Source of the DNA: Dermatophagoides farinae
Taxonomy: Eukaryota; Arthropoda; Arachnida; Sarcoptiformes; Pyroglyphidae
DNA: 64,000 bases
Reading direction: 5' to 3'
Assembly (NCBI RefSeq): GCF_024713945.1
Contig: NC_134680.1
Span: 3,806,001-3,870,000 of the forward strand
Part shown: positions 1-64,000 of the stretch, piece by piece
Position numbering within the stretch: position 1 is the first letter of the stretch
Layout of the letters: the number at the start of each line of letters is the position of its first letter
Notes under the pieces: generated by a model
Told to the model about the DNA's origin: nothing
Database searches by the model: none
What the model saw: only the letters and a program-made list of their open reading frames with translations
Program-made: the position numbers and the translations under genes

Positions 1-1114
1 TACGTACTTGTATGGGGAATATTTGTCATAATGATCATGATGATGGCTGAGATTCTTTCTTTGTAATCAATCAATAGCAATCAGCTAGTGTGTAAGAAAA
101 CAGAGTTAGAAATTGTAAATTCGAACAAAGTAAAGCCTGCAATCACGATCCAAATGGATCATCGAGCATACTGGAGCAATGGTCACAGTCGAATGAACAT
201 GTCATTATGGATTATAATCATAACGCGGTTATGAAGTGAACACACAATCATGAGTATAGGGTCGACAAACCGGAAAATCTCTCGTTGTGTTTGTATTTTG
301 TATTGAGAGTGGCATTCATTCATTCAGCTACCAAATATATGTCATTATTGTGTATCCATTAGACCAGTGAATTTCCGGCTCAGATCTGGCTCACACATGT
401 AACTTGTATCGAGTCAAGGCAAATGTCTTTCATTACGAAACGTTTGGGAACATAGTTTGTTTGTGTGTGGATCTCACCTTGACTGAATGAATGAATGGAA
501 TGTGATTGTAGTCAACGGTCTTGTCCAGTGTTTTTTGCATTTGCATGTTTGATAAGCATCATGGTCACGAGTCTTTATTGACAGACCAGGGGCAATAAAT
601 CAACAATGAGGGAGACAATGCTATTAATTAGACATTATCGACAATGAAAATGCTCAGCAAGTAAACATTTACCAAATCACCATTGTTACGTCTCTCTCTC
701 TCTCACTCACTCTCACTATCTATCTATCTATCTATCTCTGCATTCACACAGACTGTCCATTCGATCATAGTCTCATTGGCGTTGATGAATTCATTTAACG
801 ATCAATCTGGCAATCATCGATCATTGGCCAACGGTATCATCACCAAATTCAACTGTGAATTGATTGATTGTGTCAAGTGCATTGTCAAAGTGTGGATAAC
901 GAATTTCCTGGTAAGTTTATTCAAATCTCGAATGCAAATGTCGCTTATGCATGGCCACATTGTATGAGAAGAGTGGCACAGCAATAAACAATAGTGAACA
1001 GTGGTAGACATCAGCTATCAGCTATTAGCAATAAGCTATCATCCACACACACACACACACACACACACAAACATATCGATTGATTGATCATCATCCTGTT
1101 TCGAAGAAGGGAAA
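1..1114. other. Non-coding stretch upstream of the ABC transporter
   Basis: I see no coding signal here. The only open frame of note, around 683-967, is largely produced by CT/TATC simple repeats and has no domain. A CA dinucleotide tract (1044-1069) lies shortly before the transporter start. This probably holds the 5' UTR and promoter of the ABCH gene, but I recognise no core promoter element. Confidence 0.5.
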
Positions 1115-3745
1115 ATGTTTTCGACCAAATATTACAATCGCTATTTGGACGATCACTTCGATCGACAGTACTACTCGGGACGGCTTAAACTGAAAAAGTT
1201 CGACACTGACGAATTTCAATCAATGATCAACGCCAATCAACCCAATTTGCTACCTATGGCACCTGAGCCAGGTCCACCGTGTATCGAGACACGAAATCTT
1301 TCGTTCCACTATAAGGCCAGCAATCCGGTTCTCAAAAACATCACAATCAACGTACCACAAGGCAGAATCTATGCTCTTCTTGGCTCGAGCGGATGTGGCA
1401 AGACCACATTATTGCGAATGATTCTCGGAATGCTCAAGCCGAAAACAGGCACAATTCGAGTGTTTGGAATGCAACCGGGAACTGCTGAGGTCAAAATACC
1501 GGGCCCTGGTGTCGGTTACATGCCACAAGACTTAGCACTGTTCCGTTTGTTCAACATAGAAGAAACGTTCGAATACTATGGCCGTCTTTACGGCATCCCG
1601 ATTGAGACGATCAAAGAGAGAATCAAGTACTACATCGAATTTCTCAATCTTCCGGTCAAGACTCGTCTCATCACACAGTTAAGTGGTGGTCAGCAGCGTC
1701 GGGTCTCGTTAGCAGTAACTCTTATGCATCAGCCACCATTACTCATTCTAGACGAACCGACAGTGGGCGTCGATTCTGTGCTTCGGCTCAAGATATGGAA
1801 CTACCTGGAAGAATTGTGTACCAAACTGGGTAAGTTACATTCATTCACAATGAATTGAAACACTCACTTGTAGTTATCGTTGAAACAGGCACCACTGTGA
1901 TAATTACCACGCATTACACGGAAGAAGCTCGTAATTCATACAGGGTAAGTGTCAGAATGCTATTTGACCACTTTATTCACTTTATTCTGTACAAAAGGTA
2001 GGCTTTGTGGACTCTGGTATTATTCTGGCCGAGGACAACCCACAACGACTGCTGTTCAAATACAATTGTCGTTCTTTAGAGGATGTCTTTCTTGAATTAT
2101 GCCTAGAACGTGCTCGTCAGCCAGAAATCAGCAACGAGAACAAACCACAAATCAGCCAACATTGTTCGATACCGGAAGTAACAGTGCAGATTATTGTTGA
2201 GGAAAGCAATGACAACCACCATGAATCAAGTGAGAATAGCAGCGACGGATCTATCGAACAAATCGAAATGAGCCAAATCCCCAGAGATATGAACAACAAC
2301 AATAATAATAGCCAAACAAGTCAGGAGTTTAAGGCCACAGATGACACTCTCATTTCGCCAATATTACCAACACCACCCATACATCCAAATGCTCCACAAG
2401 CAAACATGGATGGGGCCACCAACACTAAATTGCCATGGCTTGATTATAGTCGTCTGCACGCACTACTGGCCAAGAATTATCTGCTTTATCGACGAAATCC
2501 AGTTTCCATCATCCTGATGAATATCATTCCATTGGTGCAGGTCACTCTCTTCTGTGTAACGTTCGCTCGTAATCCGGAAAATATACCGGTTGCCGTGGTC
2601 AATCATGAAAACCGAACTCAATCCCTGTCAAACGTAAGTATTATATCAAATAATAATAATATAATTCATTTTATAATCATAGTAATCATACCTCTCGTTG
2701 CACACAGTTGTTTATCGATCAATTAGACCAACAATCGTTGTCGCTTCACTATTTCGACAACTTGGACGATGCCATAAAATCAGTTCACGATTTACAAACA
2801 CGAAATGTCATCACGTTTCCAAGCAATTTTTCTCGATTTTTCCGCAAAAGATTCTTGAAACCGGAACAGATTACTGACGAAATCATCGAACAGAGTCGAA
2901 TCAGTCTCTATCCCGATACAACCCATGCCGTATTCTATCTTTACACTTACCAAAAAGTGCTCGAAGGGTTCGAGAAGTTTTTGACAACCGTAGGCAAAAG
3001 CATGGGATTCAATCCAAACTTCTTTGGCTCGCCTGTTGTGCTTACAGAGACCATGTATGGCCAGAACAGCCTTCAATATTTGGAATTCGTGACTCCTGGA
3101 ATGATTATCGCCGTCGTACACGGTCTATCCATGCTGATCGGATCGTTTACAATCATCAGAGAACGGTTTGACGGCCACCTGGAGCGTGGTTTCGTTGCTG
3201 GAATTCGAACTACAGAGATCCTTCTCTCGCACATTATATTCTACTTGGTGCCACTGTTTACACAGGTGGTACTCGTCTTGTTTCTTACGTTTTACATATT
3301 CGACAGCCAATCACTGGGTTCCTTGTGGGAAGTGTTTCTCATGACCTTCGTAATGGCATCACAAGGCTTGATTTTCGGTATCACAATGTCGATCACATGC
3401 CAATCTCAAGTTGCATCATTGGTGAGTAATCACAATTATTGGCATTCATAATCAAATTCACCATATAATTACACACATATCTACACACAGTTGATGGTGT
3501 TCATCATGGAAATGCCAATGATATTTACGTCCGGTGTCCTGTGGCCATTGGAAAGCGTACCACCACTGGTGAAAACATTGGCCATGTTCAACCCGCTAAC
3601 ATTGCCTATCCGTTCTCTGCATTACATAATGTTACGTGGTTGGACTTTGATGCGTCCTGATGTTGCCGTCGGATTGATATCGGCAGTGTCCTACTTGTTT
3701 GTATCACTCATATCGGGCTTTGTCTGGTTCGAATTGTTTAAATAA
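1115..3745 (+). CDS. ABC transporter, ABCH-type half-transporter (NBD-TMD)
   Basis: Predicted 791-aa membrane ATPase. Exons read as 1115-1829, 1889-1944, 1998-2633, 2708-3421 and 3491-3745, all with GT..AG introns of about 53-74 bases and one continuous frame. The nucleotide-binding domain comes first: Walker A GSSGCGKTT (residues 90-98), Q-loop in YMPQ (about 138), signature LSGGQ (189-193), Walker B LLILDEP (209-215), and a switch histidine in TTHYTEEAR across exon 2. A low-complexity Q/N/S-rich linker follows, then an ABC-2-type membrane domain with several hydrophobic helices ending in WFELFK. The NBD-first order and the LSGGQQRRVS...DEPTVGVD block fit subfamily H, known from arthropods and linked in insects to cuticular lipid export. 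ABCG is the alternative. The substrate cannot be told. A possible AATAAA lies near 3810, and the next gene begins about 160 bases downstream on the same strand. Confidence 0.88.
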
Positions 3746-3903
3746 TGCACACCCTGAGAAAAAAAAGACATTAGGTTTATTTGCCAAAAATGAATTTTAT
3801 GTAATGAGAACAATAAAGTATGCTTACATTTATTAACCATGTGGGTCCCATATATCCATAAACAATGGCTATAAATAGCCAGCCATTATTCTGATTGTCA
3901 AAG

Positions 3904-5563
3904 ATGCACCTTTGTTCGGTTATAGCAGTCCTGCTGATTGCTTTTGCAATCGACGCCATCCATTCAAGCAATCTAAAAAGATTGTTCGACTTGAATCCAG
4001 ACATATTTCGCACCACGGTTCGTGTTTCCTTTGATCAATTTCGCATCTGATGAATGACCCTTTGCTCATTGTATTGTGTAGCCAGAATTGATCACATCAC
4101 GAGGTTTCGTCCCAGAGCAACATCTGGTCACTACTGATGACGGCTATGTTCTGGTAGTTTTTCGTATCATCAATCCATACGTCAAACAGGTTAAGCGTCC
4201 GATCATATTGTGGCATGGACTGGGCGTTTCATCCGATTCATGGCTCTTCTCCACTGAAGGTCGTATCAATGCTAGTGGAATCTATGTGGAAAACAGCTGG
4301 CTCATCAACGATTGTAATGAATCGGTAACCAACTCATTAGGATTTACTCTTGCATCATGTGGATGGGACGTATGTAAATAACTTCCAGTATAACTGTTAT
4401 TTGTATCTGTATGTTAACTGTATTTTTGACTGTTAAAAGGTATGGCTGCCCAACAGTCGAAGTGGCCATTATTCAGTGGGACACGTCAAACTTGATCCAA
4501 ACAGAGATCCATTGTACTGGAAGTTCAACCTAAACGAACTTGCACTGTATGACATTCCGGCAGTCGTAGAATTCGTGTTGCATACCACTGGTCACAGTAA
4601 ATACAACATTAATAACAATATAACTAATCTCAACCGACATACTCACCGTTGTATCTTTGCGTTTCCGGTTAGAAACCGTTGGATACGTAGCACACTCGCT
4701 TGGAACAGATCAAATGTTTGCATTGCAATCACTGATACCAGAATCGGGCAAACTGTTCGAGCCATTTATTGCGTTAGCACCGGTTGCTTATTTGGGCGGA
4801 ATTTGGAGTGTAGCCAGATTCGGTGTTCCTCTCGAACCATTGCTCAGGTTTGCTAATGCTTATGTATTCGTTCGATGCTGTAATTGAAGGTTTGATTGTT
4901 TCGGTTACCAGAGCATTTCCAGGTCCATTGGGCGTTCCAGCACCAATCATGCAGTTGATAGCAGTGGTCATTTGTGGAAACGAATACCTCAACGACATTT
5001 GTCTGGACACACTCAACCTGATCGACGGAGCTGATAATCCAAACTTTAACCGGGTAAGCACTGTTCATCATTGTGTCATCATAACATATAATATGTGCCA
5101 ATAATGACAGTCGACAGTGACCGTAGAAGTGGCTCATTCGGCAGTCACATCGTCAACTTGGCTATTAGCTCATCTAGCTCAAATGGTTACTTCGAACCGA
5201 TATCAGATGATGAACCATGGAAGAGTGGAGAATATACTTCGCTACGGTCAGAGTGAGCCTCCTGCATATCCGTTAGGAGATATAACTTCTCCCAACATAG
5301 CTTTATTTCGCGGACAAAATGACGCGTTGGCCGATGTTTACGATGTGCAACACCTGATCGACAGTCTTAAAGGTTAGTAGGTTAGTCTTGAATTGACGAG
5401 TCACTCATGACGAATGGAATGAATTACAGTGAAACTGTTGGACAACTACATCGTACCATATGAAAAGTGGGAACACCATGATTTTCAGGTGGCCATCACA
5501 CAAGGATTCTACGTCAACCGACGTGTACTGCAGTTGTTGGCCAAGTTCGATCATGCTTCCTAG
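3904..5563 (+). CDS. Secreted acid lipase (gastric/lysosomal lipase family)
   Basis: Predicted 423-aa alpha/beta-hydrolase. Exons: 3904-4017, 4082-4369, 4440-4596, 4673-4847, 4912-5053, 5111-5372, 5430-5563. The first exon is a signal peptide (MHLCSVIAVLLIAFAIDA). It is followed by a lid/start region typical of the family (PELITSRGF, TTDDGYVLVVFRI) and the oxyanion-region WHGLG. The nucleophile serine sits in the elbow AHSLGT, whose codons lie at the start of exon 4. The catalytic Asp is in GQNDALAD and the His in WEHHDF near the C-terminus, so the triad looks complete. The family hydrolyses triglycerides or cholesteryl esters at acidic pH; digestion or lysosomal lipid turnover is the likely role. 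One small departure from relatives is LPNSRSGHYS, where NSRGN is usual. AATAAA follows the stop at 5582. Confidence 0.88.
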
Positions 5564-6402
5564 CTTTATTCATCATTCTTCAATAAATAAACAAATTGAA
5601 CCAAATGCTTAATTATATTTATCAAATATGACAAATAATAATACTGTTAATGTTATATTCATTGATTACTTTGACTTGATATTTAATTCACCTATAGAAC
5701 AACTTTTATCATTTTGGGTTACATTAGCGTTGATTAACCTGATCGAATGATGAGGGTCGTTTGATGATGGCAGCTAATGTTAGCTCATTCATTCAGTAAT
5801 TGTGTTGTTCCGGTGCAACAAGAATGGCAGTCTATATAACCATCCATCATCAGTGTTCAACATGCGGGCGAGCTTTGCCCTGGTCGATTCATTATGCCCA
5901 TATACATGTCTATATACATTGAACAATCGCTTAGAAAATACATGTACATACTGTCTGATATAAAGAATCAGAAAGAGATATAGAAAATTTTCTCCAAATC
6001 ATCAGATCGGTTAGTGAATGAGTGGGCACCACTTTGCAAAATAGCACAAGCTATAGCACTATGAAACTCTGGGCATTGTGTTTGGCTTTGGCTTCTGCCA
6101 TTTACGTCCTTATGTTGGCTCTGTCGTCATCAAGAATCGAGCACGAATGCCAAAAACAACATTAACAACGCAATTGAACATCGATTCTGTAAACCAGAAA
6201 GGCAGACATATCGTTTCTGATCAAATCTGAATCCGAATCAATAAATTCTGGCCGCCATAATCCTTTGCATACAATGACAATATATTATTCTTATTAAGTC
6301 AATAAAAGCTCAATAGCTGAATTGTCAACACCACCCACTCACCAGCCGTCAAACCTTCAACATTCAACCATTATCTATAGTCATGTCGAGTTCGTCGACA
6401 AC
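5564..6402. other. Gap between lipase and IA-2 genes; two tiny ORFs
   Basis: No conserved gene is recognised. Two ATG-initiated plus-strand micro-ORFs are visible. The one at 5871-5972 encodes 33 residues with cysteines in a CxxxC...CxxC pattern. The one at 6061-6165 encodes 34 residues that look like a signal sequence (MKLWALCLALASAIYVLML) followed by a short polar tail. AATAAA-like sites follow at about 6239 and 6301. These could be chance, 5' UTR of the next gene, or a small secreted-peptide transcript. Confidence 0.3.
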
Positions 6403-9400
6403 ATGCTAAGGAAATTCGTGCAAATACCATTTCTGCTGGTCATCGTTACGACCACAATATGCTATCAAACTGAACGATCACCATCTTTGACCATCAAGCA
6501 GCAGCAGCCATTTTCTCCGCAGTCATATCGTGACCAGGCCATCGGATGCCTCTATAGCGATTCCATATGTTCGCCAGAAGAGACCTGTTTTGATGGTGAG
6601 TAATTCTGATACAACATTCAAGTATAATCGTCTATTTTATCCAACGTATGTAGATCATGCATTCGGTCGTTGTGAACAATATGACCCCATCTCTGGCACA
6701 GTCAACAGTGATTACACCTACCGACTGGATAGAAAAACGTTCCAGCTACTCGAACAGGAAGTGACAAGACTTTCGTCACAAGGCTTTGATTGGCCTAATC
6801 CGTACACCCAATGTATACTCAAAACCATCCTCAATGATCGACCTCGTGTCGTCTACAATCCAGAAGCTTGCGATAACTACTTGCCTCTGGCTTCAACAAC
6901 CAATGAACCAACAACTAGCGATGACTGGTTCCTAGAATTTCCTGTACTACTGACAACAACCAAGATAAGCCCACAATTCAAATCTGAACAACAACAACAA
7001 CAACCTGGATCAAATAACAATCTGAACAAGGAGAACTTGCCACTGGTCATTGGACAATCACAACAATCGATCAGTTCAACTCATCAGCCAATTAGTGATA
7101 CTAATTCCATCAATGATCGAGATTCAGATGACCATCAGCAATTGATGCAGCTGTCTCGGTTGCTTGCAGCAAACAGCAAACACAAGCGACAGCCCCAACT
7201 TCAAGACTACGACGATCAAGACGACAATATCAATCAACAATTTGTCGCCTTTCTCAAACGAATCATACAACAAGACAACCTTCAATTGGCTAAGGTAAGT
7301 TCACGATTTACTTACGAAACAATTAACCACCAATAACTTTTTAACAGTCACATGAAACCAACAACGACGATTTAGATGATGAAGACATACTGGCTAAATT
7401 ACTGCGATTGAATGATCACATCTCTTACCGTGATGGCCAAGCAAATGTGGAGGAGGATGAACCACACGGCCATTATTCATGGTCATCATTTAGGACTAGG
7501 TCTGTACAACGGACACCGGAAATTCGTGTTTCTCGTGATACTAGCAATGATGACCATGATGATAATGATGAAAATATCGATTTGGCCGCTCTGTTTGGTA
7601 CATTGCCACTAAATGAAGATGTGGTTGTCGTTAATCTCGACGACGATAGCGATGACAATGACCGGGATGATGACCAGAATGAACAAAAACATTTGCTAAT
7701 AAATGAAGACGACGATGATGATCAGGACGATGGTGACCTGAGTGAGGAGGACAAAGAAGTACTGCTGGGCGACATTAACTACAGTAACAACTATTTAATG
7801 CCAAATTTCAACCGTAATCACCGTCATGATATCAAGAAACCAGGGCCAATCTACGTAGAACAATACTGGTTCCAAAGCGATGACCAACAGCCCAAGTCGA
7901 CAACACGCCAATCAACCAATCTAAGTATGTCATCACTCAATGCTAGTTTCGTTATCAATTTCAACATTGTTCCGTTCTCACCACCCACACAAAGCCAAAA
8001 AAAACTTTAGCGTACAAGCAAATCAACCTGTGGCAGAAGGACCGGTCAAATTGGATTCCGAATCACATGACATGTTAATCATTCGATCGGCTGAACAAGG
8101 TGAACATACCAATCTAGAAGCAATAGATTCCACTCACACCTATGTCATCACTGACAAAATGTAAGTCAGTTACAGACATCAGTAAAAAAATCTAATGTCT
8201 ATTTATTGATGATTATAGTCTTGGCGAAGAGGATTCCGATCGTTTCCTGCAAACCATTGAACAGGTGTTCAATTTACCTAGAGGGACATTCTCGAATCTA
8301 AGGTCAGTTGGGAATGTTATTCTCAATTGCATTGCTGTCATTTTGATTTAATGATCATATCTGTTGTTGTAGGAAAGAGAATTTTCAAATAACTTTCAAA
8401 GTGAATCCCAACTATCTTGAATTGAATGCTTCACAAGTAGCATCTCGAATAGGTTTGTATTACACACACACATGACGCTCACTCAATAAAAAAAAATTTC
8501 TTATCGACAGAGGACATGGCTCAACTCATACAGGATATTACTGGCTATTTGGTCAAGGAGGCGGGTATCGGTGACAAAAACAAATTGCCGGTATTATCGG
8601 ACAAAGCAATCGCCCAGAACAACGAACAAATCAAGTTGATCACCATTCTGGTTTGCTCGCTGGTCGTATCGATAGTGTTGATTGCCTATGTGTTGATCGC
8701 CTACGTGTTTCGTGAACGAATCAAAGGACTAATGAAATTCTCAGGGGATTGGATCAATTTCGATTACCAGGATCTTTGTCGTCAACGATTTGGACAGAAC
8801 AAGAGCTCAAAAACGGATGTTGAACAGGGTAAACAGTCCACAGACACGAAACCTATCAGTCAGCAGCAGCAGCAAGGAAGAGATGGCCAAAACAGCCCGG
8901 CCAGTCGATCATCGACGTCGTCATGGATAGAAGAGCCCGTCTCATCCAACATGGACATCACTACCGGACATATCATCTTGGTAAGTAAATCAAACTAAAT
9001 TAATGATTGTCTTCACTAATTTCTACCAAACTAATTGAGCAGTCATACATGGAAGATCACTTGAAGAACAAATCTCGGTTACAACATGAATGGGAAGCTC
9101 TTTGTGCATACGAAGTTGACCCCTGTGCAACAAATGCAGCTCTACAAAAAAAGAATGCAAATAAGAATCGATATCCGACCATTTTGCCGTACGACCACTC
9201 ACGTGTAATTCTCGACGACTCGGCCAACACAACCAATTCTGATTACATCAACGCCAATACGATTGTCAGTATCATAGTTTTATTTACTGAATCATATCAA
9301 TCAATTAGATATTTATATTACATACAGACTGACCACGATCCTCGAAATCCAGCCTATATCGCTACACAAGGCCCATTGTCCAACACCAAAGCCGATTTCT

Positions 9401-10019
9401 GGCAGGTAAGAATATTATGTGTATAAATGTGAGAGTGAATAACCTACCATCATTCTCTCAGATGATTTGGGAACAAGGAAGTGTGTTGATCGTTATGTTG
9501 ACTCGTCTTCGCGAGAATGGTCTCAACATGTGTGAACGGTACTGGCCAGAAGAAGGTTCTGAACTGTTCGACAATTATGAAGTTCATTTAGTGTCTGAAC
9601 ACATCTGGTGTGATGATTACCTGGTACGTAGTTTCTATTTGAAGAATCTCAAGACAGGTGAAACGCGTACGGTCACCCAATTCCATTATCTGTCGTGGCC
9701 AGAGAATGGGGTGCCGAGCAATATAAAATCGCTGCTCGAATTTCGCCGTAAAGTAAACAAGTCATACAAAGGTCGTAGCTGTCCAATCGTCGTCCACTGT
9801 TCGGATGGGGTGGGTCGAACTGGCACCTATATTCTAATCGACATGGTTCTCAATAGATTGGTCAAAGGTGCCAAAGAGATTGACATCGCGGCTTCCTTGG
9901 AACATGTACGCGATCAACGAATGGCAATGGTCAAAAGCAATTTTCAGTTTGAATTTGTTTTGTTGGCCGTTGCCGATGAAGTACAAGCCATACTCAAGGC
10001 ACTATCCAACAACAACTGA
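6403..10019 (+). CDS. Receptor-type tyrosine phosphatase-like protein N (IA-2/phogrin family)
   Basis: Predicted 1022-aa type I membrane protein of dense-core secretory vesicles. Exons: 6403-6595, 6654-7294, 7348-7924, 7995-8160, 8219-8302, 8373-8452, 8511-8980, 9043-9264, 9328-9405, 9462-10019. Exon lengths sum to a multiple of three; the 7924/7995 join is the least certain. I chose the ATG at 6403 because it begins a signal peptide ([20 protein letters not shown]). Then come a cysteine-containing RESP18-like domain (GCLYSDSIC...FGRC), a long acidic Q/N/D-rich luminal part, the mature ectodomain ([21 protein letters not shown]), one TM helix ([20 protein letters not shown]) and a single PTP domain. 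The signature loop reads [10 protein letters not shown] with Asp where active enzymes have Ala, and WPD reads WPE. Both match the known catalytically inactive state of this family. The C-terminal block [18 protein letters not shown] is diagnostic. Likely role: dense-core vesicle cargo and secretion control. Confidence 0.93.
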
Positions 10020-10562
10020 TCTAGACACACAAACAACAAACAATTATCCATCATGGTTGATAGACAAATTTCTATTTTTCTCACTCGATTACCAACATTA
10101 ATTACAATCAATTATCAGTTATTGATTGAATCACACACACACCGACACACAATCCCCATCAACAAACCCATTATGTTATCATTTTATGATAAAAATAAAT
10201 CAATTATCAATAAAAAAGACATGAAAATCCATTATTTCTCAACTTACCGTTTATCAATATTGATGAGAGAACTTGATAAATAGTTTGTCAAATTTGACCA
10301 AAGATTTTTCGTACATCTGATTCAAAGAATTCAAAAGTTTGCAGATTTTTTTCAAAATGATTTTCATCATCATTAATACCTAATTTCACATCTTATACGC
10401 ACAAAAAAATCATTAAGAAACAATTACAAACAATCTATAGAAAAAGAAAGAGCAAACTTTTTTTATTTATATACCTTAATATCATCAAAATAAAATGTGT
10501 GTACATTAAAAATTAAAATGTGCAAATAAAATATTTTTAAGGGTTGTCACTATTTTAATTAT

Positions 10563-10575
10563 CGCCATCTAGTGG
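10563..10575 (-). promoter_or_regulatory. Candidate CTCF-type insulator/promoter motif
   Basis: The plus strand reads CGCCATCTAGTGG, whose reverse complement CCACTAGATGGCG agrees with the known CTCF core (CCA..AG.TGGCG form in insects). It lies between the IA-2 stop and the insertion, where the Bud32 promoter would be expected. Functional status is inference. Confidence 0.45.
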
Positions 10576-10603
10576 TGATCACATGAGGAATTGCTAAATT
10601 GAA

Positions 10604-10609
10604 CACGTG
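10604..10609. promoter_or_regulatory. Palindromic E-box CACGTG
   Basis: A single CACGTG lies 11 bases before the TA at which the insertion begins. In arthropod promoters such boxes bind bHLH factors of the USF/Myc type. As a 6-mer it may be chance, but it lies 29 bases from a CTCF-like motif. Confidence 0.3.
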
Positions 10610-10638
10610 ATATTTTGGGTACACAGAAAAGAAAGTAG

Positions 10639-10785
10639 GGTTAGTACTAACCAAAAAAGGTTAGCATTATAACCCAAATTGGTGAGTACTAACCTTAAAA
10701 GGCTAGCGTTGCAGGACGAATAACCCAAAAAGGTTAGTGCTAACCTTTGTGGGTTAGCAATCACCCGAATTGGTTAGCGCTATCC
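10639..10785. repeat. Left subterminal palindrome array of the insertion
   Basis: Tandem palindromic units, each close to GGTTAG(T/C)(A/G)CTAACC, occur at 10639-10652 (perfect), 10681-10694, 10732-10745 and 10772-10785. They are joined by short A/T linkers and AACCC half-sites. The right end repeats the same design, so these are probably binding sites for the element's transposition protein. Confidence 0.7.
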
Positions 10786-11013
10786 ATTATTTTAAAAATT
10801 AATTTTTTTTGTATTATAAGATAAATTATTATTATTAATAATCAATAAATTAATATTTGTAGTGAAAAATAAATCAGAAAAATAATTTTCGAGCAAAACA
10901 ACAGAGTAATCGATACATAATGAAATCAATTTATAACTAAATTATCCAGATTTATTATTATTTAATGAATATTATATCAAATACCGAAATGTAATTATCA
11001 AAATTTTAAAAAA

Positions 11014-11330
11014 GATGGTCATCATAAATCACTTTGGAGTGCGAAACAACGATGATGATAGCGATAATGATCAAGATGGTCATCCAATTCAACAATCAAT
11101 GGCTACAAAAATGGCCATCATGAATCGTAATAATCCTGCTACAATGATTGATTCATCATCATCAATCGAATGATACACCAAATATGATGATAATGTCGCC
11201 ACAATTACAGCATCATAATTTTCAACGCCATCAACAACAACAACGGAATAATGTACATGTGCCACCAAGTTTTTTAATCTGTAATCATTCATCCATGAAT
11301 GCAAATATCCCACCACCATCATATCATTGA
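11014..11330 (+). pseudogene. Q/N/H-rich coding-like fragment with a frameshift
   Basis: From the ATG at 11014 a frame runs about 52 codons (through NNDDDSDNDQDG and QQSMATKMAIMN) to a stop near 11172. The same compositional style then continues in another frame to 11330 (PQLQHHNFQRHQQQQ). This looks like one low-complexity coding stretch broken by a frameshift, possibly a captured piece of a host gene. Such composition also arises from CAT/CAA-rich simple sequence, so confidence is low. Confidence 0.25.
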
Positions 11331-11859
11331 GATAATCAAACTATTGAAGTTAACATGTCAGCAAAATCTGAATTGAACTCGAATTAAATAATCAAATATA
11401 TGCAGATTGACAATAGTAGTAACGTTATTGTTTTTGAATTCAACTTTGATTCAATTTTGTTGGTCATTATTTCGGTCTCATAAAAACCAAACATTTTTCA
11501 AAATTGATATATGTCAGGGTTTTGTTTTGTTTCTATGAAAATCATAACAATACCAAAAATGGAAATTGAAATGATCGATTAAACATCCGATCATCAGAGG
11601 ATGTGGTGAACTCCAGTAAACATCGAAATGGAGAATTTCAATAAATGTAACAACATCCTATCATACAACAAATGATATATTACCAGAATGATAATGTGGC
11701 ATTTGTACATCCAATTGTTAAATCAAAACAAATTATGAATCTAAAATTATTATAAAAGCGAATTTTAAATAATAATAAGGCACGATATTTTTTATATTTG
11801 AAAATTATGTGTTATTCTCGTCTATTTTAATAATCCAGCAAGATTATCAAGTATTTGAT

Positions 11860-12390
11860 ATATATTTGTTTTTACTGGGTGCCATTTCATTCTTGTATTA
11901 TTGGCAATGAATTGGCTGACCAATATGTAAAAGATTTTTCTTATATTTCTCACAATCTTCGTCCAATTTCTTTGGCTTAATATCTATTGAAAAATATAGA
12001 ATAAGATGGATAATGAGTGAAGATGGCAAAGTTACTAAAAAAATTCTTCCATCTGTATATGATCGTAAAATAATTCTTATTGATCTACATTTTGTGTTCA
12101 CTCAGTTTTTATCGGGACATGGAAAATTCAATGTTTACCTGCATAAAATTGGCTATCGTTATAAGTCGTCTTGTTTTTGTGGTAATTTGTGTTCAAAGTT
12201 CTATTCATTTGATTTGTTTATTTGTTGCTGAACGAACTTTAATTGAAAATCAATGTGGTGTAAATCTACATGAAGAGAATTTATGTATTTGGCTATAATT
12301 CTTTAAATATGATTTTAAAAATTTATAATTTATTTTCTTCCACCATCTTTGAGGTATAGGGGTTTTTATTGAATAAATAAATAAATAGCT
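11860..12390 (+). mobile_element. Decayed LINE (non-LTR retrotransposon) ORF2 3' remnant: RNase H plus C-terminal region
   Basis: Three successive frames carry pieces of one ORF2 C-terminus. From 11876, WVPFHSCIIGNELADQY matches the RNase H consensus WVPGHSGIxGNExAD with two glycines lost, then hits a stop. From about 11970, RWIMSEDGKVTKKILPSV leads into FTQFLSGHGKFNVYLHKIG and CFCG, the typical LTGHG...YLhkiG...C.CG tail of jockey/I/R1-type elements. A third frame continues with HLICLFVAERTLIENQCG to a stop near 12298. An (AATA)n run at about 12370-12390 resembles the simple-repeat 3' end of I-like elements. It is 5'-truncated, frameshifted and inactive, and nested inside the TIR element. 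Confidence 0.72.
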
Positions 12391-13302
12391 CGACTTTGAA
12401 TGAAATAACAGTCCATCAATCAATCAATCCTGACAAATTGACACCAATTTATCAAACAGTGGTGAAAATTCTTTGGCTCAAATCACTAATCATCAACATG
12501 TGATAAAGGTCAATTTTTACGTTCCATTGAAATTACATTATAATTTTTTTCACCAATTATGTAGCTGATATGATAATATCTATCATATAAGTTGATTTTT
12601 TATTCATTTTTCATGCTAAATCTATGGCAAAAACAATGCATTCATTTTGCCGCCTAAAATTCTAAAGTCCAAATAATGAGAAACTGCGCATAGTCAAGCA
12701 GTGGTAGTGTAGCTAACTATTTTCAATGCAAATGCTGCGCGCTTCTTTTCCCCTTCTATTCCCATACAAATTTGAATTTGATCGTTGGAAAATCGAACAT
12801 TAAAATTCAACGGTCGTCGAAGACGGTTGTCCTCACTCAACTTTTCGCTATTTTTCGTGATATTTTTTTCATTTTTTTCTATTTTAATCGTGGATTTTTG
12901 CGCTAACTTTTGGAACAAAGACTTTTATCGATTCAAGATTATCTTTGTTCATAGTTATTGTGGTCTAAGATCAAAAATTGGCTCCGAAATCGATGAAGAT
13001 CGTTTGGTTCGGTCATCATGTAATCATGATACAAGTTGGCGAAAAAATCCCATTTTCGATGACTTTCAAATGTATTTATGACATTTTTTTTTCACCAAAT
13101 TGTATTCATTCACATCCTTTTCAAGTTTTCTTTTTCAGAGTCCATTATTATAATTGATGTAGGATAATTGGAATCCAGATTAATATATGTGAAAACATGG
13201 TCAATGAGGTAATTTACATTTTGCCTTAGATTGAAAATGCTAACAATTTTCCTTGTCTTTTGAAGCATAAAATTTTCATTGATGATCAATGATCATCATT
13301 AG
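12391..13302. other. AT-rich interior of the insertion, no recognised gene
   Basis: A 98-codon frame at 12785-13081 begins with ATG and contains a hydrophobic run and an R-rich patch, but resembles nothing I know. Poly-T and poly-A runs dominate. I cannot support a gene here. Confidence 0.4.
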
Positions 13303-13695
13303 ACATATAATTGGTGCCGTCTTTATAAAAACGATCATGGTAATGATGCCGAACATTACAAATTTATTGGTGGATATCTGGTCACTAACATGGTACGATG
13401 TCTAATGAAACTTTCAGGTAACTTTCTAATTTCGCTATCGATCAATGATTCTAACACTTACATTTCTCAAAGGCCTGAATTGGATTGGATTGTTGGAGCA
13501 ATTATTCGGTAAGTCGGCATATTCATTCTTCATATCTAATAAAGACTGGTCTATCTTTTTTTATTAGGTTTGTTCCTGAAATTTTACAATCATCAAATTG
13601 AAATTCGATTGATGATTATGTTCGAGATCAATTCGGCGGTTCCATTGTTCATCAGCATTCAATTCAAGAATAGTTTGACCATGTTCAACACATGA
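13303..13695 (+). CDS. Unrecognised spliced coding region inside the insertion
   Basis: Three exon-like blocks are joined by plausible short introns. The first, after ..CATTAG at about 13302, reads WCRLYKNDHGNDAEHYKF and continues to ..MKLSG with a GTAAC donor near 13419. The second reads LNWIGLLEQLF with a GTAAG donor near 13511. The third, after a T-rich acceptor near 13567, reads LFLKFYNHQIEIRLMIMF.. and stops at about 13695. The blocks are mutually in frame and have ordinary amino-acid composition, unlike the surrounding DNA. No domain is recognised. It may be the element's own gene, cargo, or a pseudogene; start and end are not established. Confidence 0.35.
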
Positions 13696-13779
13696 TAACA
13701 GGTTAGGCTAGGGTTAGATTAGGCTTAGGAACATGATCTGAGCTATTTCCTATTGAATTTGATGCTGATTGAATCTTTG

Positions 13780-14184
13780 GAATCAATGAAGCGATCGAAA
13801 ACATAATTATAAGTCGAAGATTCATTGGATGGAACACATACTTGAAAGTGATCATGGTAAGAAAATGAATAGATTAATTAAACAAACAACTATATAATAT
13901 TTATCTTCACTTAGGATCGTCGGCGAACAATTGGGAAATTGAATCTCGAATCACGGATAGAATTTGGACATTGTCTTGTAACATGGACCGCGAATATTGG
14001 ATCTATTTCAAATGATCATGGTAAGCAAATGAATAGATTAATTAAACAAACAACTAATATTTATCTTCACTTAGGATCGTCGGCGAACAATTGGGAAATT
14101 GAATCTCGAACCACGGATAGAATTTGGACATTGTCTTGTAACATGGACCGCGAATATTGGATCTATTTCAAACGGGACAATTAA
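13780..14184 (+). pseudogene. 3' exons of an unrecognised gene in the insertion, disrupted by duplication
   Basis: An upstream block reads KIHWMEHILESDH and, via a 58-base intron (13857-13914), joins exon copy 1 in the frame GSSANNWEIESRITDRIW, which ends at a premature TGA (about 14012). Exon copy 2 (from 14075) carries the same peptide to a natural-looking end at 14184. Because the exon unit is 106 bases, splicing through both copies would read copy 1 in a different but also open frame before copy 2. It may belong with the coding blocks at 13.3-13.7 kb. No family is recognised. Confidence 0.3.
13850..14173 (+). repeat. Tandem duplication of an intron-plus-exon unit (about 162 bases x 2)
   Basis: Copy 1 (13850-14013) and copy 2 (14014-14173) are nearly identical: I count three substitutions and one 4-base indel. 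Each copy begins GATCATG followed by a GTAAG donor, runs through a 54-58-base intron-like segment ending in CTTAG, and then an exon reading NWEIESR.TDRIWTLSCNMD. Copy 1 reaches a TGA where copy 2 continues with RDN and a stop. The few differences imply a recent duplication. Confidence 0.85.
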
Positions 14185-14426
14185 CGTTGTATGGCGCAAT
14201 TGGGATGTGAAATATGGATGTATTTTATTATTTCTAATATTTTAATAAATTAATATTTCAATAAAATCAATTAAATTTCAATATATATCGATTAAATTAA
14301 TATGGGGGGTAAAGGGAATAAAAGGGGGTCAAAATTGCTGCAACAATCGTGTGATGAACGACACAATCGATGATTTCGATATATCGTTGCAACAATCGGC
14401 TGGCAAAATTGCTCATAACCCAAAAA

Positions 14427-14488
14427 GGTTAGTACTAACCGTAGAAGGTTATTTTTTGTCGATAAACCCAAATGGGTTAGTACTAACC
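14427..14488. repeat. Right subterminal palindrome pair of the insertion
   Basis: Two perfect copies of GGTTAGTACTAACC (14427-14440 and 14475-14488) are separated by 34 bases and preceded by AACCC half-sites. Together with the left array they place these palindromes only at the two ends of the 3.9 kb insertion in this window. Confidence 0.7.
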
Positions 14489-14520
14489 TTTTTACTTTCT
14501 TTTCTGTGTAGTCGAAGAAC

Positions 14521-15219
14521 ATGATGATGGAGAAATTGTTTGCTGATGCGGAATGGAAATTATTGTTCCAAGGAGCCGAGTCACGTGTTTTTGAGGGTAA
14601 CTATCAATCACAACGAGCCATTCTTAAGGAACGTTTTCCAAAACGATATCGACTGGTCGAACTTGACGAAAAGCTGACCAAGGAAAGAATTCGGGCTGAA
14701 ATTAAAGCTTACACAAAACTATCTGCCAAATGTGATCCAGATCTATCGAATGTTTTGCCTTCAGTTCTCTTTTCGGATAATCGTCATATAATTCTCACTC
14801 GAATCGATAATGCCTGCACGCTCAACTTGTACATCAGTGAACGTCAACAGCAATCCGAATCGATTGAACGAGTATTGATAACATTGGCTAAATTAATTGC
14901 CAACATACATTCGATCGGGTTAATACATGGAGATCTCACCACATCCAACTTTATGGTCATCGACAGCCAGCCACCACAACCTAAACATCAAAGCTTAACC
15001 ATAATTCCCATCGATTTTGGCCTTTCATATTCATCCAAAACTGACGAAGATCGAGCTGTCGATCTTTACGTGTTGGAACGAGCTATCCAGAGTACACATC
15101 CAAACGTCGATATTAATATCTTTTTACGAGAATACCAAACCCAAATGGGTACCGACAAAATTAACAAACGCTTAGATCAAGTTCGGTTGCGTGGTCGTAA
15201 ACGTTCAATGATAGGTTAA
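14521..15219 (+). CDS. TP53RK: TP53RK/Bud32/PRPK atypical kinase of the KEOPS complex
   Basis: Intact 232-aa single-exon small kinase. Lysine AILKERF (K36) is in the N-lobe, the catalytic loop is IHGDLTTSN (135-143), PIDFG holds the DFG (165-167), and DEDRAVDLYVLERA follows. The strongly conserved C-terminus VRLRGRKRSMIG is diagnostic of Bud32. The family supports t6A37 tRNA modification with Kae1/OSGEP in KEOPS. Length fits the family. The first three codons are ATG ATG ATG; I use the first. The 5' boundary is unusual: the TIR of a transposon-like insertion ends 10 bases before the ATG, so the native 5' UTR and promoter are displaced or replaced. AATAAA overlaps the stop (15219-15224), and the convergent TMEM245 gene ends 56 bases away. 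Confidence 0.95.
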   Translation: MMMEKLFADAEWKLLFQGAESRVFEGNYQSQRAILKERFPKRYRLVELDEKLTKERIRAEIKAYTKLSAKCDPDLSNVLPSVLFSDNRHIILTRIDNACTLNLYISERQQQSESIERVLITLAKLIANIHSIGLIHGDLTTSNFMVIDSQPPQPKHQSLTIIPIDFGLSYSSKTDEDRAVDLYVLERAIQSTHPNVDINIFLREYQTQMGTDKINKRLDQVRLRGRKRSMIG

Positions 15220-15275
15220 ATAAATAAATGAAATGTATGTATTCGTAACATTGTTTTTGTCAATCGCTACATTCA

Positions 15276-17824
15276 TCATGGCGTGATAGAGATGATATTT
15301 CCATCCATCTCTGTACACATGTTCATTATGATAAACAATAGACAAAGCCAAAGAGGACCAAATAGCGCACCTTCCACACCATAGTATACAACTCCACAGG
15401 TAATCGCCAACCCCGTTAGGTAAGGATGTCCACCTCTGTTCCAAAACAAAACAGTTATTCCTCATTCATAAATTCATTGTGTATGTCAAATCACTTACTT
15501 GCCAATGTCTGAGTAGATGGAAGAATCGACCATGAATGATGGCAACATGGCCAGGCCAAACATTGACAATGATTTGACTAGAGCCAAATTACCCTCAAAG
15601 TAGTACAGGTATAGACAAGCCGGTAATGAAGCCCAGTACGCGTTGAGTAAAGGCACGGCTGCCAGAATAGCCGCAATCACTATAGTGAAAAATATAAAAT
15701 CTCTTATGATTCGAGAATATTTCAAACACTAGACTCACCAGCCGGAATGTAACATATTCCTATCGAAAACAGGGAATGCAAGAGCCAAGTGTAGACGCCA
15801 TAGAATGCTGATATCTTGATAGTGGCTGCAAAGATGCTGTTGACCACTTGTTCCACGTAATGACTGAATTTATTCTCCTCTTGATTCGATGTGACCAAAC
15901 TGGCAGCCATATGATCCATCAATTCGATTGGTTTGTATTTATTTTGGCTGGATGACAACAGATAGAACAGAGCCAGTAAGAATATGATCTAAAAGCAATA
16001 AACAAACATTAAATTAAATTAAATTAAACTATTAAACTATATGGTTCACTTATAACTTAAGAATCTTACAAAATTAAACACAAAGCTCACAAGCATCGTA
16101 CTGGAATCCAATATGACGAATACGAATGCATAGGAAACCGAAACAATAGACTTGACCATCGGCAGATAGGATGAAGCTTGCGTTCGTAACAGCTCGATTA
16201 GCTGACTGAAATTTTTGTAGTCGACTAATCTCCATAGTTTAGGCCATTGATTTAACGATAGCCATTCTAATCGGTCGGACGATTCTGACGTCAATGGAAT
16301 GGATTGATGATCGTTGCTGCTGTTGTTCAACCATGGCAGGATGTTGTGTCTAAATTCGGCCAACATTTTGTTGATAAAAATCTTTTCATCGTCTTGCAGA
16401 TTTAAACGGTCGTTGATCAGGTTATCCACGTAATGCGGTTCGCTTATCTGTTTGATTGTAATGTTAATGCTTTCCTGGATGAATTCGATGGTCTTTAATT
16501 CGTTTTGCAATAGGTATATCGTTTGGTAGCATTCTCCGTAGATCTATTCAAATGATTAAACACATTATACACAACAAACTGACCAAAAATAAACAAATAC
16601 CTTGATCGATACGAACACGGTCGAAAATGTGACCATCAAGCCGACAATCACAAACAAACTGATGCTAGTCAACAAATCCAGACTATTTCTCAGGCCAACT
16701 TTAATCAAGCGATCACCTTGTCTAAAGAAATATGCTAGCATCCGGAAAAGAATGTCATCTTTGAATTTATTGGCCGTTTTTTCCATGACCAATTCTAGCC
16801 ATCGCTTCCCGAACTCAATACAGGTCGACAATTGATCGCTAATGAGCATGGCCAACATTCGTTGAAGAATCAAATGAACAAGCACAATGGCCAACAGCAG
16901 ATTCGATACGTTCATGTGTTCTGCTATGGCAAACGCAGAAACGGTAAACAATCGCGTTATGAATAGCTGGCCAATATTCATGTCCCTGCCATCAATGTGG
17001 TCGGTCGATTGTTGGTACTTATCGCGAATCCAAGTTACGTAATTTTCGACTTTGGTCCGAACATTCTCTCGAAAAACATTGACTAGGCCATCAAATGGTG
17101 GTGGCTCGGTTGAGCCATGAACAATGTTATAAATAGTGGCTATAAAACCGACTACAAACATACAGACAATCAACAGTAATGTGAGCTGACCAAAGATTCC
17201 CATATGATAGTGGAGAGCATAGACACAAGCCATCAACAAAACACTTGGCATCGATCGTGATAACTTCCGATGTTCAGGTGCCAAAGACATTGAGATCACA
17301 AAATGGACGATGATCACCACTAAAGCTATCACAATCGCTGCCAGGTGACCATCTTTGATGACCATCGGCAATAATTTCGAACTCAACCGTCTTACATGGC
17401 AGACAATTTGATATCGAAAATGAAACACAACGAACAAGACTAGATTGCTTGACATTAATTCTATGAAGCAATTGTAGAGCATCCAAGTTAACTGCATTGG
17501 CAACATCAGACACCCTAAACACAGCGATCGATTTGTCCGGTCAAGTTGATCCAGCCATTCGCTTAACAATTTTGCCAACCAAATCTTGAACGGGTACAGT
17601 GCTGAACCACACAATAAAGCCCACAACAATGCTTTTAGACATGGCAGAAAGATGTAGTACACTTGAGACAACAGAAACAATATGGTCACAGACAAGAGAA
17701 TTGATAATGATTGTATGACAAGATTCTGTACGCCTTTTTGTCGATATGTGATCCAAGTGGACACCACATCCGACAGACGAGCCTTTACTCGAGGCGTTTT
17801 CACGAAAGATGGTGTCGATTCCAT
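15276..17824 (-). CDS. TMEM245: TMEM245-like multi-pass membrane protein
   Basis: Predicted 762 aa. Exons in transcript order: 17824-16601, 16543-16070, 15988-15739, 15679-15499, 15435-15276; lengths sum to a multiple of three. There are many hydrophobic helices. The N-terminal block PCLKALLWALLCGSALYPFK and the C-terminal block GGHPYLTGLAITCGVVYYGVEGALFGP match the animal TMEM245 family, which is related to the bacterial AI-2E/UPF0118 transporters. The molecular function is unknown in animals. The gene is head-to-head with the SFT2 gene (232 bases between start codons) and tail-to-tail with Bud32. All introns are short (52-62 bases). Confidence 0.88.
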
Positions 17825-18056
17825 ATGTACTAGCTTGAATTTCCTATAATCATTGATTGATCAATTGATTGATTTGGTCAGAGATTTAAACAACACAACA
17901 ACAACATGAACAAATTTGATTTGAATCGATCGTAATCAAGTCACCATTCATAGAGAACGTACGAGTGCCGATTAAAAAATTGAGAAAATCATTTGTTGAC
18001 AAGTCAACGCAACAGTTTGGCCATCGTTATCTGATATTCTTGAAACGACAATCAGA
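17825..18056. promoter_or_regulatory. Shared bidirectional 5' region of TMEM245 and SFT2
   Basis: Only 232 bases separate the two divergent start codons, so both promoters must lie here or within the genes. I see no clear TATA box; the block ATTGATTGATCAATTGATTG near 17855 is a repetitive AT-rich motif. Inference from geometry. Confidence 0.55.
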
Positions 18057-18675
18057 ATGGATAAACTACGCAGAGTACTCAATGGCAATGACATGAGTGG
18101 CGATGAAGGCGAAGGTTTTGCCCAATTACCGGTATATGGACACTTGATGCTTAAGATTATTGATGATATTAAAAACTTTTCATGATGATGAACAGATTGG
18201 CGATTCTTCATCGCTTGATTGGTCCACCCGAATCAAAGGATTCATAATCTGTTTCGTGCTTGGTTTCATCATGTCCATAATCGGCACTGCGCTTATACCT
18301 TTACCTCGTGGATTGGCATTGTTCGCTTTGTTTTACACTCTCGGCAACGGCTGTAGCATTGCAAGGTAGGTGTTACTGGTTTGTTGTGTTACTATGAGAT
18401 AATGATTCATATACTATTCATTGACATGCAGCACCATGTTCCTGATGGGACCTTGGCGACAAATGAAAAAGATGTTTAGCGAGAAACGAGTTATATCTAC
18501 TGCCTTGGTCATTGTATTCATGGTTCTTACCTTATTGGCTGCTCTTGTTTGGAAAAAATCACTTTTGGCCATAATCTTTTGTTGTTTGCAGTTCTTTGCC
18601 TACATCTGGTATTCCATATCGTACATACCGTATGCACAGGAATCAGTTACCAAGGCATTCATGTCATGTATCTAA
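18057..18675 (+). CDS. SFT2-domain vesicle transport protein
   Basis: Predicted 162-aa four-helix membrane protein, exons 18057-18131, 18196-18365, 18432-18675. The short cytosolic N-terminus MDKLRRVLNGND leads to hydrophobic segments with the family block FLMGPWRQMKKMF, then VLTLLAALVWKKSLLAIIFCCLQFFAYIWYSISYIPYA, which matches SFT2D1/SFT2D2. SFT2 proteins act in endosome-to-Golgi retrograde fusion with t-SNAREs. Which vertebrate paralogue it matches cannot be decided by eye. The MARCH gene follows 211 bases downstream on the same strand. Confidence 0.9.
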
Positions 18676-18886
18676 TTTATGTCATTCAATCACCGAAAGC
18701 TTTGATTTATTCCATATGATCAATTAATTAATTGTTGTATTATAATGCAATTGAACCAACAATCGATAAATCGAAAATAACAATGGTGGCCAAAGTTTCC
18801 ATATTTCATTGTCGAAATCATTTTACATTTTTAGATTTGATTGATTAATATATAGATAATAAATAGATAGATAGATAGATAATAAG

Positions 18887-19465
18887 ATGGCCAAACAACA
18901 GGATAGAATACCTCGTCACGAATATCGGCATTGTCGACTGTGTCATAAACGTGGAAATGATTCGGAATTGATTCAACCATGCGACTGTATGACTGGATCA
19001 AATTACGTCCATGCACAATGTCTTGTTGAACATATGTTGTCCACTGATCGAATTCATTGTGAACAGTGTAAATCTCAATATCGTGGAATCAAGTACCGTT
19101 ACACTCGAAAATCGTTGATCGAATGGCTATGGAAAGAACCGACAGCCCGTAACAGTCTATTATCTTGTATCAGTCTTTTGTGTTCAAGCCAGGTGTGTCT
19201 CTATTCGCTATGGCAGACATTGTTCACCAATGAACTTGACGAATTCCTCGACGACATAACTGACATCGATCTTAGCCTATGTATTGATGCTATTAAACAC
19301 AATATGAGTATTGTGATGCTAATCCAGGTCAAAATCGTATTGCCGATCGTGTCCATTGTGTGCTCTATCAAACAACCGATGACAGTATGGAACGAATATC
19401 GCAAATATAGCCAAAACCATTACAACATCTACATCGAGGATGAAGCAATAACCGCAATCACATGA
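18887..19465 (+). CDS. RING-CH (MARCH-type) membrane E3 ubiquitin ligase
   Basis: Single-exon protein of 192 aa. A complete RING-CH finger lies at residues 16-61: C16-x2-C19-x12-C32-x1-C34-x7-H42-x2-C45-x12-C58-x2-C61, i.e. C4HC3. Two hydrophobic segments follow (about residues 88-113 and 139-160), as in small MARCH proteins that ubiquitinate membrane cargo. The tail has tyrosines (EYRKYSQNHYNIY) that could serve in sorting; that is inference. The ATG at 18887 follows a short TAGA repeat and is the first in frame. Confidence 0.85.
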   Translation: MAKQQDRIPRHEYRHCRLCHKRGNDSELIQPCDCMTGSNYVHAQCLVEHMLSTDRIHCEQCKSQYRGIKYRYTRKSLIEWLWKEPTARNSLLSCISLLCSSQVCLYSLWQTLFTNELDEFLDDITDIDLSLCIDAIKHNMSIVMLIQVKIVLPIVSIVCSIKQPMTVWNEYRKYSQNHYNIYIEDEAITAIT

Positions 19466-19693
19466 GAGTCAATACTTGACAATAAACAATTAATCATGCT
19501 CATATTTTGATCTAATCGCAAATCGATATCGCTTTATCACCATGCCAATGTCAGGGTGAGCGAACCAAATAGAGGATATACATTTGCCGATTATCATTTT
19601 GATTGATGACGAGTATCAATAATCACACGATTAATTAGCTTGCATTTTGCATTTATAGTTTGCTTGTTGTCAAATCAAATGAATCTTTAAATC

Positions 19694-21789
19694 ATGCTTA
19701 CTAAATGTTTGTTGTTACTTGTGTTTGTCACTGCGGTGGCCTGTTTTCCAAATGGAACTTTTACTGTTGACTACAAGAATAATCAGTTTCTCAAGAATGG
19801 TCAGCCATTTCGTTATGTTTCTGGATCGATTCATTACTTTCGAGTTCCACAACCGTATTGGCAGGATCGTCTTCACAAAATGCGTCTAGGTGGTCTGAAT
19901 GCTATACAAACCTATGTTGAGTGGAGTTCGCATGAACCGTCGCCTGGCCATTATGATTTCGAAGGGCAAAATAATCTGGTCGAATTCATTAATCTAGCTC
20001 AGAAGGAAGACCTGTTGGTCATACTGCGAGTAGGTCCTTATATTTGCGCAGAACGTGATATGGGTGGTTTTCCATATTGGCTTCTACGGACGCCCAATAT
20101 TAAACTACGAACATCGGATCCAAATTATCTGACACCAGTGGACCGTTGGCTTGAGATTCTGTTACCAAAGATAAGACCATTGCTTTATGAGAATGGAGGT
20201 CCAATCATTATGGTGCAGATTGAGAATGAATATGGCAGTTATGGTTGTGATCTCAACTACACGAGTCATTTGCGTGACAAATTCCGTGAAATGTTAGGCC
20301 ATCAAGTGGTACTATTCACCACCGATGGCAATGGTGATGGATATCTTCGTTGTGGTCGAATTCCTGATGTGCTCACCACCATTGATTTTGGTTCAGGCAC
20401 TAATGTAACTGAAGCCAAAGCCATATTGTATCGGCACCAGGAATTTGGTCCGTTTGTCAACTCTGAGTATTACAGTGGCTGGCTCGATTATTGGCAAAGT
20501 CCTTTCGTTCAAGTGGCCGTCAATCCATTTATTCAGACATTACAGCAATTGCTCGATCATAACGCATCGGTTAACATGTAAGTCATTCAATCATTCATTT
20601 ATAGTCAGTCTTTAATCTCGTTGATCTAGATACATGTATCATGGTGGTACCAATTTCGACTTTAAAGCTTCTGGTAATGGTGGTAACAATTATCAACCAA
20701 CATTGACAAGCTATGACTACGATGCACCCATCAATGAAGCAGGCGACCTTACCGACAAATATTATGCCATTCAAAAACTCATCAAACAGGTAAGTTGTTC
20801 AATTCACTTAAAACAGTCAGTTTCTTTTACTGTTTTTGTTTTTTGTGTTTTTTTCTGCTAGTACTTACCGGATACAATCGATGATAGAAATGTGAAAAAT
20901 GTTAGCTCGAAAATGTCACTTCCTCCCGTTAACATGACCTTTTTGGCCACTATATTCGATATGCTACCATGGTTTGTCAAAATTCACAGCAAATATCCGT
21001 TAACGTTCGAACAGGCGAATCAGGCCTATGGTTTTATATTGTATCAGACCAACATAACATTCCAGCCAACAAATCCAGCCGTTCTGGCCATTCCAGGACT
21101 TAGAGATCGTGCCCACGTTTTCGTTGATAGGGTAAATGAATATTCTTTTTAGCAACAATCAATTCATCTAACTATTACTTGTTCATATACAGAGATTTGC
21201 CGGTATTCTTTCTCGAACCCAAAAATATTTCGATCTTTCCATATTGACTCATAATGGATCCGAATTGAGCATTCTGGTCGAGAATCAAGGCCGATGTTCG
21301 TTTAGCTGTTTCAGCGAGCAAAGAGGCATTATTGGCAATGTTACCATCAACAAAAAACATCTGCTTGTAAATTGGACTATTTACCGGATACCGTTCCAGG
21401 AACATTCGTTTACGGAGATCATTACACAGTTATCTCAACCAAAGACGAAATTTAGATTCGCCTCCAGCCATTATCGAATTCCCAGCATTTATTATGCTAA
21501 CTTTACCTTACCAAATGTTCCAGAATATCCACTCGATACATTTCTACGAACAGACGGATGGGGCAAAGGAATAGCTGTTCTGAATGGCCATAATTTGGGA
21601 AGATATTGGCCGGTGGCTGGACCTCAGATCACCATATATGCACCCGGACCTTACTTTAATGAAGCGCCCGACTCAAATCAATTGTTTGTGTTTGAATTGG
21701 ACGAAAGCCCATACTGGAATGATCCAAACAATAGCTGTCAGGTTCAATTTGTAAAACAACACATTGTAAATGGGGCATATGCCCATTGA
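19694..21789 (+). CDS. Beta-galactosidase, glycoside hydrolase family 35 (GLB1-like)
   Basis: Predicted 636 aa, exons 19694-20577, 20630-20789, 20862-21131 and 21193-21789. A signal peptide ([19 protein letters not shown]) starts the protein. The TIM-barrel catalytic part begins with [19 protein letters not shown]. The acid/base Glu is in VQIENEYG (E179) and the nucleophile Glu in [14 protein letters not shown] (E258). MYHGGTNF follows at the start of exon 2. The C-terminal beta domains include [18 protein letters not shown]. All key residues are present and the length is close to GLB1. It removes terminal beta-galactose from glycans, in the lysosome or in mite gut secretion. It is convergent with the Dscam-like gene, whose stop codon is about 200 bases away. 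Confidence 0.95.
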
Positions 21790-21987
21790 CATTGACATGA
21801 AAGTGAAAACACGTTGTTATTGATATAAACAAACAGAACACATTGAAAAAGTGGAATAATATAATATAATAATAAATAAATAAATGAATATATGAATATT
21901 TGAATGATTGTAATCAAATAGAATGTTGGGAAAGAGAGGGAGCATTCGGTTATATCACAGTGTGATGCGTGGCAATGGGCACACAAT

Positions 21988-24900
21988 TCACAAATATGGC
22001 TGGTCTGTGTTTGTTGCTTTGCTTATAATCGAATAGGGCTGATCGTTGGCCGAAGTACATCCAGTTTGTTGCAAATGAACTTGCATCGATACCGGATGTT
22101 GTTGTTGTGGATGTCTCAAAGAATCATCGCTGTTGTTATTGTTGTTGTTGGCCATGGAAAGAGCCAACGCTTGGCAGTGTTGATTGTCAGCCAAACCTAA
22201 CCCAGTAACGGAATTTTCGACGCTGTTGTTGACATTGGTATTATTGTCCACAACAAGCAATAAATCTCCCATACTACAACGAGCATTGTGGACTACTGTC
22301 GTTTGCAATGGTTCAGCGTATTCATGATCCAATCGGTGGAGATGGCTATGGCTGTTTGGATTAGTTAGCAGATTTTTTCGCTGAGGGGAAGAGTAGTAAG
22401 ATTGTTCCATTGCGATAGATCCGTTTGCTTTGGCTTGTAGAAATTTCAATGTGGCAAAATTTGATGTTCCATGATCATTGTTCACGTTGCCATTCAACAG
22501 GTTTGATTTTGAATCACAGGAATTGGCACAGGATGACGACCCCATCACATTGTTGTTGACAGTGGTGGTGGTGGTGGTGACTCCATTGTTGAATTCTGTC
22601 ATAGGATAGCACTCGAGGCTATCACGTCTACCATTGTTGACTAGCATTGTGGTGGCACCCTCTTTGCTACCATTATATCGGGCAAGATGCTTTGCACACA
22701 GATCTGGTGGTGGTATGGAACCATGACCTTCGACCGAATTGACCACATGATTGACATGTTGTCGTCGTAGACAACCGAACAATGTGGCCAATATTACAAT
22801 CAACACCATCAACGATATCAACACAGGCAATAGGACAGTAAAGTTACGAAAGTGGACATTCGTATGACCACTGTGCATAGAGTCGATTCGATAAGGATCC
22901 ATGGGCGATGCAGATAATCCAATACCACCACCACCATGAAGACGAACAACGGCCGAATCGTTGGGCGTATGGAATGTGTATTCTTGCTGAGTAACACCTG
23001 GTTCACAATGAGCACTCACCAGCAATTGGTAATCACGGTTTGGACTTAAATGATATACGTAAAAGTAATCTCGAACTTCCAAATATTCCACTAACGGTAC
23101 CCACTGCTTCTGATGAATTGGTTTGTATTGTATGGTGAAAGCCTGTATTATACATCCACGAGCTTGCCATGATTTTAGCGACAAAATGGCTGTCGTCGAA
23201 TTCGCCACAATGAATTCAGCTCGACTAGCCGCAATGGGAGTGTCTCCCTTGGTTCGAGCAATCACTGTTTCACCTGTTTTGCATTTATTCGATTCATTAC
23301 ACATTCGATTGTAGTGAGATTGTAATAAACTTACTTGGCTCTCCAGTGCCCAGACTGTTGGTGGCTGTCATGTACAGGTGATACTTTGTGCCACAACGAA
23401 TACGACCCTGGCTATTTTCTTTATTCAAAACAAATTGGTTTGACTTTGCATAGATACGTTTCTGATGCCATTCGGTGGATGGTTTCTGGTCTTCACGGTA
23501 GTAGAGTACATACTCTTTTTCTTCAACGTCGTTCTCCATGTTATGACCGTGCGATTGCTGAAAACTAGAATCCCATTTGAGCATGATGCTATCGTAGGTG
23601 GTGGTAATAATTTCCAACAACGGCGATGTTGGTGGTTGAGAATCAAATGTCGATATTTTAATCTCGTCCGAACGAGGTCCTGGACCGACACTGTTGTAGG
23701 CCTGCAATATGACTATATAACTGGTCTTGCGTTTCAGATTCGTAATGTAGCTGACTTGCTGTGACTGATCGCTTATTGGCGATATGATTGGATCGTCGTT
23801 GACTACATCGACATTCTTGTACTGAAACGGATCATCAGAGGCGGCGACTTTGTATCCAATGTAATAGCCTCGAATACGGCCAAATTGTACGGAACGAAGC
23901 GGTGGCCGCCATTTAATTTTGAGCGATGTTGATGAAGTTGTTTCCACCTGTACATCGGTCGGTGGACCACCGGGCACTTCTTCTAACGTCTTCGTAATGA
24001 TTGGATTCGTGCTATGTTCGGATCGACCGATTTGATTTTCCGAACTGACTTTGACCTCGTAGTAGCAATTGGGCATCAATCCTTTGACGATGAGTCTCAG
24101 TTCTGTGCCGCTATGTGTGGATTCCTCATTCCAAAAGGATTCCTCCTGCTTCATATAGCTACAATTCACTCGACGGTATTGCACATAGAACCTAATCAAT
24201 GGCGAATTGCCTGAATAAGGTGATTTCCATTGTAGTTGGATACTTCTGCTGGAAACCTCGACTAATTCAACACCTGGAGGTGCATCGGGAACCTCTGTGA
24301 TAAACAGAATGAATACGATTACTTAGTGATTGAATCGAAAACAAACAAACAAACCTTGAACAATGAGTTGTACTGAAGTGTTGTCATTGCCGTACTTGTT
24401 GTGGGCCACACAAGTGTAAATTGTTGAATCTTGCCTGTCTACGGCGACAATCTGCAGGAAAGAGATGACTTTCTGTGAAGAAATGACATCCTGTTTGATC
24501 GTATAGCGTTTGTCGTACAAGGTGTGCATCACAGAGTGGCTGCTGCCATTTACAGGTGATTCACTGACGGCCTTATTCGTTGATGATGATGAATGAATTA
24601 AAGCTCTGTTTTTGTACCAATGAATATGCAGTACTGGATCTCCTTGAACTTCGCACTCAAGCAAGGCCGTCTCTCCTTTGCTCACTGATTTACTCAGGAA
24701 TTTGGTGGCAAAATAAGGTGGTGATTGTACGACCAACTGTATCACTTTGCTCAGCCCAGCCCCGATCCCGTTTGATACCTGAAAAAGTCACTTTAGAATC
24801 AATGGATCTGATAAAAAAGTCAACTTACTTCGCACATGTAGAATCCTGCATCGGACTTGTCCACCTCTTGAATCCAAAGTGTGCCGTTTGGATAGACTTG

Positions 24901-27900
24901 GATTTTTGCCGACAATGAGTCTATCGGTTCATTAATGCTATACTCTTCCGGTCCATTGATTGTGCTTGAACCGCTTGGTGTTGCAATGGATTTTTTCCAT
25001 AAAAGTCTAGGTTTCGGATTTCCTTGGGCATAACAGTCGATGATAATACTGTTTCCCATCACGACTTGATAACTATTTTTTGGTTCTTTTAGCCAAGATG
25101 GCGCTACGTTTACGATCAGACATGAAGTTCGATTCACCGATTGGACATCATTCCACGCCCGGCATGTCCAGTTGCCAACATGACGGATGGATACATTTCG
25201 AAAGGTGAGCAAAGAATAATCTTCGTCTTCCTGCACTGATATACCTATAAAAAATTTAACTTTATTCAAATGAAATCACTGCAAAATAGTGTGATCTCCA
25301 CAAGATAAAGATTGTCAGGCTCTGTGTTTTGTTTTTATGGTTTGTGTGTGAATTTTAAAGAATGTTAATTGATATTTTTTGTTTGTGTTTATTTATTATC
25401 CGATAGCTAAATTATCGGTTGTGTTTAAATGTTTAGAATTTATATAAAAATATTTATATCATTTAATTTTTATAATGTTACATACCCATCGCATGATTCG
25501 TAGTTACTGGACTCAAAACATTGGTTTGATGTTCATTATGCCTGAACCATTTGATACGAAGTGGAGGGTCACCTTCTAAAACTGAACATAAAAGCTTGAC
25601 TTTCATGCCTTGATTGGTCACGGTCGTTGCCGGTATTAACTGTGCATCGATCAGTGGGGCAACACGGACAACCATTTTTACCGAACCGTGTACAGCCCTA
25701 GCATCAGATCCCTTTATGAATAAAGAGGGGATGAATAATCCATATTAGCAATATTGATGATGGAGAATCAATCAATCAATCAGACTATGCATGCAGCTTG
25801 CATTAGATCAATACATTTTTACTAACACACTCACACACACACATACACAGATAGTGAGAGTCTTATTTTCTTAAAAATGGGAGGATGTTCCAGATGTTGG
25901 TCTCATAATAACGTGGATAGCAGTTGAAAATCGTTTAAAATCCTATGTAAATATCTACTCTCTATATCAGGCATTCACTGAATCGAGTAAAGTGCCTGGC
26001 TAAAGATTAGAAATCGATAAATATGGAAACATAAACACGAATTCAGACAAGACAATCCACATAGACAAACTCAATCAATAAATCAGACTTGGCTCTAATT
26101 CCAAGACAATCTTCCATACACCAGGCACCGGAAATCAACTCGATTCTGACTCTCACAACCAACTAATGCTGGATGCTAAGATTGGTGATCAAAGCATCAT
26201 TAACATGTTCATCTCATTGACTAAATGGACAAGTTTACACATTAATGGACTTGACTTACGGCGAATCTGATCAATTATTATTGATTTTGATCTGTAATGG
26301 CTATATTAAAAATGGTCATGTTTTCCACTAGAATCGCTCATATTAGGATCTCAAAAGACAATCTCAATCGACTGCTTACCTTAACGATGCATTCGTAGTC
26401 GCCTTGGTCATTGTCACGATGAACATTCTGAATGGTCAATTTGCCACCCACGCCGCCGATAATGGGTTCGATTTGATGACGATGATTGCTTGGTAATGTG
26501 ACTGATCGATGTTGCCAAACCAATGACTCGATTGGATAAGCGATCACCGGACAGATCAAAGTGACTGATCGACCAGAAATGACCATTATCGAATAATTTC
26601 CACTAGATGAAGATGTCTTCTGAGATGAACTGCTTGTTGCAGTAGAAATCCAATTGGGTCGTAATGCAGCAGGCCCCATGACATTTATTCGAGCTGAATA
26701 GCTCACAATACCTGCACTATTGCTGGCTGTACATCGATACTGCCGAAGATTGAAAAAAGATGAGATTAACCATTCATTAACATAACATTACGGTAAACCC
26801 CTTACTTGGCCGCCATCAGTAACTTTGGCGTTGGTTATGTTGACAAAGCTCACCACATGGCCACTCGATTTTACATAATCGGCCATTGTCAATCGTCTCG
26901 ATGCATAACCATCAATGGTTTGTCCATCCAAAAACCATCGAACCTGAGGAAGCAGAGTTGAACTAGCTGAACATTTGAGGGATATGTGGCTGCCTTGCTC
27001 AAACACCAAGCCGTCGGCAAATGTGTCGACAAATACGGGGGGACTGTCGCCCAATTTAAGCTCACCCGTGGCTTGTGTACTGCTGTGATCTTCTGCCTGA
27101 ACGATGCATTGATAGCATCCAGCATCTTCGCGGACAACCGAACGAATGTTGAGCACGTGTGGTTCGATAAGACGAATTCGACCTTCGCCGTTAGTTACGT
27201 ATACATTATTGGCCGTATTATGAACGGAACTAGTACCCGTCATCATTATTGGTTGGCCATCTTTTACCCATAGTATGGACAATGGTTGGCCTTGGCTCAC
27301 GTTACAGACAAAGGTAGCAGGAGAAGTCATATCGGCCACCAAATATTCGGGTGACATGTTTACTTGAATCGAACGTATCACGTACAATTCAATGTATGCT
27401 CGTTCTTCGCCAAGTGAATTGTTGGCCACACAAATCCAATTACCAGAATGTTGTTCAGTTACGTGACGAATGTGTACTATGCTGTCATAGATCTGTACAT
27501 TTCCTGATGGTCGAATCGGTGTGATTAGACCTGAATCAGATGCTTGAAACCATCTTGACCAATAAGGCGGATCATTAATCAACACTATTACGATGATAAT
27601 GGATGATTCACACCTACCTGACAGTGGCTTGGGGCCAAGCTTTTGTCACGCATAAAAGTTGAGCACTATGACCCAACTGCGTTTTGATCGGAGATTGAGA
27701 TGATATTCTTGGACTAACACCCGATATGACATCTGCATGTAAACACACATGCCAAATGATAAAAGTGATTATAGCGGACTAACTAACTCTGATCATATTT
27801 ACCGTTCACGATGAAATGTCCTTCGACGGAACTGAGCATAGTTTCCTGTAATTTATGTATCGTTTGGCAACTATAATAGCCACTATCAAATCGGCTAACA

Positions 27901-30900
27901 TTCCTGATCAGCAAATCGCCATTGTCCAATATGATGTAACGAGAATCTAGTCAATAATGACGATTGTAAAGACAAATTCAATTAGTGCAACTCGTTCATC
28001 ATGGAGGTATATATATATGTTGGTCATCATTATCGATGGCCAATCATACATTGAACATCAGCATTCAATAATGGCATCGATTCACTCCATTTTCTCAACT
28101 CAATTTGCTTAATTGACTGGACCATCCGGTCTAACCAGGCCAACATGGCCGGCCAGCCAACTTAATAACTCATCATTATCAACTGTGAGTCCATTTGGTT
28201 TGTTATAACCCCTCATGATCTAGCATCACTCATCACTACTGTACCGTTTGGAGCCTAAATAGATGAAACGTAGTACGGAAATTGAGTTCCATCACCGGCC
28301 ATTCATGGACAAACAACTGTGCAACGGATGCTGAAATGATAACAATCAATCGATTACGATTCCAACATTATCAGAGAAACCATCATAATGAAAGTTTTGT
28401 GCGCGCGCCAATGGGAATCGGTAATGAGATTCGATTAAAATGGAGATTCATATCACAAACACACACACACACAGTAATAGCCATGATGGCCAGCGTAATC
28501 GACTAGGCACATCTAAAACATCCACAACAGAAACAATTTAGCTCGACAAACACATTCGACTTGAATGCACTTTTCTATTCCGAATCATAAGTTAATCAAT
28601 TCCAAATGCAATGGAATTGTTGCTTATATCATCTGCCTTATGGCCTTTTTCATCATCACTGAATTAAATGGCTTATTACAAGCAGCGATTCTAAACCGCT
28701 TTTTTCGACTTTTATTCATTCGAATAATTGAAAATGGTTCAATGAATTTAATTAAAAAAAGGTTGTCAATAACGTAACTAATAAATGATCAAATGAAATG
28801 ATTCAGCAGCAGCAGCAGCGTTTGATACCGGTGTATTTCAATGCACAATTAGTATATGACAGTAAAGAGTCAATTTGTTGGCTACACGCTTACATTTGAT
28901 AAACACTGTTCAATCGTAACAATAACATGGTCCGAGACATTGTTGCCAAAAGTTTTTGTTTGCTGCATTTTTGGCCATCGTATACCATATACACATGCAG
29001 TGAGCCGTATCAAATGTAGTATATATTCACCATTAGATCCAATGGATAAAAAGTTTGTCTCAACAACCATTGTCATGATAATGGGAAAGCCAGAAAAAAA
29101 GGGAGAAAGAGCAAGTTGGATCATGTAGATGATCCATCAAAGTATGAAGAATACCTCTCATAGCATAGTAGACAATGTCATTATGAAATGTGAATGAATC
29201 GAATTCTATCAATTACTTTTAGTTAGAGATGTCCACTACTATATATGCAATGGCAGCACAAACACATGCATAAATCATTTCCAATTCGAATGATTTCGAG
29301 GTTTATTCTGTTGACATTCTGAATGATGATCATCACAATCCGAATTGATGGTTCTTTATAAAGACAACAATCACATTTTATATGACCGCCAAAAAGAATG
29401 TTTTATCGCAATTTTTTTCGGTTGGTTGTTCGTTGACTTTGTTTTATTTGTGGCCGCCGTTTTTTGAATTTAGGAGGAAGCTTGTTATGCTTGGTTTGCC
29501 TATGTCCATCATCAATTCGGTGGTGAATTTCTATTCTAGAAGTTTGAGCCAGATCATCAATGGGTTTAATCTCCACGGTTTGTTCATCCAATTCGTATTT
29601 GATGGTCGATTCGTCATCAGGCTCCTCTTCAGTTGATTGAACAGTATCAGCGGCCTGGCGCATTTCGTTCATCATATCGATCATTTGTTTTTTTTTCTTC
29701 TCTTTGATTCGTTTCATTTCAGTTTTCAATTCTCGATTCAATTGTTCACTGGCACGTTGTCGTCGTTGTTGTTTACGTTCATGCAATCCCTTCAGATAGC
29801 TTTGGCGATCTGATTCATCAAAGTTAAGTTCGGTCTTTTTTCTAGACTTTATCTTTTTCGAATTTCCAGGTGGTCTGGATCGTCGTTTATCCATTTGTCG
29901 AATTTGTCAAATTGACCAAAATGCATCAAACACAAACACACACATGTATATCACACAACATGCTGCTTAAATATTTCGGCTGTTCATCGATGATGGTACA
30001 TACCTTTTGGCGAGAATATTGGAGAATGAGTGGCCAGAATAGTATCGCCTTTTAGCCAAGCATTCACACGAACATGTTCTCGTACGAATGCTGGAATTTG
30101 ACATTTAAGATGACCTGTATTACCAACGATTGCATATTCGCCATACACTTGGGCGCTATATGGCTGAGGAATCACTGTTTAAGTTCAATCAGAGAAGGTC
30201 AATCATTAGATAGATAGTCGAACAATGAAAACAGGGAACAATCATTTGTGAGGAATAATAGTCTCGTAATGGAAATCGGCAGTTTGCCAAATGAGCAAAT
30301 GATGATGCTAATGGTGTTTACTGCTAATAGTTGTGGCGTTGATCATTTGATAATGCTAGATAGTGGTGGCTATTTACGATGAGCTTTCATCATCATCAAT
30401 ATGGAATTTTTTTTTGTTTGTTTGTTCATAAATCGATTGACTTGTGCATGTCATCATCACCAATCAGGTGTTGGTTGAACTCATTCGGTTAATAGGATAT
30501 ACATTTTATATTTTGATAACAACTAATAAGCCAAACACTAGATTCTGATCTAATTTGCATGTAACTCAATAAAGGCGCGTCTCGTTTCTCATTTGGACAT
30601 ATGGATGGACGCCTGCATTCGACAAGAATGGAAATGGACTGTGCTGAGTGTGCATCATTGATGAGTCAGTCTCATTGATAATTGATTGCATTCGACACTT
30701 ACCAGCACGAACTTCACAATCCCTACTTCGAATGGTTCCCACTTCCGATGATGTAGCCATACATCGATAGAGCTGTTTTAGCGAAAATGTTAGTCATCAC
30801 AAGACCATCATCAGTGTCATTCTCACTTACGGCTGAATGGACATCTTGTCGGAACAAGGATGGAGCAAATGGCGACAAAACCAGATCGCCATTTGGTCGA

Positions 30901-31237
30901 ATCATACGTAAACCGTGTATTTCCGACACAGCTGTACCGTCGGAAAGCGACCACCAAACTCGAATTGGTTGTATTCCGGTCACTTTGCATGGAATTACAG
31001 CACCAGTTTCGTTAAGAAAATGAACTCTGCTTGGCGGTTCAATCAAAAAACCAAGACCAGTCCGTTGTTGATTGCTGCTGCTGCTGGACGAACCGGATAT
31101 GGAGGTAGCTAGATCACTGGTGCTTACTGATGGTGAGGATGAGGCTGAATCGGACATTGAAATGGACAGGCAACCGTTGAATGCCGCAATTGTGATGGCC
31201 AACAATAGCCAGCGAACGGTAGATATGGATGACAAGG
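21988..31237 (-). CDS. Dscam-like cell adhesion receptor (Ig1-9, FNIII 1-4, TM, cytoplasmic tail); 5' start unresolved
   Basis: About 1775 codons in twelve exons: 31237-30831, 30772-30703, 30174-30004, 27946-27803, 27732-27618, 27553-26806, 26739-26380, 25711-25486, 25244-24829, 24778-24355, 24294-23335 and 23273-21988. The first exon holds a hydrophobic signal segment (WLLLAITIAAF) and then Ig1 (EPPSRVHFLNETGAVIPC), which strongly resembles Dscam. It begins after a TTTACAG acceptor with no in-frame ATG, so the start lies in an unseen upstream exon. I count nine Ig and four FNIII domains (EVPDAPPGV, EVPGGPPTDV, DSQPPTSP, GDTPIAAS). The TM helix lies at about 22768-22836, then a poly-N/serine-rich tail. 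Ig2, Ig3 and Ig7 are each split by an intron as in Dscam1, but only one copy of each half is present. Canonical Ig10 and FNIII 5-6 are absent. Role: neuronal self-recognition or adhesion, by family. Confidence 0.85.
25712..26379. other. Dscam-like intron, no other feature seen
   Basis: A 668-base intron between exons 26739-26380 and 25711-25486. A (CA)n tract is near 25830. I found no duplicate Ig half-domain exon on either strand. Confidence 0.5.
27947..29402. other. Large Dscam-like intron downstream of NOL12
   Basis: Non-coding on inspection. The scattered short frames (for example 28282-28506 and 28856-29128) have no domain. It lies where Dscam1 of insects carries alternative exon clusters, yet I see no Ig2-like exon copies here. 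Confidence 0.45.
29403..29894 (-). CDS. NOL12: NOL12/RRP17-like nucleolar protein nested in a Dscam-like intron
   Basis: Single-exon 163-aa basic protein. ELNFDESDRQSYLKGLHERK followed by QQRRQRASEQLNRELK and a K/R/E coiled-coil matches the NOL12 (Nop25/Rrp17) core FDE..R.EYLTGFHKRK. The family segment NHTVTV..ISDL is echoed by EQTVEIKPIDDL. The C-terminus is rich in lysine and arginine, as expected for a nucleolar protein in pre-rRNA processing (5'-3' exonuclease activity for yeast Rrp17). It lies wholly inside the 2 kb intron between exons 30174-30004 and 27946-27803 of the Dscam-like gene, on the same strand. The ATG at 29894 is the first in frame. Confidence 0.8.
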   Translation of the reverse strand: MDKRRSRPPGNSKKIKSRKKTELNFDESDRQSYLKGLHERKQQRRQRASEQLNRELKTEMKRIKEKKKKQMIDMMNEMRQAADTVQSTEEEPDDESTIKYELDEQTVEIKPIDDLAQTSRIEIHHRIDDGHRQTKHNKLPPKFKKRRPQIKQSQRTTNRKKLR

Positions 31238-32737
31238 CTGTAAAATAATAAACATGCAAGCATTATTCATTGTTATACTGTTATATATACCTTGCTATAA
31301 CTATCGATCCAAATTGTCTTTTGTCAATTGACTTGTCCAATCTAAACACACACTGACATACCATTCAATCTGATCAGACATGATTTTCTCTAGAGATTAA
31401 AGTGAAGAGTTGTTTTGCATATATGCTGTCTTTATTCATCTGCATTCTTTCTATTAATATAACATAATAATCGGACAAAGCTGGCTATCGATTGTGTCAA
31501 TGTGTCAAACTCGATTCCTGTAATGCGTGATAGCGACAGAACATTTCAAACAGAGATCGGGATGGATATGTAGAGTTATTCATTTATTCACCATAGACAC
31601 ACACACACACACAGATACAGAGATATATATCGTGTCGTTCGTATCCACGCTTCTGGCTTGTTCATTATAATTATTGTAATAATAATAATAATTAATGCGT
31701 TTGATCTTTTTTCCATCTCATCTGCATCGATGGTTCTATTCGATTCTATTCATGTCGGACAGCAAACATACATTTGTGGAACTTTCTCTTTCTCTTTCTC
31801 TCTGAAAAAAGATTTTACAATTGTTTGTAGCACGTGTAATCAATATGAATACCCAAAACTTATTTCAAACATTCAATGAATTTAGCATTTTCAAATTGGC
31901 AAATCTAATTTGATTTTGCCATATCAGCAATATGAATGCAGATTATTGACGTTCGAGACTCGATTCATATCGACCAAATCATTTCTTTATTCTTTTTTTT
32001 TGATATCTAATAGATCCCCAACGGATTTGGTTATCACACTACACACACTATTCCCCATCGCCATAGAATACGTTAATTACAACCTGCCATTTTAATCCAA
32101 ATTCTTAGGGCGTAATCAGAGACAAACACGCCCATCACAGAATAATGACCTAGCATATGACCTAATGTGCATTGACCAGTAAGCTTTATTAGTTTTGAAA
32201 CAAACAACGGCTTAAGCTAGTCGAATTAAATACACACACATACACAGAGAGAAAGAGATACAAATGATGGGTTGTTGGCAGGGCGACTTTATTATCGGGA
32301 ATTATTACCAACTCGACTTTTCATTTCATCGTTACAGACACGCACACACATACACGGACAGAGAATGAGATGGGTTGGTAGAAAACAATGACGATGATCA
32401 ATCCGGATCATGACATTAATAAACACGTATATCGTCATCATGAGAAGGAAAAAAGGCGGCTTTATTTAATTATGGACCCATTAAGTGAATGTTGTTCGTA
32501 AACCTGAATGGTCAGTGGAGACATATGACCTATGGTTACGATAAAACAATTTGACTGATTGTTTTGATCCAAATGGCTTTGGGCAAAAAAAATAGATGAT
32601 CGAGAAGAATGCATTACTTGCTTTCGCAAACAAAGCAAATGACTAATGGACCATATGAAAAAGAAACATTATGAATTGATAATGGCAACTTGTTCAACCA
32701 TGGTAAATGGTTCATCTATTCATGAATGACATTGGTG

Positions 32738-32761
32738 GATGATGATGATGATGATGATGAT
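32738..32761. repeat. (GAT)n microsatellite
   Basis: Eight tandem GAT/ATG units in gene-poor DNA. Confidence 0.85.
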
Positions 32762-34337
32762 CGAATGACCTAATTGAATGCAATCGACTGTCGCTTTTCA
32801 TTCTTATTCTTGTTTGTTGTGCGTGTGCATGCCCACACCTATCATTATGCAAATGGTTCTATGTTTGCTTTCATATCATTTGATTGTCTGAATGTGTGTG
32901 TGTGTGTGTGTGTTTCAGTATTTATGGGCCATCATAATGAATTATTAAGAATTGTCATTCGAACCAGTCGAAGAAAGCGGTGGTTGATGGGAGAAAGAAA
33001 TCCGTTTAGCGAAGACCGTAACTCAATAATCTGCTGGTCAGCTACACTGAATATCGTAATCACTCATCACCCAATCCATAGAGAACCAAGACGATTGTTG
33101 AATTCATAGCAATTACATTAGACAGATGGATATAGAGACAAGGTGTTGTCACCAGTCAAGAGTCATGATGATCGTTGATCATGGCACGCAATGCAGCCAT
33201 TTAGCACCATTGTCATGGATCGGATATATTCTATTCACTGATTCACACATTGGTTTCGGTTACCATCTGCTATAGGTTTCGCTTGTCTTAGATTAGTTGT
33301 ATAACCTCCTAAACACACAGAAAAAATGGATGTGCTTCTTGTATTCTCAACAACAAGCAGAATGAAACATCATTTAATCTTTATACTAATGACATTCGAT
33401 GTCAATAAAAAATGTATGACTCTATTAAACAAGACAGACTTTTATCTCTCTTTCCTTTTGAACAACTGTGTGTTGGGAATGAATTTGAATGAATGAATGG
33501 ATTCGCTAAACAAACAAAGTAAATGATTGGCTGACTTTTCACTCAGTAAGATTAGTTTAAATAATTATAAAATTAATTTCCACAACAAACCAACCAACAA
33601 CACTATGACTATCACTGCTTTGGTTAATTGATTTTTTTAGCAGTCAATAACACATAGAGTCTATGAACTCATGAACGATTCGATTTGATAGTGAATTATG
33701 AAAGCCAAGCATCGACCGGATGTTGCAGGATTTTCATTCAACCGCCATACGGAAACGGTTTGGTTAACAAAAAAACGGTGGTAGCTCATTTAACGATGAG
33801 AATTTGTTCTACCGATAATACAATCAATTCGTTCACAGCCCACAATGTTAATTTGTTATATGAATTCGTTATGGATACTTTCAACGTTAACTCAATACAG
33901 ACAATCTGGATTACTAATTGTGAAAAAACCAAAGTACCACCGTATAGTAAACACCAGTCATTGCCATTGATTTAATGCACACTAAACTGATGATATGATC
34001 CAGTAGAACTATAACAACAATCTGTTTGTGTGTTCCAGGGATCCAGTGCAAGCTGAAAAAGTGAATTTAAATAAAATTAAATTACGATTAATTAAGTCGA
34101 TCGCTAGATTCAGATCGAAATGACATGTTGTCTGGTAATGAAGAATAATCAAACCATCCATCGATTTATATCTAAAGAATCGACCATAGCCAGTGGCCAT
34201 ATTCAGAATGCTGACTAATCGATCACATGGATGCCTGATAATTGGTCAAACAAACAATCGGATGACCAGATGGATCAAGTGTGCATTTGTTTAAACTGCC
34301 AACATGTGTAAATAATACCCTTCTCAATGTTCAGAAT

Positions 34338-34365
34338 TGTGTGTGTGTGTGTGTGTGTGTGTGTG
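34338..34365. repeat. (TG)n microsatellite
   Basis: Uninterrupted TG dinucleotide tract of about 28 bases. Confidence 0.9.
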
Positions 34366-37300
34366 GTTGCCCTTATTATTGTAAGCAACCCTTCTAGTGA
34401 CCAATATAAATGGTCCATACGAACCAAATGAATGATTCGGTTAGAGAGAGAGAGAGAAAGAAAGAAATGAGTCTCAAACTGGGCTAAACGAGCCGAACCA
34501 AGAATTATTAATTGTCATCATATACAAGCCACATATACGAACAATGAGTGAATGAAACACACAGTGGCACAATGAAACTGGAATAATGATAAAAGAATCC
34601 GATTAAGGGCCAATTGAAGCGAATCGACTAACTGTCTGTCTGTCTGTCTGTGTGTGTTGTCGCATCTTGTTTGGGCTGCAAATTACATGACACAATCAGC
34701 TGGTTGGTTGCTTGCTAGAACTAGATGTATCTCTGTATTCGATCCATTGTGTTTGGACCAAAATTCAATGGAATCATTCGAGCTGATAAGCAGACATTTA
34801 TGAAAGAATTTATAAAGTTGAACAAATACACGACCAACCAACCAGCCAACAGAAATGAAACGATTATAAAGACAATGGCTCATCATCATGACCATAACCG
34901 ATTCACTCAATTTATTGATTGATCGGTTATAATGAAAAAAAGCCTTAACTAATCGTAACATTTGCATCGATACCACAGATATTGGCAAATGTAGGCTAGC
35001 TAGTAGCTACCGATCATTACTATCAATCGATTGAATAGTGATTGATGTCTAATGATTGTGTTGACGACCAGCACAAATGTGTCAGTAGCCTAGGTTACCC
35101 TTTGTGGAATCGATCCAAAATGAACTGCTTTTAACGCTTATTATCGATAGCAATGATGTCACCTGCATAAAGCAATGGTTCACTTACCAGCAATGTGGAT
35201 GAGAGATTGGATAACGCTAGAATCATGCAGACTTTTAAAATGATCATTGTGTATGGTGAATGATGATGATGTTGGCTTGGCCACCAACCGATCCATTGCA
35301 AATTGCAAACGAATAGAACCAATATGCGATATTCACTTATCAATGATGAACAATGTGATAAACAATTATGACACTCATTCGTCCGTCTATTAATCGATGA
35401 ATCGATCAATTTGGCTCCCGATGCATCTTCCCGCTTTCACAAACACAGACAAACAGAGAGTGTCAATAATGGTGGTGGTGGTCGACAGAGATCAATTATG
35501 GAAATGGGATATGGTTGGCCAACAATGCACGCCCAATAGAATATTGTTATTCACTGATGCATTGTTTTACATTGCCTCGGGCATTTGGATTGCATTACAC
35601 TATGCATCTTGGTCGTTGAGCAAACAAACACCACACCCACACATACATCACAATTGCCATTCATTAATTAAATTCATCAGCTTCGGGCAATAAAACAAGT
35701 AAGTCGACTTAGACAAACAAACGGGTTAACTCGATTATTTACTGATGGATCGATCCATCATAAATTCGAGTCTTATTGATTGAAATTGTCGATATTGAAT
35801 AGCAGATGACACAGATGCAGCCGAGCGTTTCTTTGATGGCAAGTTTGTCGATTGTTGATGATTGGCCGCTAGTTGAACAAGATGGATCAGGATGGATCGA
35901 TCTAATAGATAGATACCTGAGTAGATTGATTGACTGTCATCGAAAACGTTCAAACGAATAACCAAACTCAATTCAAGGGTTCTGCATCATTGATTCGAAC
36001 AAATAAATGTCTGGTAGCCAATACCGATTTGCCGGCGATGATGTTCACATAAACATAACATCTATTAAATGAGTGAATTCATTGAAAAACCAATAAGGGA
36101 GTCAAGCAGAACAATCATTCGATCGTATTCAGAATCGATTCCATTGGCGCCAAATGGGCAACCACTGTCTATTAGTTATGTTGGTGTGAATTGATAAAAC
36201 CACGAGGCTCAGATGGTGACTGGTTGGCCCGAGTCGAATGAATGAATAACCAACCGTTCGATTTGTGCAGCATGTTTTTTTCCCAATTCTGTGGTCGCCA
36301 TCGTCACTGTCATCAATCGATGCTTCTACCGGGTCCATTCATTACTAGCTTCAAACATTCTGATCCGCTATATAGACAATTTATATATAGTGCTTGTTTT
36401 ACATCAGACAAAGACACAGACATTCTCTCTGTAAGTGGAAATGCGGGCAGACAGAATGAAACATTTCCTGTTATACATAACAATGAATGTAGCTCGATTT
36501 GTATCGTTTTCGTCTTTTTCTTTCTGCATTTCTGACACGAAAGAATCGATACACATTTGCCATTCACTTTGGCATCAAGCAGTATTCATAATTGTCCATC
36601 CAGTTACATACATACATTGATAGATTCAAAGAGTTACACGGATCGCTGATTTGCCATTAGTCTATATTTCATTCGATTTGTTTCGTGGATCAATCAATCG
36701 TCTAATAAGAATTCGGACTATTTTACCGCTGAAAAAGATAGAGATCAACCGATAAATTACTGAAAAAAGTGACGTAATATTGCTGGACTTACCCTAAAAA
36801 TGAAGACAATGTGTTGTCTGGTCGGTTGAATGTTAGATAGTTTGATACTATGGTAAATGGACAGCAGAATTTATGTTCATGCCGATTAGATGTCCGACAC
36901 ATAAACAGAGTGAAAGAACCAACACTGCTGGTCTACGGACATTTTATAGTCAGACGATTCGATTGCAAATGACAACAAATGAGTTTTATCAACAGCTTAA
37001 GCTTCTCGGCTAACGTAAACATCACATACACACACACATCCAAAACGAATGCAAATTCCAGCAAATCGTTCATTGCTATCTTTGTATGTGTAAACATGGC
37101 CATGTTGTAAATTTAGATTCATCAACAAAAATCGATTGCAGACCAGGCTGTGTTCATTCCACTCATTCTTTTAATCGATTCGAATGATGCAATGAACATT
37201 AAAGACATAGGCGTTCAACACTTGAGTGCATAGACTTATTTGCCAAAGCCGATTTACAGATTGCCTGGTGACAACTCGACTGCAACACTGTCGATAATGG

Positions 37301-40300
37301 GCTCGATTCTATAATCGGATCGTTATTCGTCGGTGGTCGTGGTCATTGGTTATCATATCAAAGTGAACATCATTCACCGATTGTCAATTTCTGTAGTCCA
37401 TAATGATGGTTCTTCTCTGTACTACTTCAATGCAATTGCTTTCTCTATATTCTGGACTACTCACTTGTCAATTGTCACCATAAGTAACACCCGAATCGAT
37501 ATAATGGCCACCCTAAACTGTCAATTGCTTCACTGTAGGTCTATAGTCATTTCAATGGTTTTTTTTTGGTTTCTGTTTGTTTCTGACTGTCGTCGAGGAG
37601 AGATCATCATTTCGGTGTGGCAAACAAGAATTTAATTAGATTCAAACACAAAAATTTTGTATTACTTACTATGCAAGCATCGTAACGTGTCATCCAGTCA
37701 AATCGAACCAAACAGGCTTGTGGTCTGTGTATTGTTGATTGCAAGAATTTCTCAATGTCGTCTGTCAATTCAAATCAAAACTGCCAGAAGGCCATTCCAT
37801 TTATGTAAGTGCTTACATGTTGTCTGGATCAATGTGACAAAATCGAATGTAGCCATATCAAAATGGATCGAATGTAAAAAATTGTACATTTGTTTGTCGG
37901 TTTGTTTCGATCGGAATGATGGGGTATTTCTTTTTTCGTTTGACAGTTTGACCAAATTGATCGATTCAGACAGCTGCCATAAAAATGTGATCAATGAACG
38001 ATCAACGATCAATCAACTTGAACTGATCATTAATTCGAATTAGCAATGATGAATCAGGTGGTCATTAGTGTGAAGCCAACGACCATTGTTACTAATTATG
38101 CAATCATATAAAAATTGTCAATAGTGAAAAGCGATCGAATGACCGACCAACCACGATGCTAATCTACGGAATAAAAAAGAGTCTGTGTGAATGAGCATTG
38201 AAAATCCATTAATCATGGCTACTTGCAACGAGACTCTCTTACCAAAGCAATATCATCCCCATGGGTGAAAAAAATGTGCAACAGTATCGGCCCCATGCTT
38301 GTCTGATAGCCACTATCACACAGCAAGAACGAAAACGAGGCTTTTCATACATCTCGAACAAGATTTATCGATTCGACACAATTATACCATACGAAGAACG
38401 AAAACATTATGGCAGTGGCGAATCGTACAAACATTACACATTGACAGGCAGCCGGTCCAATGGTATAGCAAAGAGGATTCATAGACATTAGGCCTGATAG
38501 TGGGTGATGATGCTAGGAAAAAAGCAATATGATTAGAGTTGGTTCCATAAATTGTTATAAATAAATCAATGTTTCCATACCACAAACACATTCCTTTCGT
38601 GGATTAATCGATCGTTCGATTGGTAGCATCAAACATCAAACACCAGGTTGACCACATTACCAGAGGCAGTGGACATCATATTAGTTAATCACCCCATCAT
38701 CGACATAAACATGAATGGGGCTCGATCGTAATCAAAGCAAACGACGATTGTTTCAACAATCATTTATCGATCCGTAATGATTATGTGCATTGTTTGTTGT
38801 TTGTCGTGTGTGTGTGTGTGTGTGAGATCATTGTGATTAACAAACACCTAGCCCGAAATGGCAATCGCAATTGTCGCCATTAATGAGGTGATAAACAAGA
38901 TTTACGATCTAATTGCCTCCTCATACACACACACACACATACAATTAAATGGAAAACAATTAACCAGGGCACACACACACAAACAAGAAAGCAAACTTGT
39001 GTATAGAACAGGAATTCAGTGTGATTCAAGCTGATTGTTGTCTGTTGACATGTCAATAGCTATCGATTCATTGTTGTGTTCACATCAAACTCATCGATCA
39101 TTGAATGGACACCTAAATGAATGAATGGTCTGCATGGATGAACTGAATGTCCATTGTCCGTTTTGTTGCCATGTTTCATGTTTGATGAATCAATTTGGAA
39201 AGAGAGATAGGGCCCATGTAAATGAAAGGAGATTAATTTCGATTGCCGAATCATCGTATTGCTGCTGCTGTTGCACAAGTCATTGTATATTACAATGATC
39301 AGCAAGTACGAACCTCGATACTGTTGGCGACTGGTCGAGCATAATAATGTCACGTCGGCCAGAAAAGATTTCATTTCATTTCACATTTCGTGCCTATTCT
39401 TCTTCTCTTAACTGTTTATATTGTAAGAATCGAGTTGAATAAAATGCAAAGAATGTTGTGTGAGATAGTGATAGAGAAAAAGCAAAAATGTTGCATACAT
39501 TTCATGTGGTGGCCAAGAATGTTAAATCTGGCCCCTATGCTCATAAACAAAGCAGAAAAGGTCTGTTTGCCTTGCAAATGAAACTCAAAAATCGGCCTGC
39601 TGTTGGTGAATGAATGGTGGTCGTGTTCAGAATATGGACTAGCCGTAATCAATGTCATGTGATGTATCGATTCCGTGCAATGTCGTATGTTCCTCCATTC
39701 TTTCTCCCCCAACATCATGCCACTGACTGCCTGGCGTATAATTAATACGGCAAATCATCGAGTGATTCTGATGATCGCTGTGAACCATAATGGAAATCAT
39801 CGTTTGTTTCAAATTGTTTCATCTCGAGACAATGGTCCTCGTTCTAAATTGATTTTCGACCATCTCAGCATCAGACATACACACACAGAAAAATCAAAAA
39901 GAAAGTGAATGACATATCTGTCTTGATCAATTAAGGGCTTTTATCTTGCAAAGAATGGTGGCTACCCTACATGACATTATTAATAATTAACTCAATGTCA
40001 ACCGGTTATTGATACCAATACCAATTATGATATGTGATCATCAGCTTGTTGAACGATTGAAAAAAATCATAGCTTTCTATTGTCGATAAAAAAACTGAAT
40101 AATTTGAAACGCACACACGTTCTATTAATAATATAACGATAACCAATATGGTGATGTGAATCGAATGAATTTGGCCGGATGAAATTGAAACTTTCCAGGC
40201 AAGAACAATTGCTGAATTGACAAACAGCAAACATTTTAGACTACGAATTTGGAATTACAATCAGAGACTCTTCCTGTGCTCAGTATATGTGATGACCCTT

Positions 40301-40990
40301 TATCCATATCATTTGATACATTCATGCGTGCATGTTTAGGCCTGTTTCATGGTCGAATATAATGGACTCCAGTCTATAACATCATCATCATCATCATCAA
40401 ATAAAGTTTGCATGTGACCAATGCATCTACATAGAATCTATGTCATAGACCATTACCCGTTAAACAGTTTGAATGTTGTAATTTGAAACTATAACTACCG
40501 GTCGTCACTGTGGGTGTGTGAGAAAGATAGAGAGAGAGGAGAGAGAGTTAGAAAGGACGACAACATTTGAATTATGATTATTCTGGTGGTTAATAAGAAA
40601 TAGACCACCATCATAAATATCACTTTAGAGATATACCTATAGAATAAAGTAGTGTCAATTTGATAAAATTCCTGCCTATGATGAGTGAATGGCCGGTTAG
40701 AATTGGAACGAACCGAGCGTATCATCATCACAATATCACCAGGCTCAATTTCAAATATTAAGAAACGTGACTGAGGTAGCAAACCAACCAACAGACAGAA
40801 TTTGAATTGGTTTTCAAAGCAGAAATTGGTCGAATTGGTCGAGAAACAAAACTGGCAAAAATAGCAAAAGGGAAAAGTCAATTTCGATTCTGATTTTTTG
40901 GATGGTTCGTTCATCGGACAATTATCTCGATGCAGCAGCAGCAGCAGTATTGTGTCCAGGCAGTCAGGATTCGATTAAATTTATTAACCG

Positions 40991-41014
40991 ATTCAATTCA
41001 ATTCAATTCAATTC
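40991..41014. repeat. (ATTCA)n short tandem repeat
   Basis: Nearly five tandem ATTCA units. Confidence 0.85.
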
Positions 41015-41082
41015 CATCATCATTGCCGATCATTGCGAATTGTTCGCTTTCTAATTGTTTGCATCCATGACCATTACATGTC

Positions 41083-41083
<1 letters not shown>

Positions 41084-41114
<31 letters not shown>
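41084..41114. repeat. (TG)n microsatellite
   Basis: Uninterrupted TG tract of about 31 bases. Confidence 0.9.
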
Positions 41115-41115
<1 letters not shown>

Positions 41116-41780
41116 CTGTTTCCCTCACTTACTGGCTATTCTTAAATCTAATCAACTGGAAAAATTGAAAGACTGAAGCGAACAAACCGAACTAATACAA
41201 AAAAGGCAAGCACTCACTCACTCACTGTTAGTATTTCTTGAAATAATAAAACCGACCAAATTCTCAATTTCTAAATTCAACACAACAAAAATCACATGAG
41301 TGAGTAAGACATTGCTGATTCTAGAAATTTGTTTCGATTCCAATATTCGAATAACCGAAATCGAAAGCTAGCCAGCCACCAGTCTGATGATGAAATCTAA
41401 TTCGATTGGACAACTGGCTCACAGAATCTGTTTTTCTTGATCAGATTGATTTTCTTTTGAATCTCATGGCGATTCTCAGTGTTTGCATCACCGAATAGGT
41501 CGTCTTGCACCGTTTTGTTTCATTTTCATTTCAATTCTCATTCATTTCATTTTGTTGTTTTCCTCACTCTCTCCGTATAGAATCAACACGCACATGCATG
41601 CATTCATTTCATTCACTTTACTCTTTACGATCGCCTCAATTCCCCACATTCTCCCATCTAAAATCACTGTTAAGACATCTTTTTGCATCGGACTAAATTC
41701 ATCGTGGACCATCGACGTTCCACACATACATACAATCGACTTGGGACCAACGTAACCGTAACATACGTCAACCGATGAAT

Positions 41781-41804
41781 ACACACACACACACACACAC
41801 ACAC
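41781..41804. repeat. (AC)n microsatellite
   Basis: Twelve AC units. Confidence 0.9.
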
Positions 41805-44168
41805 TAAACACTCATATGAATACCATACATACAATCAGACAGACAGCCCGAAAAAAAATGATTGAAAGCCTACGATCGGGAAGAACACAACAAACAAAAA
41901 GAAAAGAAAAAAACAAAACAACTTGCCACACACACAAATAGGCGATCGATTCGTTTGGTTTCTTTTTTTTTTTTTTGTTTGTTTGTTTGAATCACTTTTG
42001 AAACAAACATTCACAACTACATTCAATGCATCTCATCATACATTCATATGGATACAACAAACATTCGACAACAAATTGGTGAGCCTCATGTGATGGCAAT
42101 TCTCTGGTAAAAAACAAAAACAAAAATGAAAAAAAATTGCAAAATTCATATGCTCAAATCAGATTCTTGGAATTCAAACTCAAAATGAAACAAGCTCCAA
42201 TTGTTTTTTCTCTCTTTCTTTCTCTGTGTATGTGCGTGTATGTGCCCTTTATAACCATATATTTTTGATCCGGCAATATTCAAGCAATGCAGTTTATTAC
42301 TGTGATCATTGTTTGTCGTGGCTTCAGGCTCAATTCACCTTAGTCGACCGCCATTGTCTTGGATAATGATCAGGATGAATGGCGCCATCCACCCCTGTCT
42401 TCCCCACATTGACATCATGCAGATAGTATAGTTTGATACGAATTACTGAACGATGGAGACAAATTGAATTATTTTGTAAAGCAAGATGTTGATGCTATTT
42501 TTTTTCTCTCATAACTACAACAACAGTGCAAAACCAAATTGAAATGAACCTCAGTCACTCATTCTACACGCACATCATACACGACGATGAACAACACTCG
42601 GTTCGTCGTCGTCATCGTCAGAGGCGGCAATCACTTTCTGTTGGAACACAAGTTGGAACCAAATAAAAAATAAAAATCTACAATCTTCCCCTCTCTTTTA
42701 CACTGTATATGTGTGCGTGTATGATTTGAATCAATTTAATTTAATTTAATTCGATTCAATTTATCAACTTGTAGGCAGGCAATGGCCAACATGGCAATCT
42801 TAACGATTCTATGAAAGCAACATGAATCCATGTCATAAGCTAAGCAACATTGCATGCACACAAAGACAAGTTAAATTTCATTTTAATTGATTCTCAACAC
42901 AGACACACACACACACACATAATACACACATTCCTCATCGGTCCCATCTCCCTTATTCATAACTCCTTGTCCAAGTTTGAAATTCTCTCTCACACTTTTT
43001 TTCTCTTTCTCTCGACAAAACGAACAATATTCATTTGGTTAACACTTTACATCTTCACAAGCCTAAGATACACACATTCACCGATCTTTGGGGCAAAAGG
43101 GAGGGGAAATTAGATTTTAAAAAAGTGATTCTTGCCCTCCAACATCGACATGTAACCAAGCGATTTAACAATCGAGAGCTGATGTGCATTAACGAAACAT
43201 TGCAATAGGGAAGTTTTTAGTTCAATCGATTCATGGATGCCTACCCAATCGACTATTTGCGAGAGAGGGGCCGGACAAACATGGATGCACAGATTTTAGC
43301 AATGGAATGCATATATTTCGATGCCGACCCTCTCATCCACTATTCAGACATTTCTGCTACAACCCACCTAACAATCGATAGTTACATCAACAAATTTTTC
43401 GCCTCTTTACATAATATTAGTCGCTCCATCGATGCTCGTGTTCCATAGATAAATTCCAAAATTTTTACTCAGTTTGTATGCCCTGCCATACAATTGTTTT
43501 TATATGTTGGCCATAATAAAAACAACAAAACTGTCAATGATTAGATTAGAGGCCAATGAATGATATTAGCATAACGGAACAACGATGCACGATAAGATCA
43601 TAGGCAAATACCGGCACGAATCAACACGAAACCAACAAAAAACAGACTATAGGCAAGAGTTTATCAATTCAATCATAAATCAGAGATAGACTGGTTCATA
43701 ACCGCAAATGGTAAACAATTTAATTAAATTGAATATAACTACCATTCCTTTGTTTGATTCTATTTGTTCCCTATTCATGTGGTTTAATGGCTATACATTA
43801 ATCCAGATTCTCTATACATGTCGGGGGGGTAGTGGTGGTTATCTACAAGCAAGCATGAATTGATGCAAACTTTCAGCTCACTAACTGCATCGTTCTTGCT
43901 GTAGTCAGCTGAAAAGTTTGAACCAATAATATGTATGTGTGTCTGTTAGGTTCACCAATGGCCATACCGGGCCAATGATTCATGACTCTCGTCGCATTCG
44001 AATCTGTTTTCTGCTGTTGTAAAGTTGATTGTTTTCAATTAAATTTGTAAAATGAAATTCTTTCCGTTCGCCCGTACATGCAAGCAATCTGTTATTGTTT
44101 CCAACAATTCAATTATTCGCTTTATTTAACATAAATTGACCAAACATTTGGTCATTCCGGTAGTGGTG

Positions 44169-44675
44169 ATGAACAAACATATAAACAGCCAGCAAGCTGA
44201 GCAACAGCCTCCGCCTAATAAACAGGCCAAACAACAACAACAGCCGACCGATGTTCGATTTAGCAAATTTCCTGGCTTAGCCATGAGCATCAAGAATAGC
44301 CAACAAAAAGAACGACTGATGCAGACCATTGCCAAAGCCATGAACAAGCAAGAATCTTCTTATTCTGATAAATATGTTCGAAATCTGGTCATCAAACAAC
44401 AACCGAATACAAATGATACAAAACGAACTGGCGAACGATCATCGAAATGGCCACACCAAAAAGGTCCACCCAAACATCATACTCGATTCGTATTTAAGAT
44501 AAGCAACACGATCAAAGAGGAAGCGGCCAAACAGTGTGACTATCTGCAACAGAAATTGCAAATTAAATCGGCACCCGATCAAGTGACCATGGTGGCCGTT
44601 CCCAACAATGATTCTAGTGTCGACAACCACAATGACCACAATGATCAACATGATAATCCTGATGCTAACCAATAA
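44169..44675 (+). CDS. Unrecognised basic Q/N-rich protein
   Basis: From the ATG at 44169 an open frame of 168 codons runs to TAA at 44675. Residue composition is polar throughout. A Q/P-rich N-terminus leads to RFSKFPGLAMSIKNSQQKER, then a basic central part (KRTGERSSKWPHQKG, KHHTRFVFKISNTIKEEAAK) predicted helical, and an N/D/H-rich tail. The middle does not look like simple repeat, and the frame is long for this AT-rich region. I do not recognise a family. The frame extends upstream without an ATG, so this could instead be the terminal exon of a larger gene. It is flanked by gene-poor DNA on both sides. Confidence 0.5.
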   Translation: MNKHINSQQAEQQPPPNKQAKQQQQPTDVRFSKFPGLAMSIKNSQQKERLMQTIAKAMNKQESSYSDKYVRNLVIKQQPNTNDTKRTGERSSKWPHQKGPPKHHTRFVFKISNTIKEEAAKQCDYLQQKLQIKSAPDQVTMVAVPNNDSSVDNHNDHNDQHDNPDANQ

Positions 44676-45109
44676 ATGTAATTCTAGCAAAGAGGAGAGA
44701 ATCGAGTTCCATTTGCTTTATCCATATGTGTCGTGCAGAGTGCTATTTTTTCGGACCAATTCACACCATCTCTTAACAACATTGAACACACAGGAAAATG
44801 ATCTGATGTTGTTGGGACACTTGGTGTGTTGAAACATTTTCATTTTCAACATTATCTAGCCAGCCAAATTCACATTCACAAACACTAGTTAGAATCGAAA
44901 TGATAATTTAGCGTGCCAAACATGAGACTTGTTTTATTATTTTGTTGTTAAAAAACACACGGCAAAATGAACATGCAATTCTCTATCACTATCAACACGA
45001 CATAATCATCAATCCATTCATCGAATAATACAGAGCCAGTGAATGAATTCTAGTGAAACAGACTATTCTCAATAAGTCCAAAGTGTAGGAAAAATCTTCA
45101 ACTTTTTTT

Positions 45110-45110
<1 letters not shown>

Positions 45111-45152
<42 letters not shown>
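45111..45152. repeat. (CT)n microsatellite, first of a pair
   Basis: A CT run of about 42 bases with one interruption (CTCTCG), about 95 bases before a second, longer run. Confidence 0.9.
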
Positions 45153-45156
<4 letters not shown>

Positions 45157-45244
45157 TGATTCACATTGATTCCTGATTGCTTTCCTTAAGCAGCAGTGTC
45201 AGTGTGAGCGCCCAACCAAAAGCAATTCTGTTGAGCTCAAGTTT

Positions 45245-45247
<3 letters not shown>

Positions 45248-45340
<93 letters not shown>
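45248..45340. repeat. (TC)n followed by (GT)n compound microsatellite
   Basis: An uninterrupted TC tract of about 83 bases (45248-45330) runs directly into five GT units. It is the longest simple repeat in the window. It makes artificial open frames on both strands. Confidence 0.95.
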
Positions 45341-45341
<1 letters not shown>

Positions 45342-45988
45342 AATTGGATGAACAAGCAAAATAGTAAAGAGAGAAAAAAAAGTTGATTCCAACAAAAACA
45401 AATTCCTCAATTGCAACTTTCTTAGATCATCATAGAGATAGTGAGGGCAGCAACACACATGAGACAGACAAACATAGTGTTTGACAGTTATTGGCAAAAC
45501 AGAATCATGTCGATCGATGCAAATAGAATGCATACACACACATTAAACACATTTATTAGGTGAATTGACATCATTGATCACCATCATGGTCATGACATCT
45601 TTCAACACATTCATAATGCTTAATCATATTCGATTTCTAGTATCCAATATATACAGACCACAACATCTCATATGTGATGTGCAAATTTCTTGTCCACAAT
45701 ACACAAATGTATAGTTGTGTTTTTTTGCTTAAAAACTTATTTCGGCCAAAGGATTATCGATATTTTGCAAACACAAACATACAAACAGAGTGTGTATGGG
45801 GATTGTGCAAGTTCCAATCAACAAACAACATTGAATGAATGGGGAGAAAAGTTGATGTTGCCAATAAAACAAAATTCACTAAGCCAAGAAGGGATAGAGC
45901 TCGAATTTCACTTGCCCCAAATACACATCCTGTTTGAATGAATGAGAATGACGCGTGAGATGATTCCATGAACAACAACACACAACCA

Positions 45989-46012
45989 ATGAATGAATGA
46001 ATGAATGAATAA
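45989..46012. repeat. (TGAA)n microsatellite
   Basis: About six TGAA units. Confidence 0.8.
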
Positions 46013-48696
46013 ATGTTCACATAGCGATCAGCCGAGAGAGATAAATTGAACAGAGGAAATGGATACAAATGACCAGCGTGCTTTTTCGATACGGCTCATT
46101 GTTAACTTATTGATCCAAACAAGCCTAACGAACGAACAAATTCGGAAACACACTTCCGATCGGGATCAATCAACTCGATTCGATTCAATCGTCGTTCTTA
46201 TTGACTCGTTGGTGAAAATGACTTTGCAAGACATCATCTACGGCCCATAACTTTATTTGCCATCGAAGAATTCGGTGGATTTGTAGCTCGTGTGTTATTA
46301 AGCATTACCTGTTGAGATAAAGAATTTTGTGAATAACATAAATCAAACATGTACCAAAATGCAACGAAAACCTGAAGCGACCACACGAATAAAGATGTCC
46401 ATTGAGCTGAATTAATAATTCATAAGATGGCCATCTCATTTAGGTTGCCCACACATTAATCCTATGATTTCGGGTAGCGGCTAGGATTATCGATTCCGGA
46501 CCAGTCATGGTTTGGCTTCGGCTACAGTCTGACAACAACATTATTCAATTTGACTATACTTTTCCTCAATTCGGTTATGCTCACCATGAATAATTGAAGT
46601 ATCATCATCTACTCATCTATATCCATAACACACACAATGTAACAAGGCAAACCTAATGATGATGATGGTAATGTGCGAACCACCAGCAACCTTTATGAAT
46701 AATTCAATGTTCAATTCATTTCAAGTCGAACAAAAAAACTTTTGTGGTCTGTCGATCAGTCGGTTACAGAAATGCAGGTGTATGCGAGATATATGTGTGT
46801 GGCAATTATCAGTGATGATGACGCCGATATGGCTGCCAATATGGATCGATCCATCAATAAAGTGATGTTCATATCATTTGGTTGGCTAGTATCACTAGCA
46901 ACAACAACAAATGTGGCCATGATGCATCACACAGTTGGCCGAGATAAATTGTCTTGCTGATAAGCTGATACATTCATTAAAGTCATAGCAATCCTAACCA
47001 AAAGCAAACATGTCATCTGACCGATTCGTTTTTGCCGCCTGCATTTTTGCCTGTCAACAAACTGTGATTCTGAATAGTTTGATCATGTCTGGCCTGCTAT
47101 GCAGTCTGATTCATCATGTAAATGGCCTCTCTCTCTCTATTGGAATAAATGTGATTCTCTCATTCTTTTAGAGCGCCCACTGAGGATTGCCGATGTCGGC
47201 AATGATGGCGATGGGTTGTGATGAGGATGACGGCTCAACAGTGAACGTTGCCTAGTGTCACCAAATTGTTCGACTTCATAAATCATCAAATCAGATTCAT
47301 AATCATGCTGATTCTCATTCTATTTATCTATCTATCTATCCATAAAAAGAATGTGATCATCCATTGTGAACGAATAATGGCACAGAACACAGCCCAAATA
47401 ACAACAAAATAATGTCTCAATCTCAATATACATGCATTGTGAATCGAGTCCATTTCCTTTACAGCATTCATCTAATGTCAGTAATGATCATCATCCTGGA
47501 CCATTGTTGTCATCGCGCAATGTAAATGTCTTGCTTGGTTCAATTCAACTTTTTGCTGCTAGTGATTAATTGATATGATCAGATTTAGAACAGACACATG
47601 TGTGTGTATGTTCCATCACATAACGATTGACACATTTGCCTTGTCCGTATCGGCAATCGGCAATTAATTAATTGGGATTTTACCAATACGAAACCACCTT
47701 TTCTTGCCCAATGGTCGTTTATTACCATCATCGCTGTGTATACAAATCAAAGCAACCATTTAGCGTTGGCCTCATGAACATGAACAATGAACATTTGGGC
47801 CATTAATTATTGTCCCAAACTCTGTTTCGAACAAAGGTGTGTGTATGTTAAATGAATGTGGCCAACATAATGACCAACATGTCCAATTGATTTGCTACAA
47901 CACACACACACACATATATACAAGGAAAAAAACAGACAACTATTTTCCATTCCCAATTGGGTCGTGTGTGAATGTGGGAAATTCGACAGAAATAATGAGC
48001 ATAAACAAACAACATGAACAGCAGCCAAGTAACAGACATGGTCACATGATTCAATATTGATTAGACAAGCTTCCATCATTTAATCATTCCATTAATCGCC
48101 ACTGTTGGCCACATAACATAGATAATACGTTAGTTAATCAATGAAAAATCGTAGCGCTAGCTCCTGCTCAGCTTGCTTCACTGCGTTGCTTTTTCAATAT
48201 TTATCCAAATGCATTGAAAAGTAGTCAACATTTGCAGGGTTGAAAGGGCGAAAAAATTAATAATAATAATCAGAATCTATGTGTGGTGTGTGTTGATTGC
48301 AATTTGTTGTTTCAACCGCAATCACAATTAGTGAAAAAGCTAGATGCAAATGACCGAATGGTCGTATATGGTTAATTGTGTAATGGCTTCATGATTTAAT
48401 GATTATCATCACATGTTTGCTCATTAGGATGCCTCTGTGCTTACAATGTTCAGAAACATGATCCCTTTTATAATGTTCTCTCTCTCTCTCTATGTGTTTA
48501 TGTATGTACAATGAACAATAAACCCAGATCTAGGTGCCGAATGAATAAGAGAATAGTAATGGCCATCACTATTGTAATGAACACCGAGATGCATTCATCC
48601 GAAACCTGAACGTAGTGCCGAGATTGCCACATTTGCAACATTTAACCCATTCTGGCTCCACACAGGCAGGCAGGGAGCCAACATTTATTTATACAA

Positions 48697-48723
48697 ACAC
48701 ACACACACACACACACACACACA
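48697..48723. repeat. (AC)n microsatellite
   Basis: About 13 AC units. Confidence 0.9.
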
Positions 48724-51700
48724 ATGGATGGCATGGGCATAGAATAATTGGCTCAAATGAATAGAGCCATCAAATGAGCTCCATTCTTTTACAACTCAAT
48801 TGTGTTTGACTTGTCACACAAAAAAAACCAAACAAAACGACAGACTAGCTAACATTGTTTTGCTGTTTGTTTTTGGTTGACAGTGAATATCGAATGAATG
48901 ATGGATTCAATTTGATTATTCCAATCAATTCGATTCAATTTGATATGACCAGACCTATGTTATGAATTTCATTTCATTTCACTGTGTTTGTTCTGAGATT
49001 GATGCGAGAGCTAAACTAATGTATGGCCAGTTGGATTTAGTTTCATTAGACTAGATTCACATTTATATTTACTCATGGACAACCCAACGGGATAAAAAGT
49101 TCAACTTGGTCTGATTATCACCCACACACACACAAACACAAATACATACATACAATGGTATTAGATGCTTTTGTTGTGATATTTGAACAAGAAATTTGAG
49201 AGTGCCATGTTCGTTGATGAGCTACTACATCTTTTCAAAGCAAATCGGCTTTTTTGCTCACTCGTTCAAAAGTTGTTCCAACAAAAAATAACCTGTTATC
49301 AGTGGGCCATCTGTTCATTAAAACATGGCTGCAAGGCCTAAACATTGACACACACACACCCACAGAACCCAAAATGATTCACATTCATATGCAACAAAAA
49401 AAATTATGTTAGATTAAAAGTCGAGAAACAAGTTGTTAATTATAATAATTGTGGCGACAAGTCGACACTTGTGTCCAGCAAATGATCAGAAACAAAAATC
49501 AAAGGTTGAGATCCATCCAACAAACACATGAGGGTCATTAAAGTATCACATTTCGCCATGGCATGCAGTCTTGCAAGACAATTTCATTTCGCTTTGAGCC
49601 TTTTCATCTTTTCTTCTTTCATTTGTGATCAGCAAGGATGGCAATAAATTGTTATTTGTTTCATTTTCTATGCTTAGTGAACATCAAATTTCCAGTTGTT
49701 GGCGTGGGTTTTTTTCAATTCTCTGTAGCAATGTTTATGCACTTTTCTCAGTCACTTTTGTTGGCTGCATTATAATGATGTGAAGAAAATATTTGGACAT
49801 GACCAGAATCCGGTTCAAAGAAAAATATGTGTCTGTGGTGAATTATTAGTACACAGTACGTGTGCACTATGCTCGTGCATTCTCCACACACAAACACACA
49901 CATACACAGAGAGAAACGCACAATGGTAACTTGATCCAATCAACAATCGCAATCATAATGGCATCTCGAATAGAATCGGGTCTGATTGCTTTCATCCTAT
50001 ATTCATAATGAATTCGGATGGCAAGATTTAAAATAATTTTCTCTCTCATAACTGTAATCATTTCCATTCTCAATTTACAGGGCCAACAAAGGAAAGAAGG
50101 CAATATATAAGCAATAAGACGATGTGATGTGATGACAATGTTTGTCTGTGTGTGTGTGTGTGTGTTGTGAAGATGACATCGCAATTAAGTAGATGAATGG
50201 CAGGCTTTATTTCAAATCGTCATCTATTAATACCAACATCGGCCCGGCTTTTCTAGGCCTCGACAATTGATTCAACTGTGGTAAAGGTGCTTCTTATCTT
50301 GGGTAATCCCTGGCTGCTCGTTGCAATTTTCTAACAAAACCGATAAACAAATATAGCCAATAGATAGATAACAGTATCGAATAAAACCGATTCCCAACAA
50401 AAAAAAAAATTTAGAAACAAAATTATATAAATTTCTCTCATTTTTTGAGCCAACAAACACCAACAGAATGAAAACAGCATCTCTAAGGAGTTTCTGCCAT
50501 ATAATATAAACGAGTCGGCGTCAATTCAAATTGGATTCTAGCCTCAAACATGTATCGCCATCCAGTCAAATTGTCTTGTCGCCTGCAAATTTATCCTGTC
50601 CTTTCGTCTGTCAGTCAGTTAGTGTGTTACTATTAACAAGTCTCTCAAACCGAAACCAAATTCAAATGATTCCTATTCCTTTGTTTTTGGTTCGATCCAG
50701 TTGCAATTTTCAGTAACTGGTTTTATTGGTGTACCAAGTTTCAAGATTTTTTACCAACCGTACAAAAATTTACTTCCGATTCCACTTTTTATTGTCAATA
50801 TTATTGAAACATGGTACCACCGATAAATATTATTCAAAAAATCAGCTGGATTGAACGCCAAACACAAACGAATAGAAACCATATGAATCCGAATTGGTTC
50901 TGAGATTCCGATGTTAGCATCAAACCACAGAATTCCATGTTAAGCTTGCTGCAAGTGATTGAATCAGAAAACTGACTGACTGAGTGAATGAATAGAATTC
51001 TTCATCCATAGCCAAATTGACAAAAATAAAGCCCAAATTTTTGGAATTGCAATTGCTCAATCCATGTTTGTGGCATCTCAATTTCATTGGTAGCACTTGA
51101 AAAATACGGGCTAATCACATTGTCGATTGTGTCGACAAGAAGCAAACTTGTTTGTCTAGTACCAATGTCGTGGTTGTTTGTCTATGAATTTGTTTGCAAC
51201 AAACAAAACTGTGTGTCAAGTGTCATCTTGCCATATTTACACTGTACTCTGTACTGTAAAGAATATTATCCTGGTGAGAAGAGAATTGGAAAAAACTTGG
51301 AATTGCAAAATTCACTCACCCCCTTTACATCGTCGTCGGTATCCATTGACTTATAATATGAAGAAGCCAAGTTTTGGTTCGTTGTGTATGCGCTTCGTAT
51401 CGGACCAGTCGATTATAATGAAGAATGTGCAATATTATTATTATGTGAACAAATCGCTTGGGAGGAAAATGAAGCTCATCTTGATCGTGATGGCCTCATC
51501 TCAAACTCTTGGTGTGAATAATGATCGTTATCCGTGCATTCGCATTCATTCACTAACAGTAACTAACAAACAGTATGGATATTCAAGATCATTATCTGGA
51601 TATCATATCGAGACCATTACCCACACACACACACACACACATACAAAGTAACAGACATACAAATTAAGGTCAACTTGGATAATCTAACTCAATATGCTGA

Positions 51701-51893
51701 TAGCATCCATTTACTTCAGGGTGTGTCTTTGTGGGGATAGTTTACAACACAAACAAACAATCAATTCAAGTGTGAATATCACACACATACAACTTCATTA
51801 TTGTTAGCTGAGCAAAATTCGATAACAAATTGAATTATTCATAATTTATAATTATCGACTTACCAACCAAATAAAAGCCTTTTATTCTTTATT

Positions 51894-53018
51894 ATGGCCC
51901 AAATTTGTCAATTCTTGATTGCAAATATGGATTCGAGCACAAGCAAAACCAGTAGAATCAATCAAAGACGGCTTAGTAATTGTAGTTCAGTGGCTGTTAA
52001 AAATTCATCCAGTCAAAAAAATGTTGTCAACTATTATGATGCGAATCATGAATGTCTTGATTTTGAAGAAACGCAGCTATGTTTGTCAATGAATCGAATT
52101 CGACGTATATATTTGTCTGGTGGCGTCATCATTCGTCATTATCGTAATGATCGTAGTAAAGCCAATTGTTATCAGGATGAGTTGGCATATCTTTATACAA
52201 TATTTAAAGAGTATCTGATTCGAGGTCATCAAGACGATGGTCTCACAAAATCAAAAATCGAACAACAAAGAAAACGATTAAGACGTAACCAAACATCATA
52301 TTTAGCTCAGTTTCATCCATATAAAACTAACAAAACTAACAACGATCAATGGCTACCCACATATGCAGTATCATACGAAATTCAAATGCAAACTAACAGC
52401 AGCAATACTAGTCAGAATCAAATAGGCGATGCCGATGATTCTGAAACCAGCGAGAACATTGTACAGATATCATTCCGTCCCATCACTCGACAATCTTTTC
52501 TATTGAATACGTTGGGTGCATTCAATAAAACTATATTCGATGAAACAATCCGACGATGTGTGTCTATTGAATTGAGTACAAATCCACAACATCGGCTAGT
52601 AATGAGACCATGTCAAATGTCAATCACTACTGACCATCAGATTATCGATCGAAGAATATTCTTGGTTGCTAGACACGGATGGTTGGCCGTATTTCTGAAT
52701 GGTCGTGAAGATGCCTACCTATTACTCGAGAACGAATACCTAGTATTTGGTAGCCAACTCAAAGAATGGCCCATATTCTACGAACGTATCGTTGATACGA
52801 ATCAAGCCAATCATGATCTGACCGAAATGTTCTATCGACGTACCAACATTGTTCAGGATCAGTATTCAGCCAACGGTATGATTGTAACACGTGGTGTCAT
52901 TCAAAACGAATACAAACCTGATTCGTTCACAATGGTCGGTCTAGGAAATGCCATTGTGAACATGACCTATTTCCAGCAATTACTAACCATCTCATCAAAT
53001 GATACAACTCATTCTTAA
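51894..53018 (+). CDS. Unrecognised 374-aa protein, single exon
   Basis: Uninterrupted frame of 374 codons from ATG to TAA, with normal composition and no repeats. An N-terminal serine-rich, basic lead is followed by two ordered-looking parts. The first has a tyrosine/arginine-rich segment (LCLSMNRIRRIYLSGGVIIRHYR). The second, after an acidic N/S linker, reads SFRPITRQSFLLNTLGAFN, then FLVARHGWLAVFLNGREDAYLL and PIFYERIV. There is no signal peptide or TM helix. I do not recognise a domain; the C-terminal half looks like a beta-rich fold, which is a guess. It is convergent with SEC63 (127 bases between stops), and an AATAAA near 53089 probably ends its transcript. It could be a lineage-specific gene or a highly diverged member of a known family. 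Confidence 0.7.
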   Translation: MAQICQFLIANMDSSTSKTSRINQRRLSNCSSVAVKNSSSQKNVVNYYDANHECLDFEETQLCLSMNRIRRIYLSGGVIIRHYRNDRSKANCYQDELAYLYTIFKEYLIRGHQDDGLTKSKIEQQRKRLRRNQTSYLAQFHPYKTNKTNNDQWLPTYAVSYEIQMQTNSSNTSQNQIGDADDSETSENIVQISFRPITRQSFLLNTLGAFNKTIFDETIRRCVSIELSTNPQHRLVMRPCQMSITTDHQIIDRRIFLVARHGWLAVFLNGREDAYLLLENEYLVFGSQLKEWPIFYERIVDTNQANHDLTEMFYRRTNIVQDQYSANGMIVTRGVIQNEYKPDSFTMVGLGNAIVNMTYFQQLLTISSNDTTHS

Positions 53019-53144
53019 ACTAGCCGATTAATCGAAACACACAACAGTTAAATAGATAATTTTTATTAATGTTTATGATAATTGAAAAAATAAAAATTCT
53101 TCAACATATTTTTCACGTTTATTATTATTAACAACACATCGCCA

Positions 53145-55814
53145 TCAGTCATCATCTTCCGGTTCGTCATAATCATCGTCGTCGTCATCATCAACATCAT
53201 CATCATCGTGTCTGTGGCGAGAGTGATGATGACGATTTCCAGCAGTCATATTATCGCCATTGTCTTCATCGTCATCATCATCACTAGCAATCAGATCAGA
53301 ATCGGATGCAGCCGAATCATCTTCCGGCTGTTGATCATCTTCCTCTTCAGACATTTCCCATTGTGGATGTGAAACAATCTCTTTCGGTGCTTCTTTCACA
53401 TCCAACTATATATTCACAAATGAATAATAAAACAAATTAAAATTAAAAAAATAAAACAAAAAATAGTATAGAAAAGAATGAATGTTTACCTTGAGTGTTT
53501 TGAAATAATCCATATCGACATATGAATCACATCTGACATTGACCATATATTGATAGGATCCAGGCTCTTGTGGTGCCATGAATTTCAGCTCTACTTCTTC
53601 ACGGTCGACAAGATTGGTCATGAAATATGGTATCGTCTTTACTGACATCTTTTTCCGATCAGTTATGTAGATCCACCAATGTTCTTGTTTGTCTTCTGGG
53701 TAATAAGGACAATGCACACTGTGCGACATTTTCGATACTGCTTTGAAAATTTCTTTTTTCGGCAGATTCTGCTTAACGATTGACCAATCATCATCGTCAT
53801 TATCATCGTTTGATTGCGTTTTATTATTTGCAGCACTTGGCCTGGCTACCGATTCCTCATTTTCGTCTGGTTCTTCACTTTCTTTGCCACGTTTGGTCGT
53901 CGGTTCTGATTCCTTTGCGTCGGAATCCGATTCAGAACCAGAATTTTCCTGGGAATGATTGTGATGATGATGAGCTTCGTTGTCGGAACAATTTTCTGAG
54001 ACATTTTCCTCAGAATGTTGTTGCTTCACTTTGCTCCCATCTTGGGATCCTCCTTTCTGCTGTTGTTGTTGTTGTTGCGATCGTTGCTGATTCTGACGTT
54101 GTCTTAGTGGCTGCTTCTTTTTCGGTTTAGCTTTCTTTTTTCCTTTCGATTGCTTTTCCCATGGTTTGCTGCTCTTTTTCGCTGCAGATTTATTCTCATC
54201 CTGTTCATCAGGATCGATAACTAATTCACTATTGGCAGCAGGCGATAAGCTCGATGCAGCAAGATGATTGCTCGAATAAGTATTATTCTCGTTGACCAAA
54301 GACAAATCTTTAAACAGTTTCGACATTGGTTGTCGAGTGAGCTTAACAAACACAGTGACTAATGCGCCAGCTGTGATAGTGGCCGTATCTTCATCATCGA
54401 TTACTTCCGACCGGACATCCACATCCAACAATGGCATCCGGCCAAGAACATTCAACAGATCACAATACTGTTCATCATTGAGTCGTGCCAACATTTGTCG
54501 ACGATCTTCATTGGGTAATGAGGCCAATTGCTGCATGTTTCGAATATTACGACGGCGATTAATAAAGTAACGTAGCATATCTTCGGTTATGTGTGGCAAT
54601 TGTAACATAGAATTCTTATTCGACCACATTGCCTGCACGACAAGAGCGTTCATTTTCATAGCATTCTCCATCGTATCTAACGATGGACATCTTGCTATTC
54701 GACGAGATAGATAGAGGAACGTCAATTGTGAGCTACATTGTACGAATTCCTGGATCAGATATGGGATTTTGCTAAGGATGTATTTTTTGTCCTGTTCCAA
54801 AGCCATCGATGGCAACGAAATTCGTAAAAGATGAGCGTACATTAGGGTTCGAGCTTTGAGACTATATTCAAAACACAGTGGACGTTCCTTATTATTCATG
54901 GCCAGATTCGGAATTTGTTTCATTAGTTTCGGTATCTCGACATTATCGGCGGGCCGTTCTTGTATCTCACCATTGTGTGATTTGTCAAATTCCAATGATG
55001 CACAGATGACCATCAACACACGACGAAGCATCATCTGAGGACTTTTGTTTATATAATACAAGTACAATTGTGAAGTGTCAAGAAGCACTTTGAAATCGCC
55101 ATATTTCGACGAATTTGACCACCATATACGAACACAAACGGGCAATACAATCATTAACATGAGTACGTAGACCATCAATACGAACACTGAATTTTCCTTT
55201 TCGACGATCCATGACGGCAATGCGATACCGAATGACATAGCACCTGGGCCGTCTGGATTTCCATATTCTTCCCAGTTTTTACGAGCTTGTTCATCGGTTA
55301 ACGCTGCATAAGCTTTTGTGATTTTCATAAATTTCTTTTCATCACCAGTCTCTTTGTCCGGGTGGTAGATCAAAGATAGACGACGGTAAGCTTTCTTGAT
55401 TTCAGCACTTGATGATTGTGGATCGATACCCAATATCTCGAACGGATCAAATGTTACGTAGTCGGGCTGAATTTCTGATACTTTGTATGCAAATACAATC
55501 AATCCGATCCAGGAGACAATTAGCACAATTTTCGTTAACCGTTTACGAACCGTTCTAGATGGTTCTTTCAATTTCATGTAATGTTCTTTGATCAAACAAG
55601 GCTCACAACGGCACTGCTGTATGAACCGTTGCTTGTACGGTGAATTATTATCGATTGATTGGGCTGATTTTCGTTCCTTGTGAACATCATCTTTGTCTTT
55701 GTCACATGGCCAAAATAAATAGGTACATGGCGCAAGGATCATGGTAAGGAATGCCAAAACAAAATAGTAGAATGTCGTTCCACTTTCGTCATATTGGAAT
55801 TTTGTTCCGGCCAT
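53145..55814 (-). CDS. SEC63: SEC63 translocation protein (ER J-domain subunit)
   Basis: Predicted 861 aa in two exons (55814-53490 and 53405-53145). The N-terminus MAGTKFQYDESGTTFYYF and TM1 match SEC63. A second TM (KIVLIVSWIGLIVFAYKV) precedes the luminal J domain with HPD at residues 151-153 and KKFMKITKAYAALTDEQARKNW. A third TM (VLMVYVLMLMIVLPVCV) leads to the cytosolic Brl/Sec63 domain, a K/Q/S-rich linker and a second Brl part (HWWIYITDRK, VRCDSYVDMDYFKTLKLDVKEAP). An acidic D/E tail ends in DEPEDDD, the expected Sec62-binding type of end. It works with Sec61 and BiP in protein import into the ER. The low-complexity linker is longer than in vertebrates. Confidence 0.95.
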
Positions 55815-56340
55815 GGCTAAACGATTTCAATCTCTAACGAGTTGATCAACAATTGACATAAAAACACTGAAAAACGGCTTAGATTAGAATAAGAAAAATG
55901 GACAATTCAATTCAAATTTACCGATGTGTGAATCAAAGAAAACCAAATGAATGAATGAATGGATGGTAGTAAAAATCAGGTGTGTTTCGTTTTGGTTCAC
56001 CAATTCAGCTGTAGCTGATTGTTGTGATGAAATTGTGGCGGCCAAATTTTTACAACGTTTTAAACGATCTTATCAATCTGTCAAATTTTTAAATGAACGC
56101 GTGTACAAATGTAACCGTTAATGAACCGCAATGAAGAGAAAACACCAACAAATAAAAAACGATGCATGAAATACATACACACAAAAACCATCATGCATGC
56201 ATAGAGCAGAGTTTTATAAAACTACCGACGCGGCACACATAATCAAGAATGGAATGGAATCATTTTCGAGTATACACTCGCATCATCTGGTGATTTGTAT
56301 TCGAATTTATTTTTGCAAACAAAAAAAAAGTAAGAAAAAA
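55815..56340. other. Intergenic, SEC63 5' flank / P450 3' flank
   Basis: No coding signal. It contains the SEC63 promoter and 5' UTR side, a TGAA repeat near 55950, and A-rich runs near 56320 at the end of the P450 gene. Confidence 0.5.
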
Positions 56341-57991
56341 TCAAGCATTCAGCCGTTGAAATTGTAACCAAATATTGTCATAAGGTTTTATCAATTCTGC
56401 ATGTGCATCCACTCGAAGCATTCCGTTTGAATCATATTGATAATCTCGTCCAGGACATAATTCGATTCGATAATCACATACTAAACGAGTGATTATAGCC
56501 CGTATTTCGGCCATAGCTAACGATCCACCAATGCAACTACGTTGACTTAAGCCAAACGCTAAAAATTTTGGATCATTAGCGGCCGTTATTGTTGTTGGTA
56601 ATCCATTACGATCAGGATCAAAACGATAAGGTTTTGGCCATATTTCCTGATCATGGTGAATGGTCCAAACGGGCACTTGTATGGCAACATTGTTGGGCAA
56701 AATTTTCATTTCCGAATCAAGTTCAAACTCATAATTGTCACAATTGGTGTGATCACTGATTTCTCGTATGAGATAATCGATGACCGGAGGATATAGACGC
56801 AATGATTCATAAATGATTCGATCCAACAATTCACCATCCATCTGTTGTTGTCTCAATCGATCTTGTACATGAGTATGTCGAGCCAAATTGAACAAAACGA
56901 ATGAAATAGCGAAAGCAGTGGTTTCATATCCAGCCATCAGAATGACCAATAGATTACCGATCAATTCATCATGAGAAAGATTGTTTAGATTGAGGTGATG
57001 AAGAACAAAATCCAATAGATTTTTACGCACACCAATGTCGAAATCATCTTGTTGTCCATAATTATTGTTATGGCATTGCTGTTGTTGTTTCTCGTAACGG
57101 AAAATCTGTTGCCTAAGATAACCGGTCAAATGATCAATGATTGGACCAGAACTAATGTGATCGTTGATGAATTTCAACAGATTTTTCATGAACGGATATA
57201 TCATGGCTGATCGAACCAAAACAGTGTCACAATTGTTAACAAAAAAATGTTCCACCATAGTGAATAGTGGTGATTGTCTGTAAAAATCTTCATTGTCGAT
57301 GGCAAATGCATAATGACTGATTGTGTCCAATGTATAGCGTTTTGACATTTCGCTTACATTCACGATTAATTTTCCGTTATCATCTGATTGAATTTGAATG
57401 TAACCGGGGCATGTTTCAGGTTCTTTCAAAATGGCCATTAGACGAAACACCGATTCGCCAATCATTTGGTTAGCTAAAACAGATGATTTTATTCTAGTCG
57501 AATTGAATGCCGGTGTTAATACACGACGAACTTGACGCCAGCGATCATCTGTCATTGTCATATGGATCATAACAATTAGAGTGAATTGCAACTGTTTTGT
57601 ACAAACCTCTCAATGCCAGAATGGACGAACTAAATGGTTGCAATTCTAACATCAGCCGTAAACGATTGGGAAATTGTCGTGCCCGTTGAATGAATATTTG
57701 CTTTATGAGCGGAATATTCTTCGTCACCAATACAGCTCGATCACCTCGGAAATAGCCAAAAGTATGGCCATATTGTTCGAACCATTTGTCCATTGATCGC
57801 CATAGATATTGTTTGTCAAACAATCGAATATTACCAAAAAGAAAATTTGGTTTTGGTCCAGAAATTCCAGCCCGTCGAAATGTTTGTAACAATCTATACC
57901 TTTGGCAAGACCATTTTATCAATCTCCATAGAATGTACACTGTGATTGTCCATAGAAAGTATGATAACAATAATAAGGACCAAGGATGCAT
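56341..57991 (-). CDS. Cytochrome P450, probably CYP3-clan
   Basis: Predicted 530 aa in two exons (57991-57607 and 57548-56341) with a 58-base intron. An N-terminal membrane anchor (LLLLSYFLWTITVYILW) is followed by a GPKP hinge. The C-helix is DDRWRQVRRVL. The I-helix motif AGYETT has the form usual in the CYP3 clan. The K-helix ExxR is in ESLRLYPP, the meta-coil is PYRFDPDR, and the heme loop is FGLSQRSCIGG with Cys467. All catalytic landmarks are intact. Substrate is unknown; clan members in mites often handle xenobiotics, which is inference. Poly-N/Q (QQQQCHNNNYGQQ) interrupts the region before the I-helix. Confidence 0.92.
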
Positions 57992-58673
57992 GATCTCCGT
58001 TTAAACAGGTGCTCAATGACGAACTGCCAAGAATTTTGTTTGTTTGTTCACATCAATGACAACAGTAGTAGTGACCACGACTGTATTCATGTGGTTCACC
58101 TTGAAATATGTCCATCAAATAGTAAAGCAACAATGTTAGCCTTAACTTTGATAGTGAATATGAAAATGAGTAATAATCAACACTACGTTACATTGTATAA
58201 ATGAGTGAATTTATTTTCAAAAAATTTCAATTATGATCGATACATCGATTATCATGGTCATAAGTATGTTTGGATTATGTTGTTGTTGTATTCATATTAT
58301 TATTTGTCAACGAGAACCAAACGTGACAGATATATATTAGAAATAAAGCAAAAAAAAGAACAAACAAGTCTATGATGTGTATGTATGGTACGAGGAATAT
58401 TGAATAAAATAGGATGCTGCCATTTTGGAATATTGACATAATTATATCGTGCTTTGGTTAACATCATTATAATACTATATGCTATTACAATAGAGATTAG
58501 TACATTACACTCATCTAACCTATAGATTGATTCAAAAACCACGATAAAGCCACAGGCCATTCAAAGGAAGAAAAAGAGAGAGAGAGAAGAAAAAAAATTG
58601 AGTGGTACTGTCTATGTAGCAGAGAAAAGATGTGCTGTCACTGGATTCAGGACAAAGGACAAATAATAATCTA

Positions 58674-58706
<33 letters not shown>

Positions 58707-58778
58707 ATGAAGATGATAGATGATCGATAACGAGTATGATTGCCTTCCATATATGGGTCAATGGGGGATCCGGTTAAT
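57992..58778. other. Intergenic between P450 and cytochrome b561 genes
   Basis: No coding region. The P450 promoter should lie at its left end and the 3' UTR of the b561 gene at its right end. A (GAT)n tract is at 58673-58703. Confidence 0.5.
58673..58703. repeat. (TGA)n microsatellite
   Basis: About ten TGA units, probably in the 3' UTR of the downstream minus-strand gene. Confidence 0.85.
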
Positions 58779-60292
58779 TTAGTTGACATAAAATGTGGAT
58801 GGTCGATTTCGGCTGAAATTTAGCACCAAATATGGCATGAGAATGGCCAATAATATGAGACAAGCGCCGACCAAATTGATGACAATACCAGCGTTGAGGA
58901 AAATGTTGAAATCTTCGATTCGCATATCACGATAATCGAATCTTCCAGGTTCGGTAAGCGATGGTCCAGCCAAACGAGAACGAGCTGTTTGTAAAAGGCC
59001 AGCCAAACAGGCAGCAATAGCCAACACAAAAATCACGACACCAAAAGTGATATGCGTTGGTAGGAATCGGGCTCGATATCCGGCAGTTGAACGATCACAA
59101 CAGAGCAGAACCAAAAATGTGATGAAACCAAACAAAAACTAAACATATATTGTGATTATTTATTTGCACGATTATTTGATTTTATCATAGAACAACTTAC
59201 CTGAAGGGCGAACAAAGCGCAGGTAGTTAGACCGATCCATGAATGAAGTGAATAAAAGTGCTGAACTTGTTGATCAGGACTTGAAGCGATCGATTGAGCC
59301 TGGAAACCGATAAGAAAGCCAAACGATACCAAACCGATCGAGATAACAAAGAAGAAAGCATGTGCTATCTTGTTGTATATTTTTTTACAACACAAATACG
59401 TCTTATAAATCAACATTGCTGCGGAATGTCAATCAGAATGAATATATAAGTCATAATTGAATGAATCGTCGATGTACTTACATTGTCCGTTGACAAAGAT
59501 AAATCCGGTGAGCATCAGAAAGGCATGCAAATTGTACATTTTACGTTTATCATTCTGGTAAGCAAAACCTTTATCATATTTGAAGAACCAATAGACCAAT
59601 GCAGCTACAGAACCGAATAGACCAATTTGTGCCAATAACCACAGTAGTCCATAAAGCAATTTAGAACATGTAGTTTGTGGATAAAGATCGTAATCATCAT
59701 CATCATCAATGTTGTCGATCGATGTTTTCGGGCCACCATAGCCACCATCGATTGCCAATGAAGAACTGGAACGTTGTTGATGTTTATTGTTGGCTGATGC
59801 CATTTTATGATTGTTGGATGATTGAGAATTTAGTGATTGTTTGGAGCCTCCGCCGTTCAATTTGCTATGGATTCCCAATGATGAAAACAGTGATTGCTGA
59901 TGCTTACTTTGCTGCTGCTGCTGTTGTTGTTGTTGTTGTTGATATTGGTCACGAGCAGACGGAACCTGTTGCTGCTGAGCGGTTGATTGTTGTACCGAGC
60001 TAATTATAGTGGATGTTGGTCGAGCTGCTGATGACGAACTAGTTGTGAATGTGGTGGGTTGACTTGCTGAATGATAGAAATGATTTCGATCGGTCAAATA
60101 GTTACGATATGGTTGGCTATGGATACCACCACCAGTGGATGCGGCGGTATACGTACTCGAACTGGAAGTGGTCGTTGTATACGACGTAGTATTCGATGTG
60201 TAATGATACGAACTTGAACTTGACACTATCGTCTTGCCAGTTAGACCGGATGGTGTTTGACGATAATCGCTATTACTGTTGCTACTCGACAT
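58779..60292 (-). CDS. Cytochrome b561 family transmembrane ferrireductase with a long disordered N-terminus
   Basis: Predicted 462 aa, exons 60292-59482, 59418-59201 and 59138-58779. I chose the ATG at 60292 because the frame further upstream opens only with TTG. About 210 N-terminal residues are low complexity (S/T-rich, a run of eleven Q, an acidic DDDDDYD patch). Six hydrophobic helices follow, with the family's heme-ligand histidines in NLHAFLMLTGF, KIAHAFF, YSLHSWIG and LPTHITFG, plus TAR and tail. The family moves electrons from cytosolic ascorbate across membranes to reduce monodehydroascorbate or ferric iron. The core is of normal length; the N-terminal extension is the unusual part. 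Confidence 0.87.
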
Positions 60293-61240
60293 GATTAGAT
60301 TGTTCGCGATAAAGGATGGCAAGATTGATTAGAATCTCTGAATCTTTTAGAAAGCACCAATCAGATAGACAGACAGACAGAGCGATAGAGTTTGTGTTAT
60401 TTCAATCAACCGATTGTGTCATTATTCATTTATGGAAACAAGATAGATTGGATGATTGAATCATACAATTTTTTAGAAAGATTACTGTTATGATAAGCAA
60501 AAAGTTATCGAAAAGTTTTATTGATGAGATATGATGCAATTCGTCCACTCGATAGACAGACGCATTGTTTCGCCTGTTTGGATGGGAAATCGTTAACACA
60601 ATATTGAATTGGATTCTTGTTGCAAACAAAATGTGAGGCGCCAAACTATTTTCAAACTACGATTTAACTACCATGCAATACTAACACATATCAGACAGAC
60701 AGGTTGAAATCATAAAAATAGAAGATGGCCAACGGTCACTTGTTATTGAAACACCGAACACGACGTAGTTAAACTGAATTAACTATCTGACTGACTGAAT
60801 GGATGAATATTTGGCTGAATAGCCAATTTTAATGTTCAATCCTATCGTCAACTGTATTCAATAGCAAACAAACATACATTGAGACAAGAGACGACGACAA
60901 GGCGTCAACTACTACGGCAAAACTAGTCGATGCATCAACAAACACACACATCCTATAACCATCGTCATCATCATCATCATCATCATAAAAATAATAATAA
61001 TTACGGTTCTCTTACTACCAACAAACCTCAGCAAAAATGATCATCACATCGAGTAGAAGCACACCACTTTTTGAGGTTTGGTACGATCTAATCATCACTC
61101 TGAACCAATCTCATCACTATCCAGCCTGCAACCAAATGGATATTGAATGTGAGAGAGAGAAAGAAAGAATGGTTCAGGTCACTGGCATTTGTCATTATGA
61201 CACGATCCTGCAGTCAACAGAGTGAAAAAGAACCAGTTGA

Positions 61241-61263
61241 CAACAACAACAACAACAACAACA
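61241..61263. repeat. (CAA)n microsatellite
   Basis: About eight CAA units. Confidence 0.85.
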
Positions 61264-63066
61264 ATAGACATGAAGGACAGAAAAGAATCAGATACCATTG
61301 ATGAGGTGAGGATAACATGTAAACCAGCGAAAGGATTGTTTGCAATATGTTCATACAACCATGTAATGGATATGAATGGCATGTAGGTCATGTATACTAA
61401 AAAAACGAGGAAGTTATCCAAAACATTCATTTCTATTCCTACGTTTTTTTTGGTCAATTTATATTGATCATCATTGATTAATGAATGGCTCAATGCCATT
61501 TGAATTATCACCATTACAGACAGACAGACAGACTGAGAAAGAATGGAAGAATGATGGTAATTGTCAATTGTCGAATAATAGACATTATTATTATTTGTTG
61601 TTGTTTGAATCAATTCACTACAAAAAATGGGGGTGTTATTTTCATCATTTTTAATAATGAATGATGTGACTGTGTGTGAATCAAGGACGAATCTCATTAA
61701 TGCAATTGTAAAGAATTGTCGACAGAATTCAACTCAATCAAACAACTAAATTGTAAATTATTCTGAAATGTATGGGACAGTCAATTGACGATTGGTATGA
61801 GTGTGAGTGATGACCTAATCGATAGTGAAATCAAGCCCAATTCATGACTCAGTGGTTAAACTAGCATGATTCTAGAAATGAAATCATACGACCAACAATG
61901 TTTGCAATTTGCTATTTATCCGAATGACCAAGTGATCTGCATGACAATCATATTGATGATGATGATGGTGGCTACCATGCAGTATCATCAGTGTGTATAT
62001 AATTCGAATCCTGAAGAGTTAGGCGCTAATTCAAGGTAAACCTGTTCACCTGTGATTGTTGCTGTCTATATTGTTGTTGTTATTCTAGCGTCGATTAAAT
62101 AGCAGTCATGTGCCTAATAATGAATACACGTGTGTGTGTGTGTGTGTGTGGATGCTGCCATGTTAGATATGCACGACAAGCACGACGGCGACCAAATTTT
62201 AATAATAACAACAACAACATCCATCCATCAACAATTATGATCACCGAATGGTCATACTTTTGTGGCAGCATAGTTGCGATTTTTTATGTTGTTATATTAA
62301 TAGTAGAATGGTTACATTCTATCATTCCATTATCAAAATCTGTTTATACCCTCAGCCCTTTCTTAATGATTATAATTTTAAGAATTGTTGTTGTTAGTTA
62401 TATGCTATGATGGTCATTTGTCATTTGTATAGGCTACACACACAAACATACATAGCACTAATTTACAACAACCATCATTGATAATGATGAGTCTTATATA
62501 GCTTATATATTGTCGATTGAATATTGTTAGTACGACATAAACAATGATTTAATCAATCTATCGATCGATCGATTGGACATTAATCACATAATCATAATGA
62601 AAACATCGTGTTTCATTTGGCTAATTGATTGTAATCTATGTTTGTTTGGCCCAATGAATGAAAAAGGTCACCATTCATGAATTTGAAATTGTGGCCCATT
62701 TGAATTGAACTTGAATTAATAAACAATTGGCCAACTTGTTATATGTGTGTGTGATTCAATTAAAAATTATATCAAATAAAGCCATCAAGGATGAATCAAT
62801 ACAATTATTGCATATATGCATCACAATTGATTGTTCGTGAAAATCAAACAAATCTATAGCAATGAATAAAAAAATAAATAAATAAACATGCATAGAACAT
62901 TATTATCGATTAGATGAGAATCATCTAATGAGATAAACATACAAGTTTGAATTACTTGCCTATTACTATTAAATATGGACTTTATGAAGGAATTTATAAT
63001 GTTTTTCTCTGTTATTTATGGAACAAGGTCATCTAATCCATTCATTTATATGGTAGGGATAAATAA

Positions 63067-63092
63067 ATGGATGGATGGATGGATGGATGGAT
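63067..63092. repeat. (TGGA)n microsatellite
   Basis: About six TGGA units. Confidence 0.85.
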
Positions 63093-64000
63093 AAAACAAT
63101 AATAAACAAGCCAAATGATGATAGTGTGTAAATGAGAATTCAAGTGACGTAAACAAAGTTTTGTGTTTGGTGTATACATGGCATACTTATCATCTTCATC
63201 ATCATCATAAACATGAATGATGGAAAAAAATCCATTATTGATGTATTTATACAACATATTCCCATCATCAAATTGATAGCTCTTGGCAATTATTAATGTG
63301 TATCATCAATTAATCGATCACTAATCGGTTATTAGTCGAACAGGTTACATATGATAAAATGTCCAATCTAGCCTGCATATACCCAATCAGATTAGATTGT
63401 AAATGCCAGATTGATTTTTTCAATATCGATAAAATACGAATATAGATCAATAAACGCCTCCACACAACCAACAACCAAGTATGAGTTATGCAACATTAGA
63501 AATTATGAATTGTTTGTCATCCAAACATCGAAAACGATCGTTACGGATGGAATGGAAGATCCATTTTTTTTTCTTTGCTTTTGCCATTTTCCATGTCCAT
63601 ACATTGTCAGTAACAACATAACAGTCGTGATGAATGTCATCCATCGATTGTATCATTTCTCATTGATGAAACTTGAGTTTGCATCATCACATCTGCATGA
63701 TGAATACATTTCTTTTTGGTTTTTACAATATCCATTTGTTCGCATTGTTCGATTGTTCCCAATACAATATATATTCAATACAAAGTTCACAAAGTAAATA
63801 GCTGTTGTGTTCAGTTAGACAAGATCAATCGAGCCAAAGTAAAATTTGGACAAATTTGGCACCAAGCTAACCCGATGCCAAATGGATTGACGTCAATCAA
63901 TACACACATTGGCTAGATATAATATAGAAATATGAGATTTGTATAGAAAAACGATGGATGCATATAAGCAATTTAGAAACAACTTGTTTGGCGGCCATCT

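Follow-up and report, generated by a model that had tools for sequence, protein, structure and literature searches.

What kind of element has come to lie 10 bases before the start codon of the Bud32 gene in Dermatophagoides farinae, and by what means might the gene stay expressed behind it? The locus is part of a 64,000-nucleotide stretch that was analysed as a whole (hereafter the window, C4:3806001-3870000), and the genome searched comprised 62,435,336 bases in 22 contigs. Inverted-repeat search yielded two 18-nt arms, at 10620-10637 and 14493-14510, which are complementary at 18/18 positions (100%) with 3855 nt between them, each arm comprising a 16-nt terminal inverted repeat (TIR) plus TA. 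The left TIR, CACAGAAAAGAAAGTA, occupies 10622-10637 on the forward strand, where it was also recovered among genome matches with 0 mismatches, and the right TIR occupies 14493-14508 on the reverse strand; comparison of the repeats and duplications places the TA target-site duplication at 10620-10621 on the left and 14509-14510 on the right. Inside the TIRs are subterminal palindromes, GGTTAGTACTAACC or near variants thereof, with three on the left (10639-10652, 10681-10694 and 10732-10745, spanning 10639-10745) and two on the right (14427-14440 and 14475-14488, spanning 14427-14488). Both the perfect 16-base TIR flanked by TA and the palindromes common to the two ends, as described in a first-pass annotation, were thus borne out, and the 3.9 kb element at 10622-14508 on the forward strand is genuinely an insertion of the transposon type, flanked by a target-site duplication. 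The neighboring gene, at 14521-15219 on the forward strand, encodes an intact Bud32 of 232 residues, the tRNA-modification kinase of KEOPS; its frame scored 131.2 bits with TIGR03724 (arch_bud32) vs. a cut-off of 125, and the one Bud32 match in the genome is this gene itself. The spacing also agreed with the earlier description, with the element ending at 14508, the TA following at 14509-14510 and 10 bases leading up to the ATG at 14521 (12 bases with the TA included).

With respect to coding capacity, none of the 30 stop-to-stop frames of at least 45 residues in the element (16 on the forward strand and 14 on the reverse) contained a Pfam domain at cut-off, in keeping with the earlier remark that a DDE transposase could not be seen here. 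Hints below cut-off comprised AGOG (E 0.06), DUF7652 (0.069), DHH_CID (0.11), Serinc (0.17) and a weak match to RNase H (PF00075, E 0.067, 13.8 bits vs. a cut-off of 25.8) at 11834-11977 on the forward strand, possibly a fragment resembling an RNase H end. Rfam returned 0 families at gathering score across the window. No DDE/D transposase was thus detected in the element, which may be non-autonomous.

The first-pass annotation had proposed a genome search for further copies with TA duplications, and copies were indeed found, with duplications not confined to TA. At no more than 1 mismatch, the 16-mer TIR had 51 genome matches vs. 18 for the reversed control, and the whole element gave at least 82 matching pieces; 18 copies were resolved at both ends, with termini the same as or close to CACAGAAAARAAAGT, and three further copies (L014, L020 and L046) at one end. 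CAC is found at both ends in 16 of the 18, the exceptions being L010, which has one decayed end, and L016, which has TAC at one end. Three end types, all with subterminal palindromes (in the window copy, on either side), can be told apart: the TIR CACAGAAAARAAAGT is common to them or nearly so, and the palindrome is GGTTAGTACTAACC in type A (the window copy), CGCGAGTACTCGCG in type B and TGGAGACNNGTCTCCA in type C. The body is common across types: the segment 11966-14399 of the window (forward strand) is present in 4 of 4 type B copies compared and, for the most part, in type C copies L031-L033, which contain 11048-11512 and 11785-14371, and shorter right-hand parts of the window element occur in type C copies L041, L042 and L020. 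Within type A, the closest relative of the window copy is L013, which matches it throughout at 95% identity; L009 and L018 are without the middle, and L012 shares with it some 0.9 kb on the right-hand side and short stretches at the left end. Copies free of large nested inserts are at most about 4.4 kb long. The type B copy L049 owes its unusual length to two nested frames, one of an LTR-type retroelement and one Tc1-like (identified by eye in both cases), and the region carrying the Tc1-like frame is missing from the other B copies compared. Two micro-elements, L016 (type A) and L074 (type C, at 7545-7595), are 51 bp long, made up of the two TIRs and a single palindrome, and flanked by a 2-bp duplication; by eye, they look like left and right ends fused at the common palindrome, a form that looks as expected from internal deletion between repeats. 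By-eye reading of open frames recognized no transposase near the unpaired ends L071-L074, nor near L068-L070, which are divergent homologues of a frame found in type B copies.

The TA duplication had been taken as the hallmark of Tc1/mariner, and the window site resembles that group in this respect, as do L016, L021 and L023/34. Across the family, however, the target duplication is not TA-specific, being 2 or 3 bp with no fixed sequence. Among type A and B copies, 10 of 12 had a 2-bp match (TA, AT, AA or TT; 7.3% by chance for each copy), as exemplified by TA in the window copy, L016, L021 and L023/34 (the last also matching at 4 bp), AT in L013 and L050/51, AA in L018, TT in L012 and L025/35, and poly-T in L009, which matches at 2 bp and also at 3 and 4 bp; the two copies with no 2-bp match are L010, with its one decayed end, and L038/24. 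Among type C copies, 5 of 6 had a 3-bp match (ACA, TTA, AAT, GAT or TTT; 2.0% by chance for each copy), with the TTT of L042 also matching at 1 and 2 bp, and the micro-element L074 has a 2-bp match, CA. Duplication length was associated with end type (Fisher p=0.0076; 16 of the 18 copies, with the two lacking a match left out and L009 and L042 each scored as 3 bp). In view of the non-TA duplications in other copies, the TA of the window copy is simply one of the 2-bp duplications that occur in the family and not a Tc1/mariner signature. A Tc1/mariner-type element could also draw on the Tc1-like frame of L049, which sits inside the region missing from the other B copies compared, but the AT, AA and TT duplications, together with the 3-bp ACA, TTA, AAT and GAT cases, led us to reject membership in this group, to which we attach hardly any credence; no transposase domain was found in the window element either.

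The CAC..GTG ends and the 2-3 bp duplications fit instead the CACTA/EnSpm (CMC) group, the plant members of which have short subterminal repeats. In the available part of PMC12730594, the CACTA-Mirage-Chapaev-Transib group is given mostly CA..TG termini and 2-5 bp duplications, and CAC..GTG with 3 bp is treated as consistent with EnSpm; in the accessible portions of two other reports, animal CACTA elements have CAC..GTG ends and 2-bp duplications (PMC6004678), and one such element has a 2-bp duplication but CCC termini (PMC4298943). As far as the same excerpt of PMC6004678 goes, the mite elements are similar to the animal CACTA/EnSpm elements CMC-NA_1/2 and ENS1_Cis of Ciona in their CAC..GTG termini and 2-bp duplication, and to the CMC-NA elements in the absence of a transposase, with differences as evidenced by: 1) the greater length of the mite copies, up to about 4.4 kb; 2) the presence of three end types with differing palindromes and a common body, one of them with 3-bp duplications. 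The mite genome does contain CACTA transposases, with PF02992 (Transposase_21) over its cut-off at C1, C5 and C9 and below it at C7, vs. matches in 0 of 14 control genomes; the frames at C1 (3952044-3954821) and C5 (1078006-1080783) are uninterrupted at 926 residues and show no difference over the 3,408 bases compared. These loci have no significant long DNA in common with the element family, and among the TIR matches listed none is near them, so that we rate a non-autonomous CACTA/CMC element as likely and not as proven. A 29-base match was seen near L021, outside the element.

Taken with the ends and duplications, these data suggest that the window element, 10622-14508, is probably a non-autonomous transposon of the cut-and-paste kind, with CACTA/EnSpm (CMC) as its most likely group, inserted into the Bud32 leader or promoter with duplication of 2 bp. 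We surmise that a CACTA-type transposase, recognizing the CAC..GTG ends and the subterminal palindromes, would have moved it in trans. It is distinctly unlikely, in our estimate, that the element belongs to a different or undescribed DNA-transposon group which by coincidence has CAC..GTG at its ends and duplicates 2 or 3 bp; a body with no detected transposase domain, the lack of DNA in common with the CACTA transposase loci and a 141-residue frame of the B-type copies with no Pfam or NCBIfam match would be in line with such an origin, but the ends and both duplication lengths match CACTA features reported in the excerpts cited, and CACTA transposases are present in the same genome. The earlier suggestion of an undescribed family is thus plausible at the family level only, given that both the ends and the duplications agree with a known group, CACTA/CMC.

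The position of the window copy is not peculiar to it, as copies of the family are nearer gene starts more often than both backgrounds used. At 21 sites (18 two-ended and 3 one-ended copies, with flank to examine on 38 of 42 sides), a Pfam-supported gene start was found close downstream (within 250 bases) at 7, vs. about 0.9 expected from 10,709 genes in 62.43 Mb, where 4.3% of random sites qualify at this distance; with flanks read non-blind and Pfam applied to part of them, p was 1.8e-5, or 1.4e-4 with coding sequence excluded. A mechanical count against the window as background gave 8/21 sites vs. 15% expected for frames of at least 100 residues (p=0.009), and was weaker with short frames (9/21 at 80 residues, p=0.044; 13/21 at 60 residues, p=0.078). 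Besides the window copy, the 7 Pfam-supported sites include L009, with an RRM gene at 119 bases and a cyanase gene at 127 bases, one on either side, and L010, similarly placed between a fructosamine kinase gene (38 bases) and a BTB gene (201 bases). A glycosyltransferase 2 gene, presumably DPM1, starts 55 bases beyond L012; its first exon was read by eye, and the domain is encoded by the exon after it. L041 lies 200 bases before a DUF383 gene, the micro-element L074 186 bases before a dsRNA-binding gene and L042 151 bases upstream of a lipoyl-domain gene, where the domain again falls in the second of the exons (by eye). Frames of 183-328 residues with no Pfam match are faced by L020 (10 bases), L032 (83) and L036 (67). 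While many examined copies are near gene starts, none was shown within a coding exon; L016, tried as a coding-exon introner, was rejected because it lies in no open frame of at least 80 residues. The excess near gene starts may reflect insertion preference or survival bias alike.

As to how Bud32 may stay expressed, the 99 ATGs on the forward strand of the element make it unlikely that an unspliced leader would work. At 14481-14511 on the forward strand, the right end reads TACTAAC, a branch-point motif, followed by the pyrimidine-rich TIR and then TAG, in which the TA is the duplication and the G the host base after it, and by sequence this unit resembles a consensus 3' splice acceptor. The pattern of TACTAAC, a tract of at least 80% pyrimidines and YAG occurs at one site on both strands of the 64 kb, namely this right end, and 0 times in 20 Markov simulations. 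Donor-like sites lie within the left palindromes at 10640 (GTTAGT, 5/7 consensus), 10682 (GTGAGT, 5/7) and 10733 (GTTAGT, 6/7), with a further 6/7 donor in the right palindrome at 14428 and another at 13418. In the DPM1-like gene, two introns have pyrimidines followed by CATGTAG at their 3' end, similar to the TGTGTAG of the element. An apparent donor in the lipoyl-domain gene beside L042, AAAAG/GTTAGT, was noted by eye to be like that of the palindromes. TACTAAC is present at 14/14 ends of the seven type A copies, and since 10 of the 14 have a YAG in the 40 nt of flank that follow, the AG alone is weak evidence. At the type A right ends facing a start codon within 250 bases, YAG comes at 25 nt in the window copy, 25 nt in L010 (where the decayed end makes the CAG), 39 nt in L012 and 60 nt in L009, the last being long for an acceptor. 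The branch-point motif is restricted to end type A and may therefore simply come with a palindrome to which the transposase binds.

Of the outcomes raised in the first-pass annotation, a new promoter or an element spliced or transcribed through, splicing is the one for which the acceptor-like unit gives specific support at the sequence level. The mechanism that we prefer, at close to even confidence, is that the element is spliced out as an intron of the 5' leader: transcripts would start at the old Bud32 promoter, left of 10620, one of the left-palindrome donors at 10640, 10682 and 10733 would be joined to the acceptor at 14481-14511, and the Bud32 ATG would keep a 9-nt leader, 14512-14520. 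Somewhat doubtful, yet still a tenable possibility, is promoter capture, whereby the last 150 bp or so of the element would carry, or have created, the Bud32 start site, with the old promoter disconnected. It accords with the 12 bases (TA included) between element and ATG and with several other copies that likewise abut gene starts; moreover, the nearest ATGs upstream lie at 14354, 14370 and 14472, and the frame opened by the one at 14472 has 2 residues, so that transcription starting in the right end would yield a workable leader. Promoter capture, however, leaves the acceptor-like unit unexplained. Removal as a leader intron recalls introners with TIRs and duplications, in which one splice site is taken from the target duplication, according to the available portion of PMC9860276. 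Relative to the introners of that portion, the window copy is alike in its DNA-transposon-like ends and in a candidate splice site completed by the duplication, but it precedes a start codon rather than lying in a coding exon, its splicing is predicted, and at 3.9 kb it compares with introner family medians of 30-654 nt. Introner-type splice signals, element-borne or completed by the duplication, can be read in the window copy and are limited to type A.

In place of Tc1/mariner, these findings point to a CACTA-like family. The available part of PMC11074847 gives 55,004 bp of DNA transposons in total for the D. farinae assembly vs. 51,566 bp spanned by just 17 copies measured here, implying that the family may be largely unannotated in that assembly; in the open-licence literature, we found no description of this family and no paper joining Dermatophagoides with CACTA transposable elements. 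The shift from 2- to 3-bp duplications by end type on a common body provides a handle on the cut stagger of CACTA transposases, and the Bud32 site a clean test of tolerance for a large transposon 10 bases before a single-match tRNA-modification gene. On a more speculative and rather improbable note, the palindrome GGTTAGTACTAACC of this animal CACTA family might double as a splicing signal (donor G/GTTAGT, branch point TACTAAC), with the TIR as pyrimidine tract, such that a copy in either orientation would be spliced from a 5' leader with the AG supplied by the duplication or the flank. If true, this would amount to an introner specific to leaders, by which large insertions could persist before essential genes.

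The element in front of Bud32 harbors a 145-bp tandem duplication (window 13868-14012 and 14028-14172; 92% identical, 160-bp spacing), which is also visible in its nearest relative, copy L013. Two 51-bp micro-elements, one with type A ends (L016:1484-1534, 2-bp duplication TA) and the other with type C ends (L074:7545-7595, 2-bp duplication CA), each comprise both TIRs and one palindrome, looking in sequence like end-to-end internal deletions.

Left of another type A end, we noticed DNA topoisomerase II-like exon pieces (L014:699-1459, C4 ~236,698-237,458; best PDB match E 7.8e-22, DNA_topoisoIV 1.1e-7), which could be a fragment of a gene taken up by the element or belong to a gene next to it. 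Adjoining a further type A left end are two inverted arms (L071:1444-3113 and 5955-7594) related to the type A copy L012, with a stretch containing Ig-like frames, named by eye, between them. Pieces of the element also occur close to a gene for a MiaB-like t6A methylthiotransferase (TIGR01578; L011:1638-2756, minus strand). This enzyme and Bud32 belong to one tRNA-37 pathway; that element pieces are found beside both genes is likely a coincidence.

Among type B copies, a 141-aa open frame is conserved (L021:4390-4815, minus strand), with no match in a Pfam search and 11 matches in the genome, some of them close to the ends of contigs C3 and C7; judged by eye, a 99-aa frame in L010 (L010:4003-4299) is possibly related to it. 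Inside the type B copy L049 we observed an uninterrupted LTR-type retroelement frame together with a Tc1-like frame, both named by eye.

Elsewhere in the genome, uninterrupted CACTA transposase frames of 926 aa are found at C1:3952044-3954821 and C5:1078006-1080783 (stretches L075 and L076), and their identity across 3,408 bases suggests that these frames have recently moved or been duplicated.
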